From Candidatus Saccharimonadota bacterium (GTDB lineage: Bacteria; Patescibacteriota; Saccharimonadia; Saccharimonadales; UBA10212), in NCBI GenBank assembly GCA_016187175.1, contig JACPKG010000005.1, positions 1-43,101 of the forward strand: 43,101 nucleotides of DNA, in the 5' to 3' direction. The notes under the pieces were generated by a model. It made no database searches and had not been told where the DNA came from. It saw only the letters and a program-made list of their open reading frames with translations. Below are positions 1 through 43,101 of the stretch, one piece after another. The position numbers were made by a program, and so were the translations under genes. Positions within the stretch are counted from its first letter, which is position 1. The number at the start of each line of letters is the position of its first letter.

Positions 1-1
1 A

Positions 2-301
2 CAGGACGAAAAGAGTCAGATAAGTAACAAAATAAAGGCTATGAACGTGCTGCGCTCGCGGCTACTTCAAGCCAAGATTGAAGAAGAACAAACTAAACTA
101 GGTGATGCCCGTCGGGCACTGATTGGTTCTGGCGACCGTAGTGAAAAAATCCGTACTTACAACTTCCCTCAAGATAGAATTACCGACCACCGCATTTGTT
201 ATTCCCGCAGCAACCTATCAGGCGCTCTGAATGGCGAGATTGACGACCTAATCGAAAAACTCCAAGCTGCCGAAAGGCAGTTAATAAGCCATGAACAATA
301 A
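2..301 (+). CDS. prfA: Peptide chain release factor 1 (RF1), C-terminal part, cut by window start
   Basis: RF1 recognises UAA and UAG on the ribosome and triggers release of the peptide. The frame is open from base 2; only about the last 99 residues are present. The visible part is the RF family C-terminus: QDEKSQ followed by a helix ending MNVLRSRLLQAK, then the conserved stretch GSGDRSEKIRTYNFPQ and RITDHR, which lie just after the GGQ catalytic loop; the GGQ itself is before the window. An internal ATG at 41 is not a start. prmC, whose product methylates the GGQ glutamine, follows 47 bases downstream in the same direction, the usual prfA-prmC pairing. Certain as to family. Confidence 0.96.
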   Translation, partial: QDEKSQISNKIKAMNVLRSRLLQAKIEEEQTKLGDARRALIGSGDRSEKIRTYNFPQDRITDHRICYSRSNLSGALNGEIDDLIEKLQAAERQLISHEQ

Positions 302-303
302 AC

Positions 304-341
304 CTACTACTTTTTTGAACGATCGTTCAAAAAAGTAGTAG
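304..341. repeat. 38-bp perfect palindrome between prfA and prmC
   Basis: Bases 304-341 equal their own reverse complement exactly, centred on GATC (321-324), with arms CTACTAC, then six T, then GAAC. As RNA it would fold into a 17-bp hairpin with a 4-base loop. It begins two bases after the prfA stop and ends 7 bases before the prmC start, so it could act as an RNA processing or attenuation site, but it lacks a following U tract and GC-rich stem. Two more perfect palindromes lie in and after prmC. Confidence 0.8.
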
Positions 342-348
342 TATTAGC

Positions 349-1215
349 ATGACTGTCGGTAAATTCGTTAGAGAATATACCAGAACCCTAAAAGAGGCTG
401 GGGTTGGGTCAGCAAGACTGGATTGTTTAGTGTTGCTGGAAGACGAACTGGGGTGTGACCGGGCTTGGATTTTGGCCCACCCGGAAGCAGAAATAAAAAC
501 CGAGCAGCTTAAAGAATTGAACAAAAAGTTAGCTCGGCGTGCTAGCCATGAGCCATTAGCTTATATCCGCGGTTTTTCTGAGTTCTATGGCCGCCGGTTT
601 AAGGTCAATAAACGGGTTTTAGAACCCCGCCCCGAATCCGAAACCATGGTTAATTTACTTTGTAAATTAGTCGTTAGTCACCAGTCGCTAGTTTCTAGTC
701 ATTTAAAAATTATAGATATTGGTACAGGCTCTGGTGTTCTAGCCATAACAGCTAAATTGGAAATTCCAGGCGCACAAATTACAGCTACCGACATAGACCC
801 CAAATGCTTGAAGGTTGCCCGCCAAAACGCCCGAGCTTTAGGAGCTAAAGTTGAGTTTATAGAAGGTGATCTCCTCCAACCTTTCCTATCCACTAACTAC
901 CATCTACCGACTACCATCTTAGCCAACCTGCCCTACGTGCCCAACCACTGGAAAATTAATGAGGCCGCGGCTATGGAACCACGGATCGCTATATTCGGTG
1001 GTAAAGATGGCCTGAACATGTATAGGAGACTATTCGAGCAATTGAAAGATTTTAAGGGTACGACCCTTAGGCCTAAGGGTCGTACCCTTAACGGAGTTGG
1101 ATTTGTGCTTACGGAGTCTTTACCGCCGCAGCACGAAAAACTGGCTAAAATTGCCGAGCATTCCGGCTACAAATTACAAAAGGTGCAAGACTTTATCCAG
1201 CTGTTCAAAAACTAA
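349..1215 (+). CDS. prmC: Release factor glutamine N5-methyltransferase (PrmC/HemK)
   Basis: Methylates the GGQ glutamine of RF1/RF2 with S-adenosylmethionine in the cytoplasm. 288 residues, normal length. The N-terminal helical domain is residues 1-90; the SAM motif IIDIGTGSG is at 121-129, the acidic ribose-binding residue follows in ATDID (146-150). The substrate motif is NLPY at 193-196 where PrmC normally has NPPY. Position after prfA supports the call over other methylases. Odd: the gene carries two tracts of degenerate 7-base repeats (668-702, 886-922), encoding linker residues about 107-118 and 180-191, and a 38-bp perfect palindrome (1053-1090, residues about 235-247); all keep the frame. 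The start is ATG 349; no clear Shine-Dalgarno is seen. Confidence 0.94.
   Translation: MTVGKFVREYTRTLKEAGVGSARLDCLVLLEDELGCDRAWILAHPEAEIKTEQLKELNKKLARRASHEPLAYIRGFSEFYGRRFKVNKRVLEPRPESETMVNLLCKLVVSHQSLVSSHLKIIDIGTGSGVLAITAKLEIPGAQITATDIDPKCLKVARQNARALGAKVEFIEGDLLQPFLSTNYHLPTTILANLPYVPNHWKINEAAAMEPRIAIFGGKDGLNMYRRLFEQLKDFKGTTLRPKGRTLNGVGFVLTESLPPQHEKLAKIAEHSGYKLQKVQDFIQLFKN
668..702. repeat. Degenerate heptamer tract inside prmC
   Basis: Five adjacent 7-base units reading TCGTTAG, TCACCAG, TCGCTAG, TTTCTAG, TCATTTA follow a TTAG; consensus TCNNTAG. The tract encodes the linker between the N-terminal and SAM-binding domains of PrmC. The same word class occurs between rplU and ileS (7846-7873). 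Confidence 0.75.
886..922. repeat. Second degenerate heptamer tract inside prmC
   Basis: Five units TATCCAC, TAACTAC, CATCTAC, CGACTAC, CATCTTA; consensus NATCTAC. It encodes residues STNYHLPTT just before the NLPY motif, where PrmC proteins have a short variable loop. Confidence 0.7.
1053..1090. repeat. 38-bp perfect palindrome within prmC coding sequence
   Basis: Bases 1053-1090 are exactly self-complementary around AGGCCT (1069-1074), with arms TAAGGGTACGACCCTT. It is translated in frame as part of KGTTLRPKGRTLN, a segment that looks inserted between the helix ending in EQLKDF and the strand GFVLTE. This resembles the concept of palindromic elements inserted into genes (for example Rickettsia palindromic elements), but I do not recognise the sequence. 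Confidence 0.85.
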
Positions 1216-1230
1216 TAAGACCCTTCTAAT

Positions 1231-1258
1231 ATTCTAATATTCTTAAGAATATTAGAAT
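1231..1258. terminator. 28-bp perfect AT-rich palindrome between convergent prmC and htrA
   Basis: ATTCTAATATTC (1231-1242) is mirrored exactly around TTAA to 1258. prmC ends at 1215 and htrA ends on the other strand at 1299, so this is the likely bidirectional stop. The left arm is itself a doubled TTCTAATA octamer. No GC-rich stem, so terminator function is an inference from position. Confidence 0.5.
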
Positions 1259-1273
1259 GGATGTTCTTGCCTC

Positions 1274-1308
1274 TTAGCTTTTACCATTTGATTATTACTT
1301 ATTGCTCG
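1274..1308. repeat. Degenerate heptamer tract at the htrA 3' end
   Basis: Five units TTAGCTT, TTACCAT, TTGATTA, TTACTTA, TTGCTCG; consensus TTANYTA. The htrA stop codon (1299-1301, minus strand) lies inside the tract. Confidence 0.65.
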
Positions 1309-2498
1309 CTCGGAGCGGCTTCGAGTGTGGCGCGAACGGTGATAGTTTTATCGTCACGGACAATGGTTAGGGTAACGTTCTCGCCAACCTGGAAGCGTGA
1401 TAGGGCGGCGGTGAGGCTGGTTTTTTCGTCAATTGTGATGTTATTAACCTTGGTGATGATGTCTTTTTCTTTCAAACCGGCTTTCTCGGCCGGGCTGCCG
1501 GCTACAACCGAAGAACTATCGCGGGATGGAACAATATAAGCGCCTCTTTTAACATCCAGGTTGTACTGATACGCCAAATCATCAGTCAAAGAAACATAGC
1601 GCACACCCAGGTAGGCTTGTTGTAGCTTGCCGCTACGAAGAACACCATCAATCAGACCTTTGACATCGTTAATTGGAATAGCAAAACCAATATTTTCCGC
1701 ACCCCCAGCGATAGCTGTATTTATAGCTATAACCTCACCACTAATATTAACCAACGGTCCGCCAGAGTTACCTTGATTAATGGCTGCGTCAGTCTGGAAT
1801 AAATCTGTTAGCGTTTCGGCGCCAGCGCCAGATTGGTCTGCGGCCACCACACTGCGGCCATGTCCAGAAATGATTCCTTCAGTAACCGTATTTTGGAACT
1901 GGCCAAGAGCATTACCGATTGCAATAACCCGATCGCCGACTTCCATTTTAGAAGAGTCTCCAATTGTCACGGGAGTCAAGCTCTTGCCCTTTAAATCGCT
2001 GATTTTAAGAAAGGCCACGTCCAGTGGATTGTTCTCGCTTGTGCGACCCAGTACCTGGACGTTGGCGTATTGAGTACCATCAGCCATGGTTATGCTGACC
2101 TTTGTGGCACCAGCTGGTACGACGTGACGGTTGGTAACAATTACGCCCTCAGCACTGATAATGAAGCCGGTGCCAGCACTAGCTTGCCGCTGAGGCACAA
2201 CGAAGCCAAAAAAATCTGTGGCGCTGGTTTCGCTTTCCACTTCTACGGACACAACACTTTGGCCGACTTTTTTGGCTATCTCGGAAATTAGTTCACTCTC
2301 ACTACTAATTACCTGCTGTTTCTGCTCTATGGTCTTGGCTGTTTGGCCGCCGTTGCCGCTAATCTGAGCACCTAACAAACCACCACCAAAACCTATAAGT
2401 CCACAAAGAACCACAAAAGAGAATCTTTTAATACGATTTTGAAGGTTGGTGAAGCTAAGACCAGGTAACTTTGGTTTGTTAAACTGAACTATCGACAT
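1299..2498 (-). CDS. htrA: Membrane-anchored serine protease of the HtrA/DegP family
   Basis: Envelope quality-control protease. 399 residues from ATG 2498, chosen over the GTG at 2504 because AGGGAG lies at 2505-2510 at proper spacing for the ATG and would overlap a GTG start. One N-terminal transmembrane segment (VVLCGLIGFGGGLLGA, about residues 29-44) anchors the protein with the catalytic part outside. The triad is visible: His in TNRHVV (residue 125), Asp in NPLDVAFLKI (160), Ser in GNSGGPL (245). A single C-terminal PDZ domain occupies about residues 290-395 (YLGVRYV, then AGLKEKDIITKVN). It is convergent with prmC. Family call is secure; whether it is DegS- or DegP-like cannot be said. 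Confidence 0.96.
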   Translation of the reverse strand: MSIVQFNKPKLPGLSFTNLQNRIKRFSFVVLCGLIGFGGGLLGAQISGNGGQTAKTIEQKQQVISSESELISEIAKKVGQSVVSVEVESETSATDFFGFVVPQRQASAGTGFIISAEGVIVTNRHVVPAGATKVSITMADGTQYANVQVLGRTSENNPLDVAFLKISDLKGKSLTPVTIGDSSKMEVGDRVIAIGNALGQFQNTVTEGIISGHGRSVVAADQSGAGAETLTDLFQTDAAINQGNSGGPLVNISGEVIAINTAIAGGAENIGFAIPINDVKGLIDGVLRSGKLQQAYLGVRYVSLTDDLAYQYNLDVKRGAYIVPSRDSSSVVAGSPAEKAGLKEKDIITKVNNITIDEKTSLTAALSRFQVGENVTLTIVRDDKTITVRATLEAAPSEQ

Positions 2499-2627
2499 AT
2501 CCACTCCCTTTTAAACCATAAACCTTAAAGTAAGCTTAAAACCCCAATGCCAGTCTAACATGCACCCGGCCCGGCCCCAGGGCCCTCACAAAAAATGAAC
2601 GCTAGTGGTTTTTGTGGGATATGGGGG

Positions 2628-2652
2628 TAAGGAACCGCCGAAGGGTGCCTTA
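2628..2652. repeat. Hairpin of a dispersed family, downstream of the membrane-protein gene
   Basis: TAAGGAACC (2628-2636), loop GCCGAAG, then GGTGCCTTA (2644-2652): a 9-bp stem with one mismatch. A closely related hairpin with perfect arms and loop GCGAAAG lies after fmt (24551-24577). Just upstream, CACAAAAA (2587-2594) and TTTTTGTG (2609-2616) can form another stem. The rest of the 2505-2665 spacer shows nothing else. Confidence 0.6.
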
Positions 2653-2665
2653 TAAGCGATAGCGC

Positions 2666-3418
2666 CTAGACGGTGCTACCGGCCCAGTCAGATAGCACAA
2701 TAACCATTACTAAAATAACGAACATAATACTAAGCATCTGCCGCTGCAACGATGGAGTTAGACGTTCAGTGGCATCAAGATAATAAAGGGCAGCCAGGCA
2801 ATAACCAATAACCGTCAGAAAAACAATTATCTGTGCGATGGTGCCATAAAACAGCAGCCAGTGGCCCAAAATGAAGGCCAGCGAGGCTGAAAAATAAGCC
2901 CAAACATGAGCTAAAAGAGTGGTATGAGGCTCTTCAAAACTGGTTAAAAAGTGTCTGGCAGCCAAGTAGGCTACCAACCATGTACCGAACACCAAGCCCG
3001 CCAGCGAGGCGTCGCCGAACTTCAAATATAAGACAGCCAGTCCCATCAGCTGGCCTATCATCGCCTGAGCTGACACGCTTAAAACATCGCTACGTGGTTT
3101 TAACCAAGTCAGCCAGCCAATGAAAAGCGTCATCCAAAACAACTGCCACCAGGTTACCGAGGTATTACTCATAAAAATGACCAGGGAAAGACCAACAATA
3201 ATGTCGACACTATTAGCTACAAGATTAGCTATCCAATAACGCGGACGGACAGCCAACATCCGCCATTTACTGATTAAAACAAGCAGTATGGCTATTGAAA
3301 CAAAATCAATGCGGACTAGTATGTAAGCCAGTATGGGTAGCAGCGCCAGAAGCAGGACGTGAATAGAGTGGGAAAAGCCCTTAACTGGTTTGAGTCTGCC
3401 CCTAGTTATCGATAGCAT
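2666..3418 (-). CDS. Conserved multi-pass inner membrane protein of unknown function
   Basis: I do not recognise the family. 250 residues with about seven or eight hydrophobic segments separated by short loops (for example VLLLALLPILAYILV near residue 27, IIVGLSLVIFM near 73, IAQIIVFLTVIGYCLAALYY near 196, IMFVILVMVIVL near 232) and no soluble domain. The start ATG (3416-3418) overlaps the 3' end of the LCP-family gene by 17 bases, so the two are translationally linked and probably co-transcribed, suggesting an envelope role next to the wall ligase. Aromatic- and Trp-rich, with charged residues confined to loops. No transporter or enzyme signature is visible. Confidence 0.75.
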   Translation of the reverse strand: MLSITRGRLKPVKGFSHSIHVLLLALLPILAYILVRIDFVSIAILLVLISKWRMLAVRPRYWIANLVANSVDIIVGLSLVIFMSNTSVTWWQLFWMTLFIGWLTWLKPRSDVLSVSAQAMIGQLMGLAVLYLKFGDASLAGLVFGTWLVAYLAARHFLTSFEEPHTTLLAHVWAYFSASLAFILGHWLLFYGTIAQIIVFLTVIGYCLAALYYLDATERLTPSLQRQMLSIMFVILVMVIVLSDWAGSTV

Positions 3419-5033
3419 CTTTGCCCAAAATTATAACAAACTTGGTCTCAGCCGGGGGTGTAATACCGTATTCCGGAGGTATCTTACCCATCGCCTTGAC
3501 ACTAAGCCTCTGCTCCAAATAGTGCCGGGTATATTTCGCCTCAGAGGAACTTAAATCTACTAACGTTGTCTGAAAGGGGTCAGTGGTCTTAGGTGCCGTC
3601 TCCACAACCGTAACTTTATAGCCATAAGATTTGAGCAGATCGGCCTTCTTGGTAGCCATCCCTGTAGTGCTGGTGGCATTATATATAGCTACTGCGGCAT
3701 CCTCTTTGATCAGGAAGCTATCGCGCAGGGCATTACGGACATAGCTTTGCAAAGGCCCGTAATCATACAGCCCCGCCTTAGGCCGGACGATGGAGAAGCC
3801 GTTAAGGCTAGAGGTGGTTAGTAGATCGTGCGGCGGTGTTACTAAATCAAGCGAGGCGATATTGCTTGATGGGATTTTCGCAACAACTTCATATAATTGC
3901 CTGATGTCATTAAGTGTAAAGTCGGTATAAATGTTGTCCCCCAAACTATCCATCAGCTGCGAAATTCTTATCGGATTGGCAAAAGTGCCGGCAGATAGAA
4001 TTTTATCTTTTAAGGCTACTACAATCAGACGCTGGCGCTCAGACCGGGCAAAATCAGTACTTGTCTGACGAGACTTAACGTAAAGCAGCGCCTTAGCACC
4101 GTTAAATTCAGTAGTGCCTTTTTGGGCAATGACTGGATTACCGTTATTTTCCCAAGCAATTGACGGGTCATATAAGGTCTCGGGCACATTTATAGTCACA
4201 CCACCAAGTGCGTCAACGGTCTGTTGAAAGGCGACAAAATCGACTACGGCATGGTAGTGAATCGGTATGCCGATGACAGGCTCCAGCGTTTTATCCAAAA
4301 GTGCCAGAGCGTCTTTTTCTTGTTCGGTTTTGGATTTATTTTTGGAATTCTGTTTGCCGTAGGCAAAGGCGGCATTGATCTTTTGGGAACCATTATTTGG
4401 GATCTTTACCCAGAGGTCACGTGGTAGGCTAAGCAGTGAAACTTGTTTGTTAATTGGATCAACGCTGGCCAGCATCACAGTATCGGTCAGATCGGCCCCT
4501 TCATGGCCTGGGCCGCCTATGCCTAAAATGAGAATATTGACCCGTCCGTCACCTTCACCACGCAACTTATTGACATCTACGTTAGCCTCAAGCGCTGGAG
4601 CTCCACCTCCGCCCCTGAATAAATTGCGCTCCAATATATAGAACTTTACTCCCATAAAAATGCCGCCGACTGCTACCGCTGCCAAGATAATAAACACCAT
4701 TCGTTTTAATGACCATTTTAGGTGCCATCCAGAAGCACGGAATTTAAGTCTTGTCTTACCTTGGTCCAGGCTTTCATTATCTAAGATTATTGGCTCATTC
4801 ATAGAGAAATCAGTTTCCGAGGACAGAGCGGCAGTTCCCAAATTACCCGAACCGGGGCGCATAGGATGAAAACCTTCAGCCTGCCGCAGTGTGCTACCTA
4901 AAGTGGCTTCACGGCCGGCTTTATGGGAGTGAAATGGAACAGCTGTCGGCATGCCCAAACGACGGTTATCCGACACAATTCCGTCTATTGAGGTGCCCCG
5001 GCGCGACCCTTTGGATTTCGGCTTTCGATGCAT
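3402..5033 (-). CDS. LytR-CpsA-Psr (LCP) family envelope polymer ligase with LytR C-terminal domain
   Basis: LCP enzymes move lipid-linked glycopolymers onto peptidoglycan outside the membrane. 543 residues from ATG 5033; the frame is open 150 bases further, but that would run into the divergent lepB coding region. A basic, disordered cytoplasmic tail of about 110 residues precedes one transmembrane helix (MVFIILAAVAVGGIFMGVKF). The LCP core contains VNILILGIGGPGHEGADLTD and LLSLPRDLWVKIP, then DFARSERQRLIVVALKDK with the two phosphate-binding arginines. The C-terminal part starting AAVAIYNATSTTG matches the LytR_C domain. A possible -10 TATACT (5052-5047) lies 13 bases before the ATG. The following gene overlaps its end. 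Confidence 0.92.
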   Translation of the reverse strand: MHRKPKSKGSRRGTSIDGIVSDNRRLGMPTAVPFHSHKAGREATLGSTLRQAEGFHPMRPGSGNLGTAALSSETDFSMNEPIILDNESLDQGKTRLKFRASGWHLKWSLKRMVFIILAAVAVGGIFMGVKFYILERNLFRGGGGAPALEANVDVNKLRGEGDGRVNILILGIGGPGHEGADLTDTVMLASVDPINKQVSLLSLPRDLWVKIPNNGSQKINAAFAYGKQNSKNKSKTEQEKDALALLDKTLEPVIGIPIHYHAVVDFVAFQQTVDALGGVTINVPETLYDPSIAWENNGNPVIAQKGTTEFNGAKALLYVKSRQTSTDFARSERQRLIVVALKDKILSAGTFANPIRISQLMDSLGDNIYTDFTLNDIRQLYEVVAKIPSSNIASLDLVTPPHDLLTTSSLNGFSIVRPKAGLYDYGPLQSYVRNALRDSFLIKEDAAVAIYNATSTTGMATKKADLLKSYGYKVTVVETAPKTTDPFQTTLVDLSSSEAKYTRHYLEQRLSVKAMGKIPPEYGITPPAETKFVIILGKDAIDN

Positions 5034-5086
5034 AACGTCAATTCTCAGTATAACATTAGAGTTTACGAGCTGGAGCCGCCGCGCGC

Positions 5087-5092
5087 TATAAT
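5087..5092 (+). promoter_or_regulatory. -10 hexamer of lepB, placed for an almost leaderless mRNA
   Basis: TATAAT ends 8 bases before the lepB ATG, so transcription would begin about 0-2 bases upstream of the start codon. A GGAGG at 5093-5097 is only 3 bases from the ATG, too near for a normal Shine-Dalgarno. A convincing -35 is not seen; TTTACG at 5062-5067 is 19 bases away. Confidence 0.55.
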
Positions 5093-5100
5093 GGAGGCCT

Positions 5101-5706
5101 ATGGAGCCTAACAAGAAAACGCTTTGGCCTGGATCCTTCTTAAAAAGATTCAATAACGAATGGTTCTCCTTCCTCATCATCATATTAGCGGCTGCAGGCG
5201 TTTATTTTTTCGTCCAAGCGTTCTTGTTTCGTTCTTATGTGGTCGAAGGTCAAAGCATGGAGACAACACTGTCGCATAACGACCGTTTAATCATCAACAA
5301 GCTGCCAAGAACCTTATCTCGCATAACCAAGAATGCTTATATTCCGCAGCGGGGCGACATTGTCATCTTTAACCAGGCTGGGCCGCTAAGCACAGAAAAA
5401 CAACTCATTAAAAGGGTTATCGGGCTGCCTGGCGAGCGGGTTGTAGTCAAAAAAGGAGCTCTAATTGTGTTTAACTCTTCACATCCAAACGGCTATGATC
5501 CCGATAAAGCCGGCCTTTACTTTATTGCGGTGGCTGACACTCCAGGCAGCGTTGACATTACGCTAAAAGCTAACCAGATATTCGTTCTGGGTGATAACCG
5601 AGAAAATTCAGAGGATTCCCGTTATTTCGGAGCCGTAGCGGTCAATAAAGTTGTCGGTAAACTGGCGTTTCGATTAATGCCGCTCAATGAAGCCCAACGA
5701 TTCTAA
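5101..5706 (+). CDS. lepB: Signal peptidase I
   Basis: Membrane-bound Ser/Lys endopeptidase that removes signal peptides from exported proteins. 201 residues. One transmembrane segment, FLIIILAAAGVYFFVQAFLF (24-43), followed directly by box B with the nucleophile Ser52 in VEGQSMETTL, the general base Lys104 in LIKRVIGLPGE, and box E GDNRENSEDSRYFG near residue 163. Short compared with proteobacterial LepB, typical of Gram-positive-like forms. Divergent from the LCP gene with a 67-bp shared promoter region, and convergent with parB. It likely processes the HtrA, SBBP and fibre proteins of this window, but that is inference. Confidence 0.96.
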   Translation: MEPNKKTLWPGSFLKRFNNEWFSFLIIILAAAGVYFFVQAFLFRSYVVEGQSMETTLSHNDRLIINKLPRTLSRITKNAYIPQRGDIVIFNQAGPLSTEKQLIKRVIGLPGERVVVKKGALIVFNSSHPNGYDPDKAGLYFIAVADTPGSVDITLKANQIFVLGDNRENSEDSRYFGAVAVNKVVGKLAFRLMPLNEAQRF

Positions 5707-5739
5707 AATAGGGTTGCAGGTTTGGCGGGATGTAGTTAT

Positions 5740-5756
5740 GAATAAAAAGTTTATTC
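5740..5756. terminator. AT-rich hairpin between convergent lepB and parB
   Basis: GAATAAA (5740-5746), loop AAG, TTTATTC (5750-5756) is a perfect 7-bp stem; outer AGTTAT/ATAACT can extend it. It is placed between two converging genes; a weak, bidirectional terminator is plausible. Confidence 0.4.
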
Positions 5757-5792
5757 TTAGCCTTGATATAACTCTGCTAGCCTAAAACCCCA

Positions 5793-6647
5793 CTAGCCTA
5801 TCTGCCTGGCTAGTTTTTCTAAGTCTTTCTCGTTGTTAAAATGAATCATCAACTGCCCGCCCTTGGCAGTATGTTTAACTCTAACTTGACGACCCAATTT
5901 CTGGCTGAGTCTTTTAGTCAACGTTGTTTCACTTGCTGTCCGGATTAATGCTTGCTGAGTAGTGGCACCCTTTTTGGCGGCCACGACAAACTGTTCGGCT
6001 TGGCGTACCGTCCAACCATTGTTTAAAACACAACTCAGTAATCCCTGTTGTTTGGTTGGGCTACCTTTCAGTGCCAGGATAGCCCGGGCATGACCTTCAC
6101 TTATCTTGCCCTCCTGTAAAGCTTCTCGGGCATCGTCTGGTAACTGTAGTAATCTAGCCATATTGCTGATGGTCGAGGGCGCTTTGCCAAGTTTTTCGGC
6201 GATGGCCTCCAGCGTTAGACTAAATTGCTGTTGTAATTTATACACGGCCATGGCCTGCTCAAGAGGCGATAGATCAACGCGTTGTATGTTCTCTATTATG
6301 GCTAGCTCAATCTGCTCCAGCTCTTGCAGTGATCTAACGATAGCCGGAATAGATTTTAGTCCGGCGTCACGGGCTGCCCGCCAGCGACGTTCGCCAGCCA
6401 CTATGCGATATAGCTTGCCGTGACGAACCACGATTATTGGTTGTAGGACGCCATGCCTTTTTATGGACGCGGCCAGGCCGGCAAGTTCGTTTTTATCAAA
6501 ATCACGTCGGGGTTGCTCGCCTCTAGGCAGAATGTCTGTGATGAGTAATTTTTGTACGCGACTGGTATCTTCTTGTAAAATTGAAGTGTCAAAATCAGTT
6601 GGAATTAACGTATCAAAACCACGTCCTAACGACTGTTTAGCGCTCAT
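5793..6647 (-). CDS. parB: Chromosome partitioning protein ParB
   Basis: CTP-dependent DNA clamp that loads at parS and spreads, working with ParA to segregate the chromosome. 284 residues. N-terminal ParB/Sulfiredoxin-like domain with GERRWRAARDAGL (CTP-binding box), the IENIQR segment, then the helix-turn-helix region SLTLEAIAEKLGKAPSTISNMARLLQLP, GKISEGHARAIL, and a short basic C-terminal dimerisation domain. Its start ATG overlaps the parA stop by 4 bases (ATGA), giving translational coupling in a parA-parB operon. No parS-like 16-mer was noticed in the window. Confidence 0.96.
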   Translation of the reverse strand: MSAKQSLGRGFDTLIPTDFDTSILQEDTSRVQKLLITDILPRGEQPRRDFDKNELAGLAASIKRHGVLQPIIVVRHGKLYRIVAGERRWRAARDAGLKSIPAIVRSLQELEQIELAIIENIQRVDLSPLEQAMAVYKLQQQFSLTLEAIAEKLGKAPSTISNMARLLQLPDDAREALQEGKISEGHARAILALKGSPTKQQGLLSCVLNNGWTVRQAEQFVVAAKKGATTQQALIRTASETTLTKRLSQKLGRQVRVKHTAKGGQLMIHFNNEKDLEKLARQIG

Positions 6648-7429
6648 AGTCTCCTTTCTAGTTCTTTCGCCAGAGCCTTGTAGGATCGGGCACCTTTACT
6701 CCATCTATCATGCTCTATTATAGTACGGCCAAAACTTGGTGCTTCAGCCAAACGTATATTGCGTGGTATTACAGTTTTAAACAGCTTTTCGCCAAAATGT
6801 CGCTGCAGTTCTGTCTTAACCTGATCTGACAAAGATGTCCGCTTGTCATACAGTGTGATTAAAACGCCCAAAAGATTAAGCTCCGGATTTAGGGCTTGGC
6901 GAACTTGACCGATAGTGGTCAAAAGTTGTCCTAATCCTTCCATGGCATAGTATTCGGCTTGAACCGGTATAAGCGCGTCAGTCGCGGCACAAAGAGCGTT
7001 GACGGTCAAAAGGCCCAGTGACGGCGGACAGTCAATTAGGATGTAGTCAAAATCTAGCCTGTCCAACACTTTCTTAAGCTGCAACTCGCGGTTAGAAATG
7101 TTTACAAGCTCTACTTCCGCACCGGCTAAATTAGCATTGGCTGGCAGTAATGACAATTTAGCAGAATCAATACTCTTAATGGTGTTGCTAACCTCGGCAT
7201 ATGAAAACAATACGTCGTACAACGTTGAATCCAAACTATTTTTGTTAACACCAAGCCCACTAGTGGTATTGCCTTGCGGATCGGCATCGCAAATGAGCAC
7301 CGATCGGCCACTTCTAGCTAAATAAGCAGCCAAATTAATTGCAGTCGTCGTTTTACCGACTCCGCCTTTTTGGTTCAGTATTGCTATGACGTGCGCCACT
7401 TTTTTATCTTGTTTATCTTGCCTTTGCAC
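6644..7429 (-). CDS. parA: Chromosome partitioning ATPase ParA/Soj
   Basis: Deviant Walker ATPase that forms DNA-bound dimers and moves ParB-parS complexes. 261 residues from GTG 7429. The deviant P-loop KGGVGKTTTAINLA is near residue 20, Walker A' in LICDADPQGNTTSGLG, Walker B in YILIDCPPSLGLLTVNAL, all canonical. ParA proteins usually begin a few residues before the P-loop, so the GTG at 7399 (reading VAHVIAILNQ) is an alternative start; neither has a good Shine-Dalgarno. First gene of the parAB pair; rplU lies upstream in the same direction with a hairpin between. Confidence 0.96.
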   Translation of the reverse strand: MQRQDKQDKKVAHVIAILNQKGGVGKTTTAINLAAYLARSGRSVLICDADPQGNTTSGLGVNKNSLDSTLYDVLFSYAEVSNTIKSIDSAKLSLLPANANLAGAEVELVNISNRELQLKKVLDRLDFDYILIDCPPSLGLLTVNALCAATDALIPVQAEYYAMEGLGQLLTTIGQVRQALNPELNLLGVLITLYDKRTSLSDQVKTELQRHFGEKLFKTVIPRNIRLAEAPSFGRTIIEHDRWSKGARSYKALAKELERRL

Positions 7430-7449
7430 TTCTAGCCTACCACCATTAG

Positions 7450-7475
7450 CTTAAGCAGTAAATGCTCTGCTTAAG
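7450..7475. terminator. Hairpin between rplU and parA
   Basis: CTTAAGCAG (7450-7458) and CTGCTTAAG (7467-7475) are perfectly complementary with an 8-base loop. It follows the rplU stop on the minus strand by 13 bases. No U tract follows, so this may be an mRNA-stabilising or processing stem rather than a full terminator. Confidence 0.45.
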
Positions 7476-7488
7476 GACAGGTTGCGGG

Positions 7489-7806
7489 TTAACTTATCTG
7501 GGTTATACGAACGCGAGTTAGTTTTTGGCGATGTCCTTTGCGTTTATTAACCCGTTTTTTGGCTTTGTAGCGAATCGCCATAACTTTGTCTGATTTAACT
7601 TCAGCCTCCAAAACATCGGCACTAACTTTCACTCCATCGACGACGGGCGTGCCGACGCTGATTTTTTCACCGTCAATAACCAGTAGAGCATCAAATTCAG
7701 CCCTTTTATCGCTAGCTAACTTCTCTACTTCCAGCTCTTCGCCTTCAGATATAAGGTATTGGTGGCCACCTGTAGAAATTACTGCTTTTTTTATCCCGGG
7801 ATTCAT
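7489..7806 (-). CDS. rplU: 50S ribosomal protein bL21
   Basis: Binds 23S rRNA in the large subunit. 105 residues from ATG 7806 (NPGIKKAVISTGG); a TTG at 7812 is a less likely start. The bL21 beta-barrel begins AVISTGGHQYLISEGEELEVEKL, and the C-terminal RNA-binding signature KKRVNKRKGHRQKLTRVRI is complete. rpmA (bL27), the normal neighbour of rplU, is absent here; parA follows instead and ileS precedes. No clear Shine-Dalgarno. Confidence 0.95.
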   Translation of the reverse strand: MNPGIKKAVISTGGHQYLISEGEELEVEKLASDKRAEFDALLVIDGEKISVGTPVVDGVKVSADVLEAEVKSDKVMAIRYKAKKRVNKRKGHRQKLTRVRITQIS

Positions 7807-7831
7807 AGTCAAACTAGAGCTTAACAGATAA

Positions 7832-7852
7832 AGACACTTGGGACAAGTATCT
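7832..7852 (-). terminator. Stem-loop between ileS and rplU
   Basis: Minus-strand AGATACTT, loop GTCCC, AAGTGTCT forms an 8-bp stem with one G-U pair, followed by TTTAT. It follows the ileS stop by about 55 bases and precedes rplU, so it may terminate or attenuate ileS readthrough. Confidence 0.45.
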
Positions 7853-7873
7853 GGTCGCTAGTCAACAGTCGTT
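7846..7873. repeat. Degenerate heptamer tract upstream of rplU
   Basis: Units ATCTGGT, CGCTAGT, CAACAGT, CGTTTTG follow each other with a shared 7-base period; in another phase these are TCGCTAG, TCAACAG, TCGTTTT, the same class as the tract at 668-702 in prmC. Confidence 0.55.
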
Positions 7874-7906
7874 TTGCCAATCGGAGCAGCAGAAAGTCGT
7901 ATCGTA

Positions 7907-10900
7907 CTAGACTTTGGAAAGATTGATTTTAACTTCTTGACCTTCCACTTTAACACTTTCGGTATGGACACCATCTCCCTCTAGCTCGCCTTTAGCGAGA
8001 GTTTCTGAGAAAATCGTGTCTTTAAACTGTCTGACAGCTTCCTTAACATCTTTAAAGTCGCTTTCAATACGTAGTTTTATGCGGTCATCAACATTCAGAC
8101 CAGCATTTTTGCGGGCATTTTGGACATGGCGCACTACCTCCCGCATGACTCCTTCCTTCTTTAGGTCCTTCGTCAATTTGGTATCTACTTTGACGACGGC
8201 ACCCTTTGTCAGCCAGTTTATTGCCTTAACATTCAACTCTTCGGTAATAATTGACTCAAACTCTTCCCTGTTAGCCAGCTCGGTGTTAATAGACACACTA
8301 GCTAACGGTTGACGGACTTTTATCCCAGCAGCTGCCCGCTGCGATAGACCCTCATTGATAATCAAATTCCTGGCTTTTTGCATATTTTCTAGCAGTTTAA
8401 GACTAGCATTATCCTGCTTATTACTCCGCTGGCCAGCGGATGGCCAGTCACTCAAATGCACTGACTGCACAACCGCCGTGCCTTTTGTCAACTCTCGCCA
8501 CAATTGATCACTTACAAAAGGCGCCCAGGGAGCCATCAGTTGGCAGACACGAACCAAAACATAATGCAGAGTCGCATATGCCTCTTTCTTGTCTTTATCG
8601 TTCTCGCTTTTCCAAAAACGCCGGCGAGAGCGACGGATGTACCAGTTGCTAAGATCATCTATTAGCTCAAAAATAGGTAGTAGCGTGTGAGCTATTTTAT
8701 AGCCGTCAGCGCTCTTAGTTGCGGCCGATATTGTCTCTTCCAACCGGGCTAGGATCCACCTATCTAAGATGTTATCAGCCTTCGGCTCCTGGAGCGGGTT
8801 GTAAGGTTGTTTACCAGCATAGCCGAGGGGCCATTTATCTAGTTCTGAGTAGGTTTTAAAGAATCTAAAGCTGTTTGTCAGAGTATCTAGGACGTTACGA
8901 TGTATATCTGTCATGGCGCTGCGGTCAAAGCGCATATAATCGGCCATTTCTGTGGCTTGTGTGCGCGACAGCAGATATAGTCGCAGCGAATCGGCGCCCT
9001 CGCTAGCAAAAACATCTTCTACCGGTGGATAGTTGCGCAGCCGCTTAGATAGTTTTTGACCGTCGGCGGCCATCATGAAACCGGTAACAATTACTTGCTT
9101 GTAGGCTGGGCGGTTAAATAAAATTGTCGCAATTACATGCTGAACGTAAAACCATAACCGAGTCTGGTCAATTGCCTCGGTAATAAAATCGGCCGGAAAG
9201 GTTTGGCGAAATTTATTCTTATTCTCGAATGGATAATGCCACTGGGCAATCGGCATCGAGCCTGATTCAAACCAACAATCCAGCACTTCATCAATCCGCT
9301 TGTAAGTTTTACCGTCTTTTTTAATGACGATGTCATCAATGCAAGGTCGGTGCAGATCGAAATCGTCCCTGCCTGCGACTTTGGGTAGTTTTCGCATAGC
9401 TTCTTTGCCGGCCAATTCCTCCAACTCGGCTAGGCTGCCGACAACAATGTAGTCATTATCGTCGTCAATATTTTGCCAAATCGGCATTGGCGCACCCCAG
9501 TAGCGATGGCGCGAAATCGCCCAATCACGAGCGCCCTCCAGCCATTTACCAAAACGGCCGGACTTAATGTGAGCCGGTACCCAATTAATGTCTTCGGCGG
9601 CCTTGAGCAGGTCGTTTTTAACCTTGGTGACTTCAATAAACCAGGTGTTTGTAGCAAAATACATTAAAGGTGTGTCGCAACGCCAACAGAATGGATAAGT
9701 GTGCTTAAAACCGCTTTCGGCGGCAAATATCCGACCCTTATGGGTCAGGTCAGCAATGATAGGCTCATCGGCCTCTTTAAAGAACTTACCCATAGCTTGT
9801 TGAGGGCCAAAGATTAGTTCGCCAGCTGAGTTGACGCTTTCTATCCGCGGCAGGTTTTTCTTTAAGATTAGGTCAAGATCGACCTCACCGTAAGAAGTCC
9901 CGGTATGTACTATGCCAGTGCCTTCTTTGACGTTAGTATAGTCGGTGGCAAAGACCTGCCAGCCATTAGCTAATTGCTCCTTGGTATATTTTGATTCATC
10001 AGGTTTATAGATCGGCTCATAGTGTAGCCCAACTAATTCTTTACCCTTAACCGTTTTTAAGACCTTATATTCGCTTTTACCTAAATCAAGTACAACTAGC
10101 CGTTGCTTGGCCAAAATCAGTTGAGAATTATCCTCTTTTAGTCTCACGTAGACATAATCGGCTTGAGGATCAACAGCCAGAGCGGTATTGGCTGGTAGTG
10201 TCCAGGGTGTAGTCGTCCAGGCCAGCAGCGACACGGACGGGCCGTCCTGCCTGTCTGCCGAGCCGCCAGTCCGCCGGCCCTCTTGGTGTATAGCGACGTC
10301 AGCTGCGTCTATCGCTTGCTTACCGTATTCAATACGACTCGCTCGCTCTTCCTGGCTTCCTGGCTCTACATCCAAGCCGAGCCGCTGCTGTAGTTTATCG
10401 CGTGACTCTGGCGTTAAGGGAAAGAGTGCGAAGACGCTGGGATCGGGCACATCGTCTCTATAGCCTTCGTTAAGTTCAAAATTAGATAGTGGTGTAGCGC
10501 AGCGCGGGCAATATGGTAGCGACTTAAAGCCACGGTACAGCAATCCCTTTTTATAAATTTCCTTCAAGATCCACCAGATACTCTCGGTGTAGTTAGTGTC
10601 AACCGTAGCGTAGTAGTGTTTGTAATTGCTCCAACGACCAATACGGCTTAAAAAATCCTCCCAGTCAGCTTTATATTTGAAAATCGAGGCTCGGCAGGCG
10701 GCGTTGAACTTTTCCAGGCCGAGCTCCAGAATCTGTTTTTTGCCGCTGACACCAAACTGTTTTTCGACAGAATATTCGACTGGCAGGCCATGACAGTCCC
10801 AGCCGTTACGGCGCGGCACATAGAAGCCGCGCATGGTCTTATAGCGCAGCATTGAGTCTTTGACGGCGGTGACTAAAGAGTGACCAAAGTGTGGCAGACC

Positions 10901-11047
10901 GTTGGCAAACGGCGGGCCGTCATTGAAATTGAAATGCTTAGCACCTTTGCGATTAGCCAGACTTTTTTCGAAGGTTTTTTCTTTGACCCAAACCCTTAGT
11001 ATCTCTTCTTCGGCCAATGCAGTGGCAGACTTTTTAATTGCACTCAT
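7907..11047 (-). CDS. ileS: Isoleucyl-tRNA synthetase, type 2 (eukaryote-like)
   Basis: Charges tRNA-Ile; the CP1 domain edits valine. 1046 residues from ATG 11047 (a GTG codon sits directly before it). The HIGH motif is HFGH in PPFANGLPHFGHSLV; the second motif is KLSKRLRNYPP, with KxSKR and NYP as in type 2 and eukaryotic enzymes rather than bacterial type 1 KMSKS. The editing-domain landmark WTTTPWTLPAN is present, and there is no C-terminal zinc finger. Just before that landmark lies an apparently inserted Gly/Arg/Asp-rich segment (IHQEGRRTGGSADRQDGPS) encoded by period-8 DNA at about 10240-10280. Type 2 IleRS is the class associated with mupirocin insensitivity. A TAAAAT -10 lies 5-8 bases upstream. 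Confidence 0.97.
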   Translation of the reverse strand: MSAIKKSATALAEEEILRVWVKEKTFEKSLANRKGAKHFNFNDGPPFANGLPHFGHSLVTAVKDSMLRYKTMRGFYVPRRNGWDCHGLPVEYSVEKQFGVSGKKQILELGLEKFNAACRASIFKYKADWEDFLSRIGRWSNYKHYYATVDTNYTESIWWILKEIYKKGLLYRGFKSLPYCPRCATPLSNFELNEGYRDDVPDPSVFALFPLTPESRDKLQQRLGLDVEPGSQEERASRIEYGKQAIDAADVAIHQEGRRTGGSADRQDGPSVSLLAWTTTPWTLPANTALAVDPQADYVYVRLKEDNSQLILAKQRLVVLDLGKSEYKVLKTVKGKELVGLHYEPIYKPDESKYTKEQLANGWQVFATDYTNVKEGTGIVHTGTSYGEVDLDLILKKNLPRIESVNSAGELIFGPQQAMGKFFKEADEPIIADLTHKGRIFAAESGFKHTYPFCWRCDTPLMYFATNTWFIEVTKVKNDLLKAAEDINWVPAHIKSGRFGKWLEGARDWAISRHRYWGAPMPIWQNIDDDNDYIVVGSLAELEELAGKEAMRKLPKVAGRDDFDLHRPCIDDIVIKKDGKTYKRIDEVLDCWFESGSMPIAQWHYPFENKNKFRQTFPADFITEAIDQTRLWFYVQHVIATILFNRPAYKQVIVTGFMMAADGQKLSKRLRNYPPVEDVFASEGADSLRLYLLSRTQATEMADYMRFDRSAMTDIHRNVLDTLTNSFRFFKTYSELDKWPLGYAGKQPYNPLQEPKADNILDRWILARLEETISAATKSADGYKIAHTLLPIFELIDDLSNWYIRRSRRRFWKSENDKDKKEAYATLHYVLVRVCQLMAPWAPFVSDQLWRELTKGTAVVQSVHLSDWPSAGQRSNKQDNASLKLLENMQKARNLIINEGLSQRAAAGIKVRQPLASVSINTELANREEFESIITEELNVKAINWLTKGAVVKVDTKLTKDLKKEGVMREVVRHVQNARKNAGLNVDDRIKLRIESDFKDVKEAVRQFKDTIFSETLAKGELEGDGVHTESVKVEGQEVKINLSKV

Positions 11048-11055
11048 CACTTTTG

Positions 11056-11061
11056 ATTTTA
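11056..11061 (-). promoter_or_regulatory. -10 hexamer of ileS, placed for a leaderless mRNA
   Basis: Minus-strand TAAAAT is followed by five bases and then GTG ATG. The expected transcription start coincides with the GTG or lies just before the ATG. No -35 recognised. Confidence 0.4.
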
Positions 11062-11109
11062 GACTATTTCGGCGCTAAATAACAGCGGTCATTACCCTGA
11101 TAGCAGAGA

Positions 11110-11442
11110 CTAGATAGCTAAAGGTTGGAGAATGCGTAGATGGTGATTAATGGCAGCGTTAGTATAATCGTGTGGATCTTGATCTTGAGTGTAGTAAGCC
11201 AACTCGTCCATCAACGGCATCGGCAGGCCTTGCCACATTCGCTGCAGGGTACCGTTATTGGCGATCGCTAAAAAGGCTGGGTATCGGGTTATATCATATA
11301 GTCGCGCCATATCAGCCCCCTCGATCTTTTCTAGGCTCATTAGCTCTAGTTTTTTGTTTTTAAATCGCTCGTAGTCACGGACAAAATCAGCCACTGCACT
11401 TTCTTGTTCGGAGTTGGGGCGGTAAAGCACTATTACCTTCAT
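11110..11442 (-). CDS. Small thioredoxin-fold protein lacking the CxxC motif
   Basis: 110 residues. The pattern fits a thioredoxin fold: strand MKVIVLYRP, helix SEQESAVADFVRDYERF, strand KLELMSLE, then YDITRYPAFLAIANNGT with the cis-proline and the strand after it, and a final segment ending WQGLPMPLMDELAYY. The position where CxxC would be reads RPNSEQE, so no thiol chemistry is expected. It lies between nrdJ and ileS on the same strand, 38 bases after nrdJ; a link to ribonucleotide reductase as a former reductant is conceivable but unsupported without cysteines. Function unknown. Confidence 0.7.
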   Translation of the reverse strand: MKVIVLYRPNSEQESAVADFVRDYERFKNKKLELMSLEKIEGADMARLYDITRYPAFLAIANNGTLQRMWQGLPMPLMDELAYYTQDQDPHDYTNAAINHHLRILQPLAI

Positions 11443-11443
11443 A

Positions 11444-11485
11444 AGAATAGCGTACAGCGTCTAGCGTTTAGCGTAAAGTTCTAGG
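11444..11485. repeat. Degenerate heptamer tract at the nrdJ 3' end
   Basis: Six units AGAATAG, CGTACAG, CGTCTAG, CGTTTAG, CGTAAAG, TTCTAGG; consensus CGTNTAG. The nrdJ stop codon (11481-11483) lies in the last unit and the tract fills the whole spacer up to the next start codon. Confidence 0.8.
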
Positions 11486-14438
11486 AGCAACCTGTAGTCG
11501 ATCCGCAGGAGGTGCAGACATAACAATTCCCTGCCTTTTGGGTTTGGTTACCACAGTTGTAGCATAGCGGTGCGGCATCATCTGGCTTGACAGCAGCTTT
11601 CGAACTCAAGTTTACACCTTGCCTACTAGCCAGCAAGCTATCGGTTTTGGATTTTAAACTAGCCACGTCAGCTGTGCTGGCAGCAACGGTAGTAACAGCT
11701 TCGGTAATGGCTGCTTCAGCCTCAGCCATTGCTTCCAGGGCCTGCTCGACAACCAATTCTTGTTGCTCGACTGTCTCGCTTAGCAAGCTGGTCTGGCCTT
11801 CCGGTTGGTCGTCCAGCGAAGCCAACCCTACTTCCAGACGGTCGTCAAAACTCATATAGTTTTTGCCTAGACGGCGAAAAATATAGTCGATCAAAGAACT
11901 AGCGGTACGAATTTCCGGATCATCAGTGATGCCAGCGGGCGTAAAGCTGGTGTTGGTAAAGGTCCGCACAAATTTTTTTAGTGGCACGCCGTACTGCAGG
12001 CCATAGCTAACACTTGTGGCAAAGGCATCCATGACGCCGCGCAAAGTCGAGCCCTGCTTGGCAATGCTGACAAACAGCTCGCCTGGAGTACCATCGTCGT
12101 ACTCGCCCACCGTAAAGTAACCACGAATACCGGCAACAGTAAACTTAAAGGTCTTGGAGTTGCGGACGCGGCGGAGTTCATGGCGAACGGCATTCTTTGG
12201 TGGGTGACCCGCCTTGACCGAGGCTTCCACTTTCGCTGAAGCTTCGGCGAACAAGTTAGCCGGTAAGTCTGGTCTGGAGGCCTCGATAACTGATTGGACT
12301 GCTGCTTCGGTCACCGCCTGGGCGGGCTCTTGTAGCTCAACCATAACAAGCGGCGGCGCTTTTTTAGCCATTGAAAGCGGCTGGGCGACCTTACAGTTAT
12401 CGCGGTAAATAGCCACAGCCTTTAAGCCCATCTTCCAGGCGTCCAGGTGCAACTGTTCAACATCTTCAACTGTTACATCCTCTGGCATGTTAACGGTTTT
12501 AGAAATAGCACCCGAAAGAAATGGCTGGACGGCGGCCATCATTTTGACGTGGCCCAAGTACTGGATGGCGTTGTTGCCCATCGAACAAGCAAATACTGGC
12601 TCATGTTCTTTTTTTAGATGTGGGGCGCCCTGGATAGTCTTTTCTCCATCGATGTAATCAACGATGTCTTGAACTTCAGCCGGCTTGTAGCCTAAGGCTT
12701 GGAGGGCCCTTGGCACCGTTTGGTTAACGATGTTCATAGTGCCCCCGCCAACTAGTTTTTTAACTTTCACTAGCCCTAAATCAGGCTCAATACCGGTGGT
12801 GTCGCAGTCCATCATTAGCCCAATCGTACCAGTCGGCGCCAGCAGTGTGGCCTGGGAATTGCGCACCCCATAAAGTCCAGCCAGCTCCACAGCCTCGTCC
12901 CAGGCGCTGGCCGCCGCCGATAGTAGTTCTTCACTAACCATTGAAGGATCTATTTTCTTCACTTCATCGCGATGCATTTTGAGTACCCTATTCATACTTT
13001 CGACGTCTTGGTCGTAGCCCGAAAAAGTACCGACGCGCTTGGCAATTTTCGCGCTGCTAGCATAAGCGTGTCCGGTCATCAAAGCCGTAATAGCGGCAGC
13101 CTGAGCCCGACCCTCTTCAGAGTCATAGGGTAAGCCCTGGGCCATCAGCAGCGCGCCTAAGTTGGCGTAACCCAGACCCAGTTCGCGGTAAGCTCGGGCG
13201 TTTTTGGTAATATTTTTGGTCGGATACTCGGAATAGCCTACCAAGATCTCTTGAGCCGTAAATATTACCTCGACCGTGTGTTTGAAGGCTTCAATGTCAA
13301 AGCTAGAGTCATCATTTAGATACTTAAGTAGGTTGATGCTGGCAAGGTTACAAGCCGAATTATCCAGATGCATGTACTCACTACAGGGGTTGGAGGCGTT
13401 AATCCGTCCAGCCTTAGGCACGGTATGCCAACGGTTTATGGTGGTATCAAACTGCATACCCGGATCGGCGCACTCCCACGCCGCCTCGGCAATTTGGCGG
13501 AAAATATGGCGGGCTCGTACCGTTCGCAGAGTTTTACCGGTCGTAACAGCTTTTAGATCCCAGTTGTCATCATTTTCTACCGCGCGCATAAAATCATCGG
13601 TGACTCGGATTGAATTATTAGCATTTTGATATTGGACCGAGAAGGAATCTTTACCGTCAAGGGTCATGTCAAAACCAGCCTGTTCCAGCACTCGAGCCTT
13701 GCGTTCCTCGATGGCCTTACACCAAATAAATTCCTCAACGTCCGGGTGAGAGACGTTTAGAATGACCATTTTGGCAGCCCGTCTGGTTTTACCGCCGCTT
13801 TTTATCGCCCCGGCGCTGGCATCAGCACCGCGCATAAAGGAAAGCGGACCAGAGGCCGTACCAGCGCTCTTGCCCAGTGGTTCCAAAGAGGATCTTAAGC
13901 TACTGACATTAATACCAGACCCAGAACCACCCTTAAAGATCATACCTTCCTCAAAATACCAGTTGAGAATAGCCGGCATGGTATCTTCCACGGCTAAGAT
14001 AAAACAGGCGCTGGCCTGTTGGGGTCGGCCGCGGGCCCCAATGTTAAACCACACCGGAGAGTTAAAGGCTGCTCGTTGGGTAGCCAGAATATATTTAAGC
14101 TCCTCACGGAAGTCTTCGACTTCGGCTTCAGAGTCAAAATAACCACCCCTAGCCCCTTCTCGAGTAATAGTGTCAGCAACGCGATTCACTAATTGTCTAA
14201 GAGAGTTTTCTCGGCCCGGGGTGCCAGGCGTGCCGGTAAAGTATTTTTGGGCAACGATATTAATAGCGTTAAGCGACCAGTCGTCCGGAAATTCGACGTT
14301 TTTTTGTTCAAACACCGCCTGGCTGGTGGCTGGATTAGCAATTATACTGTCACGTTTGATCCATTTAAGTTGGTCGTAAGCTTTGGTTTTTGACTTTGTG
14401 AAGAGCCGACGGACTGTCAGCGAGGCTGCTTGTGCCAT
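11481..14438 (-). CDS. nrdJ: Adenosylcobalamin-dependent (class II) ribonucleotide reductase
   Basis: Reduces ribonucleotides to deoxyribonucleotides using a cobalamin-generated thiyl radical, with no need for oxygen or a small subunit. 985 residues from ATG 14438, picked because AAAGGAGG sits 6-8 bases upstream; a GTG further out would place that site inside the gene. Seen: ASACFIL (redox Cys), GSGSGINVSSLR, NPCSEYMHLDNSACNLASINLL with the thiyl cysteine and neighbours, APTGTIGLMMDCDTTGIEPD, and a C-terminal tail with a linker (AEAEAAITEA) and zinc-ribbon cysteines CYNCG and CTSCGSTTGCS that usually pass electrons. NrdR is encoded directly upstream. No cobalamin biosynthesis is visible, so B12 must be scavenged or made elsewhere. 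Confidence 0.96.
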   Translation of the reverse strand: MAQAASLTVRRLFTKSKTKAYDQLKWIKRDSIIANPATSQAVFEQKNVEFPDDWSLNAINIVAQKYFTGTPGTPGRENSLRQLVNRVADTITREGARGGYFDSEAEVEDFREELKYILATQRAAFNSPVWFNIGARGRPQQASACFILAVEDTMPAILNWYFEEGMIFKGGSGSGINVSSLRSSLEPLGKSAGTASGPLSFMRGADASAGAIKSGGKTRRAAKMVILNVSHPDVEEFIWCKAIEERKARVLEQAGFDMTLDGKDSFSVQYQNANNSIRVTDDFMRAVENDDNWDLKAVTTGKTLRTVRARHIFRQIAEAAWECADPGMQFDTTINRWHTVPKAGRINASNPCSEYMHLDNSACNLASINLLKYLNDDSSFDIEAFKHTVEVIFTAQEILVGYSEYPTKNITKNARAYRELGLGYANLGALLMAQGLPYDSEEGRAQAAAITALMTGHAYASSAKIAKRVGTFSGYDQDVESMNRVLKMHRDEVKKIDPSMVSEELLSAAASAWDEAVELAGLYGVRNSQATLLAPTGTIGLMMDCDTTGIEPDLGLVKVKKLVGGGTMNIVNQTVPRALQALGYKPAEVQDIVDYIDGEKTIQGAPHLKKEHEPVFACSMGNNAIQYLGHVKMMAAVQPFLSGAISKTVNMPEDVTVEDVEQLHLDAWKMGLKAVAIYRDNCKVAQPLSMAKKAPPLVMVELQEPAQAVTEAAVQSVIEASRPDLPANLFAEASAKVEASVKAGHPPKNAVRHELRRVRNSKTFKFTVAGIRGYFTVGEYDDGTPGELFVSIAKQGSTLRGVMDAFATSVSYGLQYGVPLKKFVRTFTNTSFTPAGITDDPEIRTASSLIDYIFRRLGKNYMSFDDRLEVGLASLDDQPEGQTSLLSETVEQQELVVEQALEAMAEAEAAITEAVTTVAASTADVASLKSKTDSLLASRQGVNLSSKAAVKPDDAAPLCYNCGNQTQKAGNCYVCTSCGSTTGCS

Positions 14439-14529
14439 AGTTTTTCCTCCTTTGGCCACCTAAACTTCTATGAAATTTCGGCGGCTTTCTTAGTCTGTTT
14501 TTTTAATGTTTTTTGTTTACTACCCAGCC

Positions 14530-14543
14530 CTCGCCGCGGCGAG
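14530..14543. promoter_or_regulatory. GC-rich palindrome in the nrdJ-nrdR spacer
   Basis: CTCGCCGCGGCGAG is a perfect 14-bp palindrome lying about 90 bases upstream of the nrdJ start. Upstream of it, TTGCCT and TATCAT (minus strand, 18 bases apart, about 14601-14572) could be an nrdJ promoter. Operator function is speculation; it does not resemble an NrdR box. Confidence 0.35.
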
Positions 14544-14626
14544 CGCTGGATTCCCGTAAGTACTTTTATGATACACCCACACAAGTGGCTAAGGCAACAC
14601 CCTTTCTAGCTTGCCCAGCCAGGGGC

Positions 14627-15091
14627 TTACTTTTGCGTTTTGCTCTGGCGGATCCGAGATACTTCTTTTTCAAAAGAAGAAATATCGCGAAATTTACGAT
14701 ATACGCTGGCAAAGCGCACGTAGGCTACTTCGTTGAGCTTAGACAAACCTTGCATCACCAGTTCACCGATATCAGTGCTGGATACTTCCGGCTCGCCACG
14801 ACCGTATAGCTCACGCTCAATGCCGGCCACAAAATTTTCGACCTGCACAGAAGAAAGTGAGGTTTTCTCTGTAGCGTGTTGTAGACCACTCATCAATTTA
14901 TCGCGGGAAAATAGCTCGCGGGTGCCGTCTCGTTTGATAACAACCAGGCTGGGCCGCTCAATTCTTTCGTAGGTAGTAAAACGGTAAGCGCATTTTAAAC
15001 ACTGGCGGCGGCGCCTTATGGCTTCACCGTCGGCGGCGTCACGGGACTCAATTACTTTGTTGTCCGTACTATTACACTGCGCGCACTTCAC
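14627..15091 (-). CDS. nrdR: Transcriptional repressor NrdR
   Basis: Zinc-ribbon and ATP-cone regulator that represses ribonucleotide reductase genes according to ATP/dATP. 154 residues, standard length. The zinc ribbon MKCAQCNSTDNKVIESRD ... RRRQCLKCAYRFTTYER has all four cysteines; the ATP-cone follows (PSLVVIKRDGTRELFSRDKLMSGL) and ends with the conserved VAYVRFASVYRKF. Start GTG 15091 with GAGGT 6 bases upstream. It lies directly ahead of nrdJ on the same strand, and a likely NrdR box is found in its own upstream region, suggesting autoregulation and control of the pair. Confidence 0.97.
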   Translation of the reverse strand: MKCAQCNSTDNKVIESRDAADGEAIRRRRQCLKCAYRFTTYERIERPSLVVIKRDGTRELFSRDKLMSGLQHATEKTSLSSVQVENFVAGIERELYGRGEPEVSSTDIGELVMQGLSKLNEVAYVRFASVYRKFRDISSFEKEVSRIRQSKTQK

Positions 15092-15168
15092 TTTACGACC
15101 TCTTTCCCTACCCCGTGAGACTTCGTAGAATTATTCCGTCGGGGAAGTTGTAAATCTTCAAGGTGCTA

Positions 15169-15184
15169 TCACTACATTTAGTGC
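15169..15184. promoter_or_regulatory. Probable NrdR box upstream of nrdR
   Basis: TCACTACATTTAGTGC is close to the palindromic NrdR consensus ACACTATATATAGTGT (about 12 of 16 positions as I align it). On the minus strand it sits just downstream of a possible promoter, TTGCGC about 18 bases before TACTAT (15227-15199), so bound NrdR would cover the start region. A second box, normal for NrdR, was not clearly found. Confidence 0.5.
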
Positions 15185-15277
15185 TCGTAAAAGTTATAGT
15201 AGCCCCAGCCATAGTGCCCGCGCAAGTTTTTTTTGATGTGCTTTTCACAAACATGGATTATTATTCAGTCATCTAAC

Positions 15278-16723
15278 TTATTTTTTCGGCTCAGTATTCT
15301 GAGTACCTTTTTTAGGCTTTTTTTCATTCTTATTAGGAATTGGTTCATCCTCTGTTATCTCGCCGTATTCGTTAGACGACTTGCCTCTGCCGGCAGTCGG
15401 CTCTTTTTTGTCGGGCTGGCTATCTTCCGCTGCTTTATCTTCTGTCTGAACAGGCTCATCTGTATGGTCATTTGGCGGCGCGGGTTTTTTACCAAAACCC
15501 AAGCGGCGTAGGAATGATGGTTTATCGATCTCCTTATCCTTGAATTCATCTTCCGAAGCAGTTTCAGAGCCAGCCTGATCATCCGAGAGAGTCCAAATAT
15601 TAGGTGCTTCATCGCTATGGAAATCATGGACATCTGCAGTACCTACTTCTTTAAGGTCCGTGTTAATGTCGGCTATGGCAGCCTCATCCATCCGGGCAGC
15701 CGTCGCGGCAGCGGGCTGGTCAGCCCGCCTGGTTGGCTTGGCGGCTTTGGCGCCGCGACGGGTATAATAAGTATCGTCAAAGCCGGTAGCTACTACTGCT
15801 ACAATTAATTCACCCGTAAGCTCTGGGTTAATTGTCGCACCAAAAATAATATTGGCTTCCTCATCCGCCGCCGCCGTGATAGTCTCGGCCACGCTGTTAA
15901 TCTCGTGCATCGACATGTCTGTACCACCGATGACGTTGAATAATATGCCCCGAGCGCCATCGATGGATACTTCTAACAGCGGCGAGGAAATAGCCTGCCC
16001 CGCGGCTTCAATAGCTCGGTTCTCACCGCTAGCGCGGCCGATACCCATGAGGGCCGTACCGGCACTTTGCATGACTGTCTTAACGTCAGCAAAGTCGAGG
16101 TTAACCAGTCCATGAACAGTAATCAGGTCAGAAATACCCTGGACGCCCTGGCGCAAGACATCATCGGCTACTTTAAAGGCCTCTAGTAAGGGTGTACGCC
16201 GGTCGATAGTTTGAAGTAATTTATCGTTAGGAATAACAATTAGCGTATCAACATGATGGCTAAGTTTGTCTATAGCTGTTTCGGCGATACGACGGCGGCG
16301 TTCGCCCTCAAAGGCAAACGGCTTGGTGGCAAAACCAACCACTAAAGCGCCTTCTTCCTGCGCTGCTTTAGCCACTAGAAAGCCAGCGCCGCTACCTGTA
16401 CCGCCGCCGGCGCCAATGGTTACAAACACCATGTCAGAGCCACGCATAGCTTCTGTAATTTCTTCTATTGATTCCAAAGCTGCCTTTTCGCCGAGTTCAG
16501 GATCGGCGCCGACCCCTAAGCCTTTGGTTGTTTCTTGACCAATATGGACTTTTTGACGGGCTTTATTGTGATGAAGCGCCTGAGCATCGGTATTAATGGC
16601 CACAAAATCAACTCCTGTTACGCCGGCATCTACCATCCGGTTAATAGCCGCGCCTCCGGCACCACCAACACCAACCACCTTGATGCGGGCGAAGGTCTCA
16701 ATTGCCGGCTCAACTTGGGGCAT
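15278..16723 (-). CDS. ftsZ: Cell division GTPase FtsZ
   Basis: Tubulin homologue that forms the division ring. 481 residues; start ATG with AAGGAG a few bases upstream. GTP-binding domain: IKVVGVGGAGGAAINRM (14-30), signature GAGGGTGSG (104-112), and the catalytic T7 loop NLDFADVK (208-215). The conserved core ends near residue 320; the remaining about 160 residues are a long charged, disordered tail rich in Asp, Glu and Lys that ends in lysines rather than a recognisable conserved FtsA-binding peptide. Follows ftsA on the same strand, 213 bases apart with a long heptamer tract between. Confidence 0.97.
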   Translation of the reverse strand: MPQVEPAIETFARIKVVGVGGAGGAAINRMVDAGVTGVDFVAINTDAQALHHNKARQKVHIGQETTKGLGVGADPELGEKAALESIEEITEAMRGSDMVFVTIGAGGGTGSGAGFLVAKAAQEEGALVVGFATKPFAFEGERRRRIAETAIDKLSHHVDTLIVIPNDKLLQTIDRRTPLLEAFKVADDVLRQGVQGISDLITVHGLVNLDFADVKTVMQSAGTALMGIGRASGENRAIEAAGQAISSPLLEVSIDGARGILFNVIGGTDMSMHEINSVAETITAAADEEANIIFGATINPELTGELIVAVVATGFDDTYYTRRGAKAAKPTRRADQPAAATAARMDEAAIADINTDLKEVGTADVHDFHSDEAPNIWTLSDDQAGSETASEDEFKDKEIDKPSFLRRLGFGKKPAPPNDHTDEPVQTEDKAAEDSQPDKKEPTAGRGKSSNEYGEITEDEPIPNKNEKKPKKGTQNTEPKK

Positions 16724-16750
16724 CAGACGCTCCTTTCAGTCGCTACAGCC

Positions 16751-16827
16751 TTTAGCTGATAGTTCATAGCTGATAGCAGCTCATATTTAAAAGCTAACGG
16801 CCAACGGCTAAATGCTAACTGCTGGGC
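16751..16827. repeat. Long degenerate heptamer tract between ftsA and ftsZ
   Basis: Eleven consecutive 7-base units, among them TTTAGCT, GATAGTT, CATAGCT, GATAGCA, then GCTAACG, GCCAACG, GCTAAAT, GCTAACT, GCTGGGC; consensus GCTANNN. It covers most of the ftsZ upstream spacer, so it lies in the ftsA-ftsZ transcript. The remaining bases to 16936 show no gene. Confidence 0.8.
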
Positions 16828-16936
16828 TTTTGCAAAGCTCATTCTAAATAATTATATGCAAAAGCCGTGTGTGAATGCAATTGATACTCAAGCTAAGATT
16901 GTCTTAAATAGCCTGAACAAAAAAATACCGCGTAGT

Positions 16937-18178
16937 TTATTGTCGGCGTTTGAAACGGGCCAAAAAACTATTCAGGGGCGACTTAACAGATTGGAACAGA
17001 CCGCTTTGGATTTCATCAAACATACCGGAAGCCGGCGGTCCAAGATACATATCAAGCAACATCAGACCAACGGCTGGCGCAAAAGTCGGACCATCCAGAC
17101 CATCGACAATTTTAGGAACTTGTTTCCAGCTGCCAACCCGAGCTGGCAGCTCCAAAGTTTCTTTGGCCAAGTCTGATAAACCAGGTAGATTGGCGCTGCC
17201 ACCCACCAAAACTACACCTCCGGGAAGTTTTTTAGAACGGTGGATTTTTTTAAACTCCCTGTCAACGTACTCTAATATTTCTTCCACACGAGCGCCGGCT
17301 ATGATACGCATCATATCACGGTCAAAACGCACCTCTTCGCCACCCTTAACAAAACTACCTTCGCCGCTAACCCGTTTGCTCAGCGAGGCATGCTTAACTT
17401 TTATAAGCTCAGCCACGTCCAGATCAGTTCTAAGGCCGATAGCCAGATCATTAGTGATGTGGTTACCGCCCATCGGTATAACAGCGATGTGTTCCACTTC
17501 CCCATCCTCTATCACTACCACATTGGTAGTCGCTGCGCCAATATCTATCACCGCTACGCCGGACTCTTTTTGTTTACGGTCCAAAACTGCTTCAGCGGCG
17601 GCCAAGCTGCTGACAGTCCGATGCGCAGCCCGTAACTCGGCCCGGGATAAGACTTGCTCCAGCATTTTCAGAGCCGGCGCAGCTGCTAGCAGTATATGCG
17701 TATCAACTTCTAAGCGCACACCACGCATGCCCACTGGATCTTTGACGTTTTCTTGTCCATCAAGGTGATAATTTTTGGCAAAGACCTGAATAATGTCCTT
17801 ATTGGGCGGCAATTGGATGATGGTGGCCGCCTCTTCGGCGCGTAGCCGATCATCGACAGATATTTCACGATCTGGCGAACTGATGGCAATTACACCCTTA
17901 CTGTTAATCCCCTGTACATGGGCGCCGTTAACATTGGTGGTGGCCGCTTTAATTTCTTTTCCGGATACTCGTTCCGCCTCTGTTACAGCTTTAACTACGG
18001 CCTCAACGACTTCATCAACATGGGCAACGTTGCCCCTGCGCATGCCGCTGTTTGGCACCTCAGAAAAGGCGATAATGCTAGGCAGGGGTGCATCAGGTGT
18101 CAGTTCACCAACCACACATCTGACAGCGGTAGTTCCGATATCTAGGCCGACAAAATAGCTGAACTTTTCTTCACTCAT
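16937..18178 (-). CDS. ftsA: Cell division protein FtsA
   Basis: Actin-like protein that tethers FtsZ to the membrane. 413 residues. Phosphate-1 motif VGLDIGTTAVRCVVGE near residue 10, the 1C domain following (SVDDRLRAEEAATII), phosphate-2 AVIDIGAATTNVVVIEDGE near residue 207, adenosine motif PGGVVLVGGSANLPGL near 325. The C-terminus MFDEIQSGLFQSVKSPLNSFLARFKRRQ ends in a basic amphipathic helix fitting a membrane-targeting sequence. A promoter with a 17-base spacer lies upstream, and the roughly 45-base leader holds a heptamer tract. ftsZ follows. Confidence 0.96.
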   Translation of the reverse strand: MSEEKFSYFVGLDIGTTAVRCVVGELTPDAPLPSIIAFSEVPNSGMRRGNVAHVDEVVEAVVKAVTEAERVSGKEIKAATTNVNGAHVQGINSKGVIAISSPDREISVDDRLRAEEAATIIQLPPNKDIIQVFAKNYHLDGQENVKDPVGMRGVRLEVDTHILLAAAPALKMLEQVLSRAELRAAHRTVSSLAAAEAVLDRKQKESGVAVIDIGAATTNVVVIEDGEVEHIAVIPMGGNHITNDLAIGLRTDLDVAELIKVKHASLSKRVSGEGSFVKGGEEVRFDRDMMRIIAGARVEEILEYVDREFKKIHRSKKLPGGVVLVGGSANLPGLSDLAKETLELPARVGSWKQVPKIVDGLDGPTFAPAVGLMLLDMYLGPPASGMFDEIQSGLFQSVKSPLNSFLARFKRRQ

Positions 18179-18182
18179 GCCA

Positions 18183-18217
18183 GTTGTTTTTTGTCCATTG
18201 CTTTTTGCTTTTTGCTT
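18183..18217. repeat. Degenerate heptamer tract in the ftsA leader
   Basis: Units GTTGTTT, TTTGTCC, ATTGCTT, TTTGCTT, TTTGCTT; consensus TTTGCTT. In the transcript it would be a purine-rich leader (AAGCAAA) ending 5 bases before the ftsA start, which has no ordinary Shine-Dalgarno. Confidence 0.75.
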
Positions 18218-18229
18218 GCTTGTAATTTC

Positions 18230-18258
18230 AGTATACCGCTACTGCTTGTCTTCGGCAA
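18230..18258 (-). promoter_or_regulatory. Promoter of ftsA
   Basis: Minus strand: -35 TTGCCG (18258-18253), 17-base spacer, -10 TATACT (18235-18230). Transcription would start near 18223, giving a leader of about 45 bases. Confidence 0.65.
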
Positions 18259-18260
18259 GC

Positions 18261-18295
18261 ATAGGTTGCAGGTTGTAGGTTACAGGTTACAGACA
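18261..18295. repeat. Degenerate heptamer tract between map and ftsA
   Basis: Units ATAGGTT, GCAGGTT, GTAGGTT, ACAGGTT, ACAGACA; consensus RNAGGTT. It lies between the map 3' end and the ftsA promoter. Confidence 0.8.
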
Positions 18296-18316
18296 AAAAT
18301 ACCGCCGATTGAGCGG
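18294..18316 (-). terminator. Possible terminator after map
   Basis: Minus strand CCGC, seven-base loop, GCGG, then TATTTTTG. The stem is only four pairs, but the GC stem plus T run and the place about 30 bases after the map stop fit a weak intrinsic terminator. Confidence 0.35.
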
Positions 18317-18344
18317 GGGCTTTTGGCGAAAATGGCAAAGCTTG

Positions 18345-19094
18345 TTACAGAGCCGTAAGTATCTCAGCCCCTTTCTCTGTAACCAGCACGGTATGCTCAA
18401 AGTGGGCACCGATTGAGCCGTCCCGCATAACGACTGTCCAACCGTCTTTGGCTGTATCAATATGCCAGTCTCCCAGTGAGGCCATCGGCTCAATTGCCAA
18501 GGTCACGCCGGCCGGTAGCACCGGCCCGGTGCCAGTAACGCCATAATTAGGAATATTAGGCTCTTCGTGGATTTTGTCACCAATAGCATGGCCAACAAGA
18601 TCGCGGATAATACCCAATTTATATCTATCGAGTACGTCCTGGGTGGCCGCTGATATGTCCCCAACTCGTGTCCCGTTACCCCTTATGGCGTTAATGCCAG
18701 CCTCTAGGGCCTTTCTGGTGCCCTCCAACAGCCGTTTAACGTCGGCGGGCGGGGTTAGGCCTGCATAGACACTGACAGCAGAATCAAGGATGAGATTTTT
18801 ATAACCCACTGTAAGATCGAGATTGACAATGTCGCCTTCTTTGATAGGCCTTTTGCCCGGCATACCATGAACAATACCTTCATTGACCGAAATACACATA
18901 ACATTGTCGAAGCCTTCGTATCCTTGAAGCACTGGCTGCAAACCAGCTTTTTTAATCTCGGCGGCAGCCATATCGGCTATCTCTTTCGGGGAGACACCAG
19001 GTTGGGTTTGAGCGGCTAAATCTTGCAGAATTTGGGCCAGCTTCTTGCCACCCTGTCTCATAGCCTCAATTTCAGCCGAAGTTTTAGCCCGCAT
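18345..19094 (-). CDS. map: Methionine aminopeptidase type I
   Basis: Removes the initiator methionine after deformylation; a cytoplasmic two-metal enzyme. 249 residues from ATG 19094 (MRAKTSAEIEAM), preceded by GGGAAG at suitable spacing; a TTG start at 19118 is less likely. Metal and active-site residues are visible: His in VHGMPG, Asp in VNLDLTVGYKNLILDSA (two Asp), His in GHAIGDKIHEEPNIPNYG, Glu in LAIEPMAS and Glu in HFEHTVLV. It overlaps the end of adk by 11 bases, a remnant of the secY-adk-map order. With def and fmt in this window it completes the N-terminal methionine pathway. Confidence 0.96.
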   Translation of the reverse strand: MRAKTSAEIEAMRQGGKKLAQILQDLAAQTQPGVSPKEIADMAAAEIKKAGLQPVLQGYEGFDNVMCISVNEGIVHGMPGKRPIKEGDIVNLDLTVGYKNLILDSAVSVYAGLTPPADVKRLLEGTRKALEAGINAIRGNGTRVGDISAATQDVLDRYKLGIIRDLVGHAIGDKIHEEPNIPNYGVTGTGPVLPAGVTLAIEPMASLGDWHIDTAKDGWTVVMRDGSIGAHFEHTVLVTEKGAEILTAL

Positions 19095-19665
19095 CAACGC
19101 TTCCCAAGGTCGGCTCAATTTTCATTTTCTTTTCTAATACTTTGCGGATGCTAGTTTCTACTTCTTCTGGCGAGCCCTCTCCATCCACTTCGTCAACTTT
19201 GCAACCCTTCTTTTCAAAATAGCGTATGGCCGGTATCACGGACTGCTCATAAAACTTAAAGCGGCCCGCTATGGCTGATCTTTTATCATCATGGCGGCTA
19301 CGTAGCTGCAATCTCTTAAGTGCAGACTGCCGCGAAAGTTTGATGTGAATAATGGCGGTTAGCTTAAGCTGTCCGGTCTTTATCTTTTGAACTAACCAGC
19401 GGGACTGGTTAACATTGCGCGGCGTACCGTCTAAGATAAATTCGTTCTGGCTAGCGCCAATTTTATTGAACTCGGCCTCTAGCAACGGAAAAAGCTCTTC
19501 ATCGCTGACTAGCTGCCCAGCATCCAGCCTGGCTTTAATGCCCGGGTCACTCATGTTACGACGCAGGACTTCGCCGCTGGAAAGAGCTGGCCAACCGGTG
19601 CGTTTGGCCAGCAGGGCCGCCTGGGTACCTTTGCCCGAACCGGCTATCCCCAAAAAAATGATCAC
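19084..19665 (-). CDS. adk: Adenylate kinase, short form
   Basis: Interconverts ATP and AMP with two ADP. 193 residues, starting GTG 19665. P-loop GIAGSGKGTQAALLA (6-20), the AMP-binding region SSGEVLRRNMSDPG, and the FILDGTPRNVNQSRWL motif (family usually LDGFPRT, so Thr replaces Phe). The LID region is short and has no zinc cysteines: RLQLRSRHDDKRSAIAGRFKFYEQ. The C-terminus is charged. Coupled to map by overlap, as in the ribosomal-protein operon of most bacteria, though no other members of that operon are here. Confidence 0.92.
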   Translation of the reverse strand: MIIFLGIAGSGKGTQAALLAKRTGWPALSSGEVLRRNMSDPGIKARLDAGQLVSDEELFPLLEAEFNKIGASQNEFILDGTPRNVNQSRWLVQKIKTGQLKLTAIIHIKLSRQSALKRLQLRSRHDDKRSAIAGRFKFYEQSVIPAIRYFEKKGCKVDEVDGEGSPEEVETSIRKVLEKKMKIEPTLGSVDAG

Positions 19666-19669
19666 TTTT

Positions 19670-20119
19670 TTAACTTTCTAATTCTTGTTTCACTAGCTGT
19701 GCGATGACTGCGCCGTCGGCTGACGCACCAGCTTTGGCTTTCACGGCACCGATAATCTGACCGACGTTTGGCATGGTCGAGTTGTCTATTTTAGCAATTT
19801 CTTCTTTAACAAGGTTTACAATGGCCGCTTCATCCATTGGCTCGGGCAGATACTCTTCGATTATCCTTTTTTCGGCCAGTTCGGCCTGCGCCCGCTCGGC
19901 AGAGCCACCCTTTTGATAAATATCGGCCGCTTCTTGGCGCTTCTTGGCTTCGCGGGCTAGCACTTTTTGAATTTGCTGGTCACTTAATTTCCGGTCAGCA
20001 GTCTTTAACGCTACAGCCTCGTACTGCAAAGCGTTCTTTAATCCTCGAAGGACTTCGGTTCGAACTTTGTCACCTGCCAACATGGCAGACTTTAGATCTT
20101 TGTTTAGTCGATCTTCCAT
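19670..20119 (-). CDS. yqeY: GatB/YqeY-domain protein
   Basis: 149 residues matching the YqeY family, related to the C-terminal tRNA-binding domain of GatB. Characteristic parts: N-terminal LNKDLKSAMLAGDKVRTEVLRGLKNAL, the KRQEAADIYQKGGSAERAQAELAEKRIIEEYLPEPM stretch and the end NVGQIIGAVKAKAGASADGAVIAQLVKQEL. Role is not established; a tRNA-linked function is suspected. AGGTGAG precedes the ATG. It follows rpsU by 7 bases, the widely conserved rpsU-yqeY pair, and adk follows 4 bases after. Confidence 0.93.
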   Translation of the reverse strand: MEDRLNKDLKSAMLAGDKVRTEVLRGLKNALQYEAVALKTADRKLSDQQIQKVLAREAKKRQEAADIYQKGGSAERAQAELAEKRIIEEYLPEPMDEAAIVNLVKEEIAKIDNSTMPNVGQIIGAVKAKAGASADGAVIAQLVKQELES

Positions 20120-20126
20120 GGCTCAC

Positions 20127-20339
20127 CTATCTACCGAGTTTTAGCTTCTTTATTTTGGCGGCTTTGCGTTGATTGCGCAAAATAGCCCTGATTCGTCGGT
20201 CGCGTTTGCTCACCGGTTTTTCAAAATACTGAGCCGCTTTAGCTTCGGCTAACACACCGGCCTGCTGTACCTTACGCGAAAACCGGCGTAGCAGATTTTC
20301 TACCGATTCTTTACCATCTTTACGTGTAACTTGTATCAT
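20127..20339 (-). CDS. rpsU: 30S ribosomal protein bS21
   Basis: Small-subunit protein near the anti-Shine-Dalgarno region of 16S rRNA. 70 residues: MIQVTRKDGKESVENLLRRF is the family N-terminus, then FEKPVSKRDRRIRAILRNQRKA and a basic tail. Complete and unremarkable. GGGG lies immediately before the ATG. First gene of the rpsU-yqeY-adk-map run. Confidence 0.95.
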   Translation of the reverse strand: MIQVTRKDGKESVENLLRRFSRKVQQAGVLAEAKAAQYFEKPVSKRDRRIRAILRNQRKAAKIKKLKLGR

Positions 20340-20404
20340 TACCCCGACATTGTACGTAATGCGTCAGTGTAAGTAAAGTGAGCAACAGATAGCAATCGGC
20401 GATG

Positions 20405-20460
20405 AGCCGTTAGCTAACAGCTATAAGCTACTGGCTACTAGCTATTGGCTAGTTAGAGTT
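20405..20460. repeat. Degenerate heptamer tract at the 3' end of the winged-helix gene
   Basis: Eight units AGCCGTT, AGCTAAC, AGCTATA, AGCTACT, GGCTACT, AGCTATT, GGCTAGT, TAGAGTT; consensus AGCTANY. Because AGCT is itself palindromic the tract can fold on itself. It supplies the stop codon (20453-20455) of the regulator gene. Confidence 0.85.
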
Positions 20461-20752
20461 GTTGTCTCTTACTCTGGGCCGCCCGCTGTGACTTCAAAAC
20501 AATGCTTTGCAGTTCTTTGAATATTGGGAAGTGTTTGTTAGTGTAGTAAATCTTGGTGTTGCTTTGGCGCTCACTGATTAAAAAGCCGATCTTCTCCATT
20601 CGTTTCAGTTCACGCTGGATGTTGCCGGCGTCCTCCTTAATAAGTTTGGCCAGACCTCTGACGTGTGTCTTAAAATCGGGATATTTAGCATAGACTACTA
20701 TTATCTTTCTGCGCACTCTGGACGTGATGAATGTATCTAACACCAACTGCAC
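20453..20752 (-). CDS. Winged helix-turn-helix transcriptional regulator (ArsR/MarR-like)
   Basis: 99 residues, GTG start. The core reads VRGLAKLIKEDAGNIQRELKRMEKIGFLISERQSNTKIYYTNKHFPIFKEL: a helix-turn-helix with recognition helix AGNIQRELKRMEKIG followed by a beta wing (ERQSNTKIYYTN). No metal-binding cysteines, no ligand domain. This short form is common in CPR and archaeal genomes and often accompanies nucleotidyltransferase toxins, but none is near. Divergent from priA; TATACT at 20783-20778 (minus strand) could be its -10. Targets unknown. Confidence 0.8.
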   Translation of the reverse strand: MQLVLDTFITSRVRRKIIVVYAKYPDFKTHVRGLAKLIKEDAGNIQRELKRMEKIGFLISERQSNTKIYYTNKHFPIFKELQSIVLKSQRAAQSKRQQL

Positions 20753-20827
20753 CTTTTCGTTAACTGATTCGACGTAAAGTATACATCATTCGCCCCATGC
20801 GGGGCAAGCAGATAGTCATCTTCCTTG

Positions 20828-20833
20828 TAGAAT
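20828..20833 (+). promoter_or_regulatory. -10 hexamer of priA, placed for a leaderless mRNA
   Basis: TAGAAT followed by exactly six bases and the ATG, so the expected +1 is the A of the start codon. No -35 is recognised. Confidence 0.5.
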
Positions 20834-20839
20834 TAAAGG

Positions 20840-22786
20840 ATGAGATTCTATCAGGTTCTTTTGGCTGATAGCCATTATCACAGCAGCAACCCGCTGACTT
20901 ACAGCTCTAAAAGCAAGCTCCAGCTTCTAAGCGTGGTAACGGTGCCATTGCAAAAACACTTGGCCAGTGGTTTTGTGATACGCGGAGTCAATAAGCCAGA
21001 TTTTAAAACCAAGCGCATTAAAGCGCTAATGAGCAGCCAGCCGTTGCCGACCCATTGTCTTAAACTGGCCCATTGGCTGGCGGATTACTATTGCACTACA
21101 CTCAGTGACGCCATGCGCCAGTTCGCGCCCAGCCGTCCAACTGTCCGGCGCTCGAGGACCGAGCCTGATCAATTCATCACTACGCCAGCCGTTCAGATTG
21201 AGTTTGACCTATCCCTAACCGCCGACCAAAAGCGGGCAATCAAACGAATCACTAATTTAAAAACAACAACCGCGCTGCTGCACGGTGATACAGGCACGGG
21301 CAAAACTAGGGTTTATCTGGAACTGTCCCGTGAGGTACTTGATAGCGGTCGCTCCATTATATTATTGACTCCAGAAATCGCTCTGACTACCCAACTGGCG
21401 GCAGCCGTAGAACAGCTACTGCCCCACCCCACCTACGTCCTGCATTCCCAACTAAGCGCCGCTAAACGCAAACAGCTGTGGTTTCAAATTTTAGAAGCTA
21501 GCGAACCGGTGGTGATTATCGGGCCACGCTCAGCTTTGTTTGCACCGGTTAAAGATCTAGGTTTAATCATAGCCGACGAAGCCCACGAACCAGCCTACAA
21601 ACAGGAACAGTCGCCACGCTATCATGCTATGCGCGTCGCCAGCCAGTTAGGTGTTATAACTGATGCCAAGGTAATTTTAGGCAGTGCTACGCCGTCTGTT
21701 GTGGACTATTATCTGGCCGAACAGCACAGATCAGTGGTCCGAATGAAATCGTTGGCCGTCAAACACTTCCATGGCCAGCCGCTGGTCGAGGTCATTGACA
21801 TCAAAGACAGAGGCAACTTTAGCCGTAATCCCTACCTATCCAATCAGTTGATCGAGACCATGAATCAGGAGCTGGCGGCCAAAAAACAAGTTATGATTTA
21901 CCTAAACCGCCGTGGCTCAGCACGTCTTATTCTTTGCAGCCACTGCGCTTGGCAGCTAATCTGCCCGCACTGTGATATTCCGCTGGTGTATCACGGCGAC
22001 CAGCACCTTGTCCGCTGTCACATCTGTGGCTATAAGCAGATGCCGCCACTGGAGTGCCCTACGTGTCACAATCCGGATATTATCTACCGCGGCATTGGTA
22101 CTAAAGCGTTGATTGAAAATATCGCTAAACTGTTCCCGCAGTATCGCCTGCAGCGTTTTGACAGCGATAATGTCGCCGGCGAGCGTGTCAATGAGGTTTA
22201 CTCTAAGCTGCGCGGCGGCGAAGTTGATATCTTGGTAGGCACCCAGTTGTTGGCCAAAGGTTTTGATTTGCCCAAACTAAGCCTGGTGGGTATTATTGCA
22301 GCCGAAACTTCCCTGGCTCTGCCCGATTACACCTCCGAGGAAAGAGCCTTTCAACTGCTTTATCAGGTCATTGGCCGTGTTGGGCGCGGTCACGGCCGGG
22401 GACACGTAGTTATCCAAAGTCTGGACCCTAAAAATATCGTCGTCCAAAGCGCACTCAAGCGTGACTGGCTAAAATTTTACAAACACGCCTTGGCCGAGCG
22501 CCAAGCTTTTCGCTTTCCGCCTTTTAGCTACCTGATGCAGTTAACTTGTAGAAGACTGACCCTAGACGGCGCCCAAACAGCTGCCGAAAACTTAAAAAAG
22601 AAACTGGCTCGGCAAAAGTTGCCGGTTGAAATTATCGGGCCAACTCCAAATTTCTACGCCCGCCGTGGGCAATATTACTACTACCAGCTTGTTTGTAAAA
22701 GCAAGGATCGCGACCATCTGGTTGCTCTAGCCAAAGAAGTTCCAGCCGATTGGACTGTTGACTTAGACCCCATAAATTTGCTGTGA
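20840..22786 (+). CDS. priA: Primosomal replication restart helicase PriA
   Basis: 3'-5' DNA helicase that reloads the replisome at stalled forks. 648 residues, shorter than E. coli PriA (732). N-terminal 3'BD-like domain to about residue 110, then Walker A LLHGDTGTGKTRVYLEL near 147, Walker B/DEAH in LIIADEAHEPAYKQEQSPRYHAMRVA, motif III ILGSATPSVVDYY. Eight cysteines in four CxxC pairs (CSHC, CPHC, CHIC, CPTC) form the zinc insertion, followed by GIGTKALIENIAKLFP and GTQLLAKGFD, then QVIGRVGRG. Stop is TGA. First of the conserved priA-def-fmt order. Confidence 0.97.
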   Translation: MRFYQVLLADSHYHSSNPLTYSSKSKLQLLSVVTVPLQKHLASGFVIRGVNKPDFKTKRIKALMSSQPLPTHCLKLAHWLADYYCTTLSDAMRQFAPSRPTVRRSRTEPDQFITTPAVQIEFDLSLTADQKRAIKRITNLKTTTALLHGDTGTGKTRVYLELSREVLDSGRSIILLTPEIALTTQLAAAVEQLLPHPTYVLHSQLSAAKRKQLWFQILEASEPVVIIGPRSALFAPVKDLGLIIADEAHEPAYKQEQSPRYHAMRVASQLGVITDAKVILGSATPSVVDYYLAEQHRSVVRMKSLAVKHFHGQPLVEVIDIKDRGNFSRNPYLSNQLIETMNQELAAKKQVMIYLNRRGSARLILCSHCAWQLICPHCDIPLVYHGDQHLVRCHICGYKQMPPLECPTCHNPDIIYRGIGTKALIENIAKLFPQYRLQRFDSDNVAGERVNEVYSKLRGGEVDILVGTQLLAKGFDLPKLSLVGIIAAETSLALPDYTSEERAFQLLYQVIGRVGRGHGRGHVVIQSLDPKNIVVQSALKRDWLKFYKHALAERQAFRFPPFSYLMQLTCRRLTLDGAQTAAENLKKKLARQKLPVEIIGPTPNFYARRGQYYYYQLVCKSKDRDHLVALAKEVPADWTVDLDPINLL

Positions 22787-22788
22787 GC

Positions 22789-22851
22789 AAATTAGTAAAC
22801 AGTAATCAACTATTAGTAATTAGCTACCTTCTATTTACTAGTTTCTAGTTT
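22789..22851. repeat. Degenerate heptamer tract between priA and def
   Basis: Nine units AAATTAG, TAAACAG, TAATCAA, CTATTAG, TAATTAG, CTACCTT, CTATTTA, CTAGTTT, CTAGTTT. The first half (TAATTAG class) is complementary to the second (CTAGTTT class), so the RNA folds as an imperfect hairpin and ends in TTTTT: a likely terminator after priA. Confidence 0.75.
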
Positions 22852-22853
22852 TT

Positions 22854-22890
22854 CCTTGCTTGTTTATACTATTTAGGGTGTCAAGCAAGG
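22854..22890 (+). promoter_or_regulatory. def promoter and start codon enclosed by a 9-bp inverted repeat
   Basis: CCTTGCTTG (22854-22862) and CAAGCAAGG (22882-22890) are perfectly complementary. Between them lie TATACT (22865-22870) and, seven bases later, the GTG start of def. Either an operator over the promoter, or an RNA hairpin that hides the start in readthrough transcripts from priA. Confidence 0.5.
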
Positions 22891-23453
22891 ACTTAATTAT
22901 TACTCTACCTCATCCGCATCTGTACCAAAAATCGCGTAAAGTCGGCTTAATTACTGATGAGCTACGTCGAGTCATAGACAATATGAAAGCGGCGACACTA
23001 GATTGGGAAGCTAGCCGGCCGCACGAAGTCGGCGTGGCCCTGGCCGCTATCCAGATCGACCAACCCTACAAAGTTATCATCATCCGTAACAATTTCGACA
23101 ATAAGCGGGATCGCAGCTTTAGTGTTTTTATCAACCCGCAGATTGTTAAAACTGAGGGCGAAATCAGCGAAGATTACGAAGGCTGCCTAAGCGTTAAGGA
23201 TATTTACGGCAAGGTTCCCCGCCGTAGTAAAGTCCGGCTGCGGGCGATGGATGAGCACGGCCGGATTGTACGAGTCAAGGCGGAGGGGTTTTTGGCCCGA
23301 GTCATTCAACACGAAATTGATCACTTAAGTGGCCAGGTCTTTGTAGATCACATCAAGGTTAAAACTGGCGCTTTTTATAAATTAGCGCCAGATGGAAAAT
23401 TAAGTCCTATAGATTATGAACAAATCCAAAAATCTCACATTTTCCGCACTTAG
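22878..23453 (+). CDS. def: Peptide deformylase
   Basis: Removes the formyl group from new proteins with an active-site metal. 191 residues from GTG 22878; a TTG at 22860 would add six residues overlapping the promoter. All three motifs: GVALAAIQI (motif 1, family GxGLAAxQ), EGCLS with the metal cysteine, and QHEIDHLSG with the two metal histidines and catalytic Glu. The protein is somewhat longer at the N-terminus than minimal deformylases (LHKSRKVGLIT type region is normal). Between priA and fmt, as in many bacteria; 147 bases separate it from the fmt start. Confidence 0.95.
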   Translation: MSSKDLIITLPHPHLYQKSRKVGLITDELRRVIDNMKAATLDWEASRPHEVGVALAAIQIDQPYKVIIIRNNFDNKRDRSFSVFINPQIVKTEGEISEDYEGCLSVKDIYGKVPRRSKVRLRAMDEHGRIVRVKAEGFLARVIQHEIDHLSGQVFVDHIKVKTGAFYKLAPDGKLSPIDYEQIQKSHIFRT

Positions 23454-23600
23454 GCTAGTTTTGGTACGACGCTGCGAAGCGCAAGCGAGGCGTATATGAC
23501 ATACGCTGAGTGCGCATCGCCAAGCGGCAAGCCGAAAATAGCCAAGAAGACAGCGGTGCGGCCAGCTGCGCTGGACGGCAGGCTGGCTGGTGCGGGGGAT

Positions 23601-24515
23601 GTGAGGCTGGTCTTTTTCGGTAGCGGGCCAGTCGCCGCGGCCAGCTTGCGGCTTTTGGCGGCTGATTTTGATTTTGAAGCCGTAATTACTAAACCAAAGC
23701 CGGCGCATCACCATGGCGGCTCGCCGGTTGTGGAGCTGGCCAAGCAGCTGAAACTGCCGATTTATACTGCCAGCAATAAAACGGAGCTCGATGCAATATT
23801 CACTAGCCAGAGATTTCTCAGCCGGCTGGGGGTTTTAATTGACTTTGGCATCATTATTTCACCAAAAGTCATAGACTATTTCCCATTAGGGATTATCAAT
23901 AGCCATTTTTCGGTCCTGCCGCAGTGGCGCGGTGCTGATCCGATTACCTTCGCTGTCCTTTCCGGCCAAAAAACCACTGGAGTCAGCTTGATGCTGCTAG
24001 TCGAAAAAATGGACGAAGGCCCTTTGCTGGCTTACGCGCAGTACGAGATGTCGCAAGATGTAACGACGCCCAAATTAACACAGGAACTTATAAAAATCAG
24101 TCATGGCCTGCTTCAGGAAACCCTGCCCAAATATCTGGCTGGCGAACTTCAGCCAGTACCACAATCGGCTACCGGATATGAAACGTCATATTCGCGGAGA
24201 CTGGTAAAGCAAGACGGTGTCGTGGATTGGAATAAATCAGCTGACCAATTAGAGCGAGAGGTCAGAGCATATGCCGGCTGGCCTAAAAGCCAAGCCAAAA
24301 TTTTCGGACATGATGTAATTATTACAAAAGCCCGGGTTGCAAATAGTCAGAAAGATGGAGATTTGGTTATGTTTTGTGGCCCTGGCCCCAACGCCGAAGG
24401 GTCGGGGTTCCGACTAGAACGTCGGAGGTGGTTAGAAATACAACAATTAATTGCACCTTCAGGTCGAAAAATAACGGGTGCTGACTTTCTCCGTGGATAT
24501 TCGTCCGGAAGATAG
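23601..24515 (+). CDS. fmt: Methionyl-tRNA formyltransferase, altered 3' end
   Basis: Formylates initiator Met-tRNA with 10-formyl-THF. 304 residues from GTG 23601 (VRLVFFGSGPV), with GGGGGA just before; the frame is open to an ATG at 23496 but that extension is Ala/Arg-rich, unlike the family. Catalytic site: Asn and His in INSHFSVLPQWRGADPI, Asp in VEKMDEGPLL. The C-terminal oligonucleotide-binding domain is present (VDWNKSADQLEREVRAYAGWPKS) but residues near CGPGPNAEGSGFRLERRR look inserted and coincide with hairpin DNA (24384-24425). It ends ITGADFLRGYSSGR; an in-frame, synonymously different ISGADFLRGYQK follows 66 bases later. Confidence 0.93.
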   Translation: MRLVFFGSGPVAAASLRLLAADFDFEAVITKPKPAHHHGGSPVVELAKQLKLPIYTASNKTELDAIFTSQRFLSRLGVLIDFGIIISPKVIDYFPLGIINSHFSVLPQWRGADPITFAVLSGQKTTGVSLMLLVEKMDEGPLLAYAQYEMSQDVTTPKLTQELIKISHGLLQETLPKYLAGELQPVPQSATGYETSYSRRLVKQDGVVDWNKSADQLEREVRAYAGWPKSQAKIFGHDVIITKARVANSQKDGDLVMFCGPGPNAEGSGFRLERRRWLEIQQLIAPSGRKITGADFLRGYSSGR

Positions 24516-24550
24516 CCCCGAGTGTCGGATTCATTCCGCACCCGGCGGCG

Positions 24551-24577
24551 ATAAGGAACCGCGAAAGGGTTCCTTAT
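24551..24577. repeat. Hairpin of the same family as 2628-2652, after fmt
   Basis: ATAAGGAACC (24551-24560) and GGTTCCTTAT (24568-24577) form a perfect 10-bp stem with loop GCGAAAG. It lies between the fmt stop and the leftover C-terminal codons, so it marks the element that separates them. Confidence 0.7.
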
Positions 24578-24581
24578 GTTT

Positions 24582-24620
24582 ATATCAGGCGCCGACTTTT
24601 TAAGAGGTTACCAAAAATAG
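24582..24620 (+). pseudogene. Remnant of a second fmt 3' end
   Basis: In the same reading frame as fmt, ISGADFLRGYQK and a TAG stop occur after the fmt stop. Eight residues, GADFLRGY, match the fmt C-terminus exactly, but most codons differ synonymously (for example CTC CGT GGA TAT against TTA AGA GGT TAC). So it is not a fresh duplication; more likely the original 3' end displaced by an insertion or recombination event with a diverged allele. Confidence 0.65.
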
Positions 24621-24687
24621 ATGCTAGATGTTAGACGTTAGAAACTAGAACAATCTCTAACCTCGAACGTCAAATGTCAAACCTCTA
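24618..24687. terminator. Heptamer tract forming a long hairpin between convergent genes
   Basis: Ten units: TAGATGC, TAGATGT, TAGACGT, TAGAAAC, TAGAACA, then ATCTCTA, ACCTCGA, ACGTCAA, ATGTCAA, ACCTCTA. The second half is the approximate reverse complement of the first, so either strand folds into a long imperfect stem. It joins the stop of the fmt remnant to the stop of the convergent DUF5663-like gene and is a probable bidirectional terminator. Confidence 0.75.
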
Positions 24688-24688
24688 T

Positions 24689-25117
24689 TTAGGCGGCTTG
24701 CGCCAGGTCGTCGCTATTATCTAATTGTTGACTAGGTTGCGCGGCTGGCTGATCAAATGGTTGGGATCCGGTCGCTGGCGGCGGCGAAGGCGCACCACTC
24801 AGCTCTTTCATGGTCGCCTCTAAGATCGCAGGGGCTTGTTCTTTGATTTCGGCTTTCAGTTTTTCTAATTCATCGGCCACGACCTGTTTATAATTCGGGA
24901 AGTTGGTCTCCAGCCACTTTAGAGCGCCGGCTTCGTCGTTTCTATCAATAAAGGCTTCAAACTCGTCCAGTTGGGCGTCGCTCATCTGTTCGGCCAGCTT
25001 CATACCGACACGCAGCTCTAGCGTTTCATAAATGTGAGCCAGCATTTTGTTCTTTTCGGCCGGCGGTAGGCTGCCCAGGCCTAGTTGCTGCAACAAATTA
25101 TCATCAAGCTGAAACAT
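24689..25117 (-). CDS. DUF5663-like small protein, copy 2
   Basis: 142 residues. The first 95 residues share a pattern with the next gene upstream: LLQQLGLGSLPPAEKNKMLAHIYETLELRVG, LSDAQL-type acidic helix (MSDAQLDEFEAFIDR), then WLETNFPNYKQVVADELEKLKAEI. All helical, highly acidic, no membrane segment. A Pro/Gln/Ala-rich tail (about 105-142) is disordered. I place it in the DUF5663-type family common in CPR genomes by memory of the pattern; function is unknown. Last gene of a three-gene unit, 44 bases after its paralogue. No Shine-Dalgarno before ATG 25117. Confidence 0.75.
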   Translation of the reverse strand: MFQLDDNLLQQLGLGSLPPAEKNKMLAHIYETLELRVGMKLAEQMSDAQLDEFEAFIDRNDEAGALKWLETNFPNYKQVVADELEKLKAEIKEQAPAILEATMKELSGAPSPPPATGSQPFDQPAAQPSQQLDNSDDLAQAA

Positions 25118-25161
25118 ATATAGCTCTTGTTACTAGCTACAATTTTAACACGTTTGTAAGA

Positions 25162-25488
25162 TTATTGAGATGAGTCTGTGTCCTGGGCAGTCACGGCCGA
25201 AATACCCTGGCTTTTAACCTCGTTTTTGATTTTTTCTAAAACATCGTCAACGATATTTTTATAATTTGGCACGGTCTTTTGCAACCATTCAGCTGTATCT
25301 TCTGCGGAACCGTTCATCATCTTTTTCTCTAATTCTTCGACCTGATCATCAGTTAGGGAATCGATAGCCCTATCGCCGACTCGTTCGTCCAGCGCATGTT
25401 TGATAGACTCTATGGTGTCATTCTTTTGATCAATAGTTAAGTTGGTTAAGCCCAGTTCTTCTAAAAGGTCTGTGTCTATTTTGATCAT
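25162..25488 (-). CDS. DUF5663-like small protein, copy 1
   Basis: 108 residues from ATG 25488, which is preceded by AAGGAT; an upstream in-frame start at 25539 would overlap the previous gene. Pattern DLLEELGLTNLTIDQKNDTIESIKHALDERVGDRAI, then LTDDQVEELEKKMMNG and WLQKTVPNYKNIVDDVLEKIKNEV, clearly paralogous to the neighbour at 24689-25117. Entirely helical and acidic, no signal or membrane segment, short Gln/Ser/Asp tail. The gene starts 16 bases after the stop of the large coiled-coil membrane protein, so the three genes are one unit. Function unknown. Confidence 0.75.
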   Translation of the reverse strand: MIKIDTDLLEELGLTNLTIDQKNDTIESIKHALDERVGDRAIDSLTDDQVEELEKKMMNGSAEDTAEWLQKTVPNYKNIVDDVLEKIKNEVKSQGISAVTAQDTDSSQ

Positions 25489-25504
25489 TTTCCCATCCTT
25501 ATCT

Positions 25505-27028
25505 CTATCCTCGAGCGATAGCCCGTGTAACAGCCTCACTTATTCTAAATTGGAAACCGACAGGCAAGTGTCGTGCACCTTCCCATGTACTCCTCCAGTG
25601 ACCTTGTGAGTTCAGTATATTTTCTTTATTTCCTTTCAGTTCCATTGTCTGCCGAGCCCACTCCCATATTTGCCAATCCTTAGGAGTTTTCCCGCCCATA
25701 GCTTGCGTTAAGGTAGCCTTACCGTGCGCCCAAATTGTATCCCCGTAGTATCTCAGCTCTTCAGTTCTAAACTTACCGGCACCCTCAGCTGCTTTTCTGG
25801 CACCTTCTCCGGGCTGGCCGCTACCACCCTGGCCTGGAACTATATCATAGCCAAAGTGTCTGCCCAAAAAGAAGGCGCCTACCAAACCGCCAGCTACCAG
25901 CAAAGCTCCAATTGCCCGGCGGCCATGTCTTCTTAGTCGACTGCGTCTTTCTTGCGTAACGCCAGCGCTTTCTGGGCTCACCGGACCACCAGCTTCGGCC
26001 GCCGGAGGAGTTCCTCCGCCAGCTCTACTAGCCTGGCCGCCCCAAATTTCCATGGCCCTCCTAAGGTGGCCTCTGGCTTCGTCATAACTTGAGCGGCCGG
26101 ATTCCATAGCTGCCCAGGCAGCACCAAGCGCCTCATCCATGGCTTCAGCATCTACCTCTTCTACTTCTTCGCTGGGTTGTTCTGCTGCTGGTTGACTTCT
26201 TGCTTCTTCACTTCTGGGGAGTTTGGTTGGCCCACTGGCGGCCGGTCGTTCTGGAGTAATAACGGATGCCGAAACAATGCCGAGATCCCCGAGCATGTCA
26301 TCAGCTGTTGCTGGGAACCACTCGCTAGCCTGATCACCATTTCTAGAGACTTCCCATTGACCGTCCGCCCTGCGTCTATAAATAAATGGCTGGCCTTCTT
26401 GGTTTTGGCCTCTAACTTCTGCCTGGCCCGGATCACCTATTCGATTACCCAGTTCCCTTTGGCCATCGCCATTTTCAGCTGTCGTTGAAGCCATCACTCG
26501 AGTTGCGGCTTCAGACGGTTCAGCCGATGGGTAAGCTCGTGTTTCGCCGCGCTGAGCGGCAAGCTCGGTTTCCATTTCTTGCAGACGCCTACTTAGTTCT
26601 TCAAACCTCCGGTTAAGTCGTTCTTCTAATTGATCAAATTTCTCGCTAATGGTCTGCTCAACATGTTCTCGGGCTGGTAAGATTTCATCAAGCCGCATGC
26701 TTAGAGCATCCACTTGGGCAGCCATTTCTTGATCAACTTCGCGGGCACTGGCAGCACCTTCAGCCACGGCTGGGAGTGCAGCCTCTGAGAGTCCGGTGGG
26801 AGCTTCAACAACTGGTATATTTACTGAAGGGGCATCTCCAGATGTCGCTGGCGTAGCTTGTCGAGTATATTCAGCGGTTGCAGGTTCATAACCCATGCCG
26901 GCTAAAAACTCATCACTTTCTATATGTCTTCTTTTACCAGTTTCAGGATCTGCTTGATATAAGTGATGAGCACCGTCTGCGTATTTAACAGCCTCAACAT
27001 CGCCATAGTTTGCTGCCGTTTCACTCAT
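25505..27028 (-). CDS. Single-pass membrane protein with coiled coil and LysM-like C-terminus
   Basis: 507 residues; not recognised as a known family. Order: an N-terminal segment with YADGAHHLYQADPETGKRRHI; an Ala/Pro-rich linker; a coiled coil at about 105-165 (LDEILPAREHVEQTI, FDQLEERLNRRFEELSRRLQ); a second Tyr/Asp/Gly module (FIYRRRADGQWEVSRNGD); an acidic helical segment; a basic stop-transfer and one membrane helix near 378-396 (AIGALLVAGGLVGAFFLG); then an external part with YYGDTIWAHGKATL and a final LPVGFQFRI, which resembles a LysM domain. The orientation by the positive-inside rule puts the C-terminus outside. It leads a unit with two DUF5663-like genes. Wall attachment is inference. 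Confidence 0.75.
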   Translation of the reverse strand: MSETAANYGDVEAVKYADGAHHLYQADPETGKRRHIESDEFLAGMGYEPATAEYTRQATPATSGDAPSVNIPVVEAPTGLSEAALPAVAEGAASAREVDQEMAAQVDALSMRLDEILPAREHVEQTISEKFDQLEERLNRRFEELSRRLQEMETELAAQRGETRAYPSAEPSEAATRVMASTTAENGDGQRELGNRIGDPGQAEVRGQNQEGQPFIYRRRADGQWEVSRNGDQASEWFPATADDMLGDLGIVSASVITPERPAASGPTKLPRSEEARSQPAAEQPSEEVEEVDAEAMDEALGAAWAAMESGRSSYDEARGHLRRAMEIWGGQASRAGGGTPPAAEAGGPVSPESAGVTQERRSRLRRHGRRAIGALLVAGGLVGAFFLGRHFGYDIVPGQGGSGQPGEGARKAAEGAGKFRTEELRYYGDTIWAHGKATLTQAMGGKTPKDWQIWEWARQTMELKGNKENILNSQGHWRSTWEGARHLPVGFQFRISEAVTRAIARG

Positions 27029-27105
27029 TGCTAGTCTTGAATTATTCTTTCTCTTTTTGTATTTATACTTCTAATGCTAAAAGTAGCACACGGTAGTAAA
27101 AAATA

Positions 27106-27148
27106 CAAAAATATTAAGAGTATTTATCCACAATAATTATAAACTCTT
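27106..27148 (-). terminator. Intrinsic terminator after infB
   Basis: Minus strand: AAGAGT (27148-27143) pairs with ACTCTT (27121-27116) around an AT-rich interior, then AATATTTTT. It follows the infB stop by about 35 bases. The remaining spacer to 27028 is AT-rich and probably holds the promoter of the next gene (minus-strand TATAAA near 27067). Confidence 0.55.
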
Positions 27149-27181
27149 ATGATCACCCAGTCAAGTAGGATTGTTCAATGT

Positions 27182-28954
27182 TCAAAGTCTGCGTTGCAAG
27201 GTGTGGCGGGTGAACAGCTCCAGGCGGTCATCGGCCTGAACGTCTAGTTTCTCGTCGGTTTTCAGGCTCAGGCCGCACATCTCGCCTTCTTGGACTTCCA
27301 AAACATCAGTTGGCCCGCGTTTTAGGCCGGTTACCTCAAGTTCGTCGGAGATCAGTTCCTTACCGCGGTACAGGCGAGCCAAGGCCGGCACGCTCAGTTT
27401 GCCCTTTGTAACTTCGCCACCGATAATAGCCTGAGTCTTGATGATTTTAAATACGCCTTTGACCATTAATCTGCCTAAGCCTTCTTCGACTACTTCCGGA
27501 GCCAACAAGGTTTCCAGTTCAGCTTTAACGTCGTTGATCAGCTCGTAAATTACGCTAAACAGCCTGACCGAAACTTTGTCCCTTTGGACAATTTGTTTAA
27601 CAGCTGGCGGCAAACTGACTTGGAAGCCATAGATAATCGCTCCCGACGTGGCGGCCGTGTGCACGTCGCTTTCGGTAATTACGCCAACACCCGAACCGAC
27701 AACTCTAACCGCTACTTCTTCTGTGTCAAGCGATCTAAGACTGTTAACAACAGAGGTCAGCGAACCCTGGACGTCGGTCTTAACAATAATTTTTAATTCG
27801 TTTAATTTTTTTGTCCGGCTGATAATCCGCAACAACTCGTTGCCACTAGTGGCTGAGGTTTGAGCACTGGCGCCACGGGCTTGGGCGGTTTGGGCCGCCA
27901 GGTCGCGAGCTTGTTTTTCACTACCAACGGCCTGAAATTCCTCGCCGAAATCTGGCAAGTCTTTCAGACCAGTGACAACTACCGGCATTGATGGTCCGGC
28001 TAATGTCAGCGGCTGGCCTGTCGTTGTCTCTAAGTTTCTTACCTTGGCATAGGTGCCGCCAGCCACAATAAAATCGCCTGGTTTTAGTGTACCCTGCTCG
28101 ACTAAGGCGATAGCCACCCGGCCGCGGCCTTTTTCCATGTGCGATTCGATAACTATACCCTCGGCCGGGCCGCTGGCATCAGCCTTTAACTCTTCAATAT
28201 CAGCTACTAAAACTACCATGTCCAGCAACTGCGGCAGTCCTGCGTGAGTTTTAGCCGAAACTGGTACTACAACTGTTTCGCCACCCCAGTCTTCGGGCAT
28301 CAGTCCGTTCTCGGACAACTGTTGTTTTAGACGGTTGATGTCAACGCCTGGCACGTCCATTTTGTTGGCGGCTACAATCACTTTTACGCCAGCCTGACGG
28401 GTAAAACGGATAGCTTCGACGGTTTGCGGTTTGACACCTTCGTCGGCGGCCACAACTAATACCGCCAAGTCGGTCAGGCGGGCGCCGTGTTCTCGCAAGG
28501 CCGCAAAGGCTTCATGGCCTGGAGTATCAATAAAAGTCAACAACCGGCCGTTGTGCTTTACCTGGTAGGCGCTGAGGTGTTGAGTGATCCCGCCGGCTTC
28601 GCCCTTGACTGTTTCGGCTTCGCGGATAGCGTCTAGCAGGCTGGTTTTACCATGGTCCACATGCCCCATAACCGCTATAACTGGCGGCCGGGCCTGGGCC
28701 TTATCGCCAACTGCGCGTTTTGGCCGAGCCGGAGGCAGTTCGTGTTCTCTTTGGGCCAGCTCTACATCCAAACCCATTTCGCCGACGATGATCTGAGCCG
28801 TATCAAAATCAATTTTTTCATTAACGGTCGCCATAACACCGTTTTTAAACAGCTCGCCTATTAACTTGCTTACCGGAACGTCAAGGAGACCGGCCAATGC
28901 GCCGACGGTGACTTGCTGGTCGATTGCGATCGTCTTGGTAGTTTTTTCTGGCAT
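27182..28954 (-). CDS. infB: Translation initiation factor IF-2
   Basis: GTPase that brings fMet-tRNA to the 30S subunit. 590 residues, a short form without the long N-terminal extension. A single IF2-N domain ([21 protein letters not shown]) then G1 [14 protein letters not shown] near residue 95, G3 DTPGHEAF, G4 NKMD, the IF-2 specific [16 protein letters not shown], and the fMet-tRNA-binding C2 domain at the end ([23 protein letters not shown]). AGGAG lies 8 bases before the ATG. It follows rpsA by 32 bases and they are probably co-transcribed, ending at the stem at 27106-27148. Confidence 0.97.
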
Positions 28955-28986
28955 GGCTTTAACTCCTGCGAGCTCATAACGCTTTT

Positions 28987-30249
28987 TTACTTTGAACCGC
29001 TTGGCTTTTTGGCTTTTATGGCTTTCAGACTCAGGGCTATCTTGCGATTTTCGGTGTCAATTTCCAAAATCTTGAACTTCTTTTTCTCGTTCAGTTTAAA
29101 GAGCTTTTCCGGATCAATACCTTCGTCATCGCTCATCTCTGAGACATGCACCAGCGCTTCAACGCTGGGCGAAAGTTGGACAAAAGCGCCAAACGGCGTA
29201 ATGCGGGTGATTTTGCCTTCGACCGCATTGCCCTTTTTGAACTGTTTAGCTTCAGACAGCCAGGGGTCTTCCTTCATCTGCTTGATGCTAAGGCTCAGGC
29301 GGTCTTTGTCAATGGCAATAATTTTGGCCTCGATTTGATCCCCCACTTTTACGTACTGTCGCGGGTCCTCTACCCTCTCCCATGAAATTTCACTAATGTG
29401 GACCAAGCCTTCAATACCGTTAACATTCACAAAGGCGCCAAAATCTATCACGCCGGTCACAATGCCTTTCACAACATCGCCAATCTTAAGATTGGCCAGC
29501 CGTGACTGCATGTCATCGCGCACGGCTTCTTTTTCGGAAAAGATCAATTTATTATCCTTGCGGCTGACATCCAAAATGCGGACGCGCAGTGTTTGTCCAA
29601 CAAGACTACTGAGCTTGGTCAATATTTCATCCTTGTCGGCATCAGAAACTCTTGGATAATGCTCGGCGCTAAGTTGGCTAACCGGCATAAAGCCCCGGAT
29701 ACCTTCCAGTTCAATCAGCAAGCCGCCGCGGTTAGCGCTGTAGGGCGACACTTCGACGATTTCTTGGGCTTCAAATATTCTTTGTAGCTCACTCCAACCA
29801 CGGTCTTTGCTGGCCCGTTTCATGCTTAGCAGCGCGTAGCCTTCATCCAGTTCCGGATCAACTACGCTAGCCGTAATTTTTTCACCCTCTTTTAAGGGAA
29901 TACCGCCGACTTCACGACGAAAAATTACGCCAACACCGTTAGGGCCCAGGTCTACCCAAACCTCGTGTTTTTTGACCGAGCTGACAATTCCCTCTACAGC
30001 GTCACCAGCTTTTATCTGGGCAATATCAGAGCTGGCCAGTAGTTCATCCATAGTCAAGCTTCGCGCCGCACTGGCCTGCCTACTGGCCGAGCCAGTAGCT
30101 CCGCCAGTGCTTTTAGCAGATCGCTGTGTCAGCGACTCCGATACTCCTTCATCGTATTTCTTATACGCCTCAGTCCGTTGCTCGTCGCTTCCTTGCGCTC
30201 CATCCAAACGCGCAGCTTGACTTGTTTTCTTAGTAGCAGTTTTGGGCAT
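28987..30249 (-). CDS. rpsA: 30S ribosomal protein S1, four S1 domains
   Basis: RNA-binding protein that brings mRNA to the small subunit. 420 residues with four S1 OB-folds, against six in E. coli: AGDAVEGIVSSVKKHEVWVDL (about 82), VEVSPYSANRGGLLIEL (about 162), IGDVVKGIVTGVIDFGAFVNV (about 255) and KGNAVEGKITRITPFGAFVQL (about 342). The first 70 residues are Ser/Ala/Lys-rich and disordered; the C-terminus is lysine-rich. Only the last two domains carry the GAFV-type core strongly, as in short bacterial S1 proteins. The Shine-Dalgarno-like AAAGGAGG lies about 20 bases upstream and inside a small hairpin. Confidence 0.93.
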   Translation of the reverse strand: MPKTATKKTSQAARLDGAQGSDEQRTEAYKKYDEGVSESLTQRSAKSTGGATGSASRQASAARSLTMDELLASSDIAQIKAGDAVEGIVSSVKKHEVWVDLGPNGVGVIFRREVGGIPLKEGEKITASVVDPELDEGYALLSMKRASKDRGWSELQRIFEAQEIVEVSPYSANRGGLLIELEGIRGFMPVSQLSAEHYPRVSDADKDEILTKLSSLVGQTLRVRILDVSRKDNKLIFSEKEAVRDDMQSRLANLKIGDVVKGIVTGVIDFGAFVNVNGIEGLVHISEISWERVEDPRQYVKVGDQIEAKIIAIDKDRLSLSIKQMKEDPWLSEAKQFKKGNAVEGKITRITPFGAFVQLSPSVEALVHVSEMSDDEGIDPEKLFKLNEKKKFKILEIDTENRKIALSLKAIKAKKPSGSK

Positions 30250-30258
30250 TAAAAAGAT

Positions 30259-30274
30259 AGGAGTTTGGCCTCCT
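30259..30274 (-). promoter_or_regulatory. Small hairpin hiding the Shine-Dalgarno-like site of rpsA
   Basis: Minus strand AGGAG, loop GCCAAA, CTCCT, ending 9 bases before the rpsA ATG. The AGGAG is the only ribosome-site-like sequence and would be paired, which could serve autogenous control by S1. Stem only five pairs. Confidence 0.4.
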
Positions 30275-30284
30275 TTGTAAACCC

Positions 30285-30326
30285 CTGCTTCTAGCTTTAA
30301 GCTTTTAGCTTTATACTTAATACTAT
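30285..30326 (+). repeat. Heptamer tract that contains the ROK gene promoter
   Basis: Units CTGCTTC, TAGCTTT, AAGCTTT, TAGCTTT, ATACTTA, ATACTAT; consensus TAGCTTT. TATACT (30312-30317) is followed by seven bases and the ATG at 30325, so the -10 and start codon arise within the periodic tract. Expected transcript is leaderless. Confidence 0.7.
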
Positions 30327-31143
30327 GTTTCTGGCGATTGACGTTGGCGGGACTAAAACATTACTGGCTGTGTTTGACAACCACGGCAAAATTATGCAGC
30401 AGTCCAAGCTGGCGACGGCCCAAGAGTATCCTAAATTCATTAACGAGCTTAAAAATACTGTATCGTTGTTTAAAGAACACCAGATTGTGGCGTGCTGTTG
30501 TGCCTTGCCTGGCCGCTTGGATCGAGAAAGGGGAGTCGGTTTAAGCTTCGGTAATTTAGCCTGGGAAAATGTGCCAATTAAAAGGGACATATCTAAATTA
30601 TTAGATGGCGCTGACGTTATGATTGAAAATGACGCTAAATTGGCCGCACTGTCCGAAGCATTAAATCATAAAGAATATAAAAAAATAGTTTATATAACAA
30701 TTGGGACAGGTATTGGTTTTGGCATTATCATAAATGGTAAGATTGAGCCTGAGTTTGCCGATAGTGAGATTGGCCATATGGTGCTAAATCATAACGGCAA
30801 ATTGCAAAAATGGGAGTCATTCGCCTCCGGCAAAGCCCTAAAGGAGCGTTATGGTAAGCAGGCCAGCGAAATTGATGATCCAGCCATATGGAAGGAATAC
30901 GTAGACGATTTGGTTATTGGATTCGACATTGTTTTGGCGGCCTTCCAACCAGAGTTAGTTATTGTCGGTGGTGGCGTGGGGGCTCACTTTAACAAATTTG
31001 GCAGCTTGCTTATCCAAAAACTCCAGACACTCGACAACAAGCTGGTACCTATTCCGCCGATTATTCAAGCTCAAAGGCCGGAGGATGCTGTAATCTACGG
31101 TTGCTATGACTTTATTCGTCAAAAGATAGACGCACCTGTATGA
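30325..31143 (+). CDS. ROK-family sugar kinase
   Basis: 272 residues with the actin-like sugar kinase fold: phosphate-1 MFLAIDVGGTKTLLAVFD (1-18), the catalytic Asp in VMIENDAKLAALSEA, phosphate-2 IGTGIGFGIIINGKI, and EIGHMVLNHNG with the ROK ExGH element. The usual ROK zinc motif CxCGxxGCxE is absent and no DNA-binding N-terminus exists, so it is an enzyme rather than a regulator; glucose or N-acetyl sugars are the usual substrates but cannot be decided. Final strand VIVGGGVGAHF near residue 212. TGA stop overlaps the next start (ATGA). Divergent from rpsA. Confidence 0.9.
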   Translation: MFLAIDVGGTKTLLAVFDNHGKIMQQSKLATAQEYPKFINELKNTVSLFKEHQIVACCCALPGRLDRERGVGLSFGNLAWENVPIKRDISKLLDGADVMIENDAKLAALSEALNHKEYKKIVYITIGTGIGFGIIINGKIEPEFADSEIGHMVLNHNGKLQKWESFASGKALKERYGKQASEIDDPAIWKEYVDDLVIGFDIVLAAFQPELVIVGGGVGAHFNKFGSLLIQKLQTLDNKLVPIPPIIQAQRPEDAVIYGCYDFIRQKIDAPV

Positions 31144-31649
31144 AAGCTTTCATCAAGGATAAGATACCGGCCAGAAAATTAAGCGATGCCACCAAGGATT
31201 TTATTGTCTGCATCAGTGCCGACTATCCCGACTTTAGCTTTAACAAGGGCCAGCGCGAACACTGGTCGCCAAAATCAAATACTATAACCTTCAACCCCAG
31301 CCAAACACCCGAACACATCCGTTTTGGCGTGCTGCATGAACTATCTCACGCCCTGCTTGGACACACTACCTACCACAGCGACTTCGAACTTTTGAAAAAG
31401 GAAAGCGAAGCTTGGCATCTGGCATCTGAAATCGGCTTGAAATACGGTGTCACTATTAGCGAAGACCATATCCAAAACTGTTTAGACACTTACCGCGATT
31501 GGCTGCATCAGCGCAGCCAATGCCCGGCCTGCGGCATGCATGCTCTGCAACGGGATTCACGGACCTATAAATGTTTTAACTGCGCCGCCCGCTGGCGGGT
31601 TAGCAGCGGACGCTTCGTGCGACCCTACCGAAAAACAATCAACAAATAA
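31140..31649 (+). CDS. HExxH metallopeptidase-like protein with C-terminal zinc ribbon
   Basis: 169 residues. A zincin motif HELSHALLGH sits near residue 67, with Glu residues in KKESEAWHLASEIGLKYGV downstream that could be the third ligand, the arrangement of the ImmA/IrrE peptidase group. The C-terminus holds four metal-binding cysteines, CPACGMH and CFNCAARW, a rubredoxin-like zinc ribbon suggesting nucleic acid or protein binding. Translationally coupled to the ROK kinase by a 4-base overlap. The last residues TINK and the stop derive from a heptamer tract. Substrate unknown; a peptidase activating some regulator is the family precedent. Confidence 0.75.
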   Translation: MKAFIKDKIPARKLSDATKDFIVCISADYPDFSFNKGQREHWSPKSNTITFNPSQTPEHIRFGVLHELSHALLGHTTYHSDFELLKKESEAWHLASEIGLKYGVTISEDHIQNCLDTYRDWLHQRSQCPACGMHALQRDSRTYKCFNCAARWRVSSGRFVRPYRKTINK

Positions 31650-31705
31650 CAATCAACAATAAGCAGTTTTCTGCTTTTTGTTTTTTGCTTATTGCTTTTT
31701 GGCTT
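31634..31705. terminator. Heptamer tract forming a hairpin between convergent genes
   Basis: Units AACAATC, AACAAAT, AACAATC, AACAATA, AGCAGTT on the left; CTGCTTT, TTGTTTT, TTGCTTA, TTGCTTT, TTGGCTT on the right. The halves are roughly complementary and meet at AAGCAG-TTTT-CTGCTT (31661-31676). Both flanking stop codons (31647-31649 plus, 31689-31691 minus) are inside it. Likely bidirectional terminator. Confidence 0.75.
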
Positions 31706-31889
31706 TGCCGCGGCGTGAAATACGTCCGCCCTTAGCGCCAGCTTTGCGAGCTAGGTCGCGGTTGGCATAAAAGCCACCGGTGTGGCCCATTTTGCCACCC
31801 ATGGCGCCGATGCGGGCATAAAAATCTTTGCCGTACTTGCGAATGTTTGTAGCGGCTGCTAATCTGCCGCCGTCCTTCGTACCAGCCAT
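31689..31889 (-). CDS. KGG-repeat (stress-protein motif) small protein
   Basis: 66 residues, very basic. It has the Gly-rich repeat seen in GsiB/con-10 type stress proteins: FYARIGAMGGKMGHTGGFYANRD and RKAGAKGGRISRRG. Such proteins are hydrophilic and disordered, linked to desiccation or starvation in Bacillus and fungi; in CPR genomes they may bind nucleic acid, given the charge here. GGAGAGG precedes the ATG by about 9 bases. A promoter with an attenuator-like stem lies about 170 bases upstream. The C-terminal KKQ codons come from the heptamer tract. Confidence 0.85.
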   Translation of the reverse strand: MAGTKDGGRLAAATNIRKYGKDFYARIGAMGGKMGHTGGFYANRDLARKAGAKGGRISRRGKAKKQ

Positions 31890-32004
31890 ACTATTTTTCC
31901 TCTCCTTTGCCCCGCTATAATTCCTGAAGCGAGAAGAGGGAGAATATCCCTATTTCGAGCATCAAGACATTACGGCGTGGGTTATTAATACTATTTCTCG
32001 ATAC

Positions 32005-32046
32005 AAAAAGAGGGCCAAATCCGCCAGTTGGCGGAACCCTCTTTAA
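32005..32046 (-). terminator. Terminator-like stem in the leader of the KGG gene
   Basis: Nested stem AAAGAGGG/CCCTCTTT outside and TCCGCCA/TGGCGGA inside, with a CTCTTTTTG run on the minus strand side. It lies between the promoter at 32064-32092 and the KGG gene, so it would end a roughly 50-base RNA or act as an attenuator. It could also stop plus-strand readthrough. Confidence 0.6.
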
Positions 32047-32063
32047 TTATCGAAACTATGCTT

Positions 32064-32092
32064 ATGGTATCACCGAGTGCCGCTTATGTCAA
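32064..32092 (-). promoter_or_regulatory. Strong promoter upstream of the KGG gene
   Basis: Minus strand: consensus -35 TTGACA (32092-32087), 17-base spacer, TACCAT (32069-32064). The best -35 seen in the window. It fires toward the KGG gene through the stem at 32005-32046. Confidence 0.6.
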
Positions 32093-32150
32093 GCACCCGT
32101 GGCTGTTCTTGGCCTCGTTGATAATTTCAATATGTAAAATATACAATTTA

Positions 32151-32184
32151 TTACAAAAAGTGCGCGAACGCGCACTTTTTGTAA
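32151..32184. terminator. Strong 16-bp hairpin in the 31890-32418 gene-free region
   Basis: TTACAAAAAGTGCGCG and its exact complement CGCGCACTTTTTGTAA around a two-base AA. GC core with T run on both strands fits a bidirectional terminator. The rest of the 529-base gene-free region holds the KGG promoter and attenuator, a pair of 14-base direct repeats (32312, 32334) and the GIY-YIG promoter; I see no tRNA or other known RNA in it. Confidence 0.65.
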
Positions 32185-32311
32185 TAATGCAGGTGAATCT
32201 TGTGAACATACATTAAACTAGACTGATGTTCGATGCAGACTCTGCTTTCTAACCATCAATGCTTGTACTATGCCATCGCTAATGACATCGAGATTATAGA
32301 TCTATACAACG

Positions 32312-32347
32312 TATGTAGCACCTAGTCAAGACCTATGCAGCACCTAG
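32312..32347. repeat. Two direct repeats 22 bases apart, upstream of the GIY-YIG gene
   Basis: TATGTAGCACCTAG (32312-32325) and TATGCAGCACCTAG (32334-32347) differ at one base. The 22-base spacing is about two helical turns, as for a regulator binding twice on one face. Confidence 0.5.
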
Positions 32348-32406
32348 GCAATATCAGATAACAAAGTTGCCACTTTAATGACCCTCCCAATTTTACTTTT
32401 TGATGA

Positions 32407-32412
32407 TAAAAT
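32407..32412 (+). promoter_or_regulatory. -10 hexamer of the GIY-YIG gene, placed for a leaderless mRNA
   Basis: TAAAAT followed by exactly six bases and the GTG start at 32419, so the expected +1 is the G of the start codon. Confidence 0.45.
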
Positions 32413-32418
32413 TAAGTA

Positions 32419-32670
32419 GTGTTTTATGTTTACCTTTTGCAAAGCCTACCCAAACCCCGGCAACTTCATGTTGGCTACACACCATTTCTAGAGGATTGTA
32501 TACGTCAACACAACGAAACAAATAAAGGTTACGCTTCTAGATTTCAACCATGGAAATTAATTTACTATGAAGCATACGAAAAAAGAGTCTGGGCGATTGA
32601 GCGCGAAAAACAATTCAGACGCCATGCCAATGTAATGATTCGGTTAAAATCGAGGCTTAACTTACTATAG
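32419..32670 (+). CDS. GIY-YIG nuclease-superfamily small protein
   Basis: 83 residues, GTG start. MFYVYLLQS matches the GIY strand (as YVY) and LHVGYT the YIG strand, followed by FLEDCIRQHN with the usual helix, and the conserved Glu in AIEREKQFRRHAN. It is a stand-alone domain like the UPF0213/YhbQ group, which is widespread in CPR genomes; DNA cleavage is family precedent but not proven for these small members. The YIG motif is degenerate (VGYT). It stands alone, downstream of direct repeats and upstream of a G-quadruplex motif, convergent with the next gene. Confidence 0.8.
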   Translation: MFYVYLLQSLPKPRQLHVGYTPFLEDCIRQHNETNKGYASRFQPWKLIYYEAYEKRVWAIEREKQFRRHANVMIRLKSRLNLL

Positions 32671-32679
32671 AAATTGGAA

Positions 32680-32696
32680 GGGGTTGGGCGGGTGGG
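32680..32696 (+). promoter_or_regulatory. G-quadruplex motif after the GIY-YIG gene
   Basis: GGGGTTGGGCGGGTGGG: four runs of three or more G with loops of 2, 1 and 1 bases, the most stable class. It starts 9 bases after the stop, on the sense strand of the GIY-YIG gene and the template side of the convergent gene. Confidence 0.7.
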
Positions 32697-32733
32697 TCGG
32701 TTGCTGGCCAGCCACTGCCCTGGTGAGTAGTGG

Positions 32734-33180
32734 TTAATTACGCTCAGCGGGGGCACCAATATTGATGGGGGCGATTTCCAGAAGCTTATTGGTGGAAGGA
32801 CGGTATAGATAAGCCTTTTTGGCTTGTGTGTAAATTAAGGCTTGGTCGCCTTTTTGGGTGTTGGCAAAAAATGGTTGGTCTTTGAGCTTGTCCGGATCGG
32901 CAACAGTTGCCAAGGTTGGAGTTTCATCTTTTGGTAGCTCGGTCAGAGCGCCAACTTTGGCAACTACGTCTTTGAGTTGGGCTTTTGCAGCCTCCTGAGG
33001 ATCAGCGGTCAGCCGCTTCACCTCATTTTGAGAATCCTGATACTTGTTGTAATAGTTGCCGCCTATTAAGCCTATGGCGATTATTGCCGCCAGGGTCAAT
33101 ATTCCAATAGTTAAATCTTTAGGGTCGCGAGCTTTCTTGGCGGCCGCTAATTTTAGATTAGATATATTTACCTTAGCCAA
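32734..33180 (-). CDS. Single-pass membrane protein, paralogue A of a flanking pair
   Basis: 148 residues, TTG start with AGAGG upstream. Basic cytoplasmic N-terminus (KLAAAKKARDPKD), one membrane helix (TIGILTLAAIIAIGLIG, about 24-40), a coiled-coil-like stalk and an external domain with LPKDETPTLATVADPDKL, QPFFANTQKGDQALIY and AKKAYLYRPSTNKLLEIAP. The last 60 residues closely match the protein at 36588-37127. I do not recognise a function. The two paralogues flank the broken SBBP gene, which suggests a shared role at the cell surface. Confidence 0.75.
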   Translation of the reverse strand: MAKVNISNLKLAAAKKARDPKDLTIGILTLAAIIAIGLIGGNYYNKYQDSQNEVKRLTADPQEAAKAQLKDVVAKVGALTELPKDETPTLATVADPDKLKDQPFFANTQKGDQALIYTQAKKAYLYRPSTNKLLEIAPINIGAPAERN

Positions 33181-33262
33181 TGTCTTTTCCTCTTTTTAAC
33201 TCTTATGTTTTAGTCTAGCAATAGTTTGATGCTCACGCAAGACTCTTGTACGCCTTCCCGGT

Positions 33263-35077
33263 TTATTGAATGTCGGCAATTATTATCCTGGCCCACTCAA
33301 TGAGAGTGTTGGCTTCCACTTTATCAAAGTCTTTTTTGTCCCTCAGTTGCTCAACTTTTTTGATGAATTTTTCCAATTGCTTAATGGCTTTTTTTGATTT
33401 GTCCTTTTCGGCTTTTTTATCTTTAGCCAGTTCTTTTTGAGCTTTTTTTAGCTTATTGACAAGCTGTTTTTTGTCGCCCTTTTTAAGATCCTCTAAGCTT
33501 TCTACTCTATTTATTAAAGCTTCAATGGTTACTTCAGGTTGGGGCGGTGGAGGGGTTGGAGTTACGGTTGTGGCCGTAAAAACTGTGCCACTTAACTCGG
33601 TTATCTTAATTGAGCTAGTGTCATCAAGCGTGAATCTAAACTTACCCCCGTTGATTGTACCATCCAGGTTATCGGTGGTAGTTTTAACTGGATCAGCCCT
33701 GCCGCTGCCTTTTAGCAGCTGCCAGCTAACGCTGTCAAAATAGCGTAGGCCCAGCGCAGTTTCGGTGGCGCCCTTAACCGTGTCAGGATAATACAAATCA
33801 ACGACTGCTCTGTCCTTGGGATCAGCATCCTCGATTTTTAAGTCAACAAAACCACCGCCAATATCTATGACATCGCTGGTTCCCGGATTGGTAGAAAAAC
33901 GTGCCACCCTAACAGTTAATGAATTGAAGGTCTCTACGTTACTAACCGTAGTCGAGATTCCGGCTTTGTCGCCTGTCGGCAAGATAGAAACGGTATTAGT
34001 TGAACCCTCCGGGACAATCGTTGATACAGACTGGTCAATTATATCCGATCCTATCGCCGATAGATTAAGGTTGGTTATTTTTGGAGAACTGGTATTATCA
34101 AGCGTGAAGCTAAACTTGCCGCCGCTTAGCGTGCCATCCAGGTTATCGGTGGTATCTTTGATTGGATCGGCAGCACCGCTATTTCTAAGAGGCTGCCAAG
34201 CTTCTATGTCTATACCATCATAGTACTGCAGGCTTAAAACCTCTTCGGCCGCACCTACTACGGTGTTCGGATAATAAAGGCTCACCGTCAGCCTGTCATT
34301 ACTGTCCGCTCTCTCGGCCTTGATATCAAAATAATTACCGCCCATGTCTATTAAGCTGATAGTGTGGGTTATTCTTAAAAGCCGGGATACCGTAACCGCC
34401 ATGGACCGATCAACACCATCGTCTTCATTGGTCACCAAAGCCGAAATGCCGGGATTGCCAGCTGACGGCAAAACGGCCACGGTAGCTGAAACACCCTTTG
34501 CCAAGGTAGCTGACTCAGCTTGAGCGATTAAGGCCGGGTCTATTTTGGCAATAAAGAAAGAACCGCTTTCGGCTATCGGGGTAACGGTTGGGAAGTCAGT
34601 CGAATCAGTGGTGCCGATTGTATACAAGCTGCCGGCGGCATCAGCAAATATCCCCAGCGGCTTTTCATTACCGCTGCCGCCCAGATATGTGGAGTAAAAG
34701 AAGGCCGAACCAGTGGCATTAATTTTGCAAATAAAAGCATCAAAAAAATCACTGGCTAAACCCGATTGGAGCGGTTCGACAACTGGAAAATCGGTGGAAT
34801 TGGTTAAGCCAGTCACGTAAGTATTGCCAGCTATGTCAGTAGCAATCGCCAGCCCCGATTCGCGGGCGCTGCCGCCAAGATAGGTTGAATAAATAAGAGT
34901 CGAACCGGTTGCGGCAAGTTTGCTGACAAACGCGTCTGCCACGCCGCTACGTTGACTATCAAGGGCGTTTTTTAGTGGGAAATTAGTCGATTCGCTCGAG
35001 CCGGTAACATAGGCATTGCCTTCAGTGTCTACCGTGAGACTTTCTGCCCGCTCAAAACCGCTACCGCCCAGATAATT
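33263..35077 (-). pseudogene. SBBP-repeat surface protein, C-terminal part after a frame break
   Basis: This frame begins in the middle of a repeat at about 35077 (NYLGGSGFERAESLTVD) with no proper start; the internal GTG at 34942 is not convincing. It continues the beta-propeller repeats of the upstream fragment (STYLGGSARESGLAIATD, TGLTNSTDFP), followed by two related modules of about 150 residues with SLYYPNTVVGAAEEVLSLQYYDG and TTDNLDGTLSGGKFSFTLD type sequence, then a Pro-rich hinge and a very lysine-rich helical C-terminus (KKGDKKQLVNKLKKAQKELA). The join lacks about 34 bases of one repeat, causing the frame shift. Could be a real lesion, phase variation, or an assembly fault in repeats. 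Confidence 0.75.
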
Positions 35078-36507
35078 TTGGTGACAAAAGCATCCTCAGA
35101 CCCCGAGAGCGTTGACTGGAAAGCAGCTATACTAGTTGGGAAATTAGGTGAGTTAGTTGAGCCGGTGACATATATGTTGCCTAAAGTGTCAACATATATA
35201 TCAGCCCCAGATTCGGTGCTACTACCGCCTAGGTAGGTAGAGTAAACTAATGTGGAGGAGGAAGGGTCAAGCTTACTCACAAAGATGTCAGAATCCCCAG
35301 CGGATAAGTTTTGATAGGCGTCTCTGGTAGTTGGGAAATCTGAAGAGTAAGTGGTGCCAACTATATAAACCATACCTGCTGAGTCGACGGCAATACTTTT
35401 GCCGGTATCGCCACCGTTACCGCCCAAATAGGTCGAAAATAGCAGGTCTTGGCCACTTGGATCAAGCTTGACTATAAAGGCAGCTTCCTCGCCTAGTAAT
35501 TCACTTTGATAAGGATTGACTGTTGGAAAATCAGGCGAACCGGTTACGCCGCCTATATAGGCATTGCCAGTCAAGTCAATACCTATACCAAAGCCTCGAT
35601 CGGAGTTGACGCCGCCGAATGTGGTTGAGTACTCAATCCTACCAGCCGAGTTGATTTTTACAACATTCACGTCGCCCGAGCTGCCGACAAGATAGACATT
35701 GCCCAAGGCATCAACATGCATGCTGCTGGTCTGCCCACTGATAATACCGGGCAAGTAGCCGGAATAGACTAAAACTGGATCAATAACAAGTGGCTTGGTG
35801 GTGTCATAGTGGCCGACAGCCAACTTAACTTTTAAATCTTTAGCGATAATATAATCGGCGGGCACGGTTCTTTTTTGACCGTCAATAGTTTGATAAGCCG
35901 TCGGTTTACTTAAGCTTAGGCGGTCTGTGTTAGTTTCAAAAACCAGATCGCTGGCAATGTTAGAATAAAGTCTCTTAACGTTACTAAAGCCTAGAGTAAT
36001 GTCCTGGGGGTTGCCGCCAGGCGCGATCACAAAATCATGTTCAATCTGCCTGGAATTATTGTAATAAAGCAGGTCAATGTTGGGATAGATATTACGTTGG
36101 ATAACTTTTTCATAAAGCGGTACGTCCCTGACCCAGTTTTGGGGATTGTTAGTCCGCAGATAATTAGCTTTGCCGGGCAAGACACTAGCTCCTTCTAAAG
36201 AACCTGGACTATTGGCATTTACATACATCAAATTAATTGGCTCGTTGTAATCGCCAGGTTGATGCTTGTTGGGCAAGACTATTTTTAACCCACTGGGCCC
36301 TATCTGGACTTGGTAGTCAGCGCCCTTGGCAATATATTTGGTGGCGGGATCTTTTTCCTGCCCCTTGTTCTGCTCAAAATAAATCGGTACTTTGTTATTG
36401 GCCGTAGCTAGACTGTTTTTAGTGCCACCAGCCGGATAAAAAACGGCTAACAGCAGTGCGCCGCCGGCTGCTAATCCAATCAACAGCTTTTTAGTCACTT
36501 GATTCAT
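35029..36507 (-). pseudogene. SBBP-repeat surface protein, N-terminal part before a frame break
   Basis: 492 residues. N-terminal signal or anchor (LLIGLAAGGALLLAVFYPAGG), then the domain that usually starts SBBP proteins (PIYFEQNKGQ, then YQVQIGPSGLKIVL and NYLRTNNPQNWVRDVPLYEKV, NIDLLYYNNSRQIEHDFVIAPGG), and after residue 250 about five beta-propeller repeats of roughly 50-60 residues (LLFSTYLGGNGGDTGKSIAVDSAGMVYIVG). The frame ends in IWAVAVLSGQKVSR after DAFVTKI, where another repeat should continue; that continuation is found one frame over at 35077. GGGAGG precedes the ATG. Together the two parts make a protein of about 1,080 residues. Confidence 0.82.
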
Positions 36508-36587
36508 GGTCCCACCCTCCCAGATTATCTGCGCCCAACAACCTTAAGCGCAATTATAGTCCACTTGCTTTGATAACGCCAATTTTT

Positions 36588-37127
36588 TTATTGTGAGGAC
36601 TGCTCCGATAAATTAAGCGGCGCCATTTCAACGATTTTATTAAGGCTGGGACGGTACAAAATGGCTTTTTTAGCTTTGTTATAGACTAACACCTTGTCGC
36701 CTTTAGCGGCGCTTGCAAAAAATGGCTGGCCTTGCAGTTTAGACAAGTCAGAAACTGTCGCCAATGTCGGCTGCTCATCCGTAGGTAAAAGCACTAGTCG
36801 GCCAACCTGCTCTACTACGACACTGACATTGTCTGAATTTTGGGCTTTTTGCTGCAGCTCGTTAAGCTTTTTTTCGGTATTTTTATTTTGGCTATAAAAA
36901 TAAAGTGTTGGCACGACCGCTAAAATTAAAAGAGCTAACGCATAATTGGTTTTTTTGTTATAGCCGAGTCTAATTTTTTGACTAATTTTACTTGACGATT
37001 GAACAATGTCTGTACTCGCCTGTAGCCCCTGTCCTGGAATCGGATTTTTGCGCGGACGCCCCCGCCCACGCTTAACAACAGGCTTATCATCGGGCTTCAA
37101 ATTATTTTCTAGATTAAATAAAGCCAT
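36588..37127 (-). CDS. Single-pass membrane protein with AT-hook-like N-terminus, paralogue B
   Basis: 179 residues. The N-terminus contains KRGRGRPRKNP, matching the AT-hook core RGRP, before one membrane helix (YALALLILAVVPTLYFYS, about 62-79), a short coiled coil (NTEKKLNELQQKAQ) and the domain LPTDEQPTLATVSDLSKLQGQPFFASAAKGDKVLVY ending AKKAILYRPSLNKIVEMAP, paralogous to 32734-33180. By charge the AT-hook would be in the cytoplasm and the domain outside, so the protein could join DNA to the envelope. Placed just after the coiled-coil gene and ahead of the SBBP gene. Function unknown. Confidence 0.75.
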   Translation of the reverse strand: MALFNLENNLKPDDKPVVKRGRGRPRKNPIPGQGLQASTDIVQSSSKISQKIRLGYNKKTNYALALLILAVVPTLYFYSQNKNTEKKLNELQQKAQNSDNVSVVVEQVGRLVLLPTDEQPTLATVSDLSKLQGQPFFASAAKGDKVLVYNKAKKAILYRPSLNKIVEMAPLNLSEQSSQ

Positions 37128-37216
37128 TTTGCAATTGATCGTCTCCAGATAGTTTGACCATTAGCATTATTTTAACAACTGGGTTGATTTACAGCAATCT
37201 GCAACTGATATAGTGG

Positions 37217-37591
37217 CTAAGGTTGGAACGGCACTCCGGTTTTTTGGGATATAGCCGCCGCAAAATCCTCCAAATTACGCAGCCGTAGATCAAGCTGCCT
37301 ATCTGATTTACGAAGTTCTGAAACATCTTTCTGAATTTTTGTCAGCATTCCGTAAAGTTCTTTGATATCCTGCTCAATGGCTGTTAGTTTATCTTCTACC
37401 CGGTCAAATCTAAGATTGGTTTCGGTTTGAAAAGTCAACAGTCGGCCATCGAGTTGACCTATGCGGCCGTCAAGTTTGTCCATGCGGCCGTTCAAGCGCT
37501 GTTCTGAGGCTTGTATTTCACCGATTACAAGCGTGCCCGGATTCTTAATGGATTCAGCTAGATCTTCGATGCTGGTATCTTTTATAATCAT
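37217..37591 (-). CDS. Small coiled-coil protein
   Basis: 124 residues, mostly one long helix: repeated DGRIGQLDGRL and LDKLDGR-like heptads (residues 30-50) then FDRVEDKLTAIEQDIKELYGMLTKIQKDVSELRKSDRQLDLRLRNLEDFA. No signal or membrane segment. Such proteins are common beside surface or phage-like fibre genes, but no function can be given. A TATAAT with exactly six bases to the ATG lies directly upstream (37603-37598), so the mRNA is probably leaderless and the gene separately transcribed from the giant fibre gene before it. Confidence 0.7.
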   Translation of the reverse strand: MIIKDTSIEDLAESIKNPGTLVIGEIQASEQRLNGRMDKLDGRIGQLDGRLLTFQTETNLRFDRVEDKLTAIEQDIKELYGMLTKIQKDVSELRKSDRQLDLRLRNLEDFAAAISQKTGVPFQP

Positions 37592-37597
37592 ATAGAT

Positions 37598-37603
37598 ATT
37601 ATA
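37598..37603 (-). promoter_or_regulatory. -10 hexamer of the coiled-coil gene, placed for a leaderless mRNA
   Basis: Minus-strand TATAAT, six bases (ATCTAT), ATG. The expected +1 is the A of the start codon. No -35 recognised. Confidence 0.55.
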
Positions 37604-37641
37604 CTGGCTGGAGTATTAATCTGTGTTATAGAAATGTAGGT

Positions 37642-40600
37642 TCACTGATTTTCGGCTGCGGAGGAGCTAACTTTGGCATCTTTTATAGCTGTTGCCAGCC
37701 ATTGGAAGTTGATGTCTTCGGTGGCGGGTTTATTGAGGTAAATACTGAAGCTATCTGCTTTGGCATTGCCAACCGTGTAGTTGATACCGCCGTCCAAAAG
37801 CCGCTGATACTTGTTCAGGGCCGTGTCGGTTGTATTTTCGGCCGTAAGCGTGTCTTCAAATTTATAGTTGGCCGAAATAATTGGCGCATCTGTGTATGGC
37901 AGACCGAATTTGATAGTTACTTTAGAGTCACCTTGTTTTATGATAGCTGAGCCGCCAGCGTCCTGGCCAAAGATGACGTGGGTACCGAAGGTCACTTCAT
38001 CACCAAAGCTGACTTTGCCATAAAACTTGGCAATAGTTTGGAAAGCCACTTCACCATTAAACCGGGCTGGACCGTCAACGCTTAGACCACCACTTACCAC
38101 CAGCGCTCCGCCGACTGTTAAATCAAGGCTGATTTTGGCGGTTTTGATGAATACTGAATCCCAATCGAGATTAGTCTCATCCGTCTCACGGGTCGAGCCC
38201 GTTAGGTTGGTGGAAGATGAAGCTAGGGAGGTGGATTCGAGGGATTCGAGGCTGGAGATTCTACCAGCCAGGATTTCCAGACCTTCTATTTGGTTGGCCT
38301 TAATTTTATCGGCCGTCAGCGTGCCTTTGAAAGTAGCGTTACCAAGGCTATCAAACACCGCCGCATCGCTGCCCAAGACATCTTTAATGCTAAACTGGCT
38401 CTCCCCTTTAAGAACTAGGTCAAGATCGGACTCGCTAACTATTTTACCGTTATTAATTGTTAGACCAACTGTTTTAAACTGATTGGCGTCTTGGGATTGG
38501 ACAGCTATATCACCGTTCCAGCCAAGATTCACGAAAACCAAGATCTTGGCGACACCTGCCCCGTCATAATCTTCCAGCGCCATGCCAATAATTGGGCCGG
38601 CTTGGCTAGCTTTCATGGCCACACCAGGCTTTGAAGATGAAGTCAGGTGGTCGCCGATTTTAATTGGCCCATTTTCGCTGGAAACTTTAGTTGGTACCCG
38701 ACCGGCCAGGGCAATTGGTTTGGGATTGACTAAATCAGTTGCCCCGTCAGCTTCGGCTACATCACTCATCAGAAATCCCGGGTCGGTGGAAACAATGCCC
38801 ATCAGGAAACTGCTATAAGCAGAGCCAGATTTTTTAGTGGCTTTGGGCGCCAGTTTTCGCTCATCAAACACTACCACATCGCCTGGCTCTAGATTATTAT
38901 CGGCATCGGAATAATTCTCGGCTAGGTCGGTACTAGTGGCGTTCCAGATTAGGCCAAAAGCCTCCAAGCCGCTGCTATCAGCACAGAAGTGGCCAATTTG
39001 GGTGCCAGCATCATTCTTAAAGATCAGTCCTTCAACATTGCCACTAACGCAAGTTCCCGCGTCTGTTCCGGACCTGGCAAACTGAATATTACCAGAAAGG
39101 GCATTGGTGGAAGTATAGTTGCCAAAGTTAAGCACACTGTTGGCATCGCTGCTGCCTTTTAGGGTTAAGAGGCTGTTTGGCGAGGTTGCGCCCGAGCCAA
39201 TGCCAACGCTGCCAGTCTTTAAAGTCAACAATGTGGTATCGGTTGAACTGGTTGTGATATTAAAGCTCATTGAACTTTCGGCCGAAGACGCACGAGCTGA
39301 CTTAATTTTTGTTGGTTGAGCGGTGCCATTACCGGTTCCATAGTCAAACTGAATCAGTGAAGTGCCAGTTGTACCCTCGTTATGGATACGTAGCCCCATA
39401 AAATTAGCCTGTGCTAAAGATACGACATTCAAGGCACCGGCAGAACCTAAAGAAGTTACAGTACCATTACCGCCCACATATACAACTCCGTTTCCAAACA
39501 AAGCCGTACCCGAAGATGGCAGATATGTAGCGTAAGCCGTAGTGACAGCAGGTGGCGCGCCAGCGCTGGGACTAGCCGCGGTATCGGTATAAGTTGTCCC
39601 AGCGTTGAACGTTTTTATGAGGGCCGGAGTCGTATACGTCCCAGATACAGTAGTCCGATAAATATGGTAAGAGGCAGCACCAGACACTGCCGTCCACGAC
39701 AAAGCTACTGAACCGCTCGAACCAGAATCGATAGTAATGGCCGCGCTTTCTGTCCCCTTGACCGTTTGACCGGTATTTTGGTCATTGGCTACAATAACGT
39801 AGTAATAAGTCCCGGCCGCCATCGAACCGCCAGTAATAGACGGTGTGCCTGTTGGAGCACCAGGCACCGCCAGGTCAACCCCTATATTTCCCCCTTGAGC
39901 AACGTCAATAGCTTGTTGGGGGTCTGACCTACCAACTCCGACTTTGCCAGAGGCGTCAATTACAAAAGGCGTAGAATCAGTCAAAGTGCCGTCGTCGTTG
40001 ACTCTCATGGCCAATCCCGTACCGGCGGTAGTAACATTCAAAGCTGCGCCAGAATTGGAGGCGTATTTTTGGTTAACAGTTAAAACATCTGCCGAGTCAG
40101 TGCAGCTACCGGCGGTAACTGTGCAGTTGGAGGCAATGGCGGCTACGGCTCCGGTAGTAGTTAAGGCTCCTCCAGTGTTAGTAGTTAGGTCTCGGTTAAG
40201 GTTCAATAAGTTGCCAGGGTTGGCGACGGTTGTGGTATAGGTAGCGGTATGGTCAATGTTCAGCAGTTTACCGGATGACTGGGTAGTCGAGGTCGAGGCT
40301 ATAGAGCCCAGGATTCCAGTAGTTAGTGAAGAAGAGTTAAGGTACAAACCGGTACCGGAAGTTAGAGCATTGGCAGTAAAGACAAAGGCTGAGGAGGTGG
40401 TGGCAGTGGTAGCTACCGAGGAAGCAAAAGTCTGGGAGCCAGTGCCAGAAGTTAGATTGAGAGCAGTAGCTAAAGTGTTGTTGCCTATGGTAATAGTTTT
40501 GGCATTGGCGTTGTTGCCAATATTAACCGCCCCTGTGGTCGTGGAATCCAAGGTTATGGCATTAGCCCCTGTGGAGTTAAGAACTAGGGTGGTAGTACCA

Positions 40601-42645
40601 CTAATGGTGCCAGCTCCGGCAAAGGTTAAGGCTGTAGCTGAAGTAGAGATAGTATCTATAGAAGCCACCCCAGTTAAGGCCCCAGCGGTGGAGACGTTTA
40701 GGCCGGACGAATTAAGACTGAAAGTGTCGTCAGTAGCGTTACCAATGGTAATAGTCTTGGCGGCCACGCCGGTACCAATCAGAACGGAACCAGTAGTAGT
40801 GGAGTCTAAGGTTATGGCATTAGCCCCGGTGGAATTGAGGGTCAAAGTGGTGGTGCCGGCCACTGTCAGGGCGCCTGAATCTGTAATATTGTTGGTAGTA
40901 AAGGTCTGGGAGCCAATGACCGTGCCGGTAATGAAGGTGCCAACTCCGGCATTGTCTATCCTGGTAGCCCCGTTGAGGGTTAAGGCTCCGGCGGTAATGG
41001 CCACGTTACCGGTAGCTGTGGTAATGCCGGTCGCCCCAGTAATGGCTCCACCAGAGATATCTATGTTGGTAGTGTCCAGGGCGAAGGTGCCCGAGCCACC
41101 ACCTATAGAGACTAGGGCGTTAGAGGTACCAGTACCGATGCTAGTAGCCGAGTTGGTGGAAGCGTTAATGCTAGTCGTCCCCGTAATTGTCAGGCCGCCA
41201 GTACCCTGCAGCAGGCCGGAGCCGGAGTTGACACCGACAAAAGTGGCGGCCCCAGCTTTGCTGACCTGCCAGGTAGATGAAGTGCCTAGAACATCAGCTC
41301 CAGTCCCCGAATTAGAAATAGCCAGCACCGCCCCGGAAGCCGAGGCGTAGGATTGGGTAAGAGATAGGACGTTAGCGGTATGAGTTAAGGTTCCAGCGCT
41401 TTGAGTGCCGCTGTCGGAAAAAGTAACCAAGGCGCCGGAAATAGTATGGTCTACGGATGCGTCAGTCGTGGTGATTGCTCTGGAAACATCCAAAACATTG
41501 CCAGTCGAGTCTTTAGTACCGCCCGCGTTAAAAGTCTGGGAGTAAGTAATGTTGGCTATATCGCCAATGAAGGCCGTCGAACCAGACGCTCCAGTTTTAT
41601 CTATAGCGAACACTTTCCCGGCTCCTAAAGTAGTGGACGTACTGGGGATGTAAAGTCCTATACCTGAAGAAAGCACATTGAGGTTTAAATTCAGACCTTT
41701 TCCAGTAGTAACAGCATTAGCCCTAAAATCATAAGCAATAGCACTTACCGTAGTGGTTACTACTGTCATCGCCCCGCTGCTAGCAACGCTGAAAATGGTC
41801 GTCCCGGTCGGGTAGTCTATGATAAGAGGAGTATAAGAAGTGACTCCTGTTGAAATGGTATTAGTGGCATCAATATAAAGCCCTCTTGAGACGGTCGTGG
41901 TATTTGATGCCCCGGTACTGAAAGTTGTTCTAACTGCGGCTGTGTTGAAAGTTCTTGAGTTAGTGTCATTCTTGGTAATAGTAGCCAGCAAAGTCCCTGC
42001 CCCTACCGCATTGGTAGCTTGCGTATTCAGGGTTCCGGAAACGTCCAGGGCTGTTGCCGGCGTTGTTGTCCCAATCCCCACGTTGCCAGCATTGACAATC
42101 AGTCCATAGTTAGCGGTGGTGGCACCGGAGGCATTGAGGTAGAGAGCTACATTGGTACCAGAGGTGGCATTAGTATGAGTGTTAGAGATTTGGGCGCCAT
42201 AAGTGGTAATGCCGTCGGTGGCATTGGCTCCAGTAGTCAAGATGTTTAGTGCTGTCTGAGAAGCGGCTGCCGCAGTACCGGATACTTGCAGATCAACCAG
42301 TAAACCGGAGGTCAAAGTTGAGGAAGCGGTATAAAGTCCAGTGCCGATGGTCAGAGAGTTGGCTGACAAACTAAAAGCGCTGCTTGTAGTTACACCGGTC
42401 GCATTTGCCGAAACGATGGATAGCCCAGTAGAACTTAGTGTCGTAAACGCTCCAGTAGAAGTAGTTGTCGCACCTATAGCCGTCGAATTAATACCCGTAG
42501 CCGTGGTGTTGAAGTTGGATGAGGTAATGGTTAGAGCATTGGCGCCGCTGTTAATGGAAGAAGCACCTAAGCCTGAAAGTGTTAAGGCTCCAGAAGTAGC
42601 CGTTAAGTTCAAGGCCCCGGTAGTTAGAGTTAGGCCGTTCAGCAT
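37642..42645 (-). CDS. Giant repetitive fibre-like surface protein, main part
   Basis: 1667 residues in this frame, without a true start: the ATG at 42645 lies where a 7-base insertion breaks the frame from the upstream part. Residues 1-870 are low-complexity Thr/Ser/Ala/Gly repeats (LTLNSTGANAITLDSTTTG, AKTITIGNATDDTF) predicted as a beta-solenoid shaft. Around 925-1030 is a fibronectin III-like segment (AGTYYYVIVANDQNTG, SWTAVSGAASYHIYRTT). Near 1215-1330 is a part like the Peptidase_G2/phage appendage chaperone domain (DLAENYSDADNNLEPGDVVVFDERK, PIALAGRVPTKVSSENG). The end has a short coiled coil, hexapeptide-like strands (GEVAFQTIAKFYGKVSFGDEV) and a terminal head. Similar to phage tail fibres; host or surface binding is inference. 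Confidence 0.8.
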   Translation of the reverse strand: MLNGLTLTTGALNLTATSGALTLSGLGASSINSGANALTITSSNFNTTATGINSTAIGATTTSTGAFTTLSSTGLSIVSANATGVTTSSAFSLSANSLTIGTGLYTASSTLTSGLLVDLQVSGTAAAASQTALNILTTGANATDGITTYGAQISNTHTNATSGTNVALYLNASGATTANYGLIVNAGNVGIGTTTPATALDVSGTLNTQATNAVGAGTLLATITKNDTNSRTFNTAAVRTTFSTGASNTTTVSRGLYIDATNTISTGVTSYTPLIIDYPTGTTIFSVASSGAMTVVTTTVSAIAYDFRANAVTTGKGLNLNLNVLSSGIGLYIPSTSTTLGAGKVFAIDKTGASGSTAFIGDIANITYSQTFNAGGTKDSTGNVLDVSRAITTTDASVDHTISGALVTFSDSGTQSAGTLTHTANVLSLTQSYASASGAVLAISNSGTGADVLGTSSTWQVSKAGAATFVGVNSGSGLLQGTGGLTITGTTSINASTNSATSIGTGTSNALVSIGGGSGTFALDTTNIDISGGAITGATGITTATGNVAITAGALTLNGATRIDNAGVGTFITGTVIGSQTFTTNNITDSGALTVAGTTTLTLNSTGANAITLDSTTTGSVLIGTGVAAKTITIGNATDDTFSLNSSGLNVSTAGALTGVASIDTISTSATALTFAGAGTISGTTTLVLNSTGANAITLDSTTTGAVNIGNNANAKTITIGNNTLATALNLTSGTGSQTFASSVATTATTSSAFVFTANALTSGTGLYLNSSSLTTGILGSIASTSTTQSSGKLLNIDHTATYTTTVANPGNLLNLNRDLTTNTGGALTTTGAVAAIASNCTVTAGSCTDSADVLTVNQKYASNSGAALNVTTAGTGLAMRVNDDGTLTDSTPFVIDASGKVGVGRSDPQQAIDVAQGGNIGVDLAVPGAPTGTPSITGGSMAAGTYYYVIVANDQNTGQTVKGTESAAITIDSGSSGSVALSWTAVSGAASYHIYRTTVSGTYTTPALIKTFNAGTTYTDTAASPSAGAPPAVTTAYATYLPSSGTALFGNGVVYVGGNGTVTSLGSAGALNVVSLAQANFMGLRIHNEGTTGTSLIQFDYGTGNGTAQPTKIKSARASSAESSMSFNITTSSTDTTLLTLKTGSVGIGSGATSPNSLLTLKGSSDANSVLNFGNYTSTNALSGNIQFARSGTDAGTCVSGNVEGLIFKNDAGTQIGHFCADSSGLEAFGLIWNATSTDLAENYSDADNNLEPGDVVVFDERKLAPKATKKSGSAYSSFLMGIVSTDPGFLMSDVAEADGATDLVNPKPIALAGRVPTKVSSENGPIKIGDHLTSSSKPGVAMKASQAGPIIGMALEDYDGAGVAKILVFVNLGWNGDIAVQSQDANQFKTVGLTINNGKIVSESDLDLVLKGESQFSIKDVLGSDAAVFDSLGNATFKGTLTADKIKANQIEGLEILAGRISSLESLESTSLASSSTNLTGSTRETDETNLDWDSVFIKTAKISLDLTVGGALVVSGGLSVDGPARFNGEVAFQTIAKFYGKVSFGDEVTFGTHVIFGQDAGGSAIIKQGDSKVTIKFGLPYTDAPIISANYKFEDTLTAENTTDTALNKYQRLLDGGINYTVGNAKADSFSIYLNKPATEDINFQWLATAIKDAKVSSSAAENQ
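42471..42551. repeat. 81-bp exact direct repeat, copy 1
   Basis: Identical to 43021-43101, 550 bases away. Encodes SGANALTITSSNFNTTATGI and following residues in the fibre protein. Confidence 0.9.
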
Positions 42646-43101
42646 TGGCGTTGGTGGTGCCTAGGTTTAGGGCAGCGGCCCCGCCACTGTCAATGGTTAA
42701 GGTGTTAGCTCCCCCGGAGCTAATGGTGCCAGCTCCGGCAAAAGTAATGGCCGTAGCCGAAGTTGTGATGGTGTCTATGGAGGCTACACCGGTTAAAGCA
42801 CCAGTAGTAGTAACATTTAAGCCACCGTTAGAAGTTAAGGCAAAGGTGCCAGTGGCATTGCCAATGGTGACATTGCCGGTGCCGGTAGTGGCTATGGTGA
42901 CGGCACTGGCGCCAGCATTAGCCAGATCAGTCGCGCCACTGGAAGTTAAGGTGGTGAAGACACCGCTGCCGGCCGTAGTCGCCCCAATAGAGGTAAAGTT
43001 ACCAGCTGCGGCTGTAGTTACACCTATAGCCGTCGAATTAATACCCGTAGCCGTGGTGTTGAAGTTGGATGAGGTAATGGTTAGAGCATTGGCGCCGCTG
43101 T
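42551..43101 (-). CDS. Giant fibre-like protein, upstream part, cut by window end
   Basis: The frame is open from the window end (first full codon at 43099) to a TAA at 42551, without a start. Residues such as NFTSIGATTAGSGVFTTL, SGATDLANAGASAVTIA and GNVTIGNATGTFALTS continue the repeat style of the main part. At TTNANA the coding sense is lost; removing seven bases (42634-42640) joins NANA directly to LTLTTGAL of the main frame. So residues after 42640 in this frame (ERPNSNYR and on) are not genuine. The true start of the gene lies outside the window. Confidence 0.75.
   Translation of the reverse strand, partial: SGANALTITSSNFNTTATGINSTAIGVTTAAAGNFTSIGATTAGSGVFTTLTSSGATDLANAGASAVTIATTGTGNVTIGNATGTFALTSNGGLNVTTTGALTGVASIDTITTSATAITFAGAGTISSGGANTLTIDSGGAAALNLGTTNANAERPNSNYRGLELNGYFWSLNTFRLRCFFH
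43021..43101. repeat. 81-bp exact direct repeat, copy 2, ending at the window edge
   Basis: Identical to 42471-42551; the flanking base before each copy differs, and the second copy reaches the last base of the window, so its true length is unknown. Confidence 0.9.

Follow-up and report, generated by a model that had tools for sequence, protein, structure and literature searches.

Three long, perfect palindromes lie before, inside and after prmC in a Candidatus Saccharimonadota bacterium, and the locus raises the question of whether they have one origin and how such a sequence could come to stand in frame within a gene. The stretch of DNA that we analysed (hereafter, the window) has 43,101 nucleotides and is the entire contig C2 of the genome G000 (GCA_016187175.1; 663,662 bases in 22 contigs, 93% complete). 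With a probability of about 80%, we consider the palindrome in prmC to be a non-autonomous mobile palindrome of the Y1 (RAYT/TIRYT) hairpin type, placed in frame in a tolerant loop, and the outer two palindromes to belong to separate classes.

Three exact palindromes of three families

The features of the locus are as follows.

2..301, + strand: prfA (peptide chain release factor 1), truncated at the start of the contig so that only its 3' part is present; matches the NCBIfam prfA model at E 1e-32
304..341, no strand: loop-free perfect palindrome of 38 bp, CGATCG-centred class, 2 nt past the prfA stop and 7 nt ahead of the prmC start
349..1215, + strand: prmC (release factor glutamine methyltransferase; 288 aa), carrying the hairpin insert in frame; scores 200.4 bits with TIGR03534, for which the cut-off is 199.1
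1052..1091, no strand: perfect palindrome of 40 bp that comprises two hairpins, of the Y1-transposase-associated type, in inverted order; about PrmC residues 235-248 (KGTTLRPKGRTL)
1052..1070, + strand: first hairpin, TTAAGGGTACGACCCTTAG, with GG-N5-CC centre
1073..1091, - strand: second hairpin, inverted, CTAAGGGTCGTACCCTTAA
1231..1258, no strand: perfect 28-bp palindrome of the TTCTTAAGAA-centred family, between convergent genes
1299..2504, - strand: convergent open reading frame for a trypsin-like serine protease whose C-terminal part resembles a PDZ domain; HtrA-like, named by eye from the sequence

All three palindromes are exact. The first has arms of 19 and no loop, and the second has arms of 20 and is in frame with prmC. 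The original prediction had sized the outer two correctly at 38 and 28 bp; the middle one, given there as 38 bp, spans 40, with one more base at either end. Loop-free palindromes with arms of at least 14 are expected 1.6e-4 times per 43 kb. The genome-wide count that had been proposed as a check yielded 38 palindromes (arm at least 12, loop at most 3), compared with none in five first-order Markov simulated genomes. Together, these numbers rule out a chance origin. An assembly artefact is also unlikely, because a separately binned relative, G006, carries palindromes at all three positions with differing bases. As predicted, the three sequences are unrelated, and they represent three distinct families. 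A single shared family is excluded by sequence, centre and distribution, so that the palindromes are not the one phenomenon they had been taken for.

Elsewhere in the window, a fourth long palindrome lies at 32148-32187 (40 bp, 2-nt loop, TTATTACAAAAAGTGCGCGAACGCGCACTTTTTGTAATAA) and reads as A-run, stem and T-run on both strands. Other recurrent, imperfect hairpin families also occur in G000, for example GAGGTCCGACCTTG (19 copies) and TCTAACGGGATGA (13-15 copies).

The middle palindrome is a hairpin doublet inserted in PrmC

The palindrome at 1052-1091 is an inverted doublet of the hairpin AAGGGTCGTACCCTT. It adds about 12-13 residues to PrmC in frame, close to the 12 first proposed, and the segment is missing from PrmC in 25 of 29 relatives. 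G006 has the same doublet with one base changed, while G002 and G013 each have a single hairpin at the same place, in opposite orientations; one further relative has an unrelated insertion at this position. In the three relatives that do have the segment, the DNA is palindromic or near-palindromic. The original prediction had named the same protein segment on non-palindromic DNA as the result that would speak against it, and had likened the middle palindrome to the palindromic elements of Rickettsia genes. No such segment was found among the 29 relatives, and the Rickettsia analogy is therefore apt for the middle palindrome; it does not extend to the outer two.

In the predicted PrmC fold (mean pLDDT 88.9), the only stretches below 50 lie in the insert, which sits between a helix ending at residue 233 and a strand starting at residue 250. 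As modelled, the insert thus occupies a disordered, low-confidence loop. Two further PrmC loops hold other hairpins in relatives, such as TGCTACAAGGATAATCCTTGTAGCA in G006 and CAATTTCCAAGGAGGCTCCTTGGAAATTG in G011; each of these two also matches sequence flanking Y1 genes of the genome in which it occurs. Separately, two non-palindromic in-frame segments may represent another kind of intragenic repeat: window positions 669-705 (PrmC VVSHQSLVSSH), with TAGTC-like repeats, and about 40 extra residues in LepA (G000:C11:25819-27843).

A block of near identity with another genus

G006 is placed in another genus. Window positions 801-1300 are 89-100% identical to G006, whereas the neighbouring stretches reach only 52-82%. 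Along window 1-1310 as a whole (G006:C9:8300-9608), the comparison is a mosaic, with 94-100% identity at 1-200, 89-100% at 801-1300 and 52-82% elsewhere; moreover, the window contig and the G006 contig C9 end at the same base. From the alignment, the mosaic identity and the shared contig end suggest either a recent exchange or a shared assembly break. Because the block is nearly identical, the middle and third palindromes share a recent history with G006. The prmC hairpin common to both genomes lies within the exchanged block and therefore counts as one event, and the G006 copies of these two palindromes lend them no independent support. The first palindrome is not part of the block.

There is an even chance that homologous exchange with a relative resembling G006 is all that brought the middle and third palindromes into this genome, and the identity block speaks for it. 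Such an exchange would be compatible with mobility rather than a substitute for it: it accounts for the recent history of the locus but leaves unexplained where the dispersed families came from, and at the same codons both G002 and G013 have a single hairpin.

The outer palindromes belong to other classes

The first palindrome is one of a CGATCG-centred, loop-free class with 7 members in G000 and 19 in G006, whose arms vary freely yet remain complementary. Perfect palindromes of this class, 26-46 bp long, stand at gene junctions in both genomes. Among 198 genomes, the exact form at 304-341 occurs only in G000. At the prfA-prmC junction of G006, the palindrome CTCCTATTTTTTTCAGCAATCGCTGAAAAAAATAGGAG compares with it as follows: 14 pairs are unchanged, 4 are changed on both sides and 1 is broken. 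Judged from these two sequences, the compensated changes fit either selection on a hairpin or copying from arm to arm, and a hairpin with pairing maintained in one of these two ways is the most likely identity of 304-341. In both genomes the junction palindrome ends 7 nt ahead of the prmC start; that it helps to couple the translation of prmC to prfA would be a guess.

The third palindrome is, by our reading, a copy of another dispersed palindrome family. The TTCTTAAGAA-centred family has ten members in G006, eight of them sharing the core, mostly at sites where the mappable G000 counterpart has no palindrome. At the spot corresponding to 1231-1258, G006 has a perfect 32-bp version, and the left arm in the window has an extra 8 bp (TTCTAATA repeated). 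Sequence comparison thus marks 1231-1258 as a probable remnant of the 32-bp form. At five G006 copies (C5:43181, C8:7507, C2:43418, C7:52255 and C9:8366), the flanks differ from copy to copy yet are complementary to each other, and they extend the symmetry beyond chance.

The outer palindromes might instead be bidirectional transcription terminators or other gene-end RNA hairpins that do not move. This is possible, although we lean against it. Both lie at gene junctions, several CGATCG-centred palindromes show an A-run, a stem and a T-run on both strands, and the prfA-prmC junction shows compensated changes. An intrinsic terminator has a G+C-rich stem followed by a T-run; however, 304-341 has its runs the wrong way round, in the order T-run, stem, A-run, while 1231-1258 is rich in A+T and lacks a T-run. 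G006 copies also occur between divergent genes, as far as crude gene calls can tell, and a search of Rfam returned nothing above threshold, only sub-threshold microRNA models of the kind that plain symmetry would give.

Hairpins of the prmC type flank Y1 transposase genes

Outside the window, and so beyond what the original prediction took in, G000 has five genes for Y1 HUH tyrosine transposases (PF01797 above cut-off), one of which (C1:25246) appears truncated. All five loci are bracketed, each by its own palindrome. Within the GTDB family, there are 24 Y1 genes in 8 of 16 genomes, most of them bracketed. Across Patescibacteria, 42 of 71 Y1 loci have a matching palindrome on both sides, compared with 6 of 354 mismatched locus pairs used as a control; most of the matched palindromes stand 40-80 bases upstream of the matched start and no more than 50 beyond the stop. 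Among Y1 loci with a named source, those of Candidatus Saccharibacteria come closest.

The hairpins at Y1 genes resemble the one in prmC. A GG-N5-CC centre is found in nearly all Y1-flanking hairpins within the GTDB family and also in each half of the prmC palindrome. Palindromes with this centre and arms of at least 8 number 28 in G000 and 57 in G006; there are none in 220 kb of G007, in which no Y1 gene was detected. Both G013 and G006 have Y1 genes flanked by the core of the prmC hairpin, GGGTCGTACCC, and a one-loop variant, CTAAGGGTCCGACCCTTAG, flanks a Y1 gene in a Howlettbacteria genome (L257). A search for a Y1 gene with exact AAGGGTCGTACCCTT at its ends found core matches only, so the cognate link for the prmC hairpin family consists of core and architecture. 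G002 has hairpins of the prmC type and no detected Y1 gene in its 89%-complete genome.

The Y1 proteins have about 205-233 aa and carry the motifs NH[VF]H, FQ and YIHLNP. Pfam reported only Y1_Tnp above cut-off and no C-terminal helix-turn-helix, a domain that could be missed if diverged. Among NCBIfam models of REP-associated tyrosine transposases, the sole match was NF047646, at 34-49 bits against a cut-off of 80, and a PDB sequence search with one Y1 protein gave no match at E <= 0.001.

These observations fit the following scheme. The prmC palindrome is one short hairpin present twice in inverted order, and the hairpin is of a kind borne at the ends of RAYT/TIRYT Y1 (HUH) transposase genes. 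By analogy with E. coli TnpA-REP, the hairpin may be recognised and processed by a Y1 protein as single-stranded DNA. It would have landed in frame in an exposed PrmC loop and, with its stop-free frames, been tolerated there. We infer that a Y1 transposase moved the prmC hairpin.

Y1-associated hairpins are dispersed within core genes and may change together

Of 198 genomes in the order, 6 contain AAGGGTCGTACCCTT, with 19 occurrences in all; the reversed control gave 0. For gene positions outside the window, we used a hexamer-based open reading frame caller, which is approximate, and gene names come from NCBIfam. On this basis, 11 of 14 copies of the wider prmC hairpin family in G000 lie within predicted genes, including those for PrmC, RsmA, LepA, RuvC and ValS. 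Ten of the 14 make up five inverted pairs, and G006 has more pairs. Overall, in-frame hairpins of the Y1-associated type were found in PrmC, RsmA, MnmA, LigA, LepA, ValS and RuvC; the loops concerned are missing from most relatives. In RsmA and MnmA, the hairpin family that occupies a given loop differs from genus to genus. Translation of the 23-mer TGTGATAGGTCTAACCTATCACA yields VIGLTYH in MnmA, in LigA and in a methyltransferase-like protein but CDRSNLS in RsmA; being translated in different frames across genes, it is conserved as DNA, not as peptide. In rsmA (G000:C1:32961-32983), the hairpin encoding CDRSNLSQ adds no length relative to relatives without a hairpin, as if native sequence had been replaced.

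Copies within one genome also appear to change together. The loop CTA/TAG of TGATAGGTnnnACCTATCA is present in 9 of 9 copies in G000 and in 0 of 13 in G006, a contrast that covers orthologous sites in ligA, mnmA and the methyltransferase-like gene as well as transposase flanks (exact probability 2e-6, with copies treated as independent, which may not hold). Separate mutation at each site is unlikely. At the orthologous mnmA and ligA sites, the hairpin tracks the transposase flank of its own genome, which suggests homogenisation. We infer from these alignments that the TGATAGGTnnnACCTATCA copies were homogenised, or else repeatedly re-inserted; for copies within one genome generally, homogenisation seems the fitting account. 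A bolder proposal is that Patescibacteria Y1 transposases maintain protein-coding hairpin families in core genes and overwrite the copies that already stand there. Hairpins at orthologous codons would then change in step with the transposase flanks of their own genome, as a selfish element homing to hairpins within essential genes. We regard this as rather unlikely.

Could mutation alone have produced the palindromes? Template switching at imperfect inverted repeats can make or repair symmetry with no transposase, and missing SbcCD-like nucleases would favour the result. No SbcD match was found in the 93%-complete G000, while the same search was positive in 13 of 14 control genomes. The four compensated pairs in 304-341 between G000 and G006 are what arm-to-arm copying gives, and the extra symmetry in the differing flanks of the G006 TTCTTAAGAA copies points the same way. 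Nevertheless, this explanation leaves unaccounted for the identical hairpins at many unrelated places and on both sides of Y1 genes, and a near-identical stretch common to G000 and G006 keeps an uncorrected mismatch in G000 (AACAGAATTCAACGATCGCTGAATTCTGTT). Mutation alone may plausibly explain why the outer palindromes are perfect but not how the middle one arose, and as an account of the locus it is very improbable. The original prediction had stressed that long perfect palindromes are normally unstable because of SbcCD. The apparent lack of SbcD fits their tolerance, but the argument has limited weight, as it concerns one incomplete genome and palindromes of only 28-40 bp, below the length of strong instability and strong SbcCD effects. 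Finally, an ordinary functional PrmC loop with a conserved peptide and incidental DNA symmetry, for which the intact gene and the retention of the segment in G006 could be cited, is rejected as extremely unlikely: 25 of 29 relatives lack the segment, other genes read the same DNA in other frames, the single hairpins that G002 and G013 have there are oppositely oriented, and 20-bp arm symmetry by chance is negligible.

Comparison with known systems

The mobile, Y1-associated hairpin is the preferred reading. Previous work, mainly in other phyla, has already described REPs within genes, REP dimers and Y1 transposases associated with TIRs (PMC3733652, PMC6006769), and the latter paper does not mention the phyla considered here. 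A search of one open-access library found no report joining REP-like elements or tyrosine transposases with Patescibacteria, which is not proof of novelty. What appears to be new here is the transposase link of the hairpins and their in-gene spread in Patescibacteria. Loops of core enzymes are repeated landing sites for different hairpin families and so provide natural with/without pairs for studying the tolerance of proteins to insertions. Hairpin mobility also becomes testable with small proteins and oligonucleotides.

With IS200/IS605 elements, the genes share the HUH/Y1 catalytic core (PF01797). Their tyrosine motif is YIHLNP (class 2) rather than Y---Q, and they are single divergent genes, not near-identical copies.

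The likeness to TIRtrons is closer. TIRYTs are TIR-associated tyrosine transposases (PMC3733652) and largely form TnpA-Y1 subclass 2.1 (PMC6006769). Gene size and the motifs of our Y1 genes are as in that subclass, as are the bracketing inverted repeats, possibly self-complementary and found elsewhere as single or paired copies. By contrast, each gene here has flanks of its own, in the form of a short palindrome that is complete and centred on GG-N5-CC; no GGGGWSAS motif was seen in these flanks, and Pfam reports no helix-turn-helix tail. Many copies here are in frame within core genes, and the hosts are Patescibacteria.

The REP/REPIN/BIME/RAYT systems share short hairpins, inverted doublets, a separate hairpin family for each transposase, REPtron-like bracketing and some intragenic copies. 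Closely spaced inverted pairs in several copies, which characterise REPINs and BIMEs, are present as the five pairs among the 14 G000 copies. Unlike GTAG REPs, the hairpins here are fully paired with no general unpaired GTAG or GTGG foot, a paired CTAC...GTAG occurring only in some. Copy numbers here are low, about 2-20 per family, and the prmC family is largely intragenic.

The Rickettsia palindromic elements likewise consist of palindromic DNA, inserted without a frame shift into housekeeping genes that are unrelated to one another and retained in the protein product. The prmC-type element is shorter than RPE-1, and here, in contrast to those elements, a resident transposase family with matching flanks has been identified. 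The locus connects Rickettsia-style in-frame palindromic insertions to a resident transposase family, in the reduced genomes of the Candidate Phyla Radiation.
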